Part shown: positions 1-64,000 of the stretch, piece after piece
Position numbering within the stretch: position 1 is the stretch's first letter
Layout of the letters: every line of letters begins with the position of its first letter
Assembly (NCBI RefSeq): GCF_014066305.1
Contig: NW_023501046.1
Location: 290,001 to 354,000 of the forward strand
Source of the DNA: Letharia columbiana
Taxonomy: Eukaryota; Ascomycota; Lecanoromycetes; Lecanorales; Parmeliaceae
DNA: 64,000 bases
Reading direction: 5' to 3'
The notes under the pieces: model-generated
The model's input: the letters and a program-made list of their open reading frames with translations, nothing else
Told to the model about the DNA's origin: nothing
Databases searched by the model: none
Made by a program: the position numbers and the translations under genes

Positions 1-109
1 AGGTCTATCGCAGGAGACAACCACAAAGGGCTCGGACGGCCCAAGGCAGAATTATCAAGGGCACCGGCTTCTGTGTACCAGACTCCATAGAGTCTCAGCA
101 GGACCAGAA

Positions 110-520
110 CTCAGCAAGAGCACGATCCGGACCTTTCTCAGCCAAAGCAACACTCCCCCTTTAGCAGATAGCAGACTTAAGAGCTCAAGCATCAGGAACC
201 TTCCATGAATGGTCGTATGTGGCGACCAATCAGCTGGCACGAGTTCGGTTCTGGAAACTCGCACCGGCCTTCCATTCCTAAGGCACGATGGTGTGTGCAC
301 GACGTTTCGGACGAAAATCGTGCTTTGGGATTCTGCACGCGAGCTCAACATCGTTGCCACCATCCTTTCTTCCTCGTCTATTCCAATTGCTCCTAGAGAC
401 GACCTAAAGGCGTACAAGCGGCACCTCAACAGTTCGACGAAGTCCTCATTGCCATAAAGGAAGCTAGATCATTTATGGGTCGACAGCGAGAGAACGGAAG
501 GGAAGCACATCCTTTATATA
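110..520 (+). pseudogene. Dynamin-family GTPase relic (N-terminal fragment)
   Basis: The + strand holds a decayed start of a fungal dynamin-like GTPase. The P-loop neighbourhood is readable at 221-256 as GDQSAGTSSVLE, where the invariant lysine of GDQSxGKSS is threonine. It is followed by a GLPF..DGVCTTF segment like the switch I region of the family. A stop (TGA, 206-208) sits just before the P-loop strand. Near 430 the frame shifts, and 433-480 reads FDEVLIAIKEARSFMG, a block seen in fungal dynamin-like proteins. No later GTPase motif (DLPG, TKxD) or stalk could be found, so both ends are missing. The lost P-loop lysine, the stop and the frameshift make a functional product unlikely. Confidence 0.6.
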
Positions 521-1775
521 ATGGTAGCTGGCGAGTGCATCGAGGCTAACACACCGAGCTGAAAGGCAGATTTGCTCCATCGTCCGTATATAGTTCAATA
601 CTCTTATCAACGATTGCCTGAAGGTTTCTGCCTCTACATAGCGATTTAAGACAAGTCACATTACTTTGATGACCATCAGCCTCTTTCTAACCTGGGATAC
701 TCCAAATCATCCTGCCCTCTCAATATGAACACTTTGTCTCGGATAACTCTCTATTGGAGCGCGAAGCTGGAGAGGAGCTCAAACACGGAGTATCTTCCCC
801 ATTTATCTTAGCATGTTATTAGCGTGTAGAAGCGTTATAATGTCCTAGGTGAGCGCGCGCTCAATAAATCATGCGTCGTAGGTATATCATACTTACGTTG
901 AAGGATCGAGAGCCTTGTCGATACATCCATGCCCTCCAGCCTACACTGTGAATGATTTCTCCTTGTTCCCCGGTAAATGGTTCGTTAGGTAATACTCTTG
1001 GCAATCTAGGACATTTCAATGTAACCCCGTTCAAGCCCACGAGATCACATCTCATATGCTTCTGCTGCTGCCGGCAGTAGGGTAAAGATCGATTTCCATA
1101 GCATGCGGAAGCGTTGATAGAGCTATCTAACACTACTTGTAAGCCAAGAGCGATATTGGCGCGATAAGCCTAGCGCGGCCGAGCTCCACAGCTCTCTGAG
1201 ATATATCGAAAACATTCGCTTGTTCAAACAAGCATACGATATAAAATGGGTACGCTTTAAATATAAATATTGCCAAAGCACACAATAGGAAGTAAAGAAG
1301 TGCTAAGCCGAAGCCGCCGAGACAACGGAAAAGGGTAGCTAAAGAGATGTTGTATAAATAAAGGGAACAGAGAGCGTCACACGAACGCCTCTAGAAAGTG
1401 GTAGCCATGATAGTAGTAGCTATCGATGTCGGATTTAATCTTATCGGATTTAAGAGCGTGCATGGAGCGGCGCTCACCCCACCCCCGATCGGGTCTAGAA
1501 CAGAGTACTCGCAAGGCCGGCGCAAGATTTTTGGCACGTTGAAAAAACAACTCCCCAATCTGTTGTTTTCAAGAGGACAGTGGCTAGAGACAGAGTCCTG
1601 CTCTCTTTTACGATTCCTTACATCTCACATAATGTGATAGCTACATAATCTCAGGCACGTTGGTGACCCGAAAATTTGCGTGAAAAACTCCAACGTTTCA
1701 CACTTTGATACTTAGATATTCTGCTACATACTTTACTTCGCAACTCTGGAATGAGCATTCACCTTCCTTGGAGTG
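521..1775. other. No gene recognised
   Basis: This stretch holds several short open frames on both strands. One on the minus strand (861-1133) has protein-like composition, but none matched a family I know and none shows a convincing spliced continuation. It lies between the dynamin relic and the ELP1 start and probably includes the ELP1 promoter. Confidence 0.4.
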
Positions 1776-4700
1776 ATGCGTAATCTTAGAAGTATTCATC
1801 GCTCCTTGTTAACGAGCCCGGCAGGACTCAAATTAACAGCTTCCGCCTGGGATGTTGCAAGTGACAGCGTGATATGCGCCTTTGGGCCCACCAAAGACAA
1901 TGTCTTACTGGAGCTCAAACGCTGGAAGAAATATGAGAAAATCTACGAGCCCATAGCAGCCTGGGATGCACCGTGTCCACTGCCAGACCTCGAGTGCGAC
2001 GAGATACTGGATCTGCATTACTTTTCTGATTCTTTCACAATATGTCTGGTTCTTGCAGGTGGGGATCTTATTGTTGTCCGTGAAGAACCACAGGCTGGGG
2101 AAGAGAAGATAGAGATCGTTGGCTCTGTAGATGCAGGTATCTCCGCCACTGCATGGTCCCCCGACGAAGAGCTTCTTGCTATCACGACAAGAGCTTCTAC
2201 ATTACTCTACATGACGAGAGAGTTCGAGAATGTTACCGACGTTACATTAATTCCTGATGACCTGAAAGCCTCAAATCATGTTTCTGTTGGTTGGGGAAAG
2301 AAGGAAACTCAATTCAAAGGGAAAAAAGCCAGAGCTCTCCGAGATCCTACGGTCCCTGAGACAGTTGATGAAGGCGTACTCGATGCGAACGATGCAAAAC
2401 AGACGACCATCAGCTGGCGCGGAGATTGTACTTACGTTGCAATTAATAGCATTGAATCAAACTCACGTCGAGTCGTTCGTATCTTCTCGAGAGAAGGTGT
2501 CCTTGAGAGCGTCAGCGAGCCTGTTGATGGCTTGCTAGGTGCCTTGAGCTGGAGACCTGCCGGGAATCTCTTGGCCGGTATACAGCGTCTCAATGACTGC
2601 GTCAGAGTCGTCTTCTTCGAAAGGAACGGTCTACGCCACGGGCAATTCAATTTGCGGCTGAAACAAGAAGAATTGAGTACTTGGGGCGCTCAAATTTCTC
2701 TAAATTGGAATGTTGACTCGTCCGTGCTTGCTGTACGCTTCAACGATAGGATTCAGCTATGGATCATGGGAAACTATCATTATTACTTGAAGCAAGAGGT
2801 TTTGCTTTATTCAAAAGAAACGTGCACGCAACCAGTTTCATTGATATGGCATCCAGAAAAACCATTGCATTTTACTTTGCACGGCCAAGGTGAGCATCTC
2901 GTTGTAATTGGGCCCTTGTGCTGATCGGAATATACTGAAGCAGTATCATTAGAAAGTATTCAAAGAGCCGCCTACGCCTCAATTGTCACGACCAGTCCTA
3001 CGTCACCGCCAAATGATCATGGAATTGTTGCTGTTGCTGACGGAAGTAAGTTGCAGATATCCCGTATGATTACTATGCTTATTGTGTGCAGAATGCCTCA
3101 AGTTGACTCCTATGCGAGTGGCCAACGTTCCGCCTCCTATGGCACTGCATGAAATTGAGATCAGCAGTAACATCATCGACGTCGCCGTTACGGTCTGCTC
3201 AAATCCTCATCCTAGGGCTATCATTGGGGTTTTACACCACGAGGGATACAGTCAATTCGAGTGGTCGCTGTTATCAATGGTTCAGAACCCACCGGTTTGC
3301 AGGTTCACTAATGGCTTCTGGTCGACAGATACAGACACGATCACAATTCGAGATAGATTGCATCTACAAATTTCTTTCAGCGGCAATGCAAGCCTGTTAT
3401 TCTCTAAAAGCATGGACAATTCTTCATTTACTGTCATCGGAGAAGACGGCGGACATGTGGGTCAAATCTTTCTGCATGAGACAGACGTTGAAGGCATGAT
3501 CAGAAATTCATGGATTTCGAAGTCGAAAACATACGTTGTGCTGGACCATAATGGCAAATCAAAGTTAAAAGAGAGGGTTCAAGGGTTCAATTATATTGGT
3601 GTGGCTAGTATAGAACTGGCCCTCTCGCCTTTTTCAGCGCAGAGGGTTGATACCGTAGTGTGCGGCTTCGAGATCAAGCACGCTGTCAATAGCTTGGTCA
3701 ATGGAGGCGAAACGCCGGCCACAAAAGACATCATCTTCAGTCTTGCCGACAATGGGTTCCTCTTTGCCAATGAGCGCCGCCTCGCAAGGAATTGCACGTC
3801 GTTCCTCGTGACCCCCGCGCATCTGATATTCACCACCGGCCAACATCTACTGAAATTTGTCCACCTCACGGAGGAGACTGAAGGTGAGTACCTATAGACC
3901 CAATTTCTCGTCCTTTACTCTAACAGTTCTTCGATAGACCTCGAGATACCTCCTGATACACCAGAATCAGATGAGCGATGCCGTAGCATTGAACGAGGTG
4001 CCAAACTGGTGACAGTTATGCCCTCGATCTTCGCTTTGATCCTACAAATGCCTAGAGGTAATCTGGAAACCATCTATCCCAGAGCGCTGGTGCTTGCAGG
4101 GATTCGAGATAACATCAACAAGAAAAACTACAAAAATGCGTTCCTGGCGTGCAGATATCAAAGGGTAGATATGAATATATTGCACGACCATGCTACTCAG
4201 CAATTCCTTTCGAATGTCGACTTATTCATTGATCAAGTCAAGAAGGTGGAGCATGTTGATATTTTCCTGTCGCAGCTCAGGGAAGAGGATGTGTCCAAGA
4301 CCATGTACAAAGAAACCCTTCCGGGAGGCGAACATTCGCAAGTTTTGTCAGTTCTTGAGAGTTCAGAGGCCAGTATCTCCAAGGTCAATCGGATATGTAA
4401 CGCGTTCCTGGATGCTCTGAAGAATCGCACCTCAACCCACTTTCAAAACGTCGTCACAGCCCATGTTTGTAAGGCACCCCCGGATCTCGAAGCTGGTCTG
4501 ACTCAGATCGCTGGCTTGAGGAGTAAGAACTCGGACCTAGTAGATGCCGCGATAGAGCACATCTGCTTCCTGGCTGACGTCAATCGGCTTTATGACAACG
4601 CACTTGGACTTTACGATCTTGAGCTGGCATTGCTAGTTGCTCAGCAATCTCAGAAAGATCCCAAAGAGTATCTTCCCTTTTTGCGAAATTTGCAAGGGAT

Positions 4701-5919
4701 GTCGGTCCTGCGAAGACAGTACTCCATTGATAATCACCTTGGTCGGTTCAAGAAGGCTCTGAGGCATCTGTGTGATCTAAGTGCCTTTGACGAGGTCAAG
4801 GATTACACCATAAAGCGCAGCTTGTACCCAGAGGCTCTAGACTTCTACCGCTACCAAGAAGATAAGCACAAGGAGATGATGCGCCTGTATGCTGATTTCC
4901 TACAGCAAAATGGGAAGTTCAAAGAAGCTGGAGTAGCTTATGAGTATCTCAACGACTATAGTTCTGCGAGCGAGGCTTTCCGTCAAGCCCATCTTTGGAA
5001 AGAATCTCTTTCTTGCGCCACCCTCACACCTTTGCCACAACATCAGCTCCGTTCTCTCGCCCAGACACTCGCAGATAGCCTCTTGGAATCCAAGGACTTC
5101 TTCTCTGCTGCGACGATCCATCTCGACTACCTCGTCGATATCGCCACAGCATGCCGTACCTTCTGCAAAGGTTACTTCTTTGCTGATGCCCTCCGCATTG
5201 TCGGACTTCATCAGCGACCCGACTTGCTCGAGTCAGTCATCGACACGGGCCTAGTAGAAGGCATGGCATCTGTGACCGAGCTGTTAGCTGACTGCAAAAG
5301 CCAGCTCAATGCACAGATACCTCGATTACGCGAACTGCGGACGAAGAAAGCTGAAGACCCCCTAGCATTCTTCGATGGCGACGTCAATGGTGGCGCGGAT
5401 ATCCCGGACAATGTCTCTCTCGCCACAACTGATGCGTCTACCATGGGAGGTACACTACTGACGCAATATACAAACCGGACCGGAACAGTAGGTACGAATG
5501 CTACGAGGCGAACGTCAAAAAATAGGCGAAGGGAAGAGAGGAAGAGAGCTAGAGGTAAGAAGGGAAGTGTGTATGAAGAGGAGTATTTGGTCAATAGCGT
5601 TGGAAGACTGATTGACAGGATCAATACTGCCAATGAAGAAGTGGAGAGGTTGGTTGTTGGGTTAATGAGGAGAGGGATGAGGGAGAGGGCTGGAGCTGTG
5701 GAGAATGCTATGTTTGAGGTTGTGGAGCTGTGTAAGGGATGTCTCGATGAAGTATTTAAGAGCGATGTCAAGAAGATGGTCGAGCAGAAAGAGATCGAGG
5801 AAGAGGAGCGTAGGCCAAAAGGAGGAGAAGGGGTGCTGTGGGATACTCTGGAAGGGGACAAAGAAAGAGAAGCACCATCCGTGAAAGCCTTCGACAGACT
5901 ATCACTTCTTGGTCGATAG
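1776..5919 (+). CDS. ELP1: Elongator complex subunit 1 (Elp1/Iki3)
   Basis: This is the largest scaffold subunit of Elongator, which modifies wobble uridine (mcm5/ncm5) of tRNAs in the cytoplasm. Exons are 1776-2889, 2944-3045, 3092-3883 and 3938-5919, giving about 1,329 residues, close to the ~1,350 usual for the family. The start is the ATG at 1776 (MRNLRSIHRS). The first ~750 residues form the WD40-type beta-propeller part; the rest is a helical TPR-like arm with the conserved TIYPRALVL and YKNAFLACRYQRVD segments. A very basic stretch near residue 1197 (NRRREERKRARGKKG) matches the tRNA-binding C-terminal region. The three introns are 54, 46 and 54 nt with GTGAGC, GTAAGT and GTGAGT donors, and frame is kept at each. 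The gene ends 51 bp from the tail of the convergent mevalonate decarboxylase gene. Confidence 0.95.
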
Positions 5920-5970
5920 CCTGCGACATAGCGGGTATATGCAACCAAAATTGTCATCAATCATCAATCA

Positions 5971-7206
5971 TCAAGTATCCACAGTCTTTCCCTCATCATC
6001 AATCAGATGCTCCGGCACACTGATCGGTCCTTCTCCCACGCTCGTCAAAATAACCCTGCTAACACCCGCTTCCAACACCTCTACCACTTGGGGACTCGCA
6101 GGCCCAGGACCATCAATCTTGGTATCCATTTTCCCCCAGCCTTCTTTTTGCCGGAGAATCGGCAGAAAGGTTTTCAGCACAGCATCTTCATCAGCTTCCA
6201 GATAGTAAATGACCGCGTTCGGTCCTGCATCGAATGTGTACGCCGCTATCGTTCGACCGGCCTTCTCATTCAGTTCCTCAACAGCTTTGATAGCAGCTCG
6301 GCTAACGTCGTTGAGGTAGAAGATTGGCGGATCGGTGTCTAAGCAAGTAGCGTGAAAGGAGTTACTCTCCCTCATGGTCACCTTCGCAAACGTCGCGAAA
6401 TCCTTTGATTTAATCGCTTTCTCCATCTCTGCCATCTCTTTCGGCACCACTTCCTTCGTTCTCGTCTGAAAAAGACTCGATGTCTGCACGGTCGTCTGCA
6501 TGCCTGTTGTACTGCTCACGCCCTTCTTCGCAGCGCTGACCACTAAGATGAGAGCCTTCATGTCTGACCAGTGGCTTTTTGGCGCGACAAGCCGAGCACG
6601 GCTGTCCAATCCATCGTCTCGTGTGCCGTGATCCCATGCGACATAACCACCCAACAGACTCCTGCACGCCGAACCGCTGCCTTGGCGCGCTATGAGGGAG
6701 AGCTCGGTAGGTGACTGCTGGAGTTCGTATAGGTCCGCTATAGCACGCACTAAAGCTGCAAAGCCAGCAGCTGAAGATGCGAGACCGGCGGCGGTAGGGA
6801 AGTTGTTTACGCTCACTAGACGTAGGGGATAGGTCGATAATTTTGGTAACGAAGATTCGGCATCTTCAAGCTTTGAGCGGAGAGCGCGCAGAGACTTCAG
6901 ACAAGCGAGTGAGCGCGCCGTGGAAAGAGATTGAGGGGCATTGTTCAAAAGCAGGGTGTCTGGACCCTCAAAGGTAGAGGAGCAGGAAGCTGTGGTGTGG
7001 GTGCGGAGGTCGGATTGGGAGAGGGTGACTGAGAGAGAGGAATTGGTGGGGAGGTTGAGGGAGGGATCGCGTTTGCCCCAGTATCTACAAGTATTCTGTC
7101 AGAGCTGCTCAAGAGTTGTAGAGGCGAAGGGGGGGGAGCGGTACTTGATCACTGCGATGTTCACTGGAGCGGTCGTGCTTGCGCGGTAGATCTTCTGGTC
7201 GGCCAT
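5971..7206 (-). CDS. MVD1: Diphosphomevalonate decarboxylase
   Basis: It catalyses the ATP-dependent decarboxylation of mevalonate diphosphate to isopentenyl diphosphate, the last mevalonate-pathway step before isoprenoids and sterols. It is a GHMP-kinase-fold cytosolic enzyme. Exon 1 is 7145-7206 (MADQKIYRASTTAPVNIAV...), the intron 7085-7144 (60 nt), exon 2 5971-7084; the product is 391 residues, near the 396 of yeast. The joined K-Y-W-G-K-R motif crosses the intron. The ATP-binding motif NNFPTAAGLASSAAG and the ARQGSGSACRSLLGG segment are intact, including the family's conserved serines and arginine. The gene is divergent from the heme lyase gene (220 bp between ATGs) and convergent with ELP1. 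Confidence 0.96.
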
Positions 7207-7426
7207 GTCGTCGGAATCACTATATTCGTACGCTGAAGACCATCAAAGTCCAGTCATTTGATTTGGATCTACTCGTATTCCAATTGACCGAGAATCCTTT
7301 GAATCCTCTCGCCGAAGCTCGTGAATCCCATGGGTAAACCTCGGCCTCGGACTTCGATGATTGCTCGATTCGGTCTCCCTCGTGCTCAGCACTTTCTACA
7401 GCCGCTCCGTTCCCTACTCCATCGCC

Positions 7427-8197
7427 ATGGGAAACACCTCCTCGAGCAAAGTTCCACCCCCTCCAAACGAACCCCCACCATCCGCATGCCCAGTTGACCC
7501 CTCCGCCCGCGCAGCATGGCTCGAAGCCGCAGCCAAAGAAACCCACCCTCAACCACCCCCCTCCCCCTCCCCCTCAACCTCCAAATCCACGTCCCCGTCC
7601 CCCGTTCCTCCACCCAAACTCACCACGCCACGCCCCCTAGCTTCCGACCGCGTCACAAGCTCCATCCCGCGCGCCGAGTTCTCCCCAAACACCACAACCC
7701 CGACGCCCACATCGGCCCCACCACCGCATAGTCCGCACGCGGCGGCGGCGTCGTCGTCGAATTGGATCTACCCCTCGGAGAAAATGTTCTTCGAAGCCAT
7801 GCGGCGCAAGAACCACAGCCCCGACGCCGCGGACATGGCGACGGTCGTGCCGATCCACAACGCCGTCAACGAGCGCGCGTGGGCGGAGATCGAGGACTGG
7901 GAACGGCGGTTCGCGGGTGCGCGGGATCGGCGATGCGGTGGGCCGAAGTTGCGGAGCTTTAGTGGGGATAGCGGGAAGGTTAGTCCGAGGGCGAGATGGC
8001 TGGGGTTGTGGGGGTATGAGAGCCCGTTTGATCGGCATGATTGGGTTGTGGAGAGGTGTGAGGGGAGGGGGGTGGAGTATGTGATTGATTTCTATAGGGG
8101 CAGGGGTGGGGGGTTGGCTTTTTATTTGGATGTTAGGCCTAAGTTGAATAGTTGGGAGGGGTGGAGGATGAGGTTGGGGAGGCTGATGGGGATGTAA
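7427..8197 (+). CDS. CYT2: Cytochrome c1 heme lyase (holocytochrome c-type synthase)
   Basis: It attaches heme covalently to an apocytochrome in the mitochondrial intermembrane space. The single-exon frame from the ATG at 7427 gives 256 residues (MGNTSSSKVPPPP...). A heme-regulatory CPV motif lies near residue 22 (CPVDPSARAAWL), then a Pro/Ser/Thr-rich linker. The synthase core follows: NWIYPSEKMFFEAM, VPIHNAVNERAW (with the conserved heme-ligand region histidine), DSGKVSPRAR, SPFDRHDWVVER and YVIDFYRG. The spacing and the CPVD..AWL start resemble the c1-specific enzyme Cyt2 more than Cyc3, but the two are paralogs, so the c1 assignment is the less certain part. The N-terminal third is GC- and proline-rich, which leaves long non-coding open frames on the opposite strand. 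Confidence 0.9.
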   Translation: MGNTSSSKVPPPPNEPPPSACPVDPSARAAWLEAAAKETHPQPPPSPSPSTSKSTSPSPVPPPKLTTPRPLASDRVTSSIPRAEFSPNTTTPTPTSAPPPHSPHAAAASSSNWIYPSEKMFFEAMRRKNHSPDAADMATVVPIHNAVNERAWAEIEDWERRFAGARDRRCGGPKLRSFSGDSGKVSPRARWLGLWGYESPFDRHDWVVERCEGRGVEYVIDFYRGRGGGLAFYLDVRPKLNSWEGWRMRLGRLMGM

Positions 8198-8359
8198 AAG
8201 AGTGAGAAGAGGGAGAAGGAAAGGTGTGGTGTATATATGGCTTTGCATAATAGAACAGGATGTACAAAGGTGTCAGGCTTCATGCTTGCTTGCAATGCTC
8301 CAAAACGCCAGAACTGGGAAGACAGGACGACAGGGCCACGAATACCAGCATCCCCCTCT

Positions 8360-9292
8360 TTATCCTAGTACCACAGCCAGAACTATAATAAGTAGGACCA
8401 CCGCAAGAATCACCAGCAAACAACAAGCCTTGCCCCTCGCACTCTTCTGATACCGATTCGCGCTCCTCAGTTCTATGTCCGCGTGCTGCGTATCCGTAGC
8501 CACATTCTGCACGTTGCCACTTATCGTATCAAGCTGCGCTCCCTGCTCATGCACAATGTGCGCCACGTCCCTAAACAGCTCATTCAGCTCCCCAACGCTC
8601 TGCTCAATATTCCGTATTTCGGATTCGCGCTCTACGATCAATGAGTCTTGGAAGTCCACTTCATCTTGCGAGGCTAGACGTAGCTGGTCTTGCTCCTGTA
8701 ATTGCGATTGCTGCTGTGAGGGGCTGTCGGAGTATGGCTGGTTTGAAGCGTCGGTCGAGTCGAGGGCTGTACGAGCGGCGGAGGCGGATGCGCGCTCTTT
8801 TTCAAGGGCGAGACGTTGTATGGCTTGGAACTCGGTGCCTGATGCTTGGAATTCGCGGGATAGCTTCTGTTGGGTGTACTTCTGGGATGCCTGTTCGCAA
8901 TCGCTATTAGCTATGGCCCGATCAGACGGAGATCTAGCATCGTACGCTCAAATCTTCCCACGTCGTCAGTTTCTTGACGCCCTCCCCGACTTCTTTGAAT
9001 CCGTCTCTCGCCTCATCTAAAAGATCGTGCACTCTTTCTCTGACTCTTTCCGTGTCCCGCTTTGTGCCGAGGAGATTCAGTTGCTGTGACAGACGGCCGA
9101 TCTTGGAGGTCAGAGAGAAGAGCTGTTCGGACAGACTTTCGCTAAATCGACTGAACTCTGGGTCGTCGCGGTACTCGGGGTCATCGCTGCGGCGGTATGT
9201 AGTGGGCTTGTTTGACTGTCAGCGCGAGCCTGTGAGACTCATTTGAGTGTTCGTACCTGGCTCTCCAGAGCTGGCGACCGGTCGAAAGACAT
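8360..9292 (-). CDS. PEP12: Syntaxin, Pep12-type endosomal Qa-SNARE
   Basis: This is a tail-anchored SNARE for vesicle fusion at the late endosome/prevacuole. Exons are 9257-9292 (MSFDRSPALESQ), 8946-9206 and 8360-8890, all phase 0, giving 275 residues (yeast Pep12 has 288). The N-terminal Habc-like part contains LSEQLFSLTSKIGRLSQQLN. The SNARE motif begins near IVERESEIRNIEQSVGELNELF and carries the zero-layer glutamine in HIVHEQGAQLDTI. A basic RSANRYQKSARGK stretch precedes the single C-terminal membrane anchor (CCLLVILAVVLLIIVLAVV). A Gln/Ser-rich linker separates the two helical regions. Other endosomal/vacuolar Qa-SNAREs (Vam3) are possible, but fungi often have one gene for both. Confidence 0.88.
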
Positions 9293-10588
9293 GACAAACA
9301 AACTTAGACTGCTTCATTCAGATCTGCATGGATTTTGTGATTGATCATTGTATAGAGCGTTGGAGCCTTCGTTGACGTCGCAATGCTAACTATTTTTAGG
9401 GTTACCGTTACACTAGCGCGCAATAATGCGGTCTAGTGGGGAAACTGCGGCTGCATACGAGCATGCAATCAACGACTTCCACCGTCTTTCCTTAGATACA
9501 TGACCTTCAGCAAAGAACGCTGAAAGCAAAGAGGAACCTGCTATGAAAATAACCTTCACCTAGAGCAATACCGCAAAGCAGTTGAAAACCAACGATATGG
9601 AGCCAGGAAACATAAACGTGGCCAAATGCTGTTCCTTTAAGCCTGGCTTGCTGCATCTGAGTCTTTGCCAACTCAAGGTGAGACCTAAGGCAGTTGTCCG
9701 TGCGCAATATGATTGAACGAATTCATACTAGGCCTTCCTAGAAGGCTTTTGTTATAGACATGCATTCCTTTGATCAGTGGCTGCACATGCCTGTCCGTGC
9801 TGCATTGACAATGGAAATATATTCCATAGAGAGATGTGAATTGCCCCAGTCAATCCCTTGCTATTTCAACCAACTTTGGGAGCAAGCCCTGCTCGATCAT
9901 TGAACTGCCAAACAAATGGCAGTTGTAGCTGCGTGAGACCTAAAGAGATCAAGGTTTACAACTGAGAGGAGCAGATCTCTTTGCGGGAAGGCTCTGTCTG
10001 AGCTCGATACATGTGATGACAACGGAAGTATTGGGCTTGATACCCATAAGTTCTATTCAAGTTGAAAGACCACGTGCTTGATACTGCCACTGTTCCTGGC
10101 AGCTTGCCTGCAGTCCTCACCGTGTTCAGGGCTCTGCATCATCTAGGTACTAGAATTAAGGATACTTCGCCCGAAGAGCTCAGTCACCGCCAGATTCAAG
10201 CCTACATTCTCACCTCACTTTGTCCTGAAGCCCCAGTCCAAACCCACCACACTTCTGGCTAGGTGTCAGAAAAAGTGACAGCTGAAACGGCTACAAATCC
10301 TCATCATTCCGACAAAATCAATGTCAAGGAGGAATTTTCTTTCGCTGTTCAACACTTTCCATCAAACAGATGATCACGGACGGCGCACCTTTCTAGGCTG
10401 ATACCCGAATCTGACTTGAAATTGAAAAGGTGTCAACTGCCACTCTTTCCTACAGCTTGCCTAACTTCTCTCACCTCACTCACAGACATATCGTAGTTAA
10501 TCTGCGACTCTTTTTGCCACACACTTCATATCACGACCGCCTTGAGTGAGTATCGGGGAGCGTGTTGTCTGCCATACGACGGTAGGAA
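9293..10588. other. Intergenic stretch, nothing recognised
   Basis: About 1.3 kb between the syntaxin start and the start of the large sacsin-like gene. Only short, composition-poor open frames occur. It probably holds two divergent promoters, but no specific element could be assigned. Confidence 0.4.
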
Positions 10589-13500
10589 ATGGCGCCGCCG
10601 CCAGCGGCGAGAAACAACCCGCAGAGTCAACCACTCACAACTTTGTTGAGGTTGATCTGCGAGTCGTACCCTCCGAACACTTGTCTCCGAGAACTACTTC
10701 AAAATGCCGACGATGCCGGAGCTACCGAGATTGAGTATATCCTTGATACGAATACCTACGTTGGGGAACCTTTATTGCATGAAGCGCTAGCAGAATACCA
10801 GGGACCGGCTTTACTGGCGAGAAACAACAGCGTCTTTACTGACGAAGATCTCGCAAGTCTAAGTGCAGTTGGCGACTCTAGGAAGCGCCACGATGCGGAG
10901 TCTACTGGCAAATTTGGACAGGGGTTCAACTCGGTAGGCCATCCTAACTCTGCTTTCGCGCCTTCCATAAGTCAGGAATTGGGCTGATCGTGTTCTCCGC
11001 AGGTTTACCACTTCACGGATGGCCCATGGGTCTACTCACGTAGCTTGCTGCTCATGCTTGACCCCCACAAGACATGGTCAAGGAGCTTCAGTCCTGATGA
11101 TCCCGGAGGACCCATGTGGGATGTGGTCAAAGGTCGCGATTGCGCCGAGATTCAAAACCATCTCAATACTTTGGGGGCATTTGACCTTGATTACACGCGC
11201 TCAAATGACGAGACAATCATCCGGATTCCGTTGCGTACCCAAGAACAGGCGAGAACCAGCAGAATCTTCCAACAGAAGATTAGCATCCAGAACATTGAAG
11301 ACGCTCTCAGAGATTTTGGCCAAGAGATCCAAGAGGGCGGCTTGTTGTTTCTCAAGCATGTCCGCAAGATCATCATCAGATTGAACCACGATGTTGTGCT
11401 GTTGGCCCAGATCCTTGATGACGATCACAACAGCTCAAGCATGAGGATGGCGATACCTACAGACTTCAAAACACGATACGCGCCAAACACGTCCCAGGCC
11501 ACTCACGATCTGTCGAAGACTTTTGAGATGAGGATTGAAATATCCACAAAGCAATATCCGAATCCAAGACTCTTTCGATATGTTGTCCAACATACGATGA
11601 TGACATCTTCTGGCGACAAGAAGTTGGACATCTGGGCTCGTGAGCGCAAGCTGTATCCCTGGGTGGCCATAGCAGCACCGCTGAATGATAATTCTGCTGG
11701 TGACCCTTTCTATGGGCGGCTTTTCTCTACCCTGAGATTACCTGTCAGGACAAATCAGCCTATTCACATACATGGCCTGTTCTCAATTACCCCAGATCGT
11801 GGTAGGCTGTCATCTTCTGGACAGTCGCCTGGCTATGAGGATCTGGCAACGAAATGGAACAGTTTCATGTTCGGGAAATGCGTTTCGATCGCTTGGGCAA
11901 GCCTTCTTGCTCACCGTAGCCCTCTCTCATGGCGCGAAGAGATGTTTGCTCTATGGCCCAGACCCGAATTCACTCACTCCGAGCTGTGGGACAATCTAGA
12001 TGACAGTGTCATTGATATAGTGATAAAGTCCAACCTGGTCGTGTGGAACGCCTCGAATGGTTGTTGTGTGGATGTCGACCATGGCTTCTTCGCCCCTAAA
12101 GATGCAGAAGCCAAAGGATACGGCCGAGCCCTTGCAGCGGCTCTCCTGCCAGCGGTGTATCTCGAAGGCTCTTTGCTAAAGAAACTCCAACAGCGGATGA
12201 AGCTTCTACAGCGAAATGTCAGAATGTTGACGCCTGTGACAGTCCGCCAATTCTTTCGTCAGCACGGACTTCCAGCATTATCATCGGAGATACAGACCAT
12301 TATTCTTGAATTCTGTCTTCTTGATGCGATCACGAGCCCGCTGGAACATAATGAGAGAGAAAACTTGTACAACGATCTCCATGGGATCCAGATCTGGCCG
12401 ACTGTTAATGGCAGTTTGTCGTGTTCTAACAATGTTGACCTGATGCTTCCACGGGATGACCCAGAAATGCAACTATTTTCTAAGTCGAGAGCTACAGCAA
12501 CGTTGGACATTTCCATGATGAGTCCTGTTGTCAGGAAGTTGCTACTGAATGACATCAACAACCTCACTGTGGTGATGAGGTTTCGCGGCCTAGGGGACTT
12601 GGCCACAGACTGGCCAGTGATGTACCTCATGATGCCTCGCCCCGAAAACTCCAGAGGCTGGGCAAAACGAGCTTTCGGTATCGACAATGTTCTTCATGAC
12701 ATATGGGCCTGGATTGCCGAACGAGTCCAAGAAGGGCAGCGGATGGTCCTCGAGCTTTCGCGCGACCTGTGGCTTGTTCCAATGAACGACTTCCGAATCC
12801 GACAGTTCGCTCCCAAAGCTCTCAAGATTCCGTTGCTTATAATCGAGAAGCAGGACCCCTTGTTCAATCTCCTGGTCGCCATCACGAAACAGGATTCATT
12901 AGAAATGCCACCGTTGCTAGATACCGACATCTTGCCAAAGGAAGCAAGAGATCTTCTGCGCAACAAAGAGCCCATGAAGACGGATACCCGGTGTACCCGC
13001 GTAGATGACCCAGAAGCCTTCGTCGACTGGCTGGTTGCCTGCAAAGAGATGCTAGCAAAGGCTTCGGACGAGGAGAAGGCCATGCTTCTGAGCCATCTCG
13101 AGACCCTGACACGTAATTTCAATTTCCCAGCAGGTCTTTCACCCACGCTTATGAGCCAAATGCGGAAGTTACCTCTTTACAGCAAGATCTGTTCCTCTTC
13201 GCCCTTCGAGTAAGTTTCGAATTTGCACCCCTCGAGGTCCATCTAGCGGGCCAAATTAGACTGACACAACAGCAGAAAGCGTAGCCATACGAAGCACGGT
13301 CTCGATGCAGGCGGCCATATGTATTGGACCCCCAAGTCCCCTCCGGATTTTCCGCCGCTGCCGGACATTGTCAGAGTGTCATTCTACGATCCACAAAACG
13401 AAATTGAAAGGCTGATGATGGGACGGCTCAGAGCGCTCCAGGACGTAGCACTCAAAGATTTGTTAACCCTTCATCTCCTGCCTTGGATGGAATCTATCTC

Positions 13501-16500
13501 ATCAGATGCAGAGCCGCTATGGAAGATCCCTAAAGCAAACCTGGTTGACTGGATCATGAAAGGCTCGCGGCGACCAAACAAAGCGTGGGTAAAAGACATC
13601 ATCAGCCATCCCATCATACCACTTCCTCCTAAGGATGGAAAGACAGAGTATCGCTGCCTGACGGGAATGGTGGATCCAAGCTCTGAACTAGCAAAGCTCT
13701 ACGATGGGGAGGAGAACGTCTTCCCCTGTCCAGACTTCTTCTCACGCCACAAAGAAGCTCTAATAGCCTGCGGCATCGCTACACAGCCTACCTGGTCCAC
13801 ACCAGCAGAGCGTGTAAGATACTTTTCACAGTGTGGAGTGAACATTGAAACACTTCAGCATAAGGTCGATTGCCTGCTGAAGCTACCAATTGAGAAAATG
13901 TTGAGTAGCTCGGCAGTTGAAGTTGCAGACATCAGGAAACTGGAGTGGCTTCCTGGGGTATCTCTCAATGGTGAATCTACGCTGCTTGCTCCCAATGAGT
14001 GCCGTGGAGCGGATCAAAGTTATTTGGTTGACTTGGTCTGGGGAACAACGCACATAACTGTCAAAGCAAGTTGGAAGAAAGTTTTGGGTAAGCGCGCTGA
14101 TTTCATGGCATTCTTGTGGTTACTTACTTTACCAGGTTGGGATCAAAGCATCCCAGCAACAATGCTTCTGCGACAATTGGACCTCTGCCTGGCAATGGAA
14201 GACTATGACAAAGCTAATAAAGTTCTCCGCCAGATAGAGCCGGGTGAATACTCGGTTTTGGCAATGAAGCCATGCTTTCTCGGTCGCTCAGGAGAGTACT
14301 TTACATCAGATAAGGTGTTCTTACCAGGAAGTCAGTTGCGATCGCGGTCCCTGGCCCCTTATCTCGATGAACTGGATGCCAAATTTGCGAAAGATCATGA
14401 CAGATTAGTAATTGGACTGGATATTCGGTCACAACCGTCGGCACAGGATCTTCAAAGCGTTCAAAATTCTCTCAATAAGACCACTGAGGGTCATTTAAGC
14501 AACTCTGATCTCGGTATAGCGATTGCCACTCTGGAGATCGCCACGCGTCTAGGATACGATCCTCAGGATCTTCGGATACCAGATGCGACCATGATTCTAA
14601 GGGAACTCAAAGACATTGTACATGGAGATCCATTGAGTACTGGCGATATCGCTGATTTCAACTTCACGCATCCTGAAGTTTCTAACGATCTGGCGCGCCG
14701 GCTTGATGTTGAGAATTCTTTAAAGAGAGCAATTAGGCTCAAGATCGATTTTGACAGCGAAGACGAGAACGACTATACTCCAAAAGAGAAGCTCAGCACA
14801 GTGATTTCCGATACACTAGAGCGATATCCAGTTGAATCGACGTTCAATGAGTTCCTGGCAAACGCCGACGATGCTGGAGCAACCAAGATTACCTGGATAC
14901 TGGATGAGTGCCGCGAAAAGCCCTATGGATCTTCGTCTCTTTTGACCAGCGAGCTGAAGCCTTTCCAAGGAGCAGCGCTATTAGTAAGCAACGATGCTGT
15001 CTTCTCCAAGAAGGACTTTGCTGGGTTCAAAGACATTGGACAAGGTGGCAAAAAAGACGACATCCATTCAACGGGAATGTTCGGGCGAGGAGCACTAAGC
15101 ATGTATCACTTCACGGACGTGCCGATGCTGCTTTCCAGTGACTCCTTTCTGGTCCTTGACCCGCAGCAAAAGGTCCTTCCTATAAACTACAACAGACGCC
15201 GCGAACGCAAGGTGGGAACAAAGATCTCTCTTTCGGCTGTGAACCGTCTAGCGCCGGATCAGTTGGCCCCATTCTCGGGCTTGTACAACTTCGCTCCGAA
15301 CTTGAATCACTACGAGGGTACGATTTTCCGCTTTCCTCTCCGTGCAGTCGGGGCAAAGACCCTCTTGAAAGACCATGTCCAGCATGTAGACGCTGTCGCA
15401 GTACGATCGCTTCTCAGAGATTACTTGGCTGTTGCCCGTACGGCGTTGCTGTTTCTCCGCAATGTTGAGTCGGTCGAATTCCGCACTCGGGACCAGAAGG
15501 ATCCACAGTGGTCTGTCATCGCCCGTCGTTCACCATGCCAAGACAGTGATACCTGCCAAGACGTTGAAATTACAAGCATCCAAGGAGGCAGACTCCAGCA
15601 GGTAGACAATTGGTGTGTCGGCCGCAGAAACATAACTCAGATTCCGGCAGATATCACGAGAGTTGGAAGAGGTTCCGAGAAATCCGCGGAATGTGGCATT
15701 GCAGCTTGTCTGAAGAGTGTGAGGACTGTTATTCCTAATGTTGGAGAAGGTGTTATCATGAGCGGGCAGTCTTCGGATGTCGAGTCTGGCACGATCCAAA
15801 CTGTCGACCATAAAGTCTTCTGTAGACTCCCTACAGGTCAGGCATCGTCGCTTCCTGTATCGTTCCATGCCAGCTTCGCGGTTACTGGAGATCGCAGAAG
15901 TATCGCCTTAGAAGATACTGCGGAGAATTCTGCGTGGAACAAATGGCTCCTGACGACAGCTGTGACCAGTCTCTACGTGGAAACTCTACAATACTTGGCA
16001 CCAAGAATGTGTGAGAAAGTTTTTGATTTATGGCCATCAATGACGACCTACCATTCATCGCCTTCCCTCTCGGAAACTTTGTGCAGAGCTTTCTGGAACA
16101 GCCTGTTGAGTCGGGGCCGGAAGCTTGACTCTCTATTTCCAATCAATGCACAAGACTATACATCAGACCATCAAGATGGCCTGCTTGTGGGCAATGAGGT
16201 GTCAAAAAAGGCAGTCTCTCTGGCAGAAGCAAGATTTGATTTCCTTCCTGATGACGTCTCCCAAGCTCTTCGACCGCTCCTTGTCAAATTATGTCCGACT
16301 CTCGTTCGCCTCCCCCGAAAATTGTGGCCCGACTATAAGCGAGCAGCTGCTGAAGCGGCTTGGTTATCGAAGGAGTTGCACGCAGATTACCTTTGTCAGG
16401 TTTTCAGGAATGATGACAACTGCAAAATACTAGAGGAATTTATTCGCGGGCTTGGCCACGAGGAGAGAAAACGCGCAGCGATGGCAATGCTACTCAAGAC

Positions 16501-19242
16501 GATGGTACCCCAGACTGACGGGACTGACACGACTCCAATGAGTATTCTCGGCGGATGCAGAGTGCTGCCTCGGCCAAACCTTGACGCACCATTAGGGCTC
16601 CTCCTCTGGAACGCTCCGCCAGGCTCAAATTGTAATTACGTTGCGACAACCGAAGAGCAAGACCTCTTTGGATTCGCTTCGGACTCCATGATTAACAGAG
16701 AGTTGTCCCAGGATGCGAGTGACTTGGTCGGCATGTTATTGAAAGCCTCTTTCAATGTCCGGAAACTGGACTTCTCTGACTTGGGAGACCTTTTAGCACG
16801 ACCACAATCGCCCACAAATCCATCGATCGCTTTCGATGACCGCGATGCGTGGATGCTTAAGCTTTGGCTATATGTCAACACCAAAATGCGTGTGTTACAC
16901 GCCGCCAGATGGTCTTTGGCCTCATCCTTTGAGGTATCCTCGGACACAATGCTGGCTAAGGGTGGCCTTCAGGACCGTAAGATCTACCGATTCGGGTCCA
17001 ACAAACAATGGTGCTACCTAACGCCGCGCGAGTTCGAGGCTCAGCCTTGCGTCATTGAACCGCTAGACGACCAGCAACGCAGACTCTGTGAGCAGATTCC
17101 AGGTCTCCAAATTATCGACCGAAAGTGCGTACCTTTTCTCCTTTTAGAGACAGAAGGTGATCTCAAGCGCACTGCCTCTTTCGTACGTCTACTACAAGCT
17201 TTTGAGAAATTGGAAAGAACGACTAAAACGCCAACAAAGATGTTCGTGGGGAAGAGCCTAAACTTTGATTCGAAAGAAATCCTACAAGCCTTATTGCTCT
17301 ACCACGTGAACATAGGGGGTCCTTCCAATGTTACACTTCTCCGCAGCCTTCCCGTCTGGCGTCGGCTGAGGTCGTCAGACTCAGGGGTGTCGGTTCAGCA
17401 TATTGCTGCTGAAGACGCCAACTTCTGTGGCCATACAGAGTTGCTGTTGCCATGGGTGAACAATCTTGCAAGCTTTGTCAGCCCAAAGCTGGTGAATTCG
17501 AACAGACAGGCGCTCTCGAAACTGCACATTGTGTCGTTGACAGCCCAACAAACATGGGATCTGATCAAGGCAGATCTCCCTACAAATGTCAAGGTCAAAG
17601 CTTCTAGAGAACGGTATCTTGAGATGATACAACACCTCGCGGCCCATGGTGTGAGACCCTCTGGGAAAGTGGCGCCCGACGGGGCTTCCGTCCTATGCGA
17701 AGTTTACAGCCTCTATGATCACCAGGATGGAATCTTCAAGGCAGCTTTTCGAGACCAAGAAAACATTCGGTTCCTACATGTAGACTTCCGCGCCGCCTCG
17801 CTCAACACTTTCTGGCTATCCGGTGGCTTACGAGCACGGCCACCTACCGGCGCAATGATCCCAGAGCACTTCCTGGAATGTGCCCTAGCCATCAATCGAC
17901 GGTGGGACCCCGCTAATACGACTCAGATGTTTGAAGAGGATGCTCGTACAGTGTCAGAGTATCTGCAGTTCGATCGACAGGAATTCCGCAGTTGGTCCAA
18001 CTGGGCTCAGATTTCGAGAACTCAGATGTTCCGTGTGCGGGATGTCTCCCCAAACGAGAGCAGCTATCGGCGGACTCGCATGCAACGTGAGAAAACTCAT
18101 TGTGCTCTGGAAGAGGCAGGCGACCTTGGCCATGTCCGCATTGCCTGGAGTCAAACCAACTTCTTGCAAAATCCCCCTTGCTCGTACGTTTATCAAAGAC
18201 TTCCACGAGGCGGAATCCCACCTGCCGCGAAAGTATACGAGCATCTCCTCATCTTGATGGCCATCATCGAGGAAGTCACACAGTATGACCTTTCGGAATA
18301 CCTTCGTGATGTCCAGGCGTGTTATGAGCATCTTCAAAACGAACTCGAGGTTACGAAGCTTATACCTGGTATTCACCTGGCCCGTGTTTGGCTCAATCTG
18401 GACGCTACACAGGTCGAGCTTGTACCCAAAGACAGCCTGCAGTGTCCAACATCCGCAAAGTTGCTTTGCTTGAATTGTCCCGGTAAGCAAAACACTTCCG
18501 CATGCACGAATTATTGAACTGACCCATGTGCGAAGTCGATCCACTACCCGTGAAAACGGCCAAGAAATTTCTCGTTCCATATGAAAAGCTTTTGATGGGC
18601 TTGGGCTGTAAAACAGTAAAACAACCAACCCCAGCGGCCCCTGGACCATCAGCGGATACTAGAGAGCTTTCTTTGGCCGCAGCAATGGCTGAAATGCGTA
18701 GCCTACGGGATCAACGCCAGCTGACTGACGTTGTCCTTGAAGCCGAAGGTATCCAATATCCGGCCCACAAGATTATCCTAGCAGCAGTTTCCAAATACTG
18801 CAAAGTGCAGTTCGCCGGCGAATGGGGCCGCCTTTTGCAGCACCAAGCGATCGTCCACCTCGAAGAGCTTCGGGCCACCACGTTGTCTCAAATGATCGAT
18901 TTTGCGTATACCGGAGAATTCGAATGGCCACAACTGCAGGACCCTGAAAACAACACCGAGATTGCAGACAGGTTGGATGAGCTACTGGACCTACTTGACG
19001 GTACGAACATGTGGATGCTCGACCGCCTTCACAGCATGGCCCAAGACTTCTTGATCTCGCGAAGCTGGTCAGCCACCTATATCAGGGTCGACAACGTGAA
19101 TGGAATCAAGGAGCGCGCCCAGGGTGCCAGGGCGGATCGTTTGCTCAAGCATTGCGAGGACTTCGGATTAGCCAACTCGGATTTCGTGGAGGCTTTGAAG
19201 AACGATGGCTCGGAGAGTGGCGGTGGCATGGAATTGGATTGA
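10589..19242 (+). CDS. Giant sacsin-like protein: two HATPase domains plus BTB
   Basis: Exons 10589-10933, 11003-13209, 13276-14087, 14136-18482 and 18536-19242 join in frame to about 2,805 residues. Residues ~20-260 are a sacsin-type (Hsp90-like, Bergerat-fold) ATPase: N-box RELLQNADDAGATEI and, across intron 1, the G-box GKFGQGFNS/VYHFTDGPW. A second copy starts near residue 1,340 (NEFLANADDAGATKITWILD, later STGMFGRGALSMYHFTD). Residues ~2,620-2,730 form a BTB/POZ domain (LTDVVLEAEGIQYPAHKIIL...FAYTGEF). Such repeats are known from human sacsin, a chaperone-like protein, and BTB domains often recruit Cullin-3 ubiquitin ligases; a chaperone or ubiquitin-linked role is inference. Intron 3 (14088-14135, 48 nt) is a multiple of three without a stop, so an unspliced frame also reads through. 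Intron 2 ends in a NAGNAG acceptor (13272/13275). Confidence 0.85.
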
Positions 19243-19492
19243 GATGAGTGTTGCGCTGTATAGCGCTAGGTCCATTGAAAAGAAAGGCAGTCGTTTTAGT
19301 ACAAATCATTCGAGACAAAAGAAGACACTGACCCTCGGTATTGCCTCTCAGGATCTATCAATCTCCCTGCCAACCTTTGTTCTCGAGCCTCCAGTAACTC
19401 TACCACTATAAATCTCGAGCAGAATAACTCCCCGCTATCAGCTTATCATGTCCGAGTAGAGATCAATCCCCCCAATTCCCTTCCTCAGAAAT

Positions 19493-21125
19493 CTACATCA
19501 GCCGTTGCCCCCCTCCCACCGCAACCTTCGTGTACTAGTACTCGTCCACCTCCTCCCCGGAGCAGACCCAGCCCCTGCATCCCGCAAAGCCCTCGGCCGC
19601 CTCGAAAGTCCCGCAGAAGACGCCCGCGTACACGAACCCCGCCCACGTCCCCCCCTTCCGCATCTCCTCCACCCCCCGGCCCCGTACCGCGCAGTCGCGG
19701 CGTCCGCTGGCTGTTCTTCTCGATGCGGAAAGTTCGGGTTTCCGTATGGAAGACGTGTGTTTCGTGGGTGGGATGAGACGAGACGGGTCCCTTTGCTCCG
19801 CGAAACGGATGTCTGTCTGATTCGTCAGGGGGACGGTGCCGACGTCGACCTTTTTGGACGGCCGGGCCGGTGGGGGGACGGTGTTGGGGCTGTTGGGCGC
19901 GGGTGACGTTATGCTTTGTCCGAGTTTGGAGCGGCTCCTCTATGAAGGCTTTGCCGACGTGGCCGCCGGGGGATTGGTTTCGGGTTTGGGCAACGGAACG
20001 GAAATAGACAACGGAAATGTGGACAACGGAAATGGACAACGGAAACGGGCAACGGAAACGGGCAACGGAAATGGACAACGGAAATGGACAACGGAAATGG
20101 ACAACGGACAACGACCAAGGGCAACGGAAATGGGCATGGGCAACGGAAATGGCAACGGAAATGGCAACGGAAATGGCAACGGAAATGGCAACGGAAATGG
20201 CAACGGAAATGGCAACGGGCAACGGAAATGGAAATGGAAATGGAAATGGTAACGGAAATGGGCAACGGAAATGGTAATGGAATGTAACGGGCAATGGAAA
20301 TGGCAACACGGAATGGTAACGGGTAACGGAATGGCAACGGAAATGGCAATGGAAATGGCAACGGAAATGGTAACGGAAATGGCAACGGGCAACGGAAATG
20401 GCAACGGGCAACGGAAATGGCAACGGAAATGGGCATGGGCAACGGATATGGGCATGGGCAACGGAAATGGGCATGGGCAACGGAAATGGCAACGGAAATG
20501 GACAACGGAAATGGTAACGGGCAACGGAAATGGACAACGGAAATGGCAACGGAAATGGGTATGGGCAACGGAAATGGCAACGACCAAGGGCAACGGAAAT
20601 GGGCATGGGCAACGGAAATGGCAACGGAAATGGCAACGGAAATGGGCATGGGCAACGGAAATGGCAACGGAAATGGCAACGGAAATGGCAACGATCAATG
20701 GCAACGGAAATGGCAACGGAAATGGCAACGGAAATGGCAACGACCAAGGGCAACGGAAATGGAGACAATGGGCAACGGAATGGATGGGCAACGGAAATGG
20801 GAATAAGGGCAACGGAAATGATGGGCAATGGAAATGGCAACGGAAATGGTAACGGGCAACGGGCAACGGAAATGGCAACGGAAATGGCAACGGAAATGGA
20901 AACGGAAATGGCAACGGAAATGGCAACGGAAATGGGCATGGGCAACGGAAATGGGAACGGAAATGGGAATGGAAATGGCAACGGAAACGGAAACGGAAAT
21001 GGAAATGGGAATGGAAAAGGGGGTGGGGATTATAGGGAACGCTGACCTCCCCCAACGACGGCGACTTTTTCCAAATGATCCTTATTAGAACCTTGCGGCT
21101 GCCGAGTGGCATATTCTCGGGCCAT
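19493..21125 (-). pseudogene. NmrA-like NAD(P)-binding protein relic split by a minisatellite
   Basis: The start is clear: ATG at 21125 reads MAREYATRQPQ...DHLEKVAVVGGG, like the N-terminus of fungal NmrA/isoflavone-reductase-like proteins, where the first strand leads into the glycine-rich NAD(P) loop. The loop is then interrupted by about 1 kb of 12-bp repeats. On the far side the next piece resumes (GGHVGKAFIEEPLQTRTKHNVT, ~19915-19975), followed by a frameshift into NSPNTVPPP..KKVDV. The central ~200 residues are missing. The family's C-terminal segment is still readable (GVEEMRKG...GFVYAGVF..TFEAAEG) before a TAG in place of the expected DE(Y)TK continuation. Insertion, frameshift, deletion and stop together mark it as dead. 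It could instead be read as an intron-borne repeat, but the missing centre argues against function. Confidence 0.65.
19989..21023. repeat. Minisatellite of a 12-bp unit (AACGGAAATGGC), ~1 kb
   Basis: The array consists of variants of AACGGAAATGGC built from two related hexamers. Interspersed are higher-order variants (GGGCATGGGCAACGG, CGACCAAGGG) and 6-bp slippage. The unit contains no stop codon in any of the six frames: the plus strand reads QRKW, NGNG or TEMA and the minus strand AISV, PFPL or HFRC. This explains the many overlapping long open frames here, none of which I take as a gene. It lies inside the NmrA-like relic. Confidence 0.95.
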
Positions 21126-21768
21126 GGTGGAGGTGGAAGGATGGTAGCGGAGACTTGGCAATGTACTGTTGTATGTAGTGTTGGGGAAGGGTGAGTCGGC
21201 TTGGTTGAAAGGAGAGCTGGATGTGGAGGCCAAGAGTGTCAATGGAAGGGACGGATATCGTCGAGGGTAGAAAAGACTCCAAAAGCTGGCGGGGAAGATG
21301 AGACGTGCAGCAAGTACTACACGGTGCCAATGCGTCGGGAGATAGAGACCCCGAGACCCTTAACTCCGCGATTCGTCGGCGTCAAGGCGGAGTTACAAAA
21401 ATTCCATGAGATGAGATGATAAGGACGATTGGTCAAGTAGAGTACACATGAGTACGCGTCGAAAGGACAACAAGGATCCACTGGCAATAGTCGTGAAGGA
21501 GCTGAAAACGAATATTGAGCCTGAGACCGATGTCAATCCCGTGATGAATTGTATAGCATCTAGCAGCAAGGAAGGACTCCAATATCATGACATGGAAAAA
21601 TGAGACAGCGGGTGAGCCCCGAAGATTCAAATACATATGAGACGATGCTAAACATCTTTCAAGTCGAGAATTTGAAGCCAAAGAGAGAGATGGTTTGGCG
21701 GGGGCTTACGGGTAGGTACCCGGCTTGAGCAGCGTTTCTGATTCAAGAGGACTCCATCATAGATGTTT
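21126..21768. other. Intergenic, nothing recognised
   Basis: The stretch lies between the 5' end of the NmrA-like relic and the 3' end of the FMN oxidase gene. No conserved protein, RNA or repeat was seen. Confidence 0.4.
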
Positions 21769-23247
21769 TTATAGCTTTGACCTCTCCGCGATCATCGCAT
21801 AAGCCTTGGGATAAGATTCTGCAAAGAAGTCAGTATCTCTCGTCCATCACACAGTCAAGGAAGCACTCACCCAACGCAGTCCGATCAATCTGCTCAATGT
21901 TCTGAAATCCACCCACGTTCATCAGAATGTCAAAGTCGGCCAGCAAACTCTTCATAACATGTCTCACGCCCGCCTCCCCCATGATACTCAATCCCCAAAC
22001 CCAAAGTCTTCCCACCCATACGAACTTTGCTCCCAGAGCAAGAGCCTTGAGCACGTCAGATCCACCTCTGATACCGCTGTCGTACATGATATATGTCTTG
22101 TCCCCGACCGCGGCAACTATGTTCTCAAGCGCGTCCAGACTGGCGATTGCGCCATCGACCTGCCTTCCAGCATGATTGCTCACAACAATCCCATCACAGC
22201 CCACCTCCACAGCTTTCTTCGCATCTTCGACGCTCTGGATACCCTTCAAACAAAACGGTCGACCACCGCTAATCTTTTTCCATGTTTCGATCAACCATGG
22301 GATCTTCTCCCAGCTCCATGCGCGTCCATGCCAGACATTGTCGATCCACATAGCGCCGGCTTCGTTCGGCTGCTTCACAGGGTCAATGCCTGCCTCCTTG
22401 AGTCGCTTCTGGAAGACCGGATCGCTGAGTCCAAGGTCCGCACCTATACCATGATAGAAAGCATAGTTGCCCGTAGCGACGTCGTCGTGTCGCCAACCCA
22501 GCTGCCATGTATCTGTAGTAAGTATGCAGACATCGAAGCCAGAATTGAAGGCTCGCGTAAGGAGGGAAACGGTCAACTCGTCATCGTGTGGCATGTATAG
22601 CTGAAAAAAACGAGGACCTTGGCCATTTGCTTCGGCCACTTTTTCAATGGGGTTGCTGCCGGCTGTGCTGAGTGCGTATGGGAGGTTAAGCTCTTTGGCC
22701 ACTTTGGCTACTGGAAGCTCGCCGAGCGGATTGTAGATGACGTTGATGCCGATAGGAGCGAAGCCGATGGGGGCGCTCACTGAGGATGTGTCAGACCAGA
22801 GCTCGTTTGGAAACTGTGAGGTTTGATACCTTTATGGCCAAAGATGGTAGTGGTGGTGTCCCGTAGGTTCGTGTCAACCAATTGCCTGGGAATGATTCGG
22901 TGACGGAAGAAAGCCTGGCGGTTGGCAAGGTGAGTGTAGGATTGACCGGCATTTGAAGAAGCGTAGTACCTATTCGGCCATGTCAACTGGGCTGCAAGAC
23001 AACGACAGAGTTCTCGTGCATACCATCCACCTTCTGTGAGCTTCGCTTTTGCCAGTTCTTCTAGCTTGCCAGGTTCTGTAGAAGGAATGTCAATTGCCGC
23101 TCAGTACGCTCCTGGAGGAAGGGGAACCCGACCAGTATTGAACGGAGGCACCTCCCCGGTATTAGTCTTCCAAAAGTTTTCCCTCTGGTACAAGGCATAT
23201 TGAGGAGTGCTTCTCTTGTCAATGTTAGGATTCTTTGGATCAGACAT
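21769..23247 (-). CDS. FMN-dependent 2-hydroxy-acid dehydrogenase/oxidase (lactate 2-monooxygenase-like)
   Basis: It oxidises an L-2-hydroxy acid using bound FMN. Exons are 23133-23247, 23024-23075, 22830-22969, 21871-22779 and 21769-21818, all joining in frame to 421 residues. The TIM-barrel is complete: YYASSNAG..., RIIPRQLVD, SAPIGFAPIG, ALSTAGSNPIE and FQLYMP. SNHAGRQVDG contains the catalytic-base histidine and the substrate-binding arginine. FMN phosphate contacts are in YDSGIRGGSDVLKAL and GRLWVWGL. A tryptophan codon is assembled across intron 2. The Asn-His-Ala-Gly form and the inserted loop resemble fungal and mycobacterial lactate 2-monooxygenases, so lactate is the likeliest substrate, but glycolate or another hydroxy acid is possible. 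No peroxisomal or mitochondrial signal is obvious; the C-terminus ends ...AERSKL, close to a PTS1 tripeptide (SKL), so peroxisomal import is plausible. Confidence 0.9.
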
Positions 23248-23460
23248 GATTGTTGAAGGCGATGACTGGAGAAATAGAGACTGAATATCTAAGGAGGTTG
23301 AAGATCGAGACGAGGAATAAAGGAAAAGAAAAGGAGCTTGAACATCAGAAGAGCTCGACAGTCATAGAAGGAAAGTATGGGAGACATGCCGATGCTTGTG
23401 GTTGTGATGACGTTCTCCGGCATGGAAGTCTGCCTCGACCGCTAGTCTAGTAGCCGTACT

Positions 23461-23479
23461 CTAACCCTAACCCTAACGG
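23461..23479. repeat. Interstitial telomere-like repeat
   Basis: Two and a half tandem copies of CCCTAA (the fungal telomere unit TTAGGG on the other strand) lie about 80 bp outside the inverted-repeat element. A degenerate TTAGGGTTAAGG occurs inside that element near 23972. Confidence 0.7.
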
Positions 23480-23561
23480 CTTCGACGTTCTTGGAGTTCA
23501 TGCAGGGAAAGATGAGTAACTAAAACATGAGGCGCCGGACATCTTCTATCAACAAATACTA

Positions 23562-24183
23562 GGGAGTTTCAGACCACTTTTTTTAGGTGTGGATTTTTCA
23601 GATCGTGGGAATTTCAGCGATTTGCCACCAACCGTTGGTGGCAAATCGCTCATTTTCCCACGATCTGAAAAATCCACGCCATCCACCAATGCTACCCTGG
23701 GGTAGCATTGGTGAAGAAAATCGGCCCATTTAATAGATTTCTCGTGTCGATATTCTACATCTCGTAGCAAATCTATTCAATTAGAAGGCCTTCCTTCTTA
23801 CCACTACTACTATTACCTCCCATTACTACTATTACCTCCCATTGCTATCACCTCCCACACGTCTACGTCTTTCCTACCGTCGTTCCTACCGTCGCTCCTA
23901 CCGTCGTTCCTACCACGCCGTCGCGGAATCCCCCCCCCCTCAATGGCGCGAAAGAAAGCCCTTACGAGTAAGTTAGGGTTAAGGTTAATCCCTAAGGATT
24001 AGATACGGGGAAGATTACACGGTTTTCTCGGGCAATGACTAAGCGGATTTATCACAAATCCACCAAAGAAGCCTATTTGATAGTGGGGGTGTTCAGACCA
24101 ATTCAGACTAATCCATTTTGTCATAGCTGAAAGTCTGAATATTCCACGATTCCACAGCAAAAAAAAAGTGGTCTGAAACTCTC
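23562..24183. mobile_element. Short non-autonomous inverted-repeat DNA transposon (MITE-like), TA target site
   Basis: The left end GGGAGTTTCAGACCACTTTT and the inverted right end (GAGAGTTTCAGACCACTTTT on the minus strand) match with one mismatch over at least 23 bases. Both are flanked by TA (23560-23561 and 24184-24185), the target duplication of the Tc1/mariner superfamily. The ~622-bp body has no transposase. It holds a near-perfect palindrome at 23589-23677, a second hairpin at 23686-23711, trinucleotide-like CTACTATTAC repeats near 23805 and CTACCGTCGTTC repeats near 23875. The short start ATGGCGCGAAAGAAAGC at 23944 looks like the beginning of a lost coding region, so this may be an internally deleted copy. 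Confidence 0.8.
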
Positions 24184-24293
24184 TACTGTAGCGGTCTTTG
24201 AAGTTGTGAAGCATCCTTGATATCCAAGAGATATTTACAGCTAGCCTCAGTACTCAGACTCTACATTTTTGAGGGGAGCCGGAACATTATATT

Positions 24294-25221
24294 GCCGAGC
24301 CGATTCCGTTATACCCCCCCTATAGAGTCTGAGTAGGAAACCACGGAATCGCTACATTAACCGTTATTTTGTATAAGATCCTCACCAAAATTGACCGAAA
24401 TAGAAAATAAACAGTTTCTTTTATATATAACTTTTTACTAAGAACTCTAATTAAAAAATACTCTTTTATAAAATAACTATTTAAATATCGTAGAATTAGA
24501 TTTTTTTTTTCGATTTTTAATAAAATAGCTTAATTAATTATTTTTAGAAGATTTAAATTAGAGTTTTAAAACTATACTTTTAACCCCCCTCTTATTTTTT
24601 TAATATATACCGACAAAATTCTAAAAATAATATCAAAATACTCGTTATATTTATAAGTCTATTTAAGAATATTATTATAGAATATACCCGGCCAGTTTTT
24701 ATAAATTTATATTTATTAAATATTTATTTAAAATATATTTATTTAAGCTATTATCTTAGTTAATTTATTAATTAATTTATAATTTTAAATTAATATTTTA
24801 TAATTTATAGATATAAGTAGAGATATATAAAGTTTTATTAATATTATTTTTTAATTTATTTAATTATTTAATTATTTTAAGATTTTTAGAAAAAAGTAAA
24901 AAGCTTAATAACTTTAAAGACTTCGAACTTTAAATTTAGAAAATTCGATATATTATTATTATATATATTAAGAATATATTTATAAATTTTTATAAAAAGT
25001 GATAATTCGTTATCGAGTAATAATATATCAAGTTATAGATTATTAAGTTTCTTTAGAATAGTTTCGAGGTAGCTCGCTTCGAGTTAAAGCTACCTCGAAA
25101 CTTATTAATACTAATATATACTTAGAGGTAAATATCTTATATCAGCTAAACTATCAAAAAAACGAGGCTTGATAGAGTTTCCTACTTAGACTTACTGCGT
25201 AAGACCTTTTTAAGACTAATT
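24294..25221. repeat. AT-rich RIP-mutated direct repeat, copy A
   Basis: This ~930-bp copy aligns along its length with copy B at 25486-26421. Differences are almost all C/T or G/A transitions, the mark of RIP. Its left end is less mutated (ACGGAATCGCTACATTAACCG) than the matching part of copy B, while its right end is heavily mutated. No open frame longer than 60 codons remains. It may be a long terminal repeat or a tandemly duplicated element; no TG..CA ends were clear. Confidence 0.75.
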
Positions 25222-25485
25222 TACAGTTACGATATATCTAGAATATACTCTATAAAGCGCGAGATCAGTTTTAAAAGATTTAATCGATAAGACTTCTAAA
25301 AGAGAACGTTATTAATATTTTTTCCTATAAGACATAAGGCTTAAGTATACTATGAAATAATCACGCCTCGAATTAAGATTTCTAATAACGTTAATTATAT
25401 TAAGAAGGTTTCAAAGTAATCTTAATATTTAAACTCTATTCGAAAGGGTTAGTAGTAGTAATAGGTCGAAAAACCTTTTTTCCGG
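25222..25485. other. AT-rich spacer between the two direct repeats
   Basis: These 264 bp are as AT-rich and stop-filled as the flanking repeats. They would be the remaining internal part if the repeats are long terminal repeats, but they are too short and too mutated to assign. Confidence 0.5.
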
Positions 25486-26421
25486 GCCGAAAATTCGTTA
25501 TATTCTTCTCTTAGAGTCTAAGTAGAAAACCCTAAAATCGCTATATTAATCGTTATTTTGTATAGAATCCTTATTAAAATTAATCGAAATAGAAAATAAA
25601 TAGTTTCTTTTATATATAACTTTTTACTAAGAACTCTAATAAAAAAAATTTATAAAATAACTATTTAAATATCGTAGAATTAGATTTTTTTTTCGATTTT
25701 TAATAAAATAGCTTAATTATTTATTTTTAGAAGATTTAAATTAGAGTTTTAAAAACTATATCTTTAATTCCCCTCTTATTCTTTAACGCGTATTATTAAA
25801 ACCTCAAAGAATAATCTTAAAATACTTATTATATTTATAAATTTATTTTAGAATATTATTATAGAATATACCCGGCTAGATTTTTTAAAATAATACTTAT
25901 TAAATTTTTACTTGAAATTTATTTTTCTAAGCTATTATCTTAAGTAATTTATTAGATAATTTATAATTTTAAATTATTATTTAATAATTTATAGATATAA
26001 GTAAAGATATATAAAGTTTTATTAATATTATTTTTTGAATTTATTTAATTATTATATTATTTTAAGATTTTTAGAGAAAAAAATTAAAAAGCTTTAATAA
26101 CTTTAAAGACTTCGAACTTCAAGTTTAGAAAATTTGATATATTATTATTATATACATTAAGAATATATTTATAAATTTTTATAAAAAATGATGGTTCGAT
26201 TATCGAGTAATAATATATCGAAGTTATAGATTATTAAGTTTCTTTAGAATAATTCCGGGGTAGCTTCGGGGTAGCTCGCTCCGGGTCAAAGCTACCCCGA
26301 AACCTACCAATGCTAATATATACCCAGGGGTGAATATCTCATATCAGCCAAACCACCAAAAAAATGAGGCTTGGCAGGGTTTCCTCCTCGACCACTGCGT
26401 GGGGCCTTTCTGAGACTAGTT
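25486..26421. repeat. AT-rich RIP-mutated direct repeat, copy B
   Basis: This is the second copy of the ~930-bp repeat. Its right end is the better preserved one (GGTAGCTCGCTCCGGGTC with the partner CTACCCCGAAACC, a local hairpin), whereas copy A has A and T at the same places. Its left end is the more mutated. The two copies together would allow the unmutated sequence to be inferred by comparison. Confidence 0.75.
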
Positions 26422-26789
26422 CCAAAAGCCCTCTGAGGCCACAAAGAAGCCTGGTCCGGAGCCTAATCCCACACCAGAATCCTCGCCTGGAGTATGTTCA
26501 CACAAAATAAAAGCACCGCAACACCATTGTACCAGCGCCATTAGAATCGAACCTAATACGAACCAATTACCCCCAACAACGTTCATAACGAACCCACTGA
26601 TCTACGGCCAGAGCAGGTTGTTAATCCATATAGTAATGGTCGATATCATGAATCGTGTATTGGGGTGTCAATATCTCATGATCTGTATCAATGTCATGAA
26701 TCCATGAACCGACTTTAGACTTAGCTCTCAGGCACATCCTCCATCAAGCCTTCCAAGTCGCATGTATTCCACTTCCAATTCAATCCAAT
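26422..26789. other. Intergenic, nothing recognised
   Basis: Composition returns to normal just after the repeat. The segment runs to the 3' end of the O-methyltransferase gene and contains no recognisable gene; ATCATGA-type short repeats occur near 26640-26700. Confidence 0.4.
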
Positions 26790-28317
26790 TCAAACCAACT
26801 CCGCCTCAATCAAACTCTCAGTACCCGGCTCACACCCTTTGATGCCCGTGATCTTGAATCCAGCATTCCCCAGCAACGTCTCCCAGTCCCGGACTGTACG
26901 CTCGGCACCCGCAAAGCAGCACATCATGATCATATCGAGCGTGGTGCTGATCCAGTTCGCGCCATAGTCGGGGATGACATGCTCGGTGATGAGTAGCTGG
27001 CTGTAGCCTTTGGTCATGGCAGGCTTGAGGTTGGCGACGATGTCGGCGCACTTCTCGTCGGACCAGTCGTAGAGGACGGAGTGAAGGTAGTATGCTCGTG
27101 CGCCTGTGCATCCCGGTCAGTCCTGGTGTTGCGTCCCCACGGATTGGGTGGATGGGGAAGATCAACCTTTGATGGGCTGTGGAGTGAAGAAGTCATGCTC
27201 CATGACCTTGATCTTGTCATCCAACCCTTTCACCTCTTCATCATCCAGCACACTCGCTCGATCCTGCAGTACAAGCTGTCCAGGCAGCGTAGAGAATTTC
27301 TCATGAAACGCCTTCAAATCGCGTCCCTTCCCTCCACCCACATCCACAATCAGCACCGGCACATCCTGATCACCCGCCTCCTTTCCCAGCTTCTCCTCCA
27401 AAGGACGCAGCTGCGTATCATCCCAGCTCGACAGTCCGGTTACCCGATCGTTCATCTGGTTGTTAAAAGGACACACGCGTTCTGGACGGTAGGCAATCCA
27501 TTCCCAGAAATCGTTGGGCGTGTTGTGCGCGAATTGGAAAGGGCCGCAGTATCGGTTGTGGTCCTTGCTGTAGCGGGTCTGGGAGAGGTCTTCGTGCGGA
27601 TTCTTGTAGGAGGTCTTTTGGAGGTATTCGGGGAGCGCGGCGAAGGAGGGGCCGATGACGTTGAAGCTGTGTGATGGTGAGCATTAGCGAAGATTTGGCG
27701 ACACTGACGCATACCGCTGATTAGAAGTGGCTCACTGACCTTAAAGGAATGGCCTCTTGGAACTTCTTGTGCTGGGAGAGAGCCTTAGAAAGGGGTGTCA
27801 AGGAATAAGTACCAGCGATCTCGCCCTCGTACAACGTTCCCATCGAGGCAAGATGCTTCATCAAGCGCGCTGTTGTACAAGAAGATGTGTTAGCTGGGCG
27901 GGGTCGAGGAAAAACACACTCCTCCAGATCACATACCCAAAAGCACAACATCAGCGTCCGTCAATGCAGCTAAATGCGTGACACTCGTGATTTTCTCCCC
28001 GCTCTCGGCCATCTTCTGGAAGAGACCCAAGTCGACAGCAATGCGTAAAGCAGCATGATGAGCTGGCTGCCCGATTCGTGAGAGGTCAGCTTTGCAGTCT
28101 AACATGCGATGAAGGGTGCTGCTCCTACCTCTGCAACGCGGGCTCGCAAGATAGACTCGGTGGGCTTCTCGAGCGCAAATTGAAGCTTGCGTGCGGCAAT
28201 CAGACATGCCCGACGTGCTTCTTCACCGCCTTTCAGCAGATCACCGCCGTTGGATGCGATCTGCGTGAGAAGAGCGGAGACGTCGTAAGGAGTTTCAAAT
28301 GATACCTCCGACGACAT
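26790..28317 (-). CDS. SAM-dependent O-methyltransferase (COMT-like, family 2)
   Basis: Exons 28129-28317, 27937-28066, 27740-27869, 27167-27666 and 26790-27103 join in frame to 420 residues. The N-terminal part has the dimerisation/winged-helix segment (PAHHAALRIAVDLGLFQKM...LARLMKHLASMGTL). The SAM-binding glycine-rich motif VDVGGGKGRDL and the downstream acidic and aromatic residues (VMEHDFFTPQP) are intact. In plant and fungal relatives the catalytic base is the histidine of HDWSD; here the motif reads LYDWSDEKC, with tyrosine (TAC) in its place. The fold is complete, so the protein may bind SAM but its methyl transfer is in doubt. Such enzymes usually act on phenolic or polyketide secondary metabolites; no biosynthetic cluster surrounds it here. 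Confidence 0.88.
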
Positions 28318-28948
28318 CGTTGCGTCGATGGTTGATCCTATATAAGAAGATGAGAAGATGGCAAAGGCGTAAGTTGGAGACTGGTCGAGAAATGGAGACA
28401 ATGGGAGTTTTAATTGCAGGCGAGTGAGAAGTGAAGGCTTGGCACCTTGCCGGATGTTGGAGTACAAGTAGGGCGGTCCGGTGAAGGCAGTGTCATTGTC
28501 GCCCACGGTCGTACGCCTTCACCGTGCGTAATGGTGCAGACGGTGTTCTTCACATGGCAAAGTTGCATGGACGAAGGCCGATCACTGCTGTTGACGGCTT
28601 TAACACAAAGTTGCAATAATCGACTAGAAAGCCAATCGGGACCACCGTTCTCTGACCGACGATATGATATCGCTTCGTGGGAAGACGTTGATTGATGTTC
28701 TTGGAGTTGAACGTGTTGCGTACGTACCGACTTCTTGACTCTCGATATCCTAACTTTGATGGATCTCAAGGTCACCTTTATAGAATCATAAAGAATCAGA
28801 AAACGAGCAGTACTTGTTCAAAGTACAGAATTGTCTGTATCGCACGCGGGACTCCATCCTGACCTAGTAATAGATTGCTCGCTCCGGAGATGGCTGTGCA
28901 TGATTTGACAGATGATAGCCGGCGCGACGAGCAAGAGGGCCTCCCATC
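28318..28948. other. Intergenic, nothing recognised
   Basis: About 630 bp between the O-methyltransferase start and the 3' end of the NLR-kinase gene. Short open frames on both strands are not conserved-looking. Confidence 0.4.
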
Positions 28949-31900
28949 CTAGGAGGAAGATGAACCTTCACCCTCGCCTTCGTCCTTGCCATATTTGGAG
29001 ACAAGCTTCTCCATACAATCCAACGCATCCTCTCTGTATCCGCCGGAGAACAGCGCGTAGTGGTTTAGCCATTGATACCTGAAATCAAAATTAGGTTGAG
29101 GTTCTTGTCGACGAACAGGAGTTCTGACTGAGCATTCCTTACAATCCATATAACGCTAGACGATCATCATACTCGTTTTTTGGTACCGTCTTCGGGATCA
29201 GCCGATGATATTCGTTGAAGAATCCAGCAGAGAAGCCTCCGAACATTCTCATTATTCCTAGTTCGTATTCTGAGTGCGCAAAGCAGGAGCCGGCATCGAA
29301 TATGACTTCTTCCATGCCGCCTTTGCCTCCGACTCTTCCTCGGGTCTTGTTACCAGACCACAGATCTCCGTGGACAAGCGCAGGTTGAACTCCCTGCCTC
29401 CCTCCCAAATGTCCATCTCCCAGGAGCCGCGGGACGACCTCCTTGACGACCCGATCAAGCAGGGAGGTCAGATCTGGGTCGCTTCCATGGTTTTTCTCAA
29501 CAAGGCTACAGACAGCGCGGAGACGGTTTTCGGCAAAAAATTTGGGCCAAGAACGACTCCACGCATTATTTTGAAGTGTGCGACCGACGCAGGTCATGAC
29601 CGGAAAGCCAAAAACCGGTCGGGAAAATCCTGCCGGAATCAGCGTAGGGGAGCTATGCAATTTTGCAAGCTTTTGAGCAAGAGATAGACCACGGCTTTGA
29701 CTACCATCAACGACAGCCTCCATGTCGATGAACTCGGTGAGGAGGAAGTAGCCGGGAGAATCCGAAAGCTTTCCATGGGCTACGCTTTTAGGACAAAGGG
29801 AAGGGACGGCTGAGTGAATGGCAGTCAACGATTCGTGCTCTCCTATTCGAGGTGTCAGTGAGCTAGCAAAAACATGTACTCCGAACAAAGGTGGTACGAC
29901 CTTTGAACATCTCGCCATCAGGTCCTGTCTTCATGAAATGGACGCTAATCTTTCCTTCCTTGACAGTAGTAACCTTCGATGGAGTAGAATATCCTGCCTG
30001 GCCATACGCTTCAATCACAGCTGTTTCTGGATCTGCAGAGAGGATGGCAATGATCGCTGAATCCACATGCGAATCAGGAAGGGATGTTTGGGGAATATTG
30101 TTCGTGTCAGGAAGTACTTCGTGACCATAGACCTCTGTTTCCCGATCTCTCAGGACCTTGGCTATCTGGTGATGGAAATTTTCCTCTGCTAGCGAATGTG
30201 GCTTTCGGTCATCGTCGTCTTCAACACGTGGATCAGCTCCTTCATCGAGCAGCAGCTGCACTACCGACTTTGAGCCATTACTGGCGGCTTGATGAAGCGC
30301 TGTCTGGCCAGTACGGTCTCTCAAATTGATGTCAGCATCTTCTTCCAACAGTAGCTTCGTGACTGCAGGATGTCCTCGCCAGGCAGCCTGATGCAAAGGC
30401 GTTTCTCCTTCGTCATCAGTCTCATTTGGGTCCGCGCCGCCTTTGAGCAGAAGTCCAACCGCTGTCGCGTGACCGTTCCATGTAGCTTGATAGAGTGCTG
30501 TCCAACCATTATCTGCTCTGGAGTGCACATTTGCGCCGTTCTTGAGCAGATATCTTACCGTCTTCTCATGGCCATTCCATGATGCCAGCTGCACAGCTGT
30601 CCAGCCGTCGTTATCCCTGTCCTCTGAATCGGCGCCTCGTTCTATGAGGAGCTTGACAATTGACGCATGGCCCTTCAACGCTGCATGGTGCATGGGAGTA
30701 CAGCCTTCCATATCTTTAGTTTTGGCATTTGCGTCTCTTGCGAGTAGGAGTCGCACAACCTCCATATCCCCATTGATCGCTGCTCGCATCAAAGTGGTCC
30801 ATTTTGTACCATCCTTCGCCTCAATATCCGCGTCGCCATCTAAAATCACGCGTGCAACCCATGTGTCTCCGTTGAAAGCTGCTCGATGCAACGGGGTCCA
30901 TTTAATTTTGTCTTTGGGCCTGCAGTTGGCACTTTTGTTCAACAGCTGCTGTATAATGGACGCATGTCCATTGTTAGCTGCCCAGTAAAGTGCGGTCACA
31001 CCTTCGTTTGTTTTGGCTGCTGTTTGGGCTCCGCGAGCCAACAGAAATTGCACTGCTTGGATGTGCCCATTCATGGCAGCCCATAGGAGCGGCTGGTTAC
31101 CGAGGGAGTCACGGGAGTGTATATCAGACGCGCGACCTGACTCCATCAGCTTCGATAGCAACCATGAAAGCCCCGCATACGCTGCGAGATGCATTGCTGT
31201 GAACGAGTCTGGTACCTTTTCGCTTTCAGCGTGAGTCTTGACCCAGTATGCGCCGAACCATCCTTGGAATTCCTTTGATCTCGCTTGAAAGAATTCTTCC
31301 TGCACGTCAAAATGTTCGCAGATATCATCCGAAGAATCTCGCGCGTGATCTGTCCAGAAAAGCATGGGATACTCAAGGAATGAGATGTCATCTCTTGGGT
31401 CTTTCCCCACCTCGCTGTTTTTGCGAAGTGATGATATGGATGGCGATGAATCACGAGGCTTTGGACCAGAGCGTACTTGGCCACATACGTATTGGAAGCA
31501 ATGAATGGCCATGTTCCGGTGCTCAGCACGGAGGTCGTGAGAGACAATACTGTCTATGCCATTCTCGAGAAGATGGGTTTTGGCGGACAAGTGGACGAAA
31601 TGGGCCTGTCTTAGATAGGTCTTCGCCGACAGATGAACGAAGTGAGCTTGTCGTTCCCGAATAGTAACCATGATCCACACTGGTCGACGTATTCTGCGAG
31701 CACGTGGAGGTTGTGATGATATTGCTTTGGCAAGCCCGCAGCAACAGCCAACTCGGGTAGCATAAGAGGTCTCAGAGCCACGATCATAGACTGGAGAATC
31801 GATTTGATATAAACAGTCGACTTCTCGTCTCCAGAGGTCAAGACTTGATCCATGATTCGAGTATACAAAGGCGTTATTCCAGAAGGTAGATGAGAAAGTG

Positions 31901-34133
31901 TCTCCTCCGTGTTGATCGACAATACCGAGGGTTTTGATAATTCACGACAGGCCAGCGCAACCCACAAGAAAGTTCCCTCGGCTTTCTGACGAAGGCAATC
32001 TCCCACGACTGCTCTAAGCGCCTCATCGTAATTTTTCACCCTGGTCAACTGGTTCACTTTGACGTCAATGAATTTCAAAACAGCCTCATCAACATGACTA
32101 GAGTTTTCCTCTAGACTAACGTCTAGTGACCCTGTCAATAGCTGCTTAATCATCAATTCGTTTCGACTCGTCAAGAGCCATTTGATGTTACATCTCGGAT
32201 CCTTCTGGAAACTCTGAGCGAGCTCATCATCCTCGATTGTGATGTAAGGCTCAAGAAGCACCAAGAACGTCTCCATTGTTTCTTTGTTGCATTCATCAAG
32301 GGCATCAATCACGATAAAGATCTCTCGGAGGCCGGAGTACTCGATGATGGTCTGGAATATCCGCCACAATGTGTGTAGGGAGTTCGGAGAGGAGAACAAT
32401 TGTTCGCGTTGTTTCTCGTACTCGTTATGCAAGTAGACGGCGAGATCTGGACGCTGACAGAGAGTTTGATATATCAAGCCACGAAGGATGAGGGACGCTG
32501 TCCTACCCCTGTCGTCTTGATTGTCGCAGAAAAAGTAGAGCAAGGCGGTATCATTCGCAGATTGGTCCAATCGGAGCTTTCTAGAGAATTCCTCAATTAA
32601 CGCAATGGCTAACATCGTTTTGCCTTTCCCAGGATCTCCATGTAGCCATAGCACAAGTGATCGATCGTCCACCAGCCATTTGATATAGGTAGCATCTTTC
32701 ATGATCCAGGAGTCTATGGTGTCTAATAGCTTGTCTTTCTTGTTTGCAATCATGCGCATGTCATTGGCAGGATCCGTGGCAAACAAAGCCTGGACGCTCG
32801 TAGAATTTCGTTCTTCGATTTCATTCCGAGGTTGGTTCGTCGTTTGCGAAGCCGATCTGACATAAGGAGAGTCGAAATCGCTGGAGCTTGGCATGATGGG
32901 CGGAAAATATAGTATCAGCATTGGTCCTCTCGAATCGAAACTGAGATATAGTACTTACCCGGGCGTCGACTACTAATCCGCTCAGGCGCGCTATCAACAA
33001 ATCTCACAACCTCTTCACACACCAGACGATAATTACCATCATCCGGGTTGGTGAATTTGTTCAGCCGAAAGTGGTCACTCGCTAGGCCGAGTTTAGGATA
33101 GCCATCAAGGCAGCCGGAGTGCTCATCAACCACTGCATCCTACAAGAAGTATATCAATTTTGGTTGTGGCGACGCACTAGGACGTGTTGCCGTACCTTGA
33201 CACTCGGCATCAAGTTCTTGGAGCCTTTGAATCTTATGACCTTTGCAACATCTGACTTGTGCTGCTCGAAAAAACAAAACAGAGGAATCGATATGGTATT
33301 GACGGTACGTGTAAAATCATGCAAGAGATCCGCCAGCATCTCAGAGTCTTTTTCAACAGCCTTCAGTAGGCTGCTTTGCTCTCCCAGGGAAACAGCTGAG
33401 GCGATGTTCGCGATCACTGATGCCTTGGAGTGGGAGTTTGATCCGCGGTGTGGCGTTCCCAGAAAAACAATACCCGCTACAGATCTTATGATGCATGGAT
33501 AGTCTTCTTCGTGGAGTTTTGCGGATACCAAAGCCTGTAGGGATTAGTATCTCATCGATAACTAGCGGATTGAGCGGTATGGTCTGCATGACAGACCTTT
33601 TCGATGACTATACCACCAAAACAATGCCCAATGAATACGATTGGTCGCAACGGACACTCCTAAGAGAATTCTCAATCCCAGTCTGGGGAAATAGGACATT
33701 GCGCCACACCTTTCGTGAGGCCATCAGGTTCCGCAGTAGTTGGTCCGCGACCAACGGCAGCCTCTGCTGTATTGCCTCTTTGCCCAGCCATTGAGATTCA
33801 TAGCCAAACCGCAATATCCTTGAATTTGGGATGGCTTGTGGGAGCATATGTTCATCTCTCAGCCAATTGACATCGCCAGCAGTCCATGTGTAGTCAGGAT
33901 GGGCTCCCAGGCCGTGGATAGCCACCACGCTAATGAGATCATGACTCAGTATACTGATACAATATTAGAAGCAACGATCTGGATTTGCGTACTCCACAAG
34001 AGGTCCAGGCTGACCGCCGTCACATGGGGCACTATACAGAAGCTCGAGTCCAAGTCTGATCGCAGGCTCAGGAGCCTATCGATCCCATTAGAGCTTTGAC
34101 CAGCCAGAAGCACACGTGGGCGAGACCTACCAT
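28949..34133 (-). CDS. NLR-like protein: alpha/beta-hydrolase - NACHT - ankyrin - ketosamine-3-kinase fusion
   Basis: The model has exons 34131-34133 (the ATG alone), 33993-34075, 33710-33929, 33597-33659, 33196-33534, 32959-33139, 31681-32812, 29901-31609, 29143-29842 and 28949-29078, ~1,519 residues. Residues 1-296 are a SesB-like lipase domain (DVVAIHGLGAHPDYTW; GHCFGG with cysteine at the nucleophile elbow; FLGTPHRGS). The NACHT has Walker A GDPGKGKT (~residue 355) and Walker B IFIVIDALDECN. Ten to eleven 33-residue ankyrin repeats cover ~810-1165. With no stop and no suitable ATG, the same frame runs into a full ketosamine kinase: N-lobe SAIIAILSADPETAV..., catalytic LVHGDLWSGN, metal-binding IFDAGSCFAH. 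NLRs are fungal non-self sensors; ketosamine kinases phosphorylate glycated amines. Two joints are uncertain: the 32813-32958 intron was chosen only because it keeps frame, and 31610-31680 covers a duplicated, frameshifted segment. The start is also uncertain. Confidence 0.72.
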
Positions 34134-35340
34134 GCTCACTTCATGCCTTAGGGTAGCTTCAAAAGCATAATTACAGCACGCGAGGAGTCGCAAGGAACGT
34201 CAAATCCCACTATACTGTAGGGAGTGCTCAAAGATACCTGAGCTCTTTTTCGAAGGTCAGATAGGAGCCACACATTGGGAGCACCAGGGGTGGCTCGGAA
34301 GGCAGCTGAGCCAAGCCGCATGGCGTACTCGTACATGGGGCAATTTTTACAATGGTTGCAATGCCACTGAAATTATGCAAGCCGGATAGCCAATGCGAGC
34401 GGTGCCACCAATGAGCACTCGACGTTAGCCGCTCATGCCTTAAGAACCTGAAAGAAGAATGGTTGCGTTTTGCGTGCGACAGATTTCATGAAGGTACTTT
34501 TACCCTGCAGCTTGTACGGAGTAGGTAGATAATCTTACATCAAATTCCTTTCGGCAGCAATCATCGAGCTATCTTTTCACTGCAAAGGTCACACACTGTA
34601 TGGATTGGACTCAAGATAAAGCCTGTAAATTTCCCAATCGGTAAGCAGATCCCGCACTCTGGAACCGAATATAATGTTCGGCGGAGTGTGTTAAAGACGC
34701 AGCGGACAGCTCATGTTTGAGGAACTTTGACTGAACGTGCTGAAGTCTTGTTGTGATTGTGTTGATCACTTACATGTAAGGTACTTGACCTATCTTAGTG
34801 GGTTGGGGAAAGACGCCCGAGACTACTTTAGTCTGCCGTCCCACGAACAGGTACCTAACCTAGATAAGGTAATTAAGTAGAGTAGCTAGCTATCTAAGGT
34901 TAGGTACCTTATGGCAGGTTTGGTGGCTTCATCGGCAGCTAGCGACTAGCCTCTTTCAGTAGGAAAAAGTGTCTATCTTCCATGGAAGCAGCTCCCTGCA
35001 GGTGAGCGCCAAGTTTGATATATTGATTGTGGCCAAATCAAATTTCAAAGCCCGTCCCCTACCGTCAACTACCTTACCTCTTCCATGTTTCATTCGCCAG
35101 CTGAAGCTCCCCGGTGATGTCACTAAATTATTACTAATCCGTTGCTAAGACCCTTGGCAATGGCACTGGCACTGACACTGAAACAGCCCCGCCGATTCCG
35201 ACACAATTATAAGAGGAGCCGAATCAGTCCTGTCATCTGTGGAGCACAAGCATGAGAGCGCTGCGCAAAGTACCGCAATTACAACCTACAAGCAAAGAAA
35301 GCGAATCCTCAGTATAAAGTATATCTGAACCAGAAAAGAC
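34134..35340. other. Divergent intergenic region
   Basis: About 1.2 kb between the NLR-kinase gene (-) and the FAD oxidoreductase gene (+), so it probably carries both promoters. A minus-strand frame at 34148-34336 was not recognised and may be untranslated leader. A short dyad, GGTACCTAACCT at 34850-34861 and its complement at 34897-34908, is the only structure seen. Confidence 0.45.
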
Positions 35341-36597
35341 ATGGACGAGGTGTCGGACAACCGGCATACTGTGATCATTGGTAAAGCCTTAGGCATCACC
35401 CACCAGCGTTTGTCTCACTGACTGTGGTAAGGGGGTGGCATTATAGGTTGCTGTATCGCCTATTATATCACCCGTCACCCATCGTATGACCCGGAATTTC
35501 ACACTGTAACTCTGTTGGAAGCCAGTCAGCTTGCTGGCGGCTCTTCAGGCAAGGCGGGAGGTCTTGTTGCCACATGGGCAGATCCACAATGTATCGCACC
35601 GCTCAGTCATCAGCTTCACACCCAACTGTCCGAGGAGCATAACGGCCAAAGACGTTGGGGTTATCGGAGCGTTCATTGTGCTGACGTGGACGCCATGGGA
35701 GAGGCTGTTGGGCATGTCACAACAGAGCAGAATGGATCTCAGTTCCACCCTCACGCTATGTCTGCGCCTAAGGCTGCCGATCTTCCGCCGGAACTGAATT
35801 GGATCATACCTGAAAGCATAACGTCGTACAGTGAGCTGGGAACTCCGGAAGACACAGGACAGGTGCACCCATACCTGTTCACAACCAGCATAGCCTCTTT
35901 AGCGGAACAGAGAGGCGTCAAGATCATTCTTGGCACGGTGAAGACGATCAATTACTCGCGGGATGGTAGAAAGGCTGAGTCGGTGACCTATAATTTGAAA
36001 GATACTTCGGGAATGCACACACTCCTAGCTACGGATATCGTGATTGCTACCGGCCCATGGACCAAATTTTTGTATCCAGCCGCTCCCATCAAAGAGTCGA
36101 GGAACCACAGCATCGTCGTTCGTCCGGCAAATCCTACATCGGCATATGTGCTCTTTCCCGAGCTGCATCCGAAGGTTCCCCAGAAACGCATACCTCCAGA
36201 GATATACTCTCGACCAGATGGAACGATCTATTCATGTGGGCCTAGTGATGACGACGTTCCATTGCCCGAGACCAGCGACTTGGTACATGTTAACCAAGAA
36301 GTCTGTGATATCATTTACAAAGATATCAGCAGCATATCACACGAGATACGGGACGGGGAGGTCTTGATCAACCAGGCTTGTTACCGACCCATTGTCCAGG
36401 GCAGAAATCGTGACATTGGGCCTCTTGTAGGACCAACAGGTATACGATCTTTGTGGCTGGCTGCGGGCCATGATTCGTGGGGCATTCAAAACGGTCCAGC
36501 AACAGGGAAGATCATGAGTGAGATGCTACTTGAAGGAGAGGTGCGAAGTGCGGAGGTGGCAAGTTTAGATCCAAGGAAAATGCTCAATGTACCTTAG
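35341..36597 (+). CDS. FAD-dependent oxidoreductase (DAO/glycine-oxidase-like)
   Basis: This is an amine or amino-acid oxidase of the D-amino-acid oxidase superfamily, 401 residues. Exon 1 is 35341-35380 and exon 2 35432-36597. Choosing the AAG acceptor at 35431 rebuilds the dinucleotide-binding loop VIIGGGIIGCCIAYY; the later TAG acceptor would delete it. The second conserved stretch LLEASQLAGGSSGKAGGLVA holds the FAD-contacting glycines. The C-terminal RNRDIGPLVGPTGIRSLWLAAGHDSWGIQNGPATGK is the typical FAD/substrate closing segment. It resembles uncharacterised fungal FAD-dependent oxidoreductases rather than a named enzyme, and the substrate cannot be told. No targeting signal is clear. 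Confidence 0.88.
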
Positions 36598-36823
36598 ATA
36601 GGTCAGGCCAACTTTTTACTGCCCGTCAATGGGCCATTTAGACCTCATTACCTTGGGCAGTATTTACCTTCGTACTTCAAGAAGCAGATCCCTCTGGTTC
36701 TGTAGTGCCACACTCACCGCTTCCTAGAGAATCCCTCAATCAACGCCAAGAATTGTAACGTTTTGTGCACACGCTAGGATCGTGCCAAGACTCCCCCCCC
36801 TAAATACCAGTACCTCCCTCTTA

Positions 36824-38700
36824 ATCGTATGGGAACACGTTACACTTAGTATGGGCCACCCCAACGCTAAGGCCGCCCCAATACGGATTTTTTCAATTAT
36901 TTTACCTACCCATCCACATATATATATACTATAAACTATTATCATCTATTTTAGCCTCTCTAGCCCTTCTAATCTTAATTAACTATCTAGCCCTCGTTAC
37001 AATAGCCTTAAACCACTTAATCTTCTTATTCCTAAGTATATTATATGCCCGAGACTCTTAGGTATTTACCCACTTCAAAGCCTTTAAAGCCTTTACAACC
37101 TCCGTTTCCTTGCGTGCAGTAATCTTATTCCGGGCCTGATAAGAGTAAATAACACCTCCTTCTAAACCATCGTATTAGACTCTACTTTACGAGCTGCTTA
37201 GACTACTATAGCCTATTAAACAATATCTAATTCTCGCTCGACGAGTAGACCTAAAAGCATCTTCGCTTCTACCCCTCGAATATACCTATTAAACTATTAA
37301 TCGATTAGATATATATCCCGTAGTTCTTTCTATACTATATAACTTAATAATAAGTATATAATATTAGCCAGTCTTCAAGATCGAGTATCTCTTACTCTAG
37401 AGTCTTATCTCTTATTAAAGAGTTTCTCCACTAAAATCTAGCTAAATAATTTAAAATAATAGTAGAATTATAGAAAAAAGGCTTATTTATCGTCATCCAG
37501 ATATAATAGTTGATCTAATAAAGGTTTAATTATAAATTGCTTGAAAATTAGCCAAAAAATCGAGTTTTAAATAATCACCGCTGGCTTAGCGCATTGCGGT
37601 ATTAATTACCTCGATATATCAGTGTTTAAATAGCTGAAAGATATCCACATCTAATAGCTGATATAGATATAAAGAGTGTGAGAGTAAATAGAATGAAATG
37701 ATATTGTTATTCTTTATATATTTGAGTACTTCTCTGATGAGATGACTACTATAGCCATTAAACAGTAATAACCTATATATCTCTATACGCTTTCTCTTCG
37801 TGAAATAATTAAAATACTTAATCCAGGTCTTATATAGATTATTATTTGCGTATCCGAAATCACTAACACCCCATAGAGTATCGGGATTAAGGCTCTCTTA
37901 AAATCAATTGCTAAGATATTATTTTTCTAGCCAAAATTAGTATCGAGGGAAGCGCATAACCTAAGCCACCAACACACTCGATTGACGTGATATACTCTCT
38001 ATTATTCGTATCCGTTTAATAAAGTGGAAGTTCTCTTTTTTCTGTAATAACCCATTGACTCTTGCCTATCTTAATTCGAAATCTAGTCTCATTAAAGTTG
38101 TAGGTATTCTCTATTTATACTTTAAACTCTTAACAGACACTCTAAAAACGTTGAAACCAGTTCTAGATGGCTTCTAGTTTATGCGTATTCTTCCGTTAAG
38201 CTACAAGAGGCTTTTTATTTACGCATTTTATACTAAGGATTACGGCTTAAAAATCGCGTGGGCTAATAATTACCCACGTACTTAATGGGGCTAGGGCGCT
38301 CGCGGAGTATAGAGTTTATAGCTCTTTTAAGCATCGGACGACGATAAGATATTCCCAATCCATCGAGCCGTTATATATACTGATGAAGAGCCTATTCTTC
38401 ATGATCTGTGAGCGCGTAAGAGTGGCTGTCTTTGGGGGGATCCCATTGTAGCGATTTAGGAGCTGATCGTAGGGCACGTTGAATTCAGCAGCCAATCGAG
38501 TGACTTTAGGTTTTGTTCCGGGGGCAATAGTGGCTAAAGCCTTCTGGATACGTTCCTGAATAACGGTATATGAGTCAGGCATGGTTGTGGTTGTGGTAGA
38601 TAGGTGGGGGATGGATGGTTTAAATTATTGAAAAAATTGGTGTTGGGGTGGCCTTAGCGTTGGGGTGGCCCATACTAAGTGTAACGTGTTCCCATACGAT
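36824..38700 (-). mobile_element. Fot1/pogo-type (Tc1/mariner) DNA transposon, decayed
   Basis: The element is 1,877 bp and ends in ~50-bp inverted repeats starting ATCGTATGGGAACACGTTAC (36824 on plus, 38700 on minus). It is flanked by TA at 36822-36823 and 38701-38702. The transposase was on the minus strand. The interior is AT-enriched with many C-to-T/G-to-A changes, while the termini remain nearly identical, as expected for a RIP-silenced copy whose ends stay recognisable. A short insertion is also possible since the two inner TIR parts diverge at GGCC(G/A)CCCCAA. Confidence 0.88.
37850..38582 (-). pseudogene. Fot1/pogo transposase, broken
   Basis: From the ATG at 38582 the frame reads MPDSYTVIQERIQKALATI and continues through a Psq-type helix-turn-helix (KVTRLAAEFNVPYDQLLNRY) to a stop at 38316. 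Beyond it, pieces of the DDE-superfamily catalytic domain remain readable across several stops, for example ENTYNFNETRFRIKIGKSQW and ITSIECVGGLGYALPSILI near 37900-38110. Most of the stops are TAG or TAA, explained by single C-to-T or G-to-A changes. It cannot make an active enzyme. Confidence 0.82.
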
Positions 38701-38702
38701 TA

Positions 38703-39656
38703 CCTAATGTACCGTTGAAGAAGAAACCACCCTCGAAGCGTCAACTCAAACGTCGCCACCTTTCGTCAACGTTTTTCATCAAAACGTATTAGACATCCAA
38801 AGCGGAGCACGGGTCGGACATCAGCAAGCCGTGCAACCTTCCAACCCCTACTCTACCCATCTCAAACCCGTCCAACCACTCCTTCCCACTCGACCCGGCT
38901 ATTGAGGGTGTCCTTTTTTTTCACCTTTCCCCCCAAATGGCGCCTGTAGCCGGCTGCCAACAAGGAACTCACAGGTTCGCTTCGCTCTGTCCGGAGACCT
39001 AATTACCTGCGGTAAAATTTCCGGTTGGATTCAAGGCACGCCGGGTGGCCATGGTGGTGCATACTCTAAACTCTCTCCGCTCCGCATCCAAGCATGCTAT
39101 CTTCCCACCACCCCTGCTGTCATAAAGTAACGTGGTTGCAAACATGACTTTTCTAGAAAAATCAATATCAAAACCGGGGCTATTGTCCAGCGGTACATGG
39201 AGGGTGAAGAGTAGACTTCCAGAGCTGCGGCACTGTAGCTGGAACGGAGATGCGAGCAGGAACGGACGGTTGTGGAACCTTGACCACTGCGGTAATTTAC
39301 GCCGAAGCGGACTACGAAGCGGCACGATCGAAGTTCGATGATAAAAATATAAAATCAGGCTTCCCCATCGTAGTAGGGGACATTTCTTCAATGATTATAA
39401 TAATATGTGTTGAAGAGCTTTATGGGGTTGGAAGAGAAGAATTTATCGTAGATCTTCTGCTCTTTAGCTGGCTGTTCTACTCAACCATTTAACGCGCAGC
39501 AGCAGAGCTTGTGCCTTCTTTCTCCATGATACAGAATTGGGAATGATGTTGAGATCACCCAGTCACTTTCTCTACAGTACAAAACCTGGCAACAATGTTG
39601 AGATCATCCAGTTGATATCTATCTATGCGCCCTTGTACTTGCCATAGGAGATTTTT
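38703..39656. other. Intergenic, nothing recognised
   Basis: Between the transposon and the 3' end of the three-domain gene. The largest open frame (38999-39391, minus) has no recognisable domain and lacks a clear gene context. Confidence 0.4.
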
Positions 39657-41765
39657 TCAGGACAAATGCGTCGTGCTGAACAGACGGTTACCGGTGTCGG
39701 TGGTGCCACTGCCAGTGAATTTGGTGTCAGAAAGGCGAAGCGCAATAAGATGAAGTTTTGCGTAACGTGCGAGTGTCTGGTTGAGACTGCCCCCAGAAAG
39801 GCACTGGGCCTGAACGACACCGGCGACTACCACGATGCGAATAGTGGCATGAAGCTTGCGAACGTGCTGCACGAATTTAACAATTGTCTTGCCGGTATTG
39901 ACTACCGAATCTACCAGTATCACTGTGAGCTGTCCTTGCAAATGATGGAGCTTGATATCGTCAGCATCGCTGGCATGGAGGAACATGGCAAGCGGGAAGG
40001 CATCGTTGACGCCAGAAGCCATGGGTTCTCCGCCGCGCATTAGCGCCACGATCGTTGTCTGTTGCTCGTGAAAAAGCTGGTAGCCTCTTGTTTGATTGCC
40101 CAGGACATGCCGAATTGGACACTGTTCGAGACCCATCACATCGGCCACGAACTCATTCGCCAGATACCAGCCGACGCGGCGATGCGCTTCCCTCAGGTCC
40201 GGGCCGGCAACAGCTGCATCGCGCATCCGCGTTGCGAGCAGCTTCGCTGCGTTCCTATCTGTGGCACAAAAAACTTGAAGACCATCATGTGTATATCGGT
40301 CGCACAGGAGAGACTTGACGAATGCGGGCTCGGTGAGCTTGATCACGGGAAGCTTGGTAGTATCTAGCCGTGGTGAGGCATTGCTTGGCAGTACAGCCTG
40401 GTGCGCCCGAAGGCCGTCATAGTCGATGGCGTTTGTCAAGGCCGCATCCATGGTCTTGCTCCTGGTCTGTTCCTCACCAACTACGACGATGGCTCGATCT
40501 GCCTTGCGCAACATGTCCAAGTCCAGCGGACTATCTCCGAACGCCCAAACACGCATGTGGTGGACCTCTCGCAAACGGGCAACCAAGGCGCCCTTTACTG
40601 CCGCTGAAACGACGAACCCATCTGCAATGCGTCCTCCACCAATAACTTTTACCTTCTCCGATAGACGTTCTCTCTCCAGCACCTTATCCCAGACACGACG
40701 CAGTCCACAGGTGACCACCACCGCGCCAACATGCTTTTGCTCTGCCACCAGTTGCAACAGTGACACAATCTCAGGATGCATGGTCACCGCCAACGCCACT
40801 TCTTGGCAAAGGGTATCAAACTCTTCATCACTAGCGGTCTCTTCATATATCAATACGGCCTGGCGAAAAGCAGTATATGAGTGACCTAAAGGGCTGCTGA
40901 ATAACGTATTCAATGTGGATGCTGCACCTTGCAATGGCCGCGAGTCTGAGACCCTCTTCCAGAACAATGCGCCTGCGTCCTCTGCAGCCAACGTCCTGTC
41001 GGCGTCCATGACCAACACTGTCTCCAGCTGGCGTTGATTAGCAACAACAACATCGTCTAGCTTGATTTTGGCCTGAGATAGGTTGTATTCCTCGTTATGG
41101 TACTTGAACTCGCGTAGCAGTCTCGAGACTTTGTTCAGCAGCGTCGGAGATGGCGATACGGGCGAAAACAAAATGCCATGACGGCGGCAGAGATCGCGCA
41201 GCTGAGTCTTTTCTTCCTGCTGCCACTTGTGCAAATGGCTTGCCGATGTGGACGGGCGACTCCTTTCGGTGTCGTCCAGACGACGTCGCTCGACAACCTC
41301 GGCGAGGACGTCTAAATAGACGATGTGCGTAAATATCTCCAAGTCATTTAGGGTATACACTGGCCGTCCAGCCTCCTGCTCCTCTGACCAGAACATGAAA
41401 TGTCCAGCGACGACTGCAACTTGTCCGCTGTCAGCGCAGTTCTTTCCAATCGCGTCAATAGCATGCCGGCGCCAGTGCGCCTTCTCTTGTTCTTCCATGC
41501 TCTGAAATGCGTCAAGACCGCCAGGCACAACGGTAGAAATCATCTCGGAGCCTTCGTAGAACGAGAACTGCGTCTGTCCGAGCTCCTGCTTCAGTTTGTT
41601 CAGCAGAAACGTTTTGCCAGAGCCTGGAATTCCGTATAAGCCGACAACTACTGCTTTGTGATCGAAAGCAGACCGATTTTTAGGGGTAGTGGGTTGGTTT
41701 AGCTGAAGATCCGCCATTGAGCCCGATACGTTGCTTGAAGCGTTCTCGCAGTTGGCAGACATCAT
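39657..41765 (-). CDS. Three-domain fusion: P-loop kinase, HAD phosphatase, uracil phosphoribosyltransferase-like
   Basis: A single exon of 702 residues begins at the ATG pair at 41765 (MMSANCENASS). The first domain is a small P-loop kinase with Walker A GIPGSGKT near residue 45 and the DNLEIFTHIVYLD-type strand. The middle is a HAD-fold phosphatase: motif I VLVMDADRTL (DxDxT) near residue 240 and motif IV FGDSPLDLDML. The last ~200 residues match uracil phosphoribosyltransferases: YTHDGLQVFCATDRNAAKLL, ALMRGGEPMASGV and the PRPP-binding VILVDSVVNTGKT. Similar fusions exist in other ascomycetes, to my knowledge without a described role. Joint salvage and dephosphorylation of pyrimidine or a related nucleotide is inference. 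The C-terminal phosphoribosyltransferase motif lacks the usual second acidic residue (DS in place of DD/DP), so activity is not certain. Confidence 0.88.
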   Translation of the reverse strand: MMSANCENASSNVSGSMADLQLNQPTTPKNRSAFDHKAVVVGLYGIPGSGKTFLLNKLKQELGQTQFSFYEGSEMISTVVPGGLDAFQSMEEQEKAHWRRHAIDAIGKNCADSGQVAVVAGHFMFWSEEQEAGRPVYTLNDLEIFTHIVYLDVLAEVVERRRLDDTERSRPSTSASHLHKWQQEEKTQLRDLCRRHGILFSPVSPSPTLLNKVSRLLREFKYHNEEYNLSQAKIKLDDVVVANQRQLETVLVMDADRTLAAEDAGALFWKRVSDSRPLQGAASTLNTLFSSPLGHSYTAFRQAVLIYEETASDEEFDTLCQEVALAVTMHPEIVSLLQLVAEQKHVGAVVVTCGLRRVWDKVLERERLSEKVKVIGGGRIADGFVVSAAVKGALVARLREVHHMRVWAFGDSPLDLDMLRKADRAIVVVGEEQTRSKTMDAALTNAIDYDGLRAHQAVLPSNASPRLDTTKLPVIKLTEPAFVKSLLCDRYTHDGLQVFCATDRNAAKLLATRMRDAAVAGPDLREAHRRVGWYLANEFVADVMGLEQCPIRHVLGNQTRGYQLFHEQQTTIVALMRGGEPMASGVNDAFPLAMFLHASDADDIKLHHLQGQLTVILVDSVVNTGKTIVKFVQHVRKLHATIRIVVVAGVVQAQCLSGGSLNQTLARYAKLHLIALRLSDTKFTGSGTTDTGNRLFSTTHLS

Positions 41766-42226
41766 ACTAAATCCTTGGGTCTTCTCCGAAGGGTGGGTAG
41801 GAAACCCAATTCGATAATCGATGAGATATGTCGCTATTAGATGTAGCTGATGTAGGGTGAGATGGAGGTAAATTGGAAGGTTGGCCGCATTGGCTAGATC
41901 GATCGATCGATCTCTGGGCTGCCTTATTCTTTCTGGGCAATCAAGTGACTCAAAGAGCCGAAGCAATCATGATATCAATCAATCAATTCAGCGTGTTGCA
42001 GAACCCTGCTACAGCAGCCCACTTTTCTGCACGCATGTACCCAGCCTCTCTGGTAAAGGGCGGTAGAGAATTGAGGTGTGGAAGCGGCAAACGGCAGAGC
42101 ATGGAGCAATGACTGAACAAGTATTACAAGAGACCGAGAGATTTGCGTCAAGCCATAGGCTGTGCATTTGGTATTCTCCTGATTGCCTTTCCACGACTGA
42201 GTCTGACGATCGCCGGAAGCACATCT
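41766..42226. other. Intergenic, nothing recognised
   Basis: Upstream region of the three-domain fusion gene and downstream of the small conserved gene. A run of GATC-rich tetramers (CGATCGATCGATCGATC) lies near 41897-41913. Confidence 0.4.
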
Positions 42227-42688
42227 CTACGGGAGGAGAGGCCATACTTGTCGCAGTTGGCGACCAACTCTTTTAAACGCCACCGGGTCAATCTGGTGAC
42301 GTGAAGCGACTTCCTCAAGCTTCTGATCTTTGCTGGGATTCACTACTTCGCGCACTGAGTCGTAATGAGGAGCGTTGCACATGATAGCGGCTGTTCGGTA
42401 GAATTTCCAGCGTAAAGTGAACTTTGCCAGCATATACGTGTATACGAGGCCATGGCGAGAGATAACAAACGGGGGCAATCTCCGAACTGGGTATCCATCG
42501 TACCGAGCTCGACTGCTGGAAAAGAAGACGTCTGATGCCTCGCTGAGCTTCTGCCAGCGTGTTTTTGCGAGTCGGCGTTCCTGTAGTTCCTCCCGAAGTC
42601 GATCTCGGTACCAGGATGGGGGAGATTGCCGCGATAGACCCAGCATTCCATGCCACCGTTTCAGAAGCGCGTCACCTGTTGGACGCAT
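42227..42688 (-). CDS. Conserved fungal protein of unknown function
   Basis: The ATG at 42688 gives 153 residues (MRPTGDALLKRWHGMLGLSR...). The pattern SWYRDRLREELQERR, KLSEASDVFFSSSRARYDG, LVYTYMLAKFTLRWKFYRTAA and SVREVVNPSKDQKLEEVASRHQIDP recalls a family of small basic proteins present across Pezizomycotina and without a known function. The YTYMLAKF..WKFYR segment could be a short amphipathic or membrane-apposed helix. The open frame continues upstream without a further ATG, so 42688 is the likely start. It lies head-to-tail with the three-domain fusion gene. Confidence 0.7.
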   Translation of the reverse strand: MRPTGDALLKRWHGMLGLSRQSPPSWYRDRLREELQERRLAKTRWQKLSEASDVFFSSSRARYDGYPVRRLPPFVISRHGLVYTYMLAKFTLRWKFYRTAAIMCNAPHYDSVREVVNPSKDQKLEEVASRHQIDPVAFKRVGRQLRQVWPLLP

Positions 42689-43433
42689 TTTCGTTTGGCG
42701 ATTGACTAATGTGAAAAGGAATGCTGAGAATTCCTGCTTCTTTGCGTGCTTTGGCGCAAGATGAACAGAGGCAGGAAAAAACAGAGAGGTCACAACGGTG
42801 TTGAAGTGTCGCGGAGAGAAGTGAGGGGAGGTCGAATCGAGAAGCCTCTATAGCATCATTCCTAGGACCTGAGTTCACAATGCCGAGGAAGGAGCAGAAG
42901 TAGGAATGGCAGCAGTAGGATGGAAGAAGCAGAAAGATGGTACAAGTAAAAGAAATGGGCATGCGTTTGACCCCGAAAACAAAAGGGCTCTTATTTTGAC
43001 CATCAGTCACATAAAATATCCATTAATATAAACAATTTGGTGTCATAATTTCGATTGCCTGGATATTGCTTAGAGTGTTTTACGGGCAGTTGCGGTAGCG
43101 TGCTTATGAAATAGAGCACTTCTACCCAGTAAGCCAATAGGATCGCACGATTTTCGCCCGACCCAGCGGCCCGAGGGTGCGTAAAACGGCTGTGGCCGAT
43201 CCGACTCTAGCGTGCTCTCCACCTTTCCTATACGATTCTTTTAGTGGCTGTAAATGGGCCATTTGGGCTTCATGATCATAGGCAGTGTTCACCTTCGTAT
43301 CTTTTGACGATGTGAAAATAGTCGTAAGATTATAATGCACCTTTTGGACAAACAGCTTTCATTACAGTCCCCGGAAAGAACACAGCCCGTGACTCCGTTG
43401 ATTCTTCTTCACGCTGAGGTAAGTGCTCCACCC
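42689..43433. other. Intergenic, nothing recognised
   Basis: Divergent region between the small conserved gene (-) and the doubtful gene at 43434 (+). A consensus donor GTAAGT near 43419 could begin an untranslated-region intron. Confidence 0.35.
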
Positions 43434-44096
43434 ATGGCGCCGGCAAAAACCGGATCAGCTCCTCGAGTTCCTACGTTGAACTGTTCCTTTAATATCCGTT
43501 TTTCCGCCGCCCCCCTCTCCCTTCACGAAAACCTCTCAATAAACAAACCAAATCCCGTCTTCCGTGACCCATCCTCCCAGCAGCAGAAGCTGTGCGCTCG
43601 CAATCCAACCCGGCCTCTCCATCCCAAGCGACAATGCCGTGACTTCTCCCAGAAACGACTGATCAAACACATCGCCAATATTCCATCCCTTACGCCAGGA
43701 GCCGCCGTTCAGACGCGCCAGCTCCTCGTACGTGGTGCGTCTTCCTTTCGCTGGTACTCGAACAATCAGAGCCTAGCCTCTTCAACGAGTGAGTGAGTGC
43801 GTGCGTCGGACCGTCAGAGCCGCCGCCGCTCCGCCGTGATCGATCAGCGAAGACGAGTCGAGGCAACGATCCACCGCTGGACCGGCACGGAGAAGCATGG
43901 AGACGAGGAATCCGATACCGATACCGTCAGCCCGGAAGGGTACACGACTACACGCAAGGGAGCGGCGCAATGCACCTCGGAGCCCCACCCGCTTCAGGGC
44001 AGATATGAGCACAAGGCCCTGGGTTGGGTTACTGGATGTTCGAACGGAACTGCCGGGTCGCTGGTGCTGAGAGCGGGGCCAAGGAAGGTAAAGTAG
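43434..44096 (+). CDS. Possible small two-exon gene, unknown product
   Basis: An open frame from the ATG at 43434 (CCCATGGCG, a fair start context) reads MAPAKTGSAPRVPTLNC... to the donor GTGAGTGAGTG at 43789-43799. The region 43789-43847 looks like an intron ending GATCAG. Three reading frames stay open beyond it; which is used depends on whether the donor is at 43789 or 43793, so the C-terminus cannot be fixed. No domain is recognised. The first exon is Arg/Ser/Pro rich with an HIANIPSLTPGAAVQTRQLL segment. It may be a lineage-specific gene or non-coding. Confidence 0.3.
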
Positions 44097-44438
44097 GTCT
44101 GGGTAGCGTTTCTGAGGCCGAAGAGCTAGGACATGTCTGGAGTGAGTCTATGATGACGGAGGTCAGCTTTGAAAGATTGATTTAAACTAGAATACAATGC
44201 CTTTCAAAAGAGAGCCGTGCTGGTATCTTTCCTAAAAACAAGGGGATTGATGTGTACCATGTACCACCCGAAGCCATGCGACCAAAGCCAAAGCCCGAAG
44301 CCAAACACCTAAAGCACCATCGCTACATTTACCATCCTGAGACATTCCAAGCCGGAGAACCAATACCGAAGACTCTAGAGCTTCTTAATGCAACACTTCC
44401 TTGCTTTGAATGTACACCAGATACACGAATCGTTTCCC
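44097..44438. other. Intergenic, nothing recognised
   Basis: Short region between convergent transcription units. Contains an imperfect CCAAAGCC/CGAAGCCA repeat near 44282-44310. Confidence 0.35.
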
Positions 44439-47252
44439 TCACTCATTAGACTCCTCGGTAGCTGTTTTGGCAACCTCATCGTACCATTTGCCATGAGCTT
44501 CCCGATCCACATCTGCCACCCTGCCCAGCTCTTGTACTATGTCGCCAATCTTTGCCACGGACTCCGGCATCCCGCTCGATCCCAAGACCTCACTGGCAGT
44601 AGTACTCGTCCGAATGCGTTCTTCTGCACTCGACGCCGCGAGTCGAGCGAGAACGTGGGCATAGATTTTCTTCAAGAGCACTTTCATGACAGGGTGGCTT
44701 ACTTGTCCTGCTCGAGCGTCTGTGAGCAGGCGCGCTATTGTACCGGTGAGTTGCTGTCTGGTAGTCGGTGGGAGGGCGTAGCGAGATTCAACGATAGCGA
44801 CGAATGCCGCCGGCGATGACGAAAATGGCAAATCCCACATCCGCTGGCTCTCAAGTTTCCAGAGGGACCGTACGTCGCGTCTGAGGAGATTCTTTGCAGT
44901 GAGAAGGATAGACGATACTGTAATCAAGCGGAGAGTATCTGAGCGAATGCGTGCCAGACGCTGAGTGTCGAGCTCAAGGGTTTCGGGAATTTCTGCATCT
45001 TCGACTTTGTTCGTTGTGATGGCAAGATCAACAAGTCCGTACATGTATATCCTATCAGCTGTAACCCTGGCTGCTGGGCTTGAAATGCCCTCCACTGTTC
45101 GTCTCAATGGCTCTTCTCTCGTCTTGGCCACTGCGGCTCTCCACCATCTTAGTGTCTTTACAGGAAACTGATCCTCCAGCCTTGTTAGGAAACAATTTTT
45201 CTCATAGTCAACAGATCCATTGATAAGCGTTGGTCCCAATCTCTGCAGCATAAAGTTCATGTGATCGAGCAAGAGTAGGTCGATAACATAATAGAGTCTA
45301 GCCAGCTGTTTAATAGGATCGTGGCTTGGATTCTCTGCAAGGTCCTTAACATCGGAGTCTCGAACAGGTGCACACAACTTTGGTAGGATGGTGTTCATGA
45401 AGGAGAAGAATTTATCGTACGAAAAAGCCCCGTTCTTAACTTGATTCGCGACCATTGCAGGGTCGAGGGTTTCGGAGATCAAGACATGAAGCGAGTTTCC
45501 CGGTGTCAACAAACGGAGGAGTTTCTCATATATCACCTTCGCTATGGCAGGGACCCAGATCTCTCCCTCTGCAGCATCGAGGCCTTGTTGCATGCTTCTT
45601 GACACATCATCGATAAGAGTGTCCCGCAGGTCAATACGTGGCTGTAGATCGACTTTGAACTCTTTGTTGATCGCAAGCTCATGCAGTATGTGTCGGTTGT
45701 CAGGCAACAGCGTTGAAGACTCGAGTTTTTGTTTCGCAGGATCCTTTCCTTTTGCAGCCGTGAATGGAGATTCCGCCGGCCTTGGAGCGGGTACTTCTGG
45801 CATAACAGACTCGGTCGAAGCTTGGTCAACCGGCGCGGCTCTTGGTTTGTTGTCAGGAGCAGGGCTTTGGGTTGATCTTATCTTTCTGCTTGCTCGAATT
45901 GCGTGCTTAATCATCTTCATAGCATTTTCTGGACCCGCGAGTCTTTTGAGCCGGACAAGCACCAAAGTCTGGTTGTGCTGGATGCCTTCTCTATAGTCTG
46001 CCGCTACCTCGCCGTCCTTGTCGTCTTTGACTGTTTGCCATATAGCATCAAGCTCAACAAATTGGGCAAGCATATTTGACACCAAATAGGACGAGTCATG
46101 TGCTTTCCAAGCAGCAAAGGCTGCTTGAAAAGAAGCGTACGCCTCTGAGAGCTCTGCAAGCTGAGCCGATAGGACTGAATGCCTCGGACCTGACGAGTCG
46201 TCGATGATACGATCGAAATGAAGAAGAAGATCCTTCGCTTTGTTCACGAGATCCTGTTCTTGCTCGCCTTCTTTGCTCAGCACTTGAGCTGGATGGCCAA
46301 GGATCAGAAACGTGCTTAAAAAGGTTCGAACAGCCGCCTTCTCGGCCGCATCATCATCTCCCATATCCTTGAGTCCGCAAAGCTTCAGCATCTTCGTCGT
46401 GCAGGAGAGTACATTTTCCTGATTTAAGAGCACTCCAACATCTTCAAAACTTGTTTTCTGAACCGCTTCAACGGTCAAACCAAGTCGCAGAAATTCTTGT
46501 ATCGTAAGTTTACGCTGCCGATTTTGCCAGGTGCGCTGTATGATTCGTGCCGCTTGGTCATGGTTCTTCGGTTTCCATACGTATGCAACGACCTGTTTCT
46601 CCTCCACAGACGGCAAACTAATCGTCCTTGTACGCCGCTGGCTTTGTTGTAGGAGAGCTTTTCTCTTCTCGGCTTCCGCATGCCTTTCTTCCATATCCTC
46701 TTTAAGCTTGAGATGTTCAGCAGCCCTTTTCTCTCGCTGTTCTTCAGCCACCCGTTTCGATCGCTTGACTTCTTCGGCGCAACTGGCCTTGACCTGAGCA
46801 AGGTATCGTTCTCTTGCTTGTTGCGCGGCAATGGCGCGCTCTTCGCTATTCGTAGTAGTACGTGGAGCTGCTTTATTCATAGCTGCTCGTAGCCTGACCT
46901 TCTCAGCATGTGCATTTCTGTCTGCTGCTTTGGCTTTACGGCTCTCTATTATAGAAGCACGTCGGAGATGTTGGGCAACATGAGTACTCTGAGGGCCGCC
47001 GTGAGCAGATCGCGTGGATCGACTGGAGTGGTGTGAGGACATGGAGTTCAGTCGAGATGATGCTGCTGATGATTTTCGGCGGGTCAAGGTAGATTTATAG
47101 ATTCGAGATGCTATGCGGGGAGGCGGGCTATAAATGCCAGTTATTTCGCCGTCGGAAGACATGATAGAATCTTGCACTTCCTCTGATATCGTGTGGTGAG
47201 TCGAATCCGGATCCTCGCCTCCCATATCTGACGAGTAGGAGTTGTCGCGCAT
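44439..47252 (-). CDS. SOK1: Tcp11-domain protein (Sok1-like)
   Basis: One exon of 937 residues from the ATG at 47252 (MRDNSYSSDMGGEDPDS). The family is named after mouse T-complex protein 11; the yeast member Sok1 suppresses loss of protein kinase A, suggesting a role in cAMP signalling. The first ~100 residues are Ser/Arg rich and disordered (RRKSSAASSRLNSMSSHHSS). Residues ~110-220 form a charged coiled coil (AEEQREKRAAEHLKLKEDME). An IQ-like calmodulin-binding motif follows (AARIIQRTWQNRQRKL). The C-terminal ~450 residues form the Tcp11 domain (LIDDVSRSMQQGLDAAEG, HVLISETLDPAMV, YYVIDLLLLDHMNFMLQRLG). An upstream in-frame extension lacks an ATG. Confidence 0.92.
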   Translation of the reverse strand: MRDNSYSSDMGGEDPDSTHHTISEEVQDSIMSSDGEITGIYSPPPRIASRIYKSTLTRRKSSAASSRLNSMSSHHSSRSTRSAHGGPQSTHVAQHLRRASIIESRKAKAADRNAHAEKVRLRAAMNKAAPRTTTNSEERAIAAQQARERYLAQVKASCAEEVKRSKRVAEEQREKRAAEHLKLKEDMEERHAEAEKRKALLQQSQRRTRTISLPSVEEKQVVAYVWKPKNHDQAARIIQRTWQNRQRKLTIQEFLRLGLTVEAVQKTSFEDVGVLLNQENVLSCTTKMLKLCGLKDMGDDDAAEKAAVRTFLSTFLILGHPAQVLSKEGEQEQDLVNKAKDLLLHFDRIIDDSSGPRHSVLSAQLAELSEAYASFQAAFAAWKAHDSSYLVSNMLAQFVELDAIWQTVKDDKDGEVAADYREGIQHNQTLVLVRLKRLAGPENAMKMIKHAIRASRKIRSTQSPAPDNKPRAAPVDQASTESVMPEVPAPRPAESPFTAAKGKDPAKQKLESSTLLPDNRHILHELAINKEFKVDLQPRIDLRDTLIDDVSRSMQQGLDAAEGEIWVPAIAKVIYEKLLRLLTPGNSLHVLISETLDPAMVANQVKNGAFSYDKFFSFMNTILPKLCAPVRDSDVKDLAENPSHDPIKQLARLYYVIDLLLLDHMNFMLQRLGPTLINGSVDYEKNCFLTRLEDQFPVKTLRWWRAAVAKTREEPLRRTVEGISSPAARVTADRIYMYGLVDLAITTNKVEDAEIPETLELDTQRLARIRSDTLRLITVSSILLTAKNLLRRDVRSLWKLESQRMWDLPFSSSPAAFVAIVESRYALPPTTRQQLTGTIARLLTDARAGQVSHPVMKVLLKKIYAHVLARLAASSAEERIRTSTTASEVLGSSGMPESVAKIGDIVQELGRVADVDREAHGKWYDEVAKTATEESNE

Positions 47253-48065
47253 GATGACTGGTCTTTGCGATTTCGTTAAAAGGCACACCCGCAAATTAGG
47301 CGTTATAGTGTGAGATGGGGAGAGCAGTATGTCCAGTCTATCGCGCTGCTGAGCTCTCTATCAGAAAGAAAACGGACGTTGGCCGTTTGCGGCTGGCACG
47401 AGACCCAAGTAACAACGAGTGACGAAATGAAGCGCAAGAACGAGATACAGTCTAGCGGAAGGATCACAAGACCCCAACTTAACACGATCGTAAGTCGCTA
47501 TGCAGAAAACACAAAAGACTTATCGACGCCGAAAGATGCAATGCTTTGTAAGATTGGAGGAGGCTGGTAGTAAGTCGATGGAGCCGGAAAGTCGGCGCTT
47601 AGATTCACCGATATCTCTTGGCAACATCCCCTCCATATGAGCCTCGTGGTGCCTCAATCGCATACCTCATAACTTCAATAAAGAGATCGTCTTTCCGAGA
47701 TCTTACTACATGGGCTGGCGGGCTCTACGATGGCTAGAATAAGGTGGAATCTTGGTGGCGTTGCCCCAGAGACCAATCGAAAAGAGCAATTCAAATAGGC
47801 ATGTCCGGAGTGAACGATTGGAGCCTGCCAGAAACTAGACATCTCACAGCAGGCCGAATGAACAGGAAACGTTTCGACATGTAAACTCGGCAGCGAGATA
47901 TGTGGGATCAGACTATGTTGAGTGTGAATGTTTTGCATGCTTGTCTTTGCAGATGCTAAACGGATATCAAGAATGTAAATACAAGAACTGAAAGCAACAA
48001 AGTGTGGATTCAGATGCTTTCTAAAATGATTCAAACGCTGGATTGCCAGATCCATGCGTTACGCT
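47253..48065. other. Intergenic, nothing recognised
   Basis: About 800 bp between the Tcp11-gene start and the 3' end of the secreted-protein gene. Open frames at 47310-47570 (+) and 47675-48055 (-) show no recognisable domain. Confidence 0.4.
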
Positions 48066-49367
48066 TCAATTGTAGGCGTGCACTTCTGCCGTAGCCATCA
48101 CCGCCGGCCAAACGGTGCTGCTTGAGGAGGGTGCTGTAGCAGAGGGGGTCGCGACACTAGAAGACGGCGCGATGCCTGAGGAGGGTACGGTAGAGGCGGA
48201 AGTGACACCGGAAGGAGGCGCAATGCCTGAAGAGGGTTTGAGAGTGAAGCTGGCGGAGGGTTTCGTTAGGAAGCCAGTGGACGCGCCAGTTCCTGTGGGC
48301 TGAGTACCGTTGTTCATGCCGTAGGGGACACTGGATGAAACCGGAGCGGAGGGGGCCGGCGATCCAACAACTACAGAAGATGGGAATGGGCCGGAGCCAG
48401 GAGTAGAAGTAGCAGTCTGAGATGTGTCAGCGATTAGAGGCTTGTAGACGTGATAGCTGGAGTAAATTTACCACAGTGACGGTTTCCTCAGGCCCAGTGA
48501 CGGTGACAGTGACAGGAGCTACACAGGCCGAACCAGTAGCGCCTCCCTCACCAGGGCCGCCAGGCCCGCTACCAGCAGTAGGCACAGCAGAGACGTAAAT
48601 GGTGGACTGTATTGTGTTGCGGACCGTTTGGTAACCTACGGGAGGGCCACTCGCACCACTCTCACCGCCCTCGCCAGGTTGACCTGCGGACGTGTACACA
48701 GTCTGGAGTATCGAATTTTAGTTGCATTTCTTGATATTGAATTGAAGGGAGTGTGCTTACGTTGTAGTTGGTCTTGTAAGACGTGTGGTGGATGGTGGTG
48801 ACTACGGTAGTGGTCGATGAACCTGTGCCGATAACGTAGGTTAAGGTGGTGTCTCCAGATTGAGTTGGAGTGGGAAAGCCAGTGGTCGTATAGGTGGACG
48901 TGCAGGGACAGTCATTAATGGTGAGGGTCGTTTCCTAAAATTGTTAGCAAGGGCAGGGTATGGTAAAGTCATTGATTATATACCTTGGTGACAATGTACG
49001 TCTTGCCGTTCTGCGTGAGGCTGGTGGGCCCAGGGCAGTAGGTAGTCAGTTTGGTCACTATCACAGTGGTCGTATAGGTGGGCACTGCGCCAGTGGTGAG
49101 GAGACGAGGAGAGGCGCCAGTGCTGAGAGGAGACGACCCGCCGGTACCTGTAGGATAAGGAGCAACACCGCTGCTGATTCCTGCCTCAGCAGGGTAACCG
49201 GCAGAGCCAGAAGGCCCGTGATGGCCTGAAGGCTTGTGGTCATAAACGGGGAAGGGGTTGTGCGTGAGTGTCCCATTCTTATGGCGATGAGAATGGTGTT
49301 TCTCATGCCCGGCTTGAGCCACAACAGCCAACGCGAAAACGCACACGACGGCAAGCCTGCTGAACAT
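48066..49367 (-). CDS. Secreted Ser/Thr/Gly-rich cell-surface protein
   Basis: Exons 48984-49367, 48761-48934, 48472-48702 and 48066-48416 are all phase 0 and join to 379 residues. The ATG at 49367 begins a clear signal peptide (MFSRLAVVCVFALAVVAQAG). A His-rich stretch follows (HEKHHSHRHKNG). Then come Thr/Val-rich beta-type repeats spread over the exons: TYTTTVIVTKLTTYCPG, ETTLTINDCPCTSTYTTTG, STTTVVTTIHHTSYKT and APVTVTVTGPEETVTV. A Ser/Pro/Thr-rich tail follows. These are typical of fungal cell-wall glycoproteins. The end (VWPAVMATAEVHAYN) lacks a convincing hydrophobic GPI signal, so free secretion is more likely. Repeated paired cysteines suggest disulfide-bonded modules. No enzyme domain is seen. 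Confidence 0.8.
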
Positions 49368-50609
49368 CTTCAAAGATGTAGGTCGCTTGTGATAGAATTT
49401 TTATTCAGATTGTGATCCTCTGACTGCAGATGTTTCTGGAAGGGATATCTGGAAAATTCGGGGCTGAATGCTTTCTATTTCTTGTATTCTCTTGACTCAA
49501 ATCGTCGGGGCTGAAGGAGCGTGGTGCGAAATCAATTCGCAAATGAATGACTAGAGACTGCAAAAAGAGTGACGAAGAACCCAAACGACAGCGAAAAAAA
49601 GGAATATGGTGAGAAAGAGTTGAAGTCTTTGAAGAGAAGAGAGCAGCAAGAGAAATTGAGGGGAGATAAAATTAAGTTCAGGAGGACCATAGCCCTGACG
49701 GTTGACCCGGGGTTATTCGCCCTGGAACAGGGGTACAAACGCAGGAACAAATCGGATTTCCAGTATCGCCTTGAGATTGAGGGTGCCTGCATTAGCTTGA
49801 CACATATCCAACATTTGATTGGAGCATTGGTTTAGTTAGCATGCAAGGTATTGAAAATCGTCTTCCTGTCGTGAATGATCTCTTGAAAGCTTCAGCGTTG
49901 TCGCTACCTTTTAATTCGAGCGCTTTGCAGGCTGAAGCTGATGGCCTCTTCTGTCCATGCCAGGAGGTTCCGAATCCTGCTGACCAGCTCTTCCTGATCA
50001 TTTGCTTGTGAACGGTATGCTCAATGCAGTGACTGCGCCTGCGCCAACGCCAAGACTGTCACAACACTCTTATCCCAGGTATCTGAGGCCAGTGAGGCCA
50101 GGGTATATCCGCCGACTTTAATTTCAGGACCCTAGGCATTGTGCTGGGCTCGCACTGCGATGAGACGAAGGCTCATAGACATGTGGATGGAAGAGCGGTG
50201 TGTCATCCGCAGATGGCCTTGGATCTGGAAAATGGTGCCTTGCTGAATGCTGCGGCTTTTTGCAGTCTCAAATTCTTTCATGAAATCAATTTTGCAGTCT
50301 CAAACCGCTAGAATTAGCCGAGTATGTAAAATAGGAGAGAGCAGGATAGCAATCAGTCACCGATGAGCTAGCGGTTTCAGAATCAGATTGCGCTTTTCCA
50401 GTGGCAAGGTGGAGTAACGTGGATTCGCTCCTGGCTGCTGCCGAGAATCAGCGATTTGTATAGCTTCTATTCAAAATATAGTAACAACAATGACGCAGGC
50501 AAGAATCTTGAGCTGCGCTGAAAAAGCATTTTTTGGAATCGATGACGCAGCCACATTCTCTTCGACTCACCGGAGATGGCTCCTCACCATCCAACTCCAT
50601 CCCTAAAGC
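49368..50609. other. Divergent intergenic region, nothing recognised
   Basis: About 1.2 kb between the secreted-protein gene (-) and the Pof1-like gene (+), probably with both promoters. A lysine-rich frame at 49569-49835 lacks an ATG. A short dyad, AAACCGCTAG near 50302 and CTAGCGGTTT near 50369, is the only structure seen. Confidence 0.4.
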
Positions 50610-51506
50610 ATGTCTTCCCCGAACCATAACCTGCATGAAATGCGTGACCTCCGCGCCATCCAGCGTTCCCTCCAAGCATTCGCCTCCTCGCCACAAACCA
50701 TAGAAATCCTCCGCACTCTGCCCCACGCCCGTCCAAAACACTCAAGCGCACCGAAGACACTCTACGTTCTGGATTCCTCTTTCAATCCACCCACGCGCGC
50801 CCATCTCCGCATATGCACATCTGCTTTGTTGCATGACGGGTCGAAAGCCGAGCCGAAAAGGCTCTTGCTGCTCCTCGCGACGCAAAATGCGGATAAGGCG
50901 CCGAAGCCGGCGGCGTTCGAGCAGAGGCTTGCCATGATGAGTATCTTCGCAGAGGAAATGGTAAAGGAAATGAGAGCAGATGGCGGTCGTGAAGGTGTTG
51001 TGGTCGATGTAGGTGTCACGAAGAAAGCTCGCTTCGTGGACAAAGCAAGGGTGATTGAGGAATGTGGGGATTACTCTTCCATCAATGATGAGGGAGGCAA
51101 GAAGCCTGTTGAGCAGGTTCATCTGACGGGGTTTGACACGCTGGTTAGATTGTTGGATATCAGATATTATCCCCCCGATCACACTTTAGCGCCATTGGAG
51201 GAGCTTTTCGAGAAACACCGAGTCAGAGTTACGAGGAGGACTGGTGATGCATGGGGAGGAAGAGACGAGCAGGATGAGTATATGACGAAGCTGCAAAGAG
51301 GGGAAATGGAAGGTAAAGATGGTAAAAGGGAGTGGGCGGGGAGGATTGAATTGGTAGAGGGGAGGAAAGAGGGTGAAGAAATTGTCAGCTCTACGAAGGT
51401 AAGGGAGTCAAGTGCGCGAAGGGATGAATTGGCGTTGTTGAAGTTGGTGACAGAAGGAGTTGGGAGATGGATACTTGATGAAAAGTTATACGTCGACGGG
51501 GGCTGA
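50610..51506 (+). CDS. POF1: Nicotinamide-mononucleotide adenylyltransferase-like protein (Pof1 family)
   Basis: A nucleotidyltransferase of the HxGH superfamily: 298 residues in one exon from the ATG at 50610. The nucleotide-binding signature is YVLDSSFNPPTRAHLRI, in which the family's T/HxGH becomes PTRAH. The C-terminal motif EIVSSTKVRESS corresponds to ISSTxxR, which binds the ATP phosphates. LLLLLATQNADK and EQVHLTGFDTLVRLLD are the other conserved strands. Yeast Pof1 has been reported as an NMN adenylyltransferase/ATPase linked to protein quality control. Exchange of the second signature residue (G to A in RAH) is normal for this subfamily. The 3' end faces the convergent unknown gene 184 bp away. 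Confidence 0.88.
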   Translation: MSSPNHNLHEMRDLRAIQRSLQAFASSPQTIEILRTLPHARPKHSSAPKTLYVLDSSFNPPTRAHLRICTSALLHDGSKAEPKRLLLLLATQNADKAPKPAAFEQRLAMMSIFAEEMVKEMRADGGREGVVVDVGVTKKARFVDKARVIEECGDYSSINDEGGKKPVEQVHLTGFDTLVRLLDIRYYPPDHTLAPLEELFEKHRVRVTRRTGDAWGGRDEQDEYMTKLQRGEMEGKDGKREWAGRIELVEGRKEGEEIVSSTKVRESSARRDELALLKLVTEGVGRWILDEKLYVDGG

Positions 51507-51690
51507 ATGCATTACTCATGGACCATGGATAGAACTCAGGGAACAGACAGGCTCGAGCCGAAATTGTCCTCCCAAAGAGTTCCTTTTTTGCTCTACCGAC
51601 CCGTCTGAATTTGAGATAATCTTGAATACATCAGCTAGGGTGAGCCATATCTGAAGTGCCTTTGACCCGTTCCGTGCTCAATCTTGAGTC

Positions 51691-53333
51691 TCAGCATACC
51701 ACATCGTCCCCAGATCCGAATGCAAATGCCCCGCAGAGCTTGGCATTGGAGTCATCATGCACATAAGAGGCGGTATTGTTGTCCAGGGTTTCCACCCCGT
51801 CAAATACAACCTCATCCCGGGAATGTTTCCAGAGAAGGTCGTCGTCCAAGTGTTCCTCTTCCTCGTCGTCAATCCCACCTAGAGAGTGCTCCCGAAATAG
51901 GTCCAAATGATTGGCCTCATCAAGCTCCATTGCATCGCCATATGCGTCGAAGATTGGGACCTCACCCCCGTCCAGCATTACATCTCCCGCATCGTCCAAT
52001 GATTCATCTAGCATTTCGTGCAATCCAAAATCCGTTGTACCGGAAGTGCTCAATGACTTCAAGCTCCTGCAAGCCAAAGCATCAATCAGCTTGCTCCGCG
52101 TCAAAAACCATAGCCGCGCTTCAACAACAGATGAGAATATGGCGCTACTTGAGTCGGAGTCTTCGGTTGAGCCATGATCCACATAGCTACTAAGTGACAA
52201 TTCTTGTAATCGCCTAAGCTTGTGTCTTAAGCAGCTGGAGTTTGTGCGGCGATACATCCGACACACAGTACGTGCTATCGTGGGAAGTAACCCGGTACGC
52301 TGCGAAACCGCCTGGTATCAGACCATCAGCAACGTCATTCAATTCAATGGTGGTACTGTACCTTGACATAACCGGGGCTGAACAAAGCAGGGGATATGGC
52401 AGCAAGTTTCGGGCAGCCAGCATCGCTTGAAACGATAATACCTCCGGGTCTGACCGGTCTGTAGTCACTCATCATTCTCCGTAGCGAAGAATCCATCAAT
52501 TGGACCAGGATCTCAAATTTGACTTCCTGAATGGCGTACCTATGGCATGTCGTTAGAGTGTCGAGGGAAGATGTACTGTGCATATTGGATGAGACACTGC
52601 CTTGAGAGCTCACTGGCGAGGTGCCGACCGATGAAGAGCCCGAAATCCACGGAGCATGCCCGTACGTTAGGGTGCCAAGAACGCCTTGGGTCCCTCCCGG
52701 TGATGATAACGGAGAGTTGTAGCGGCGGTCAAGGTGTTCATGGATAGGGTTTGTAGACGCGGAAGTGTGTTGAATACCACTTCCAGACACGGTAACGTGA
52801 GCCCTCGAAGCATCCCTAGTCCGTCTGCAGGTGGAGAAATGGAACGTCATGCGGATGGAATCTAGGTACGCAGATGGGATACATTTCGGGGGTCGGATAT
52901 CTGCATCGCTAGATGACTGAGCTGACAAGGAGATGAAAAGTTTATTCGAATCATTTATAGTAAGAGAAGCGTCAAGGCAGAGCTGTGACCAGAGCTATGT
53001 AGCACAATCAGTCATCCACCTCAAGGTATGGTAGCATCATAGCACCTCCGCGTTGCAAATCACAGCCCCAATATTCTCGGTAGCTTGGTACAAACTAGAG
53101 CCTGATACTACTATATCATCAAAGAGAAGCTCAACATGAAGACGTAACCGGTTCGCTCCCACTATCCATGTGCCAGAAGTGATGAAAGCATCTAAATCTT
53201 GGCCGTTGGAGGGAAAAGCATAATCGGAAGATTTGGGAGAAGAGAGGGTGATGCAGGCATTGGTCTTGAGCTTGAGGTTGTGTTTGTCGTAGATGTGTTC
53301 AAGCTCCTCAAGGCAATGCACCACCGACGGCAT
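51691..53333 (-). CDS. Three-exon protein of unknown function
   Basis: Exons 53046-53333, 52362-52994 and 51691-52311 are all phase 0 (introns 51 and 50 nt, GTGCTA and GTACAG donors) and give 513 residues from the ATG at 53333. The N-terminal half has a globular look (CLEELEHIYDKHNLKLKTNA, TWIVGANRLRLHVELLFDD). The middle is Ser/Thr/Gly rich, and a second ordered block follows (YAIQEVKFEILVQLMDSSLRRMM...PGGIIVSSDAGCPKLAAI). A basic segment (RTVCRMYRRTNSSCLRHKLRRLQ) comes next, then an acidic tail (GGIDDEEEEHLDDDLL). I recognise no domain. The strict phase-0 continuity over three open exons is the reason to call a gene. The start could lie further upstream if another intron exists near 53370. 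Confidence 0.55.
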
Positions 53334-53949
53334 GACATTGAGCCACGAAGTTGGGAGGGTTGAGGAAATTACTGGAGAGTTGCATGGCAGATGTCAGAAG
53401 TAGATTGTAGAGCTCGTTAACTAGGTCGAATCTTACGCTTTCAATGGCTTAAATTTCAGCGATTACCGGCATTTCTGAATTGACTCATTGCACCCGTAAA
53501 GTAAACAGTTATTCCATTGTTCACTTTCACTTAATTCTCGGATTTTGGATTTCTTGTCGCTTTACATGTCCTAAGCACAAGGCTCCAAAGCCCATGTTGA
53601 TTTTCAACTTTCAGATTGGGCAGCTAATCCTGTGTAAGATAACTACGTCGCATTACACACAGGCTTTGCGATTGCGACGAGGAAGTAAAGAAGTGTTGCG
53701 CAGTGAGTGAAGCGCGTATAAAGTGATATCTTCTGATCTAATCGAAGCTAACCCCAAAGGGAAAGTCAGGGTTTCAACATGATCAACCCGTAGCCTTGCA
53801 GAACCGACTAACGTGTGGGATAGTCGGCCCAACAGACGGGATCACACGAGCTCCCATCATCTTTTAGAGACATGTCCCGTCTATCTCCGATGATTGCTCT
53901 TGTGTTCTCTTGTCCTGATCAATTGGTGCTGGACTCATTCATTAATCTA
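53334..53949. other. Intergenic, nothing recognised
   Basis: About 600 bp between the unknown gene and the NLR relic. Contains no conserved frame. Confidence 0.4.
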
Positions 53950-56760
53950 GCCAATACGCATTGAACCCCCAAAAATGTGTCTGGCAGCACGGTCCTCCAA
54001 GCTCTGGCTGCGCTCAGTCTTGCAAACTCTGTAATCAATGTTGTTGATTTTGCTGCCAAAGTGATCTCGAAAGGCAATGAGTACTGCAAAAGCAGCGACG
54101 GAATTCTGCCAGAGAACAACCGAGCTCCAAGCCATTGTCGACAACTTTGCCCGTCTGAAAAAAGGTCTACGGGGTCCACGGATTGCTCTCGAAACAGCAG
54201 CGGAGCAACCAGACGAGAAGGGAGCACTTCAGCTTTCAAAAGAAGAGAAAGGCCTTCAGCTTGCTGCTCATAAATGCGAAGCAATTGCTATTGGATTAGC
54301 AACGGCTCTCGATCGCCTCAGGTGCTCATATCCTGACCGAAAATGGAAGAGCTTTCGTCAGGCATTGAAGGCGCAATGAGGCAAAGGAAAAATTGAAGAG
54401 ACTCTGGGGAGACTTTGATTAGCTCGAGAAGATCTCGTTCTTCACCTCCTACTTGTGATAATCGATCGATGACTGTATCAATTTTCCTCGTAGTAACCAC
54501 CAGTCGTTGGAGACACGCGAGTTGAAGAGGGACAACAAATGCTTGGAAAGAAGGATACTTGACGCTATACGTGAATGAAAAGAAAGGTCTTGGGACAGAT
54601 CATCCACTTGTCGGCAATCCTAGACAAAGCCCCAAGATCAGCAAGACACGAACTCTTAGAAGAGTGGCAAGTCAAACATCAGGGTGAATTGATGAGGGGT
54701 TCGGGGAAACTTCCAGAGACAGCAAGCGATGACCAATATCAAAGGATCAAAAATCTTATGTACACAGCTTAGATTTCCCGCAATTTCATGAAAGTCATGC
54801 AACGATCGCGAGAGCACATTCAGAGCAACCTTCAACTGGGCTTTCGAAAACCATGCCTCTGGGCCAGGCAAATCAACCCTCATGAGGTACCTGTACGGTG
54901 GTTGTCGTACCAAACATCTCCTACGACACTGCGCTGGCCAGAAAAAATTGGCCATCGCCGGCTGTTTCTTTTTGGATTCATGGGACTGAGGTGCAGAAGT
55001 CACAGACAGGCCTGCTTCAGTCTCCGCTTGTCGACGTCTTAACACAAGACCCAGAGCTGATAGAAGCGGTCAATCCCTGGCGCTGGCAGTCATACAATTT
55101 AGGAGCATTGTGCCGTGGACAAACAAGGAATTACTGGATGTTTTCCATAATCTAATTCAGACGGCACAATGTTCTGCACATACATGCTTCTTTGTTGATG
55201 GGTTCGATGAATTTGAAGGAGATGACGCAGCTCGCATCGACCTTCTTCAATTAAATTTCGGATTCGCCAAATGCGTAGGTCGAGCCGCCCTTGGCTCGTT
55301 TTTGAGGATGTCTTCCAGGCTGGTTCGTGTCTACGCCTTCAGCAGTTGACTTACAAAGAAATCAATAATTATGTTCAAGCCGAATTGGTGGATAATCCAC
55401 GATTCGTGAAGCTCAAGAGCAGGAATCATATTGGCTGCGCTGAGCCTGTTTCCGATATCGTCGACAAAGGCAGACGGGGTATTCCTCTGGATTGTTCTGG
55501 TCGTACGAGATCGCTTGGAGGGCCTCCGGAATGAGGATGGAGTCGGTGGCTTGCAGAGGAGGCTCAAACAGATACCCAGTGATCTTGAACAATACTTTGC
55601 GTACACGATGGGTACGCTGGATAAGTTCTACTTTGAGCAATCAGATCAGCTATTCCAGACAGCCCTGAAAGCAAAAGAGCTTATAACGTCACTCATGACA
55701 TACTCCTTCGCCCACGGGGAAGAACTGGATTGGGCAACCTGGGCTAGTGTCGAGGTGATATCTGAGCCTGAGTTCAGATTTCTGACAGATACGCATCTTT
55801 TGAACGATGCCTCAATAGCTGCTGCAAAGGGCTTTTTGAAGTTCATCAGGTACCCGGCAACCGTCTCATTTTCAGTCGTCGGGTAGACTTCTTGCACGGA
55901 ACTATTAGGGATTTTCTCCGAAGTGATAACCTGCGGCACAACTTGGGAATCTCTAGAGACGAAGCGTTCGATGTCAATCTGATCTTTTGCACATCACTAC
56001 TTACTCAAGTCAAACTCCTGAAAGACCCAAGAAATGATGCAGAATGCTATTATATTCTTTTCTCACCCATGCTCGGGAAGTTGAACTCCATACAAACAAG
56101 GCTCCGACTGCATTGCTTGACGAGCTTGATCAATCCGCGAGATCTTTGTTTGAAAGGTTCTTGACGCTTTCTCCAGATTATTGGTGGACAAATTACATTC
56201 CCGCCGAAGGAATAGCGGCGCACTGGTGGATACCTCGAAAAGAATGGAGGAATACATTCCCTTCTTTCGTATTCCGGCTGGGTTTCCGACCTTATGCTAT
56301 AGAAAAATTCTCCGAGAATCCCCAACTGGTAGACGCAGCAAGGACGTCCGCTGCTAGATTACGCTTTGCGTCCAGATTTAAATGGAGAGATCAACACGAG
56401 AACCATCCCGGAGGCCGAGCTGTTGATTCTCCTGTGAAAGCAAGGAGCCAATCCCAATGAACCCTTCGATCATCTTACAGTCTGGGGCCATTTTCTGATC
56501 CTTCTTCTCAGATATAAAGACGACCTACGAGACACGGAGAATCTTGAACCATGGTCGCAGAAGCAACGTCTTTGCTGATCGAGCACGGCGCGCAAGCGAG
56601 GCCTCTGGTGTTTGGACGTGAAGGCACCGGTCTACAAGAGGATGATCAGCTGTACCCCTCACCGCTAGAAACCATTCGGTCAGAGTTAGGCGGAACCGAA
56701 ACCGGTAAAATCGTGGATATGTTGCAGGAGCTTGAAATAACAAAAGCAGGAGTAGCCTAA
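53950..56760 (+). pseudogene. Degenerate NACHT-type NLR
   Basis: Successive pieces in changing frames follow a fungal NLR from end to end. The N-terminal helical domain is ALAALSLANSVINVVDFAAK (~53993), continuing after a frameshift as TTELQAIVDNFARLKKG (~54115). The NACHT part shows SFWIHGTEVQKSQTGLLQSP (~54970), Walker B CFFVDGFDEFEGDD (~55185) and SSRPWLVFEDVFQAG (~55277). The winged-helix/ARC-like region follows (~55430-55885), then the shifted HGTIRDFLRSDNLR (~55897). The tail from 56551 (ATSLLIEHGAQARPLVFGREGT) resembles a last ankyrin-like repeat. The expected Walker A region before FWIHG is absent. At least five frame changes and several stops were seen, so it cannot encode a working protein. 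It is a different subfamily from the NLR at 28949-34133. Confidence 0.8.
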
Positions 56761-56951
56761 TCACAAGGGTTGGCGCAGTTTTGTCTGTAATCTCGTCTGC
56801 TTTGGAGATCGTTAGTATACTTGGGAGATGATAGCATTTGTTATTGTTGGGCAGTAGATTGCTTTGAGGTCTCCGAGTCTTCGAGATTCTGCTTACGGTT
56901 TGATTTGTGTCTTGATTCATACTTTCGATCTAGCGAACAGTGGGCGACACT

Positions 56952-58580
56952 TTAACTTAGGAGCAATCCTAGAGCCGCGAAGGCAGTCATGATTTCCCAG
57001 ATCATTTTGAAAGCGGAGTTGTATGCTTGCATCAACTGCTTATAGTCCGAAGAGGCCTTCGGCAATTTCTCAAGCACTGCCACGTAGCCCTCCGCATTAC
57101 GAGCAATCGAGGCCAGGGGTCCAGCGTCCCTCAAGTGCAAGGCCAGTGTGTTCTGAAAAGCTGTGCCGCCAATCGCTATAGCCATGACGTATCACAAAAT
57201 TCTCAGATATGCACACATTGCTGCAGCGTACGCCACGTCTTCGGTTCTGGCCATGGCCTGAGTACCGAAAATCAAAGGTGAAAGAACAGCACCATGTGCT
57301 ATTCTAAGTACGATCAAGAGACGATCAAGAGACAAATCCATGCAGGGACCGAAGTGTTTTCATCAAGGAGTAATGAGAAGTCCATTAGACAAAACAAGGA
57401 GTAGCCAATCGGCCCACAGCGCCAATCTGAATCTCTCTATTCTCGTCATGAGAAGGTCGACTATAATGTGGGTAGAAACACTGTTATGGAAAGTGCGAAA
57501 TGGGCGAGGCCAGTGATGGTGGGTGAGTAGCCCTTTACTGCCTCAAAGTGAGATGGGACGTAGTAAATTGCCCAATAAAGCTTATTGGGCCAGATCAGTG
57601 GAAAGAGTATGGACGAAGCGGCAGAGTCTAACTCACCAATAAGCCCTGTAGCAACGCACAGGCGTACGTCAAGACAGCGGACCTGCTTATCCCAGCCTTA
57701 GAAGGGGGCCCCAAACTTCCCATGAAAGCGCTGCCAGTATTCCCACTGCACCCAGAGCACGGGGCACCATGGTTCGCAAACTTCTCCAGGAGAATTGCAC
57801 ACCACCCCAGGTAATAGCAAGCAGAAAGCACGTTATGCCTCTGACGGAACGTGCGCCGCCAAGCCAATCGACCCGAGATATCTTGTGTTTGAGCGAAACA
57901 TTTTCGGTATTTAAACGAACGCTGAAGGAAATCAACGCAAGTCCAAAACCACAACATGGAAAATTAAGATCAAAAATCCACCGCCACGTCATATGTCGTA
58001 CAACAAGACCGCCGATTAACGGTCCTGTAATTGTAAGGAGAACATGGGCAAGAGATATCAATGTGTTATATTTCGGTGGTTGACGAAGAGACACGATATC
58101 CGTCAATATCACAAGCGTCAAAACAACGATACCGCCTCCACCGACGCCTCGAACCGTTCATCCAACGACCAACTCGGTGATGGCGTTGGAGATACGGCGT
58201 AGTACCTTGCCAATTGTGAAGAGCAGTAGGCACGAGGGAAGCGAAATACGGCGGCCGAAGATGTCTGAGAGGGTCGCGGGGAAGGGCTGAAGGACGGCAT
58301 TTGCGAGGAGGAAAGCGGTGTCGGCCTAGAAGATGGAGGTGGATGTTCCGTGCAGGTGGGAGGCCAGTGCCTGTTGAGTTGGTCAGAGAGAACGCTTTGC
58401 TTCGGTGGTAGCGATGCGCCCGGGGAGTACGGGGACCAGGATTGTGGAATCTATCGCCGCCATGAGTGAGATAATGATTAGTGCAATAAGTATGAGTCAT
58501 TCTTGTTTGCTCGCTCTCCATCATCTCGGAGATTTGTCTACAACAGGACAGACTTCAGGCATCTTGATGGTAGCCGGCGA
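56952..58580 (-). pseudogene. MFS transporter (14-TM drug/siderophore type) relic
   Basis: Reading from ~58580 downwards, MPEVCPVVDKSPR runs into TGA TGG AGA and then ILIALIIISLMAAIDSTIL, the first helix of an MFS transporter. LLANAVLQPFPATLSDIFGRR is motif A and RGVGGGGIVVLTLVILTDIV motif C-like. The block 57687-58121 gives helices with WRWIFDLNFP. The C-terminal part resumes at 57280-56952 (AIAIGGTAFQNTLALHLRDAG...). In-frame stops replace expected tryptophan or arginine codons (TGG to TGA or TAG, CGA to TGA), all C-to-T/G-to-A changes, and part of the centre near 57200-57650 is hard to align. It lies tail-to-tail with the NLR relic. Confidence 0.78.
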
Positions 58581-60328
58581 CTCATCTTCAGCGTTAATTT
58601 GTCCGACTCTGCAGCGAGTGAGGTCGAACGGCGAAAGTCTCATAGCTAGAATCAAACCAGGGAGGACTGAAAGGTATGCACTTCCAAGTTGGAGTACATT
58701 GTTGACCGCGAAAGAGAGGACCCAATGCGAAAAGTGATAAAGTGGCGCTTCTATTCCGAGCAGGCTCAGCCAGCTACCTACTTGTATCATGCAGAACGCG
58801 GGCGTTCGGAAATATCCTTTTTGGATTATTATTAGAGCAGTTTGGGCCATTAAGCTGCCTTTCCTGACCCATTACCAACTTCCTACCGGTTAGACTGAAC
58901 GTAGCCCAGCAATGTATTCTGTTCCTTTTTTCTTTTCAAACAACCGAGCCAAAGAGTGAGCCTTAGACTAATGAGGTAGATGTTGGGGGTTAAAGATCGA
59001 TAGCACGCGATGTGTGAATCGACTTACTACTACATCGCTCGAATTCGCTCAGGTGGTGTCGACATTATCAGCGTTGCGCTGAAAGTCGCTGGAAGTATTC
59101 AGCAACTTTGAATGGCCCTTAATCCGCAGCAGAGGATCGTAGATGCGATCACCCCTCCCACCGAAGAATTCCGCGAGATAATGTTAGCCGGCATTGAAAA
59201 TTCATGCGAATCTTCTTCCCCTCATCTGGCGTGCATATTTTCCCACTTTGTTCTAGAGTTAATGAAATGCCCCACAAAGTTCCAACAGAGCTATCCTCCC
59301 CTAATACCAGAAGCCTTGAAATTGTATTGGCAATATCTTGCTCTCTTCACTACGATTCTTGTGGGGACAAATGATGGAGACGTTGACCTACGAGAGGCGA
59401 GACACAGCCACGCTTACATTCATGGCAACCCTCCATGGGCTGACCTTCCACGAACAGAAGGACAGAATACAGTCCGATAGTAAGGACCCATTCGCTCGCT
59501 TGCAGCTGAGGGCTGTCGCTGACCATCAACTCGTATTCCAAAGCGTTTCCCACGTGTGTTTGATCTGAAATGTATCAATAAGATGTACTTCCGCATGTTT
59601 AAAAGTGGAAAGGAATTATCAAACAACAAAGTCGATTAGATGATTAGATGATTGCCAAGGTGAGGAAGGAACAGCGCTGGATGTTATCAAACTCAATTAA
59701 TCATCAAAGCCTACCCCAATTACCATTGTGTAGTACCCAATAGGCCTGGGTGTTCAGGATATCTTTGTCACCTTTCTTATGGCTTCCCAGGGAGCCTTAA
59801 GCACAAGAATCTCGATGTCGACAAAGCCTTCTACTTAATGATCAGTCCTCGATTTAACAGAGCTCGTAAGACGTGTGAATAGTGCCGAAAGGAAGGGGAC
59901 GCAAAGATCACATACCTGCAGAAGCCAAAGCTATGAACGAGTGGTACATTTTCCAGATCGATGGGTTTCGAGATGATTATTTCGGCCTCGTTTCTCTATG
60001 ATTCAAGCCCATAGGTAGAACCTCCTCATTGGTGGGGAAAACAGTGCCCTGCAGACTAAGCTCATTTTGGAATAGCTTATCTATTCCGAATGTCAGTGAC
60101 AGACTGAGGCGACCATGAAGACAATAATGAAAAGCATGCAGGCGTGCATACTCTGGTCTATATACACGAAATAGGCCGGAGGTCAACCCCCTACTCGTAA
60201 ATTCATCCGATTTTGGTGGCCTTTGCCGAGAACTCTGGTGGCTCTGAGGGGAGTTTTCCGCTCGGCTTCGCCGGTACTCCACCAGTACGCAACGCTGGAA
60301 TCGACACGGACTTACTTTTTGATAAGGC
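58581..60328. other. Long gene-poor stretch
   Basis: About 1.7 kb. A plus-strand frame with an ATG at 59112 (122 codons, MALNPQQRIVDAITPP...) looks protein-like for its first 90 residues but matches nothing I know; a second frame overlaps its end. Another frame on the minus strand (59977-60342) overlaps the next gene's start. I see no convincing gene. Confidence 0.35.
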
Positions 60329-61913
60329 ATGATGCCGCCCATTCACTCTCTGCGAGCGTTGCGCAGCGCCACGGTTCTCGGTCCTCTACGCTCTCTAGCA
60401 CTCCGCCGCTTCAATGCCACTCCGGCTTGCAGCACCGACGGGGTATATAAGGACTTGACCAACATGCGTGTAAGAACGCCATGGATCGAAGCTTTGGAAA
60501 AGCAGAGAAAGAAGGGGTTTGATCCGACCAAGCCGTCAAGCACACCCGCGACTCCACCAGACCGCGATCTCACGCCCAAGAAGATGTCAGATAGCTTCCA
60601 TCGAGTCGTACGTGCAATATATCAAACCTGGAATTTTGACTGGCTGACTGATTCAGGCTAGGTTATACCACTAGCCCAAGATCCATGGCTACTAGACAAT
60701 TACCTCAATTCGAACGGCCATATCAGGTGTGCTTCAATGGGCGTTGGAAACGGTTCTCATGCTAAGACAATACAAGACTCGGAACAATCTTCATGGATCT
60801 CGATGCCCTCTCTGGAGTCATTGCATACAAGCACACAGGAGAATCCGTCACAACCGTCACAGCTGCTGTTGATAGAATCACGATTAATCATCCCTTGAAG
60901 GAGCTATGCGATCTTGAACTGTCCGGTCAGGTCACCTATGCAACAGGGAGGAGTAGCATGGAAATATCTCTACAAGTGGCCAAAGCCCCAGAAAAAGGTG
61001 CTAAAGTCCATAAAGAAGATGTCCTGATGACGTGTGCCTTCACTATGGTGTCATTAGATCCGTCTACTAAGAAGCCGGTTGCAATAAGTCCTATTAAACT
61101 AGAGACAGAAGAAGAGAAGCGGCTATTTGAGTTGGGCCAGAAGAATTCGACTGGAAAGAAAGCCCTCGCCAAGAGGACTTTGCGTAAACAGGCGCCCAAC
61201 GAGGAAGAGAGTGAGTTAATTCATGCGATGTGGCTCAAGCAGCTAGAATATCATGGCAAGTTTTATCACCACCATGCCTTTTACGCCCACCCTAATTCGT
61301 CTACATAGACCCCAACATCTCAACCCGAAAACCCGAGAACGTAATCTACATGGACAAAACCCGCCAGCAATCATCGCAGATCATGCAGCCTCAATACCGT
61401 AACCGGCACAATTTCATGATCTTCGGAGGTTTCCTGCTCAAACAGACTTTCGAGCTCGCTTTCTGCTGTGCGGCTGCATGTTCTCATTCGCGGCCGACCT
61501 TTGTCAGCTTAGATCCCAGCACTTTTGAGAACCCAGTGCCGGTTGGTAGCGTGCTGTACTTGACGGCGATCGTAGCATATACAGATCCGCCGCTTGTGAC
61601 GACAAATGTTGCAGGCGATGGCGTTGAAGATACGGCAGAGGGTCCCGGAGAGAGATATACAAGAGTGCAAATTCGCATAGACAGCAAGGTAAGGAATGTG
61701 GAGCACGGAGAAACGAAGCCGACGGGCCAATTCAACTACACGTTCTTGGTAGAGAGAAACATCCGTGTTATGCCTTCAACGTATTCGGAATTTATGATTT
61801 GGGTTGATGCGCGGAGAAGAGCAGAGAGTGTAAAGGCTAGCATTGAGGGGCTAGAGCCTGGAAGGTTAAGAAATGGGACGGATGATGGGAGGAGTTTGAG
61901 GGTTACTGAGTAA
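60329..61913 (+). CDS. Mitochondrial acyl-CoA thioesterase, double-hotdog (ACOT9-like)
   Basis: It hydrolyses acyl-CoA to free acid and CoA, probably in mitochondria. Exons 60329-60607, 60662-60726, 60777-61255 and 61309-61913 join in frame to 475 residues. The start has a mitochondrial presequence look (Arg/Ser/Leu rich, no acids: MPPIHSLRALRSATVLGPLRSLALRR). The first hotdog has YLNSNGHIRLGTIFMDLDAL, rebuilt across intron 2, and the second RNRHNFMIFGGFLLKQTFEL followed by RPTFVSLD. The ATG at 60332 is an equal choice of start. Intron 3 (61256-61308) begins GCAAGT and ends ACATAG: a GC-AG intron, because the only GT alternatives break the frame before DPNISTRKPENVIYMDK. Confidence 0.92.
61256..61308 (+). 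other. GC-AG intron of the thioesterase gene
   Basis: The 53-nt intron has donor CATG/GCAAGT, a CTAAT branch-like sequence 20 bases before the end and acceptor ACATAG. Removing it joins ...LKQLEYH to D-P-N-I-S-T-R-K in the frame of the second hotdog domain; using the GTTTTA three bases downstream gives the wrong frame. Confidence 0.75.
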
Positions 61914-62235
61914 AGCCGACACGAAGGGAGCTCTGGGGTGTACATATGTGATGTTTTACGGTACAATGCAGAGGACGTCGGCAATTTCTTGCCTCAAACT
62001 ACGCGTTTTTTTGGGCGACTGCTTCTGTAGCTACTGAGGACTCGGCTTCTCTTGCAAGTCGCTCCCCAAGCTATTTCCTCAATATCAGCTCTCAGTAGTT
62101 GCCAGCTTAGGGCTCATGGCTTGAAATGGCTAGAGCTCCGGCTCTCGAATCCTCCGAAGTGCTCCCGCCGTTTGATTCAACCTCTTGTCAAGCGGAGCCA
62201 TTCCCTTCTGCCGCGCGCAGGCTGACAAGGTCACA
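61914..62235. other. Intergenic, nothing recognised
   Basis: The short promoter region of the Vfa1 gene. An open frame from 62126 overlaps the true start in another frame. Confidence 0.4.
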
Positions 62236-62968
62236 ATGGCTCTCGTCAATGTTTGGCATCTTCGAAGAGTTGCAGAGGCATCAGCTAAGCCGTGCGACAT
62301 CTGTTACAAGCCAACCACGAGCGTCCTAATCACTCCAGACAACAAGGTATGACTAGTCCATCTTCTTTTCTGGTCAACTGACAAGCTAGTAGGACTACTT
62401 CTATATCTGCCCAGGACACCTGAAAGACCGTGGCTTTTGTACTCCTGTTATTGATGAAGAAGAATTAGCTGCTAAGAGAAAGAAGGAGGAAATGGATCGT
62501 GAGATTGAGCTTATCAAAAAAGAATACGAGGACAAGATGAAAAGGAAGAAGAGCAAAGTTAAGAAAGGAGAAGACAAGAACAAGGACAAAGAGAAGGGAA
62601 AGGACGATGAGAGCAAAGACGATGTTGATGTTGAGAAGGCAGAGAAAGAGAAAGATGCCAAGGTAGATCGGCGTATCTTTAGAAATAGTCACTGCTGACC
62701 CCAACTCAAGATCAAAGCAATTACGAATAAAGAGCCATCGTCAACTGCGGATGACATCCCTCGAATCTACACTCTTCAGAAGTATGATTACTTGCTGCCT
62801 CTAGGCCGAGGTTGGTAATTTTGTCACGCTAGTAATCTGACATGATGCAGGGTATTCTATCAGAAGAGGCTTGATCGTATTCGAAACGCAGAGCTTGCCA
62901 AGAGAAACCGAGAGCGTCTTAAAAGTCCTACTTTATTTCCGTCTGTTCCCGCTGGCAATCTCGGATGA
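62236..62968 (+). CDS. VFA1: Vps4-associated protein 1 (Vfa1-like)
   Basis: A small endosomal protein that binds and stimulates the AAA-ATPase Vps4 of the ESCRT pathway. Exons 62236-62346, 62393-62662, 62711-62781 and 62851-62968 join to 189 residues, near yeast's ~200. The N-terminal zinc-finger-like part shows paired cysteines, CDICYKPTTSVLITPDNK joined across intron 1 to DYFYICPGHLKDRGFC. A long Lys/Glu coiled coil follows (KRKKEEMDREIELIKKEYED, KKGEDKNKDKEKGKDDE). The C-terminal helix FYQKRLDRIRNAELAKRNRE is the part expected to contact the MIT domain of Vps4. All introns are 46-69 nt with GTATG or GTAGA donors. Confidence 0.88.
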
Positions 62969-64000
62969 CACTTTCATACACAGTCCTTCCCCAATATCCC
63001 GCTGATCGATCACAACTGTGATGCATCATTACGTACACTTCTCAGTTGAGAGTGACGAAGATATTTTGGATTTGTCAGTCGTACTTCAAGACCTGGTGAG
63101 AACCGCCCCTTCACGGTCCGATTCCTTCATCCGGATAAAGACCCGACGAGAACGGCGCGTGATTCAGATTTACTGGGCGGATCAAAGCTTAGGTCCGGGA
63201 ACCCCTGCAGATGACGCCCAGAGACTAGGGATCCGACGCTGCGTACAGCTTACACGAGATGACTCACTTCTCCAGTCCGATAGATGAACTCTGATCACTG
63301 GGTGCTGGTGACAAAGATGTTCTAGGGCGGTGTGCAGCACTGCTTGAAATGAGTGGCCGACAGTGAAGCCTCGTCTCAGCTTGGAGAGTACAGGCCAGGG
63401 CCAAGTCTGTGCACGACGAGGCGTTGTTCTGTTGCAGCGCGTCTGGCCCACTCTGGAAGCTATCAAGGAGTCTAAAGGAGATTGTCGTACCAGCCGGTGT
63501 AGTGAAGCGGTCAAGAGCCCAGGAGAACTGCTTCTTCCCGTTCCATTAGTCTGAGTTTGCTAAAGCGAATGATATCTCAATGCGTTGATAAGAGCTAAGG
63601 GCCCAATCGCAACCAATAGCAGCCAACTGACATGAGTCAATCATTGACGTGATTGGAATTACTCAATAGCCAGCCACGGCCCTGCTCACCAGCTAAACCA
63701 GGTCCAGGACAACTTTATTTCGTGCTTCGAACGGCTCTGCTGGAGTTATATTGCAGCTCGTTGAACATCTCTGTACTAATGACTAACATTTCATCGGCCC
63801 ATATATCATGCGGCTAAGAAGACGGTGGGCGAAAAATTCGGATATTTCGCCACCCGCCGACCAATCGGATTGCGAATTTGGGTTGCCTCCTTTTGTATAC
63901 ATCTTCTCTTTCGACGACCGCGGCGGCAGCCTGTCCCTCGATTTATGAGACGCTACGAATAGCGGTGAGTCTGTTGTGGTCATTATCGTCATCGTGCAGC
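62969..64000. other. Window end, nothing recognised
   Basis: About 1 kb without a supported gene. A frame from 63018 (MMHHYVHFSVESDEDILDLS) and an antisense one at 63182-63514 have no recognisable domain; a partial gene running off the end cannot be excluded. Confidence 0.35.

Follow-up and report, generated by a model that had tools for sequence, protein, structure and literature searches.

The closest published case to the gene described here is that of the T-NACHT NLRs of Sordariales, which, according to the available text of PMC12258605 (PLoS Genet 2025), carry a CHK2/PRD-4-like PKinase domain at the C-terminus. Again, the SesB-like-NACHT-ankyrin NLRs of fungi (Dyrka et al. 2014, PMC4986451; PMC12258605) have the same domain order as the present gene, and no ketosamine-3-kinase (K3K) is mentioned for them in the examined text of these two papers. 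The literature searched gave no description of an NLR with a fructosamine/ketosamine kinase, in agreement with an earlier note on this DNA that knew of no fungal NLR with such an architecture, and the word 'fructosamine' is absent from the main text of PMC12258605. Three other papers that contain the terms (PMC8333067, PMC3218828 and PMC6805351) seem unrelated, judging from their titles. In this study, we analysed a stretch of 64,000 nucleotides (the window) from the 52 Mb genome of Letharia columbiana, in which a receptor gene lies on the minus strand, with its start at 34133 and its stop at 28949, and encodes, in this order, a DUF676 hydrolase, a NACHT domain, some ten ankyrin repeats and a K3K (PF03881).

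Organisation of the receptor gene

By its predicted domains the window gene is of NLR type, as it harbors a NACHT domain with Walker A, an N-terminal effector-type domain and C-terminal repeats. Its features, in window positions, are as follows.

32955 to 34133, minus strand: N-terminal alpha/beta hydrolase, DUF676, SesB-like, with six exons in the splicing model (34133-34131, 34075-33993, 33929-33710, 33659-33597, 33534-33196 and 33139-32955, the last end being a phase-matching donor)
32887 to 32954, minus strand: intron of 68 nt, GTACTA...CCAAG, that separates the hydrolase exons from the NACHT coding part; of several phase-matching pairs, this one is the most plausible
32127 to 32711, minus strand: NACHT / NPHP3_N nucleotide-binding domain, Walker A GDPGKGKT (Pfam)
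31671 to 31672, minus strand: single reading-frame break between the NACHT part and the ankyrin part of the window copy, from comparison with relatives
30205 to 31200, minus strand: ankyrin repeats, about ten in number and each 33 aa long (Pfam Ank_2, E 4.2e-73, and repeat register)
30082 to 30135, minus strand: linker EVYGHEVLPDTNNIPQTS between ankyrins and kinase, without ATG
28949 to 30081, minus strand: ketosamine-3-kinase (PF03881), exons 30081-29901, 29842-29143 and 29078-28949 including the stop
29843 to 29900, minus strand: kinase intron 1, 58 nt, GTCGTA...TAG, with a slightly unusual donor
29349 to 29372, minus strand: catalytic loop HGDLWSGN, equivalent to D217, W219 and N222 of human FN3K (sequence and alignment)
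about 29297-29295, minus strand: Mg-binding D234 equivalent in FDAGS (sequence and alignment)
29079 to 29142, minus strand: kinase intron 2, 64 nt, GTAAGG...CAG

The hydrolase reached 20.9 bits with the DUF676 profile against a cut-off of 20.3, and its nucleophile elbow reads GHCFGG. Support for the gene end at 34133 came from Lambiella insularis P0210, to which the deduced start MAPEPAIRLGLELLYSAP could be aligned from residue 1, with 80.7% identity over the 295 aa of P0210 residues 1-295. An apparent second frame break within the hydrolase (33.6-33.7 kb) turned out to be an intron (GTGTGG...CTTAG); after splicing, the protein fits P0210 from its first residue. In the frame upstream of the ankyrins, Pfam detected NPHP3_N (E 7.2e-36) and NACHT (E 1.3e-9). 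The eight regular ankyrin repeats share a mean identity of 38% among themselves and are not near-identical.

The ankyrin-kinase junction is confirmed as real at the sequence level: neither a stop nor an ATG lies between the ankyrins and the N-lobe of the K3K in the open minus-strand frame 31941-29866, which leads from one to the other via the linker, just as the earlier note had claimed, and the two kinase introns join in phase, so that its further claim of a kinase running through two introns to HGDLWSGN and DAGS also stands, with the stop at 28949. The junction goes beyond chance, since many other predicted proteins have the same one. The middle kinase exon by itself was enough for PF03881 to be recognized (E 1.6e-44, 152.7 bits against a cut-off of 22.4), and human FN3K (9cx8) matched the spliced kinase with E 2.6e-39. 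Of the residues scored, only the equivalent of the P-loop C24 is lacking from the window kinase.

The claim of one NLR gene ending in a K3K held with regard to a single gene rather than two neighbours, but the frame break at 31671 had been overlooked; the coding frame of the window copy is not uninterrupted, whereas the relatives are intact at this site. In tblastn, the frame switched exactly at 31671 in 13 of 13 relatives, and in the motif check 23 of 24 relatives read through (QCGS-MVT or close variants), P0033 giving no pattern match. Because 23 of the 24 read through, the break should be recent or an assembly error, making the window copy, on sequence grounds, either a freshly broken allele or a copy with an assembly error at one position. 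A total of 17 GT-AG pairs (40-159 nt) could bridge 31671; by eye, the shortest pair would make a stop and a 71-nt one would lose about 23 conserved residues, and the relatives read through, yet a cryptic intron may still span the site.

The neighbour at 35431-36594, considered as an Amadori-product oxidase, was found to belong to the DAO family of oxidoreductases, its nearest kin being dimethylglycine dehydrogenase and glycine oxidase, and for this reason a glycation cluster is not claimed.

Distribution of the family and origin of the fusion

The architecture proved to be that of an old family across seven fungal classes, which the earlier note had not foreseen: DUF676-NACHT-ankyrin-K3K relatives occur in six classes of Pezizomycotina, and NACHT-ankyrin-K3K proteins in one more. 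Among the best 120 matches of a NACHT-only search, 85 had a kinase or kinase start at the C-terminus (the full domain in 38 and its start in 47) and 35 were without one. These comparisons place the gene in an old NLR family, where the K3K is attached to the last ankyrins at, or directly beside, the site that corresponds to the start methionine of the stand-alone kinase. Nine relatives, 1217-1266 aa long, continue from NACHT as far as the kinase and terminate where intron 2 would lie, from which we infer that these predicted proteins are unspliced genomic frames. Additionally, three ankyrin-K3K proteins (P0062, P0063 and P0065) have no NACHT, and both aspartates are changed in them. The fused K3K is 79% identical to that of P0210 and the ankyrins 69%; among close relatives, K3K identity is about that of the hydrolase, above NACHT and above the ankyrins, and a fast-changing decoy would differ from this.

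The same genome harbors a stand-alone K3K (C12:1095645-1096732), adjoining an armadillo-repeat gene, with 54-55% identity to the fused one; such kinship of the extra domain to a stand-alone protein of the same genome is a trait of integrated decoys. The kinase phylogeny proposed in the earlier note showed that the fused K3K is not a recent copy of it, as the two being sisters was rejected (AU p 7e-65). Out of 90 kinase rows, the quick tree used 84 and placed the fused rows together (SH-aLRT 93) save P0028 and P0047. The first careful tree (65 of the 90 rows), with fewer relatives, left the fused clades unjoined, keeping apart the main fused clade, the Chrysothrix-Neopestalotiopsis clade, Xylaria P0032, P0028 and P0047, which speaks against a one-fusion view. 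With 15 full-length relatives added and P0047 removed, the careful tree of 61 rows (20 earlier fused, 15 new fused and 26 without NLR domains) united 34 fused rows in one clade (97/90). The joining of the fused clades thus varied with sampling across the three trees. The NACHT tree (78 rows) drew on 76 of the 120 NACHT matches (29/38 with full kinase, 23/47 with cut kinase and 24/35 without) in addition to the window and P0047, and a 100% branch placed 23 of its 24 kinase-less rows on the same side. The same subclades appear in the NACHT and kinase trees, which points to a single ancient fusion, distinct from the stand-alone K3K of the genome.

Role of the fused kinase

The best explanation, in which we place moderate confidence, would be an old DUF676-NACHT-ankyrin-K3K family whose K3K acts as the sensing surface in keeping with the usual NLR logic. 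Since the ankyrins are not near-identical repeats, the K3K would be the likelier recognition surface. At the tip of the ankyrin solenoid, it would hold the receptor closed until its state changes, either because a foreign K3K-targeting protein binds or modifies it or because a glycated ligand or nucleotide occupancy shifts; the ankyrin arm would then let go of NACHT, leading to nucleotide exchange and oligomerisation, and the clustered N-terminal hydrolases would produce a cell-death or stress response.

The K3K could instead be an active enzyme, namely a second effector, or a regulator of the output, whose phosphorylation target upon NLR firing would be a ketosamine or the receptor, or which would reset the receptor, which we regard as possible though rather unlikely. 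The fused kinase is well conserved, and D217, N222 and D234 (human FN3K numbering) are all kept in 50 of the 62 scorable fused K3Ks, the window's included, but at least one of them is missing in the other 12 and in 2 of 13 exon-only rows, while all are intact in 99 of 99 K3Ks without NLR domains. In human FN3K, D217N and D234N abolished activity, as given in the available text of PMC11754801. Mapped on the tree, excluding P0230 (kinase incomplete) and P0047, 11 rows with losses need 8 changes, and several losses lie within otherwise long open NLRs (P0211, P0201, P0013 and P0015). Fused proteins of Icmadophila and Candelina are among those with altered residues, whereas the Lambiella one has them intact. 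General relaxation accounts for part of this loss, because, when the 54 columns without variation in 39 other K3Ks are ranked from the most changed, the catalytic aspartates come 7th and joint 8th; kinase activity may matter in the Chrysothrix-Neopestalotiopsis clade, since no scorable row there has lost a catalytic residue. In several lineages the phosphorylating activity of the K3K seems not to be required, and the residue comparison speaks more for a sensor or bait than for a second effector enzyme. Of the roles offered in the earlier note (decoy, second effector or glycation sensor), the second effector is weakened as a general role by the 12/62 against 0/99, while decoy and sensor stay and are indistinguishable by sequence. 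The many catalytically intact fused kinases and the broken frame of the window copy sit against a sensor.

A third view, that an old K3K fusion is a drifting passenger and that hydrolase, NACHT and ankyrins alone carry the NLR function, seems very unlikely to us. The repeated change of catalytic residues, the changed aspartates of the NACHT-less P0062, P0063 and P0065 and the break at 31671 agree with drift; nevertheless, the ATP-binding K41 is retained in 63 of 63 fused K3Ks and E55 in 62 of 63, K3K identity in close relatives is as high as hydrolase identity, and most of the best 120 NACHT matches still possess the kinase or at least its start. That two neighbouring separate genes or a gene-prediction artefact lie behind the fusion is extremely improbable. 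Gene models can merge neighbours, as with the armadillo domain and K3K in the records of Psora crenata P0037 and Penicillium salamii P0049, and the stand-alone K3K has just such a neighbour. However, the junction has no ATG or stop, relatives have a similar linker, the NACHT and kinase trees agree, and the nine long predicted proteins resemble unspliced frames across the junction.

A more speculative reading, which we consider unlikely, is that of an ancient metabolic-damage NLR, in which the K3K would bind ATP and ketosamines and the receptor would read protein glycation, for example ribulosamines from ribose or ADP-ribose when an attack degrades NAD or nucleotides; the repair fold would have been co-opted once and kept in seven classes, with catalysis repeatedly lost and ATP binding kept. 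If true, an immune receptor gained its ligand-binding end, on one occasion, from a repair-enzyme fold. Ligands are known for only a minority of fungal NLRs. Here the outermost receptor domain has a small enzyme fold whose substrates are known, whose human and plant structures have been solved and whose activity is simple to assay, which makes the decoy, ligand-sensor and enzyme hypotheses directly testable.

Comparison with known systems

Integrations in plant NLRs are often young and patchy; unlike them, the K3K fusion has been retained over seven classes. Both have the domain of a cellular protein fused, with a stand-alone relative beside it, as far as plant NLRs are cited in the available text of PMC12258605. 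In contrast to the SesB-like-NACHT-ankyrin NLRs, as described in the examined text of PMC4986451 and PMC12258605, the window ankyrins lack strong internal identity. The window kinase shares the PF03881 fold with human FN3K (available text of PMC11754801) and Arabidopsis 6oid, and displays equivalents of K41, E55, H215, D217, W219, N222, D234 and H288; FN3K and FN3K-related protein are stand-alone repair enzymes, whereas the window domain sits at the C-terminal end of an NLR, and catalytic residues are absent from several of its fused relatives. Comparatively, the Sordariales PKinase NLRs, in the available text of PMC12258605, have the same full order of N-terminal, nucleotide-binding and repeat domains followed by a C-terminal kinase-fold domain, and one integration, kin to a conserved stand-alone gene, is likewise inferred for them. 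Theirs is a protein kinase, found in nine NLRs of only two Sordariales families, and ours is a K3K found in seven classes; measured against the Chaetomiaceae/Podosporaceae integration as presented in that text, the K3K-NLR appears far older.

Gene structure and the junction with the kinase

In the genome examined (52.2 Mb, 161 contigs), the minus-strand frame 31941-29866 leads from ankyrin repeats, by way of a short linker, into a fructosamine/ketosamine-3-kinase (K3K) N-lobe and contains neither a stop nor an ATG between the two, which confirms the ankyrin-to-kinase frame described in the earlier note. The kinase then continues as follows:

29900-29843, minus strand: kinase intron 1, 58 nt
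29142-29079, minus strand: kinase intron 2, 64 nt
28949, minus strand: kinase stop, reached after both introns

The middle kinase exon alone matched the PF03881 profile (E 1.6e-44), and the upstream frames matched those of ankyrins (4.2e-73), NPHP3_N (7.2e-36) and NACHT (1.3e-9). Six upstream exons, with the ATG at 34133, encode a DUF676 hydrolase (20.9 bits, cut-off 20.3), and the deduced N-terminus aligns with full-length P0210 of Lambiella insularis (P-numbers denote the database proteins compared) from residue 1, at 80.7% over 295 aa. The gene limits proposed earlier, 28949-34133, are supported by this stop and by a start that matches residue 1 of P0210.

A single coding-frame change, overlooked in that note, was observed at 31671, between NACHT and the ankyrins. 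All 13 tblastn-aligned relatives follow one frame up to this position and another from it on, with P0073 showing 90.9% identity before and 87.5% after, and a motif check found read-through in 23 of 24 relatives, P0033 giving no pattern match. Since relatives read through, and 866 stop-free codons follow once the two kinase introns are taken out, the break in the window copy is either recent or an assembly error. Directly after it, at 31671-31590, RQAHFVHLSAKT is doubled in tandem; the doubling is also found in many relatives of the main clade (the lichen-rich fused clade) and is absent in Chrysothrix P0031.

Database fusions can be artefacts of merged gene models, in which case two genes would be present. 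The closest other K3K of the genome, a stand-alone copy (C12:1095645-1096732; 54-55% identity to the fused kinase, with three additional PF03881 places all more distant), adjoins a co-directional armadillo-type gene (L030 540-3250, G000:C12), and the records P0037 (Psora crenata) and P0049 (Penicillium salamii) each combine the armadillo gene with K3K, perhaps by gene-model merger across a conserved neighbourhood. Such merging, however, does not account for the open junction and its recurring linker. In nine relatives (1217-1266 aa) the protein is continuous from NACHT across the junction and terminates precisely at the intron-2 site, and seven close relatives of the window protein end shortly beyond the intron-1 site; because of where these ends fall, we infer that they are unspliced genomic frames. 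The stand-alone K3K begins MKIDSAV, and in the fused domain the alignment with it starts near SHVDSAI, so the fusion point is at, or adjoins, the stand-alone start methionine. The window gene is predicted to be one NLR-kinase gene, not two neighbours.

Its head-to-head neighbour (35431-36594, plus strand) encodes an FAD oxidoreductase of the DAO family whose nearest PDB entries are dimethylglycine dehydrogenase and glycine oxidase. Elsewhere in the window, one 769-aa frame (39660-41966, minus strand) comprises AAA_17 kinase-like, HAD hydrolase and uracil phosphoribosyltransferase domains, and 10988-19239 (plus strand) holds a BTB-domain frame preceded by two long frames, of 741 and 1750 aa, that carry Sacsin (SACS) domains.

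Distribution and descent of the fused kinase

A domain-architecture search, proposed earlier, disclosed many proteins combining NACHT or ankyrins with PF03881. Among 85 kinase matches (476-1515 aa), 41 had ankyrins with PF03881, and 24 of these had NACHT or NPHP3_N as well. With a NACHT-only query (P0003 residues 215-745), 85 of the best 120 of 755 matches had a C-terminal kinase, full in 38 and beginning only, interrupted by an intron, contig end or gene model, in 47; 35 had none. Four-domain colinearity was observed in all 14 proteins examined, from six classes.

Fused proteins by class
Lecanoromycetes: Lambiella (taxonomy looked up) and others; four-domain
Candelariomycetes: Candelina mexicana; four-domain
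Geoglossomycetes: Geoglossum simile; four-domain
Leotiomycetes: Cadophora (looked up) and Pseudogymnoascus (presumed placement); four-domain
Sordariomycetes: Neopestalotiopsis (looked up), Xylaria and Diaporthe (both presumed); four-domain
Dothideomycetes: Zymoseptoria brevis; four-domain
Arthoniomycetes (seventh class): Chrysothrix P0031; NACHT, ankyrins and K3K, the predicted protein beginning past the hydrolase

In the careful kinase tree of 61 domains, which excluded P0047 of Alternaria dauci, 34 fused kinases formed one clade (97/90), with subclades matching those of the NACHT tree: the main clade; Chrysothrix, Bacidia, Neopestalotiopsis and Pseudogymnoascus; Xylaria, Cadophora and Zymoseptoria; and Diaporthe with P0245. 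The fused subclades were not joined in a preceding careful tree that sampled fewer full-length relatives. Trichoglossum P0028 lies outside the fused clade, and the test went against including it (AU p 0.0135). The comparison with the stand-alone copy, also proposed earlier, rejected a sister relation (AU p 7e-65). The NACHT tree of 78 domains was rooted on P0047, but the NLR body of that protein is so remote that the root carries little meaning. In this tree 23 of 24 kinase-less rows fell on the same side of a branch with a support of 100; the remaining one, P0249, stops shortly after a repeat and could be partial. Our reading is that a single ancient fusion would have been passed down together with its NACHT and that the family probably underwent at least one early duplication, because Lecanoromycetes occur in both larger fused clades. 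P0047 seems to stem from an independent fusion of K3K to another NLR.

Catalytic residues and the proposed sensing end

Kinase residues were scored against human FN3K, whose numbering is used here and in which D217N and D234N each abolish activity, according to passages of PMC11754801. D217, N222 and D234 were intact in all 99 K3K rows without NLR domains, drawn from the best 120 of 1425 kinase matches and the 85-protein set and including some merged gene models; one of the 99 rows (P0122) falls inside the fused clade, and H215Q occurred in one. Among 63 fused rows, of which P0230 was unscorable for these three residues, 12 of 62 had lost at least one (P0010, P0013, P0015, P0017, P0029, P0047, P0062, P0063, P0065, P0090, P0201 and P0211) and 50 kept all three, as does the window kinase. 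Exon-only rows of the same kind showed loss in 2/13 (P0102, P0106). The fused rows retained K41 (63/63), E55 (62/63) and H215 (62/62). A quick tree required eight changes for 11 altered rows among 67, and several altered kinases lie inside long open NLRs (P0211, 1520 aa; P0201, 1561 aa; P0013, 1218 aa; P0015, 1251 aa).

D234 was changed in 6/46 rows and D217 in 5/46; of the 54 columns without variation in 39 other K3Ks, these are the 7th and joint 8th most changed, so general relaxation contributes to the loss. Losses were confined to the main clade and P0047, with none among scorable Chrysothrix-Neopestalotiopsis rows. A strong claim on catalytic loss is tempered by this relaxation, the 50/62 intact rows and these clade limits.

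P0047 (1458 aa) carries its K3K at the C-terminus of an NLR whose NACHT and N-terminus (weak PigL_N match) differ strongly; HGN replaces HGD, altering a catalytic aspartate. P0062, P0063 (Flavoplaca citrina) and P0065 are ankyrin-K3K proteins of 804-835 aa with no NACHT match among precomputed domains; both catalytic aspartates are altered, D217Q/E and D234N. These three seem to be pseudokinase relatives of the receptor that became detached from it.

The predicted proteins demonstrate the architecture, the subclades common to NACHT and kinase, and the seemingly optional catalytic residues. In the mechanism we propose, K3K would be the sensing end of the NLR and the N-terminal hydrolase its output. 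Fourteen relatives were inspected for the nucleophile elbow, readable in eight: GHCFGG occurs in the window (33597-33659) and in 6/8, and GHSFGG, with serine at the nucleophile position, in 2/8 (Cadophora and Zymoseptoria), thus the output enzyme may use a cysteine nucleophile. Eight ankyrin repeats compared with one another (pairwise identity mean 38%, maximum 52%) differ from the near-identical repeats of the fast-evolving type, which would point to K3K rather than the ankyrins as the recognition surface. K3K might act either as bait for a foreign protein or as a reader of ketosamines or a nucleotide.

Comparison with known systems

No description of this architecture was found in the literature searched, which excluded subscription papers and preprints; 'fructosamine' is absent from the main texts of PMC12258605 and PMC10197012, and 'fructosamin' from that of PMC9815663. 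The window gene is an NLR with an integrated domain, and the nearest published case is that of nine Sordariales NLRs with a C-terminal PKinase, proposed to be an integrated decoy (PMC12258605).
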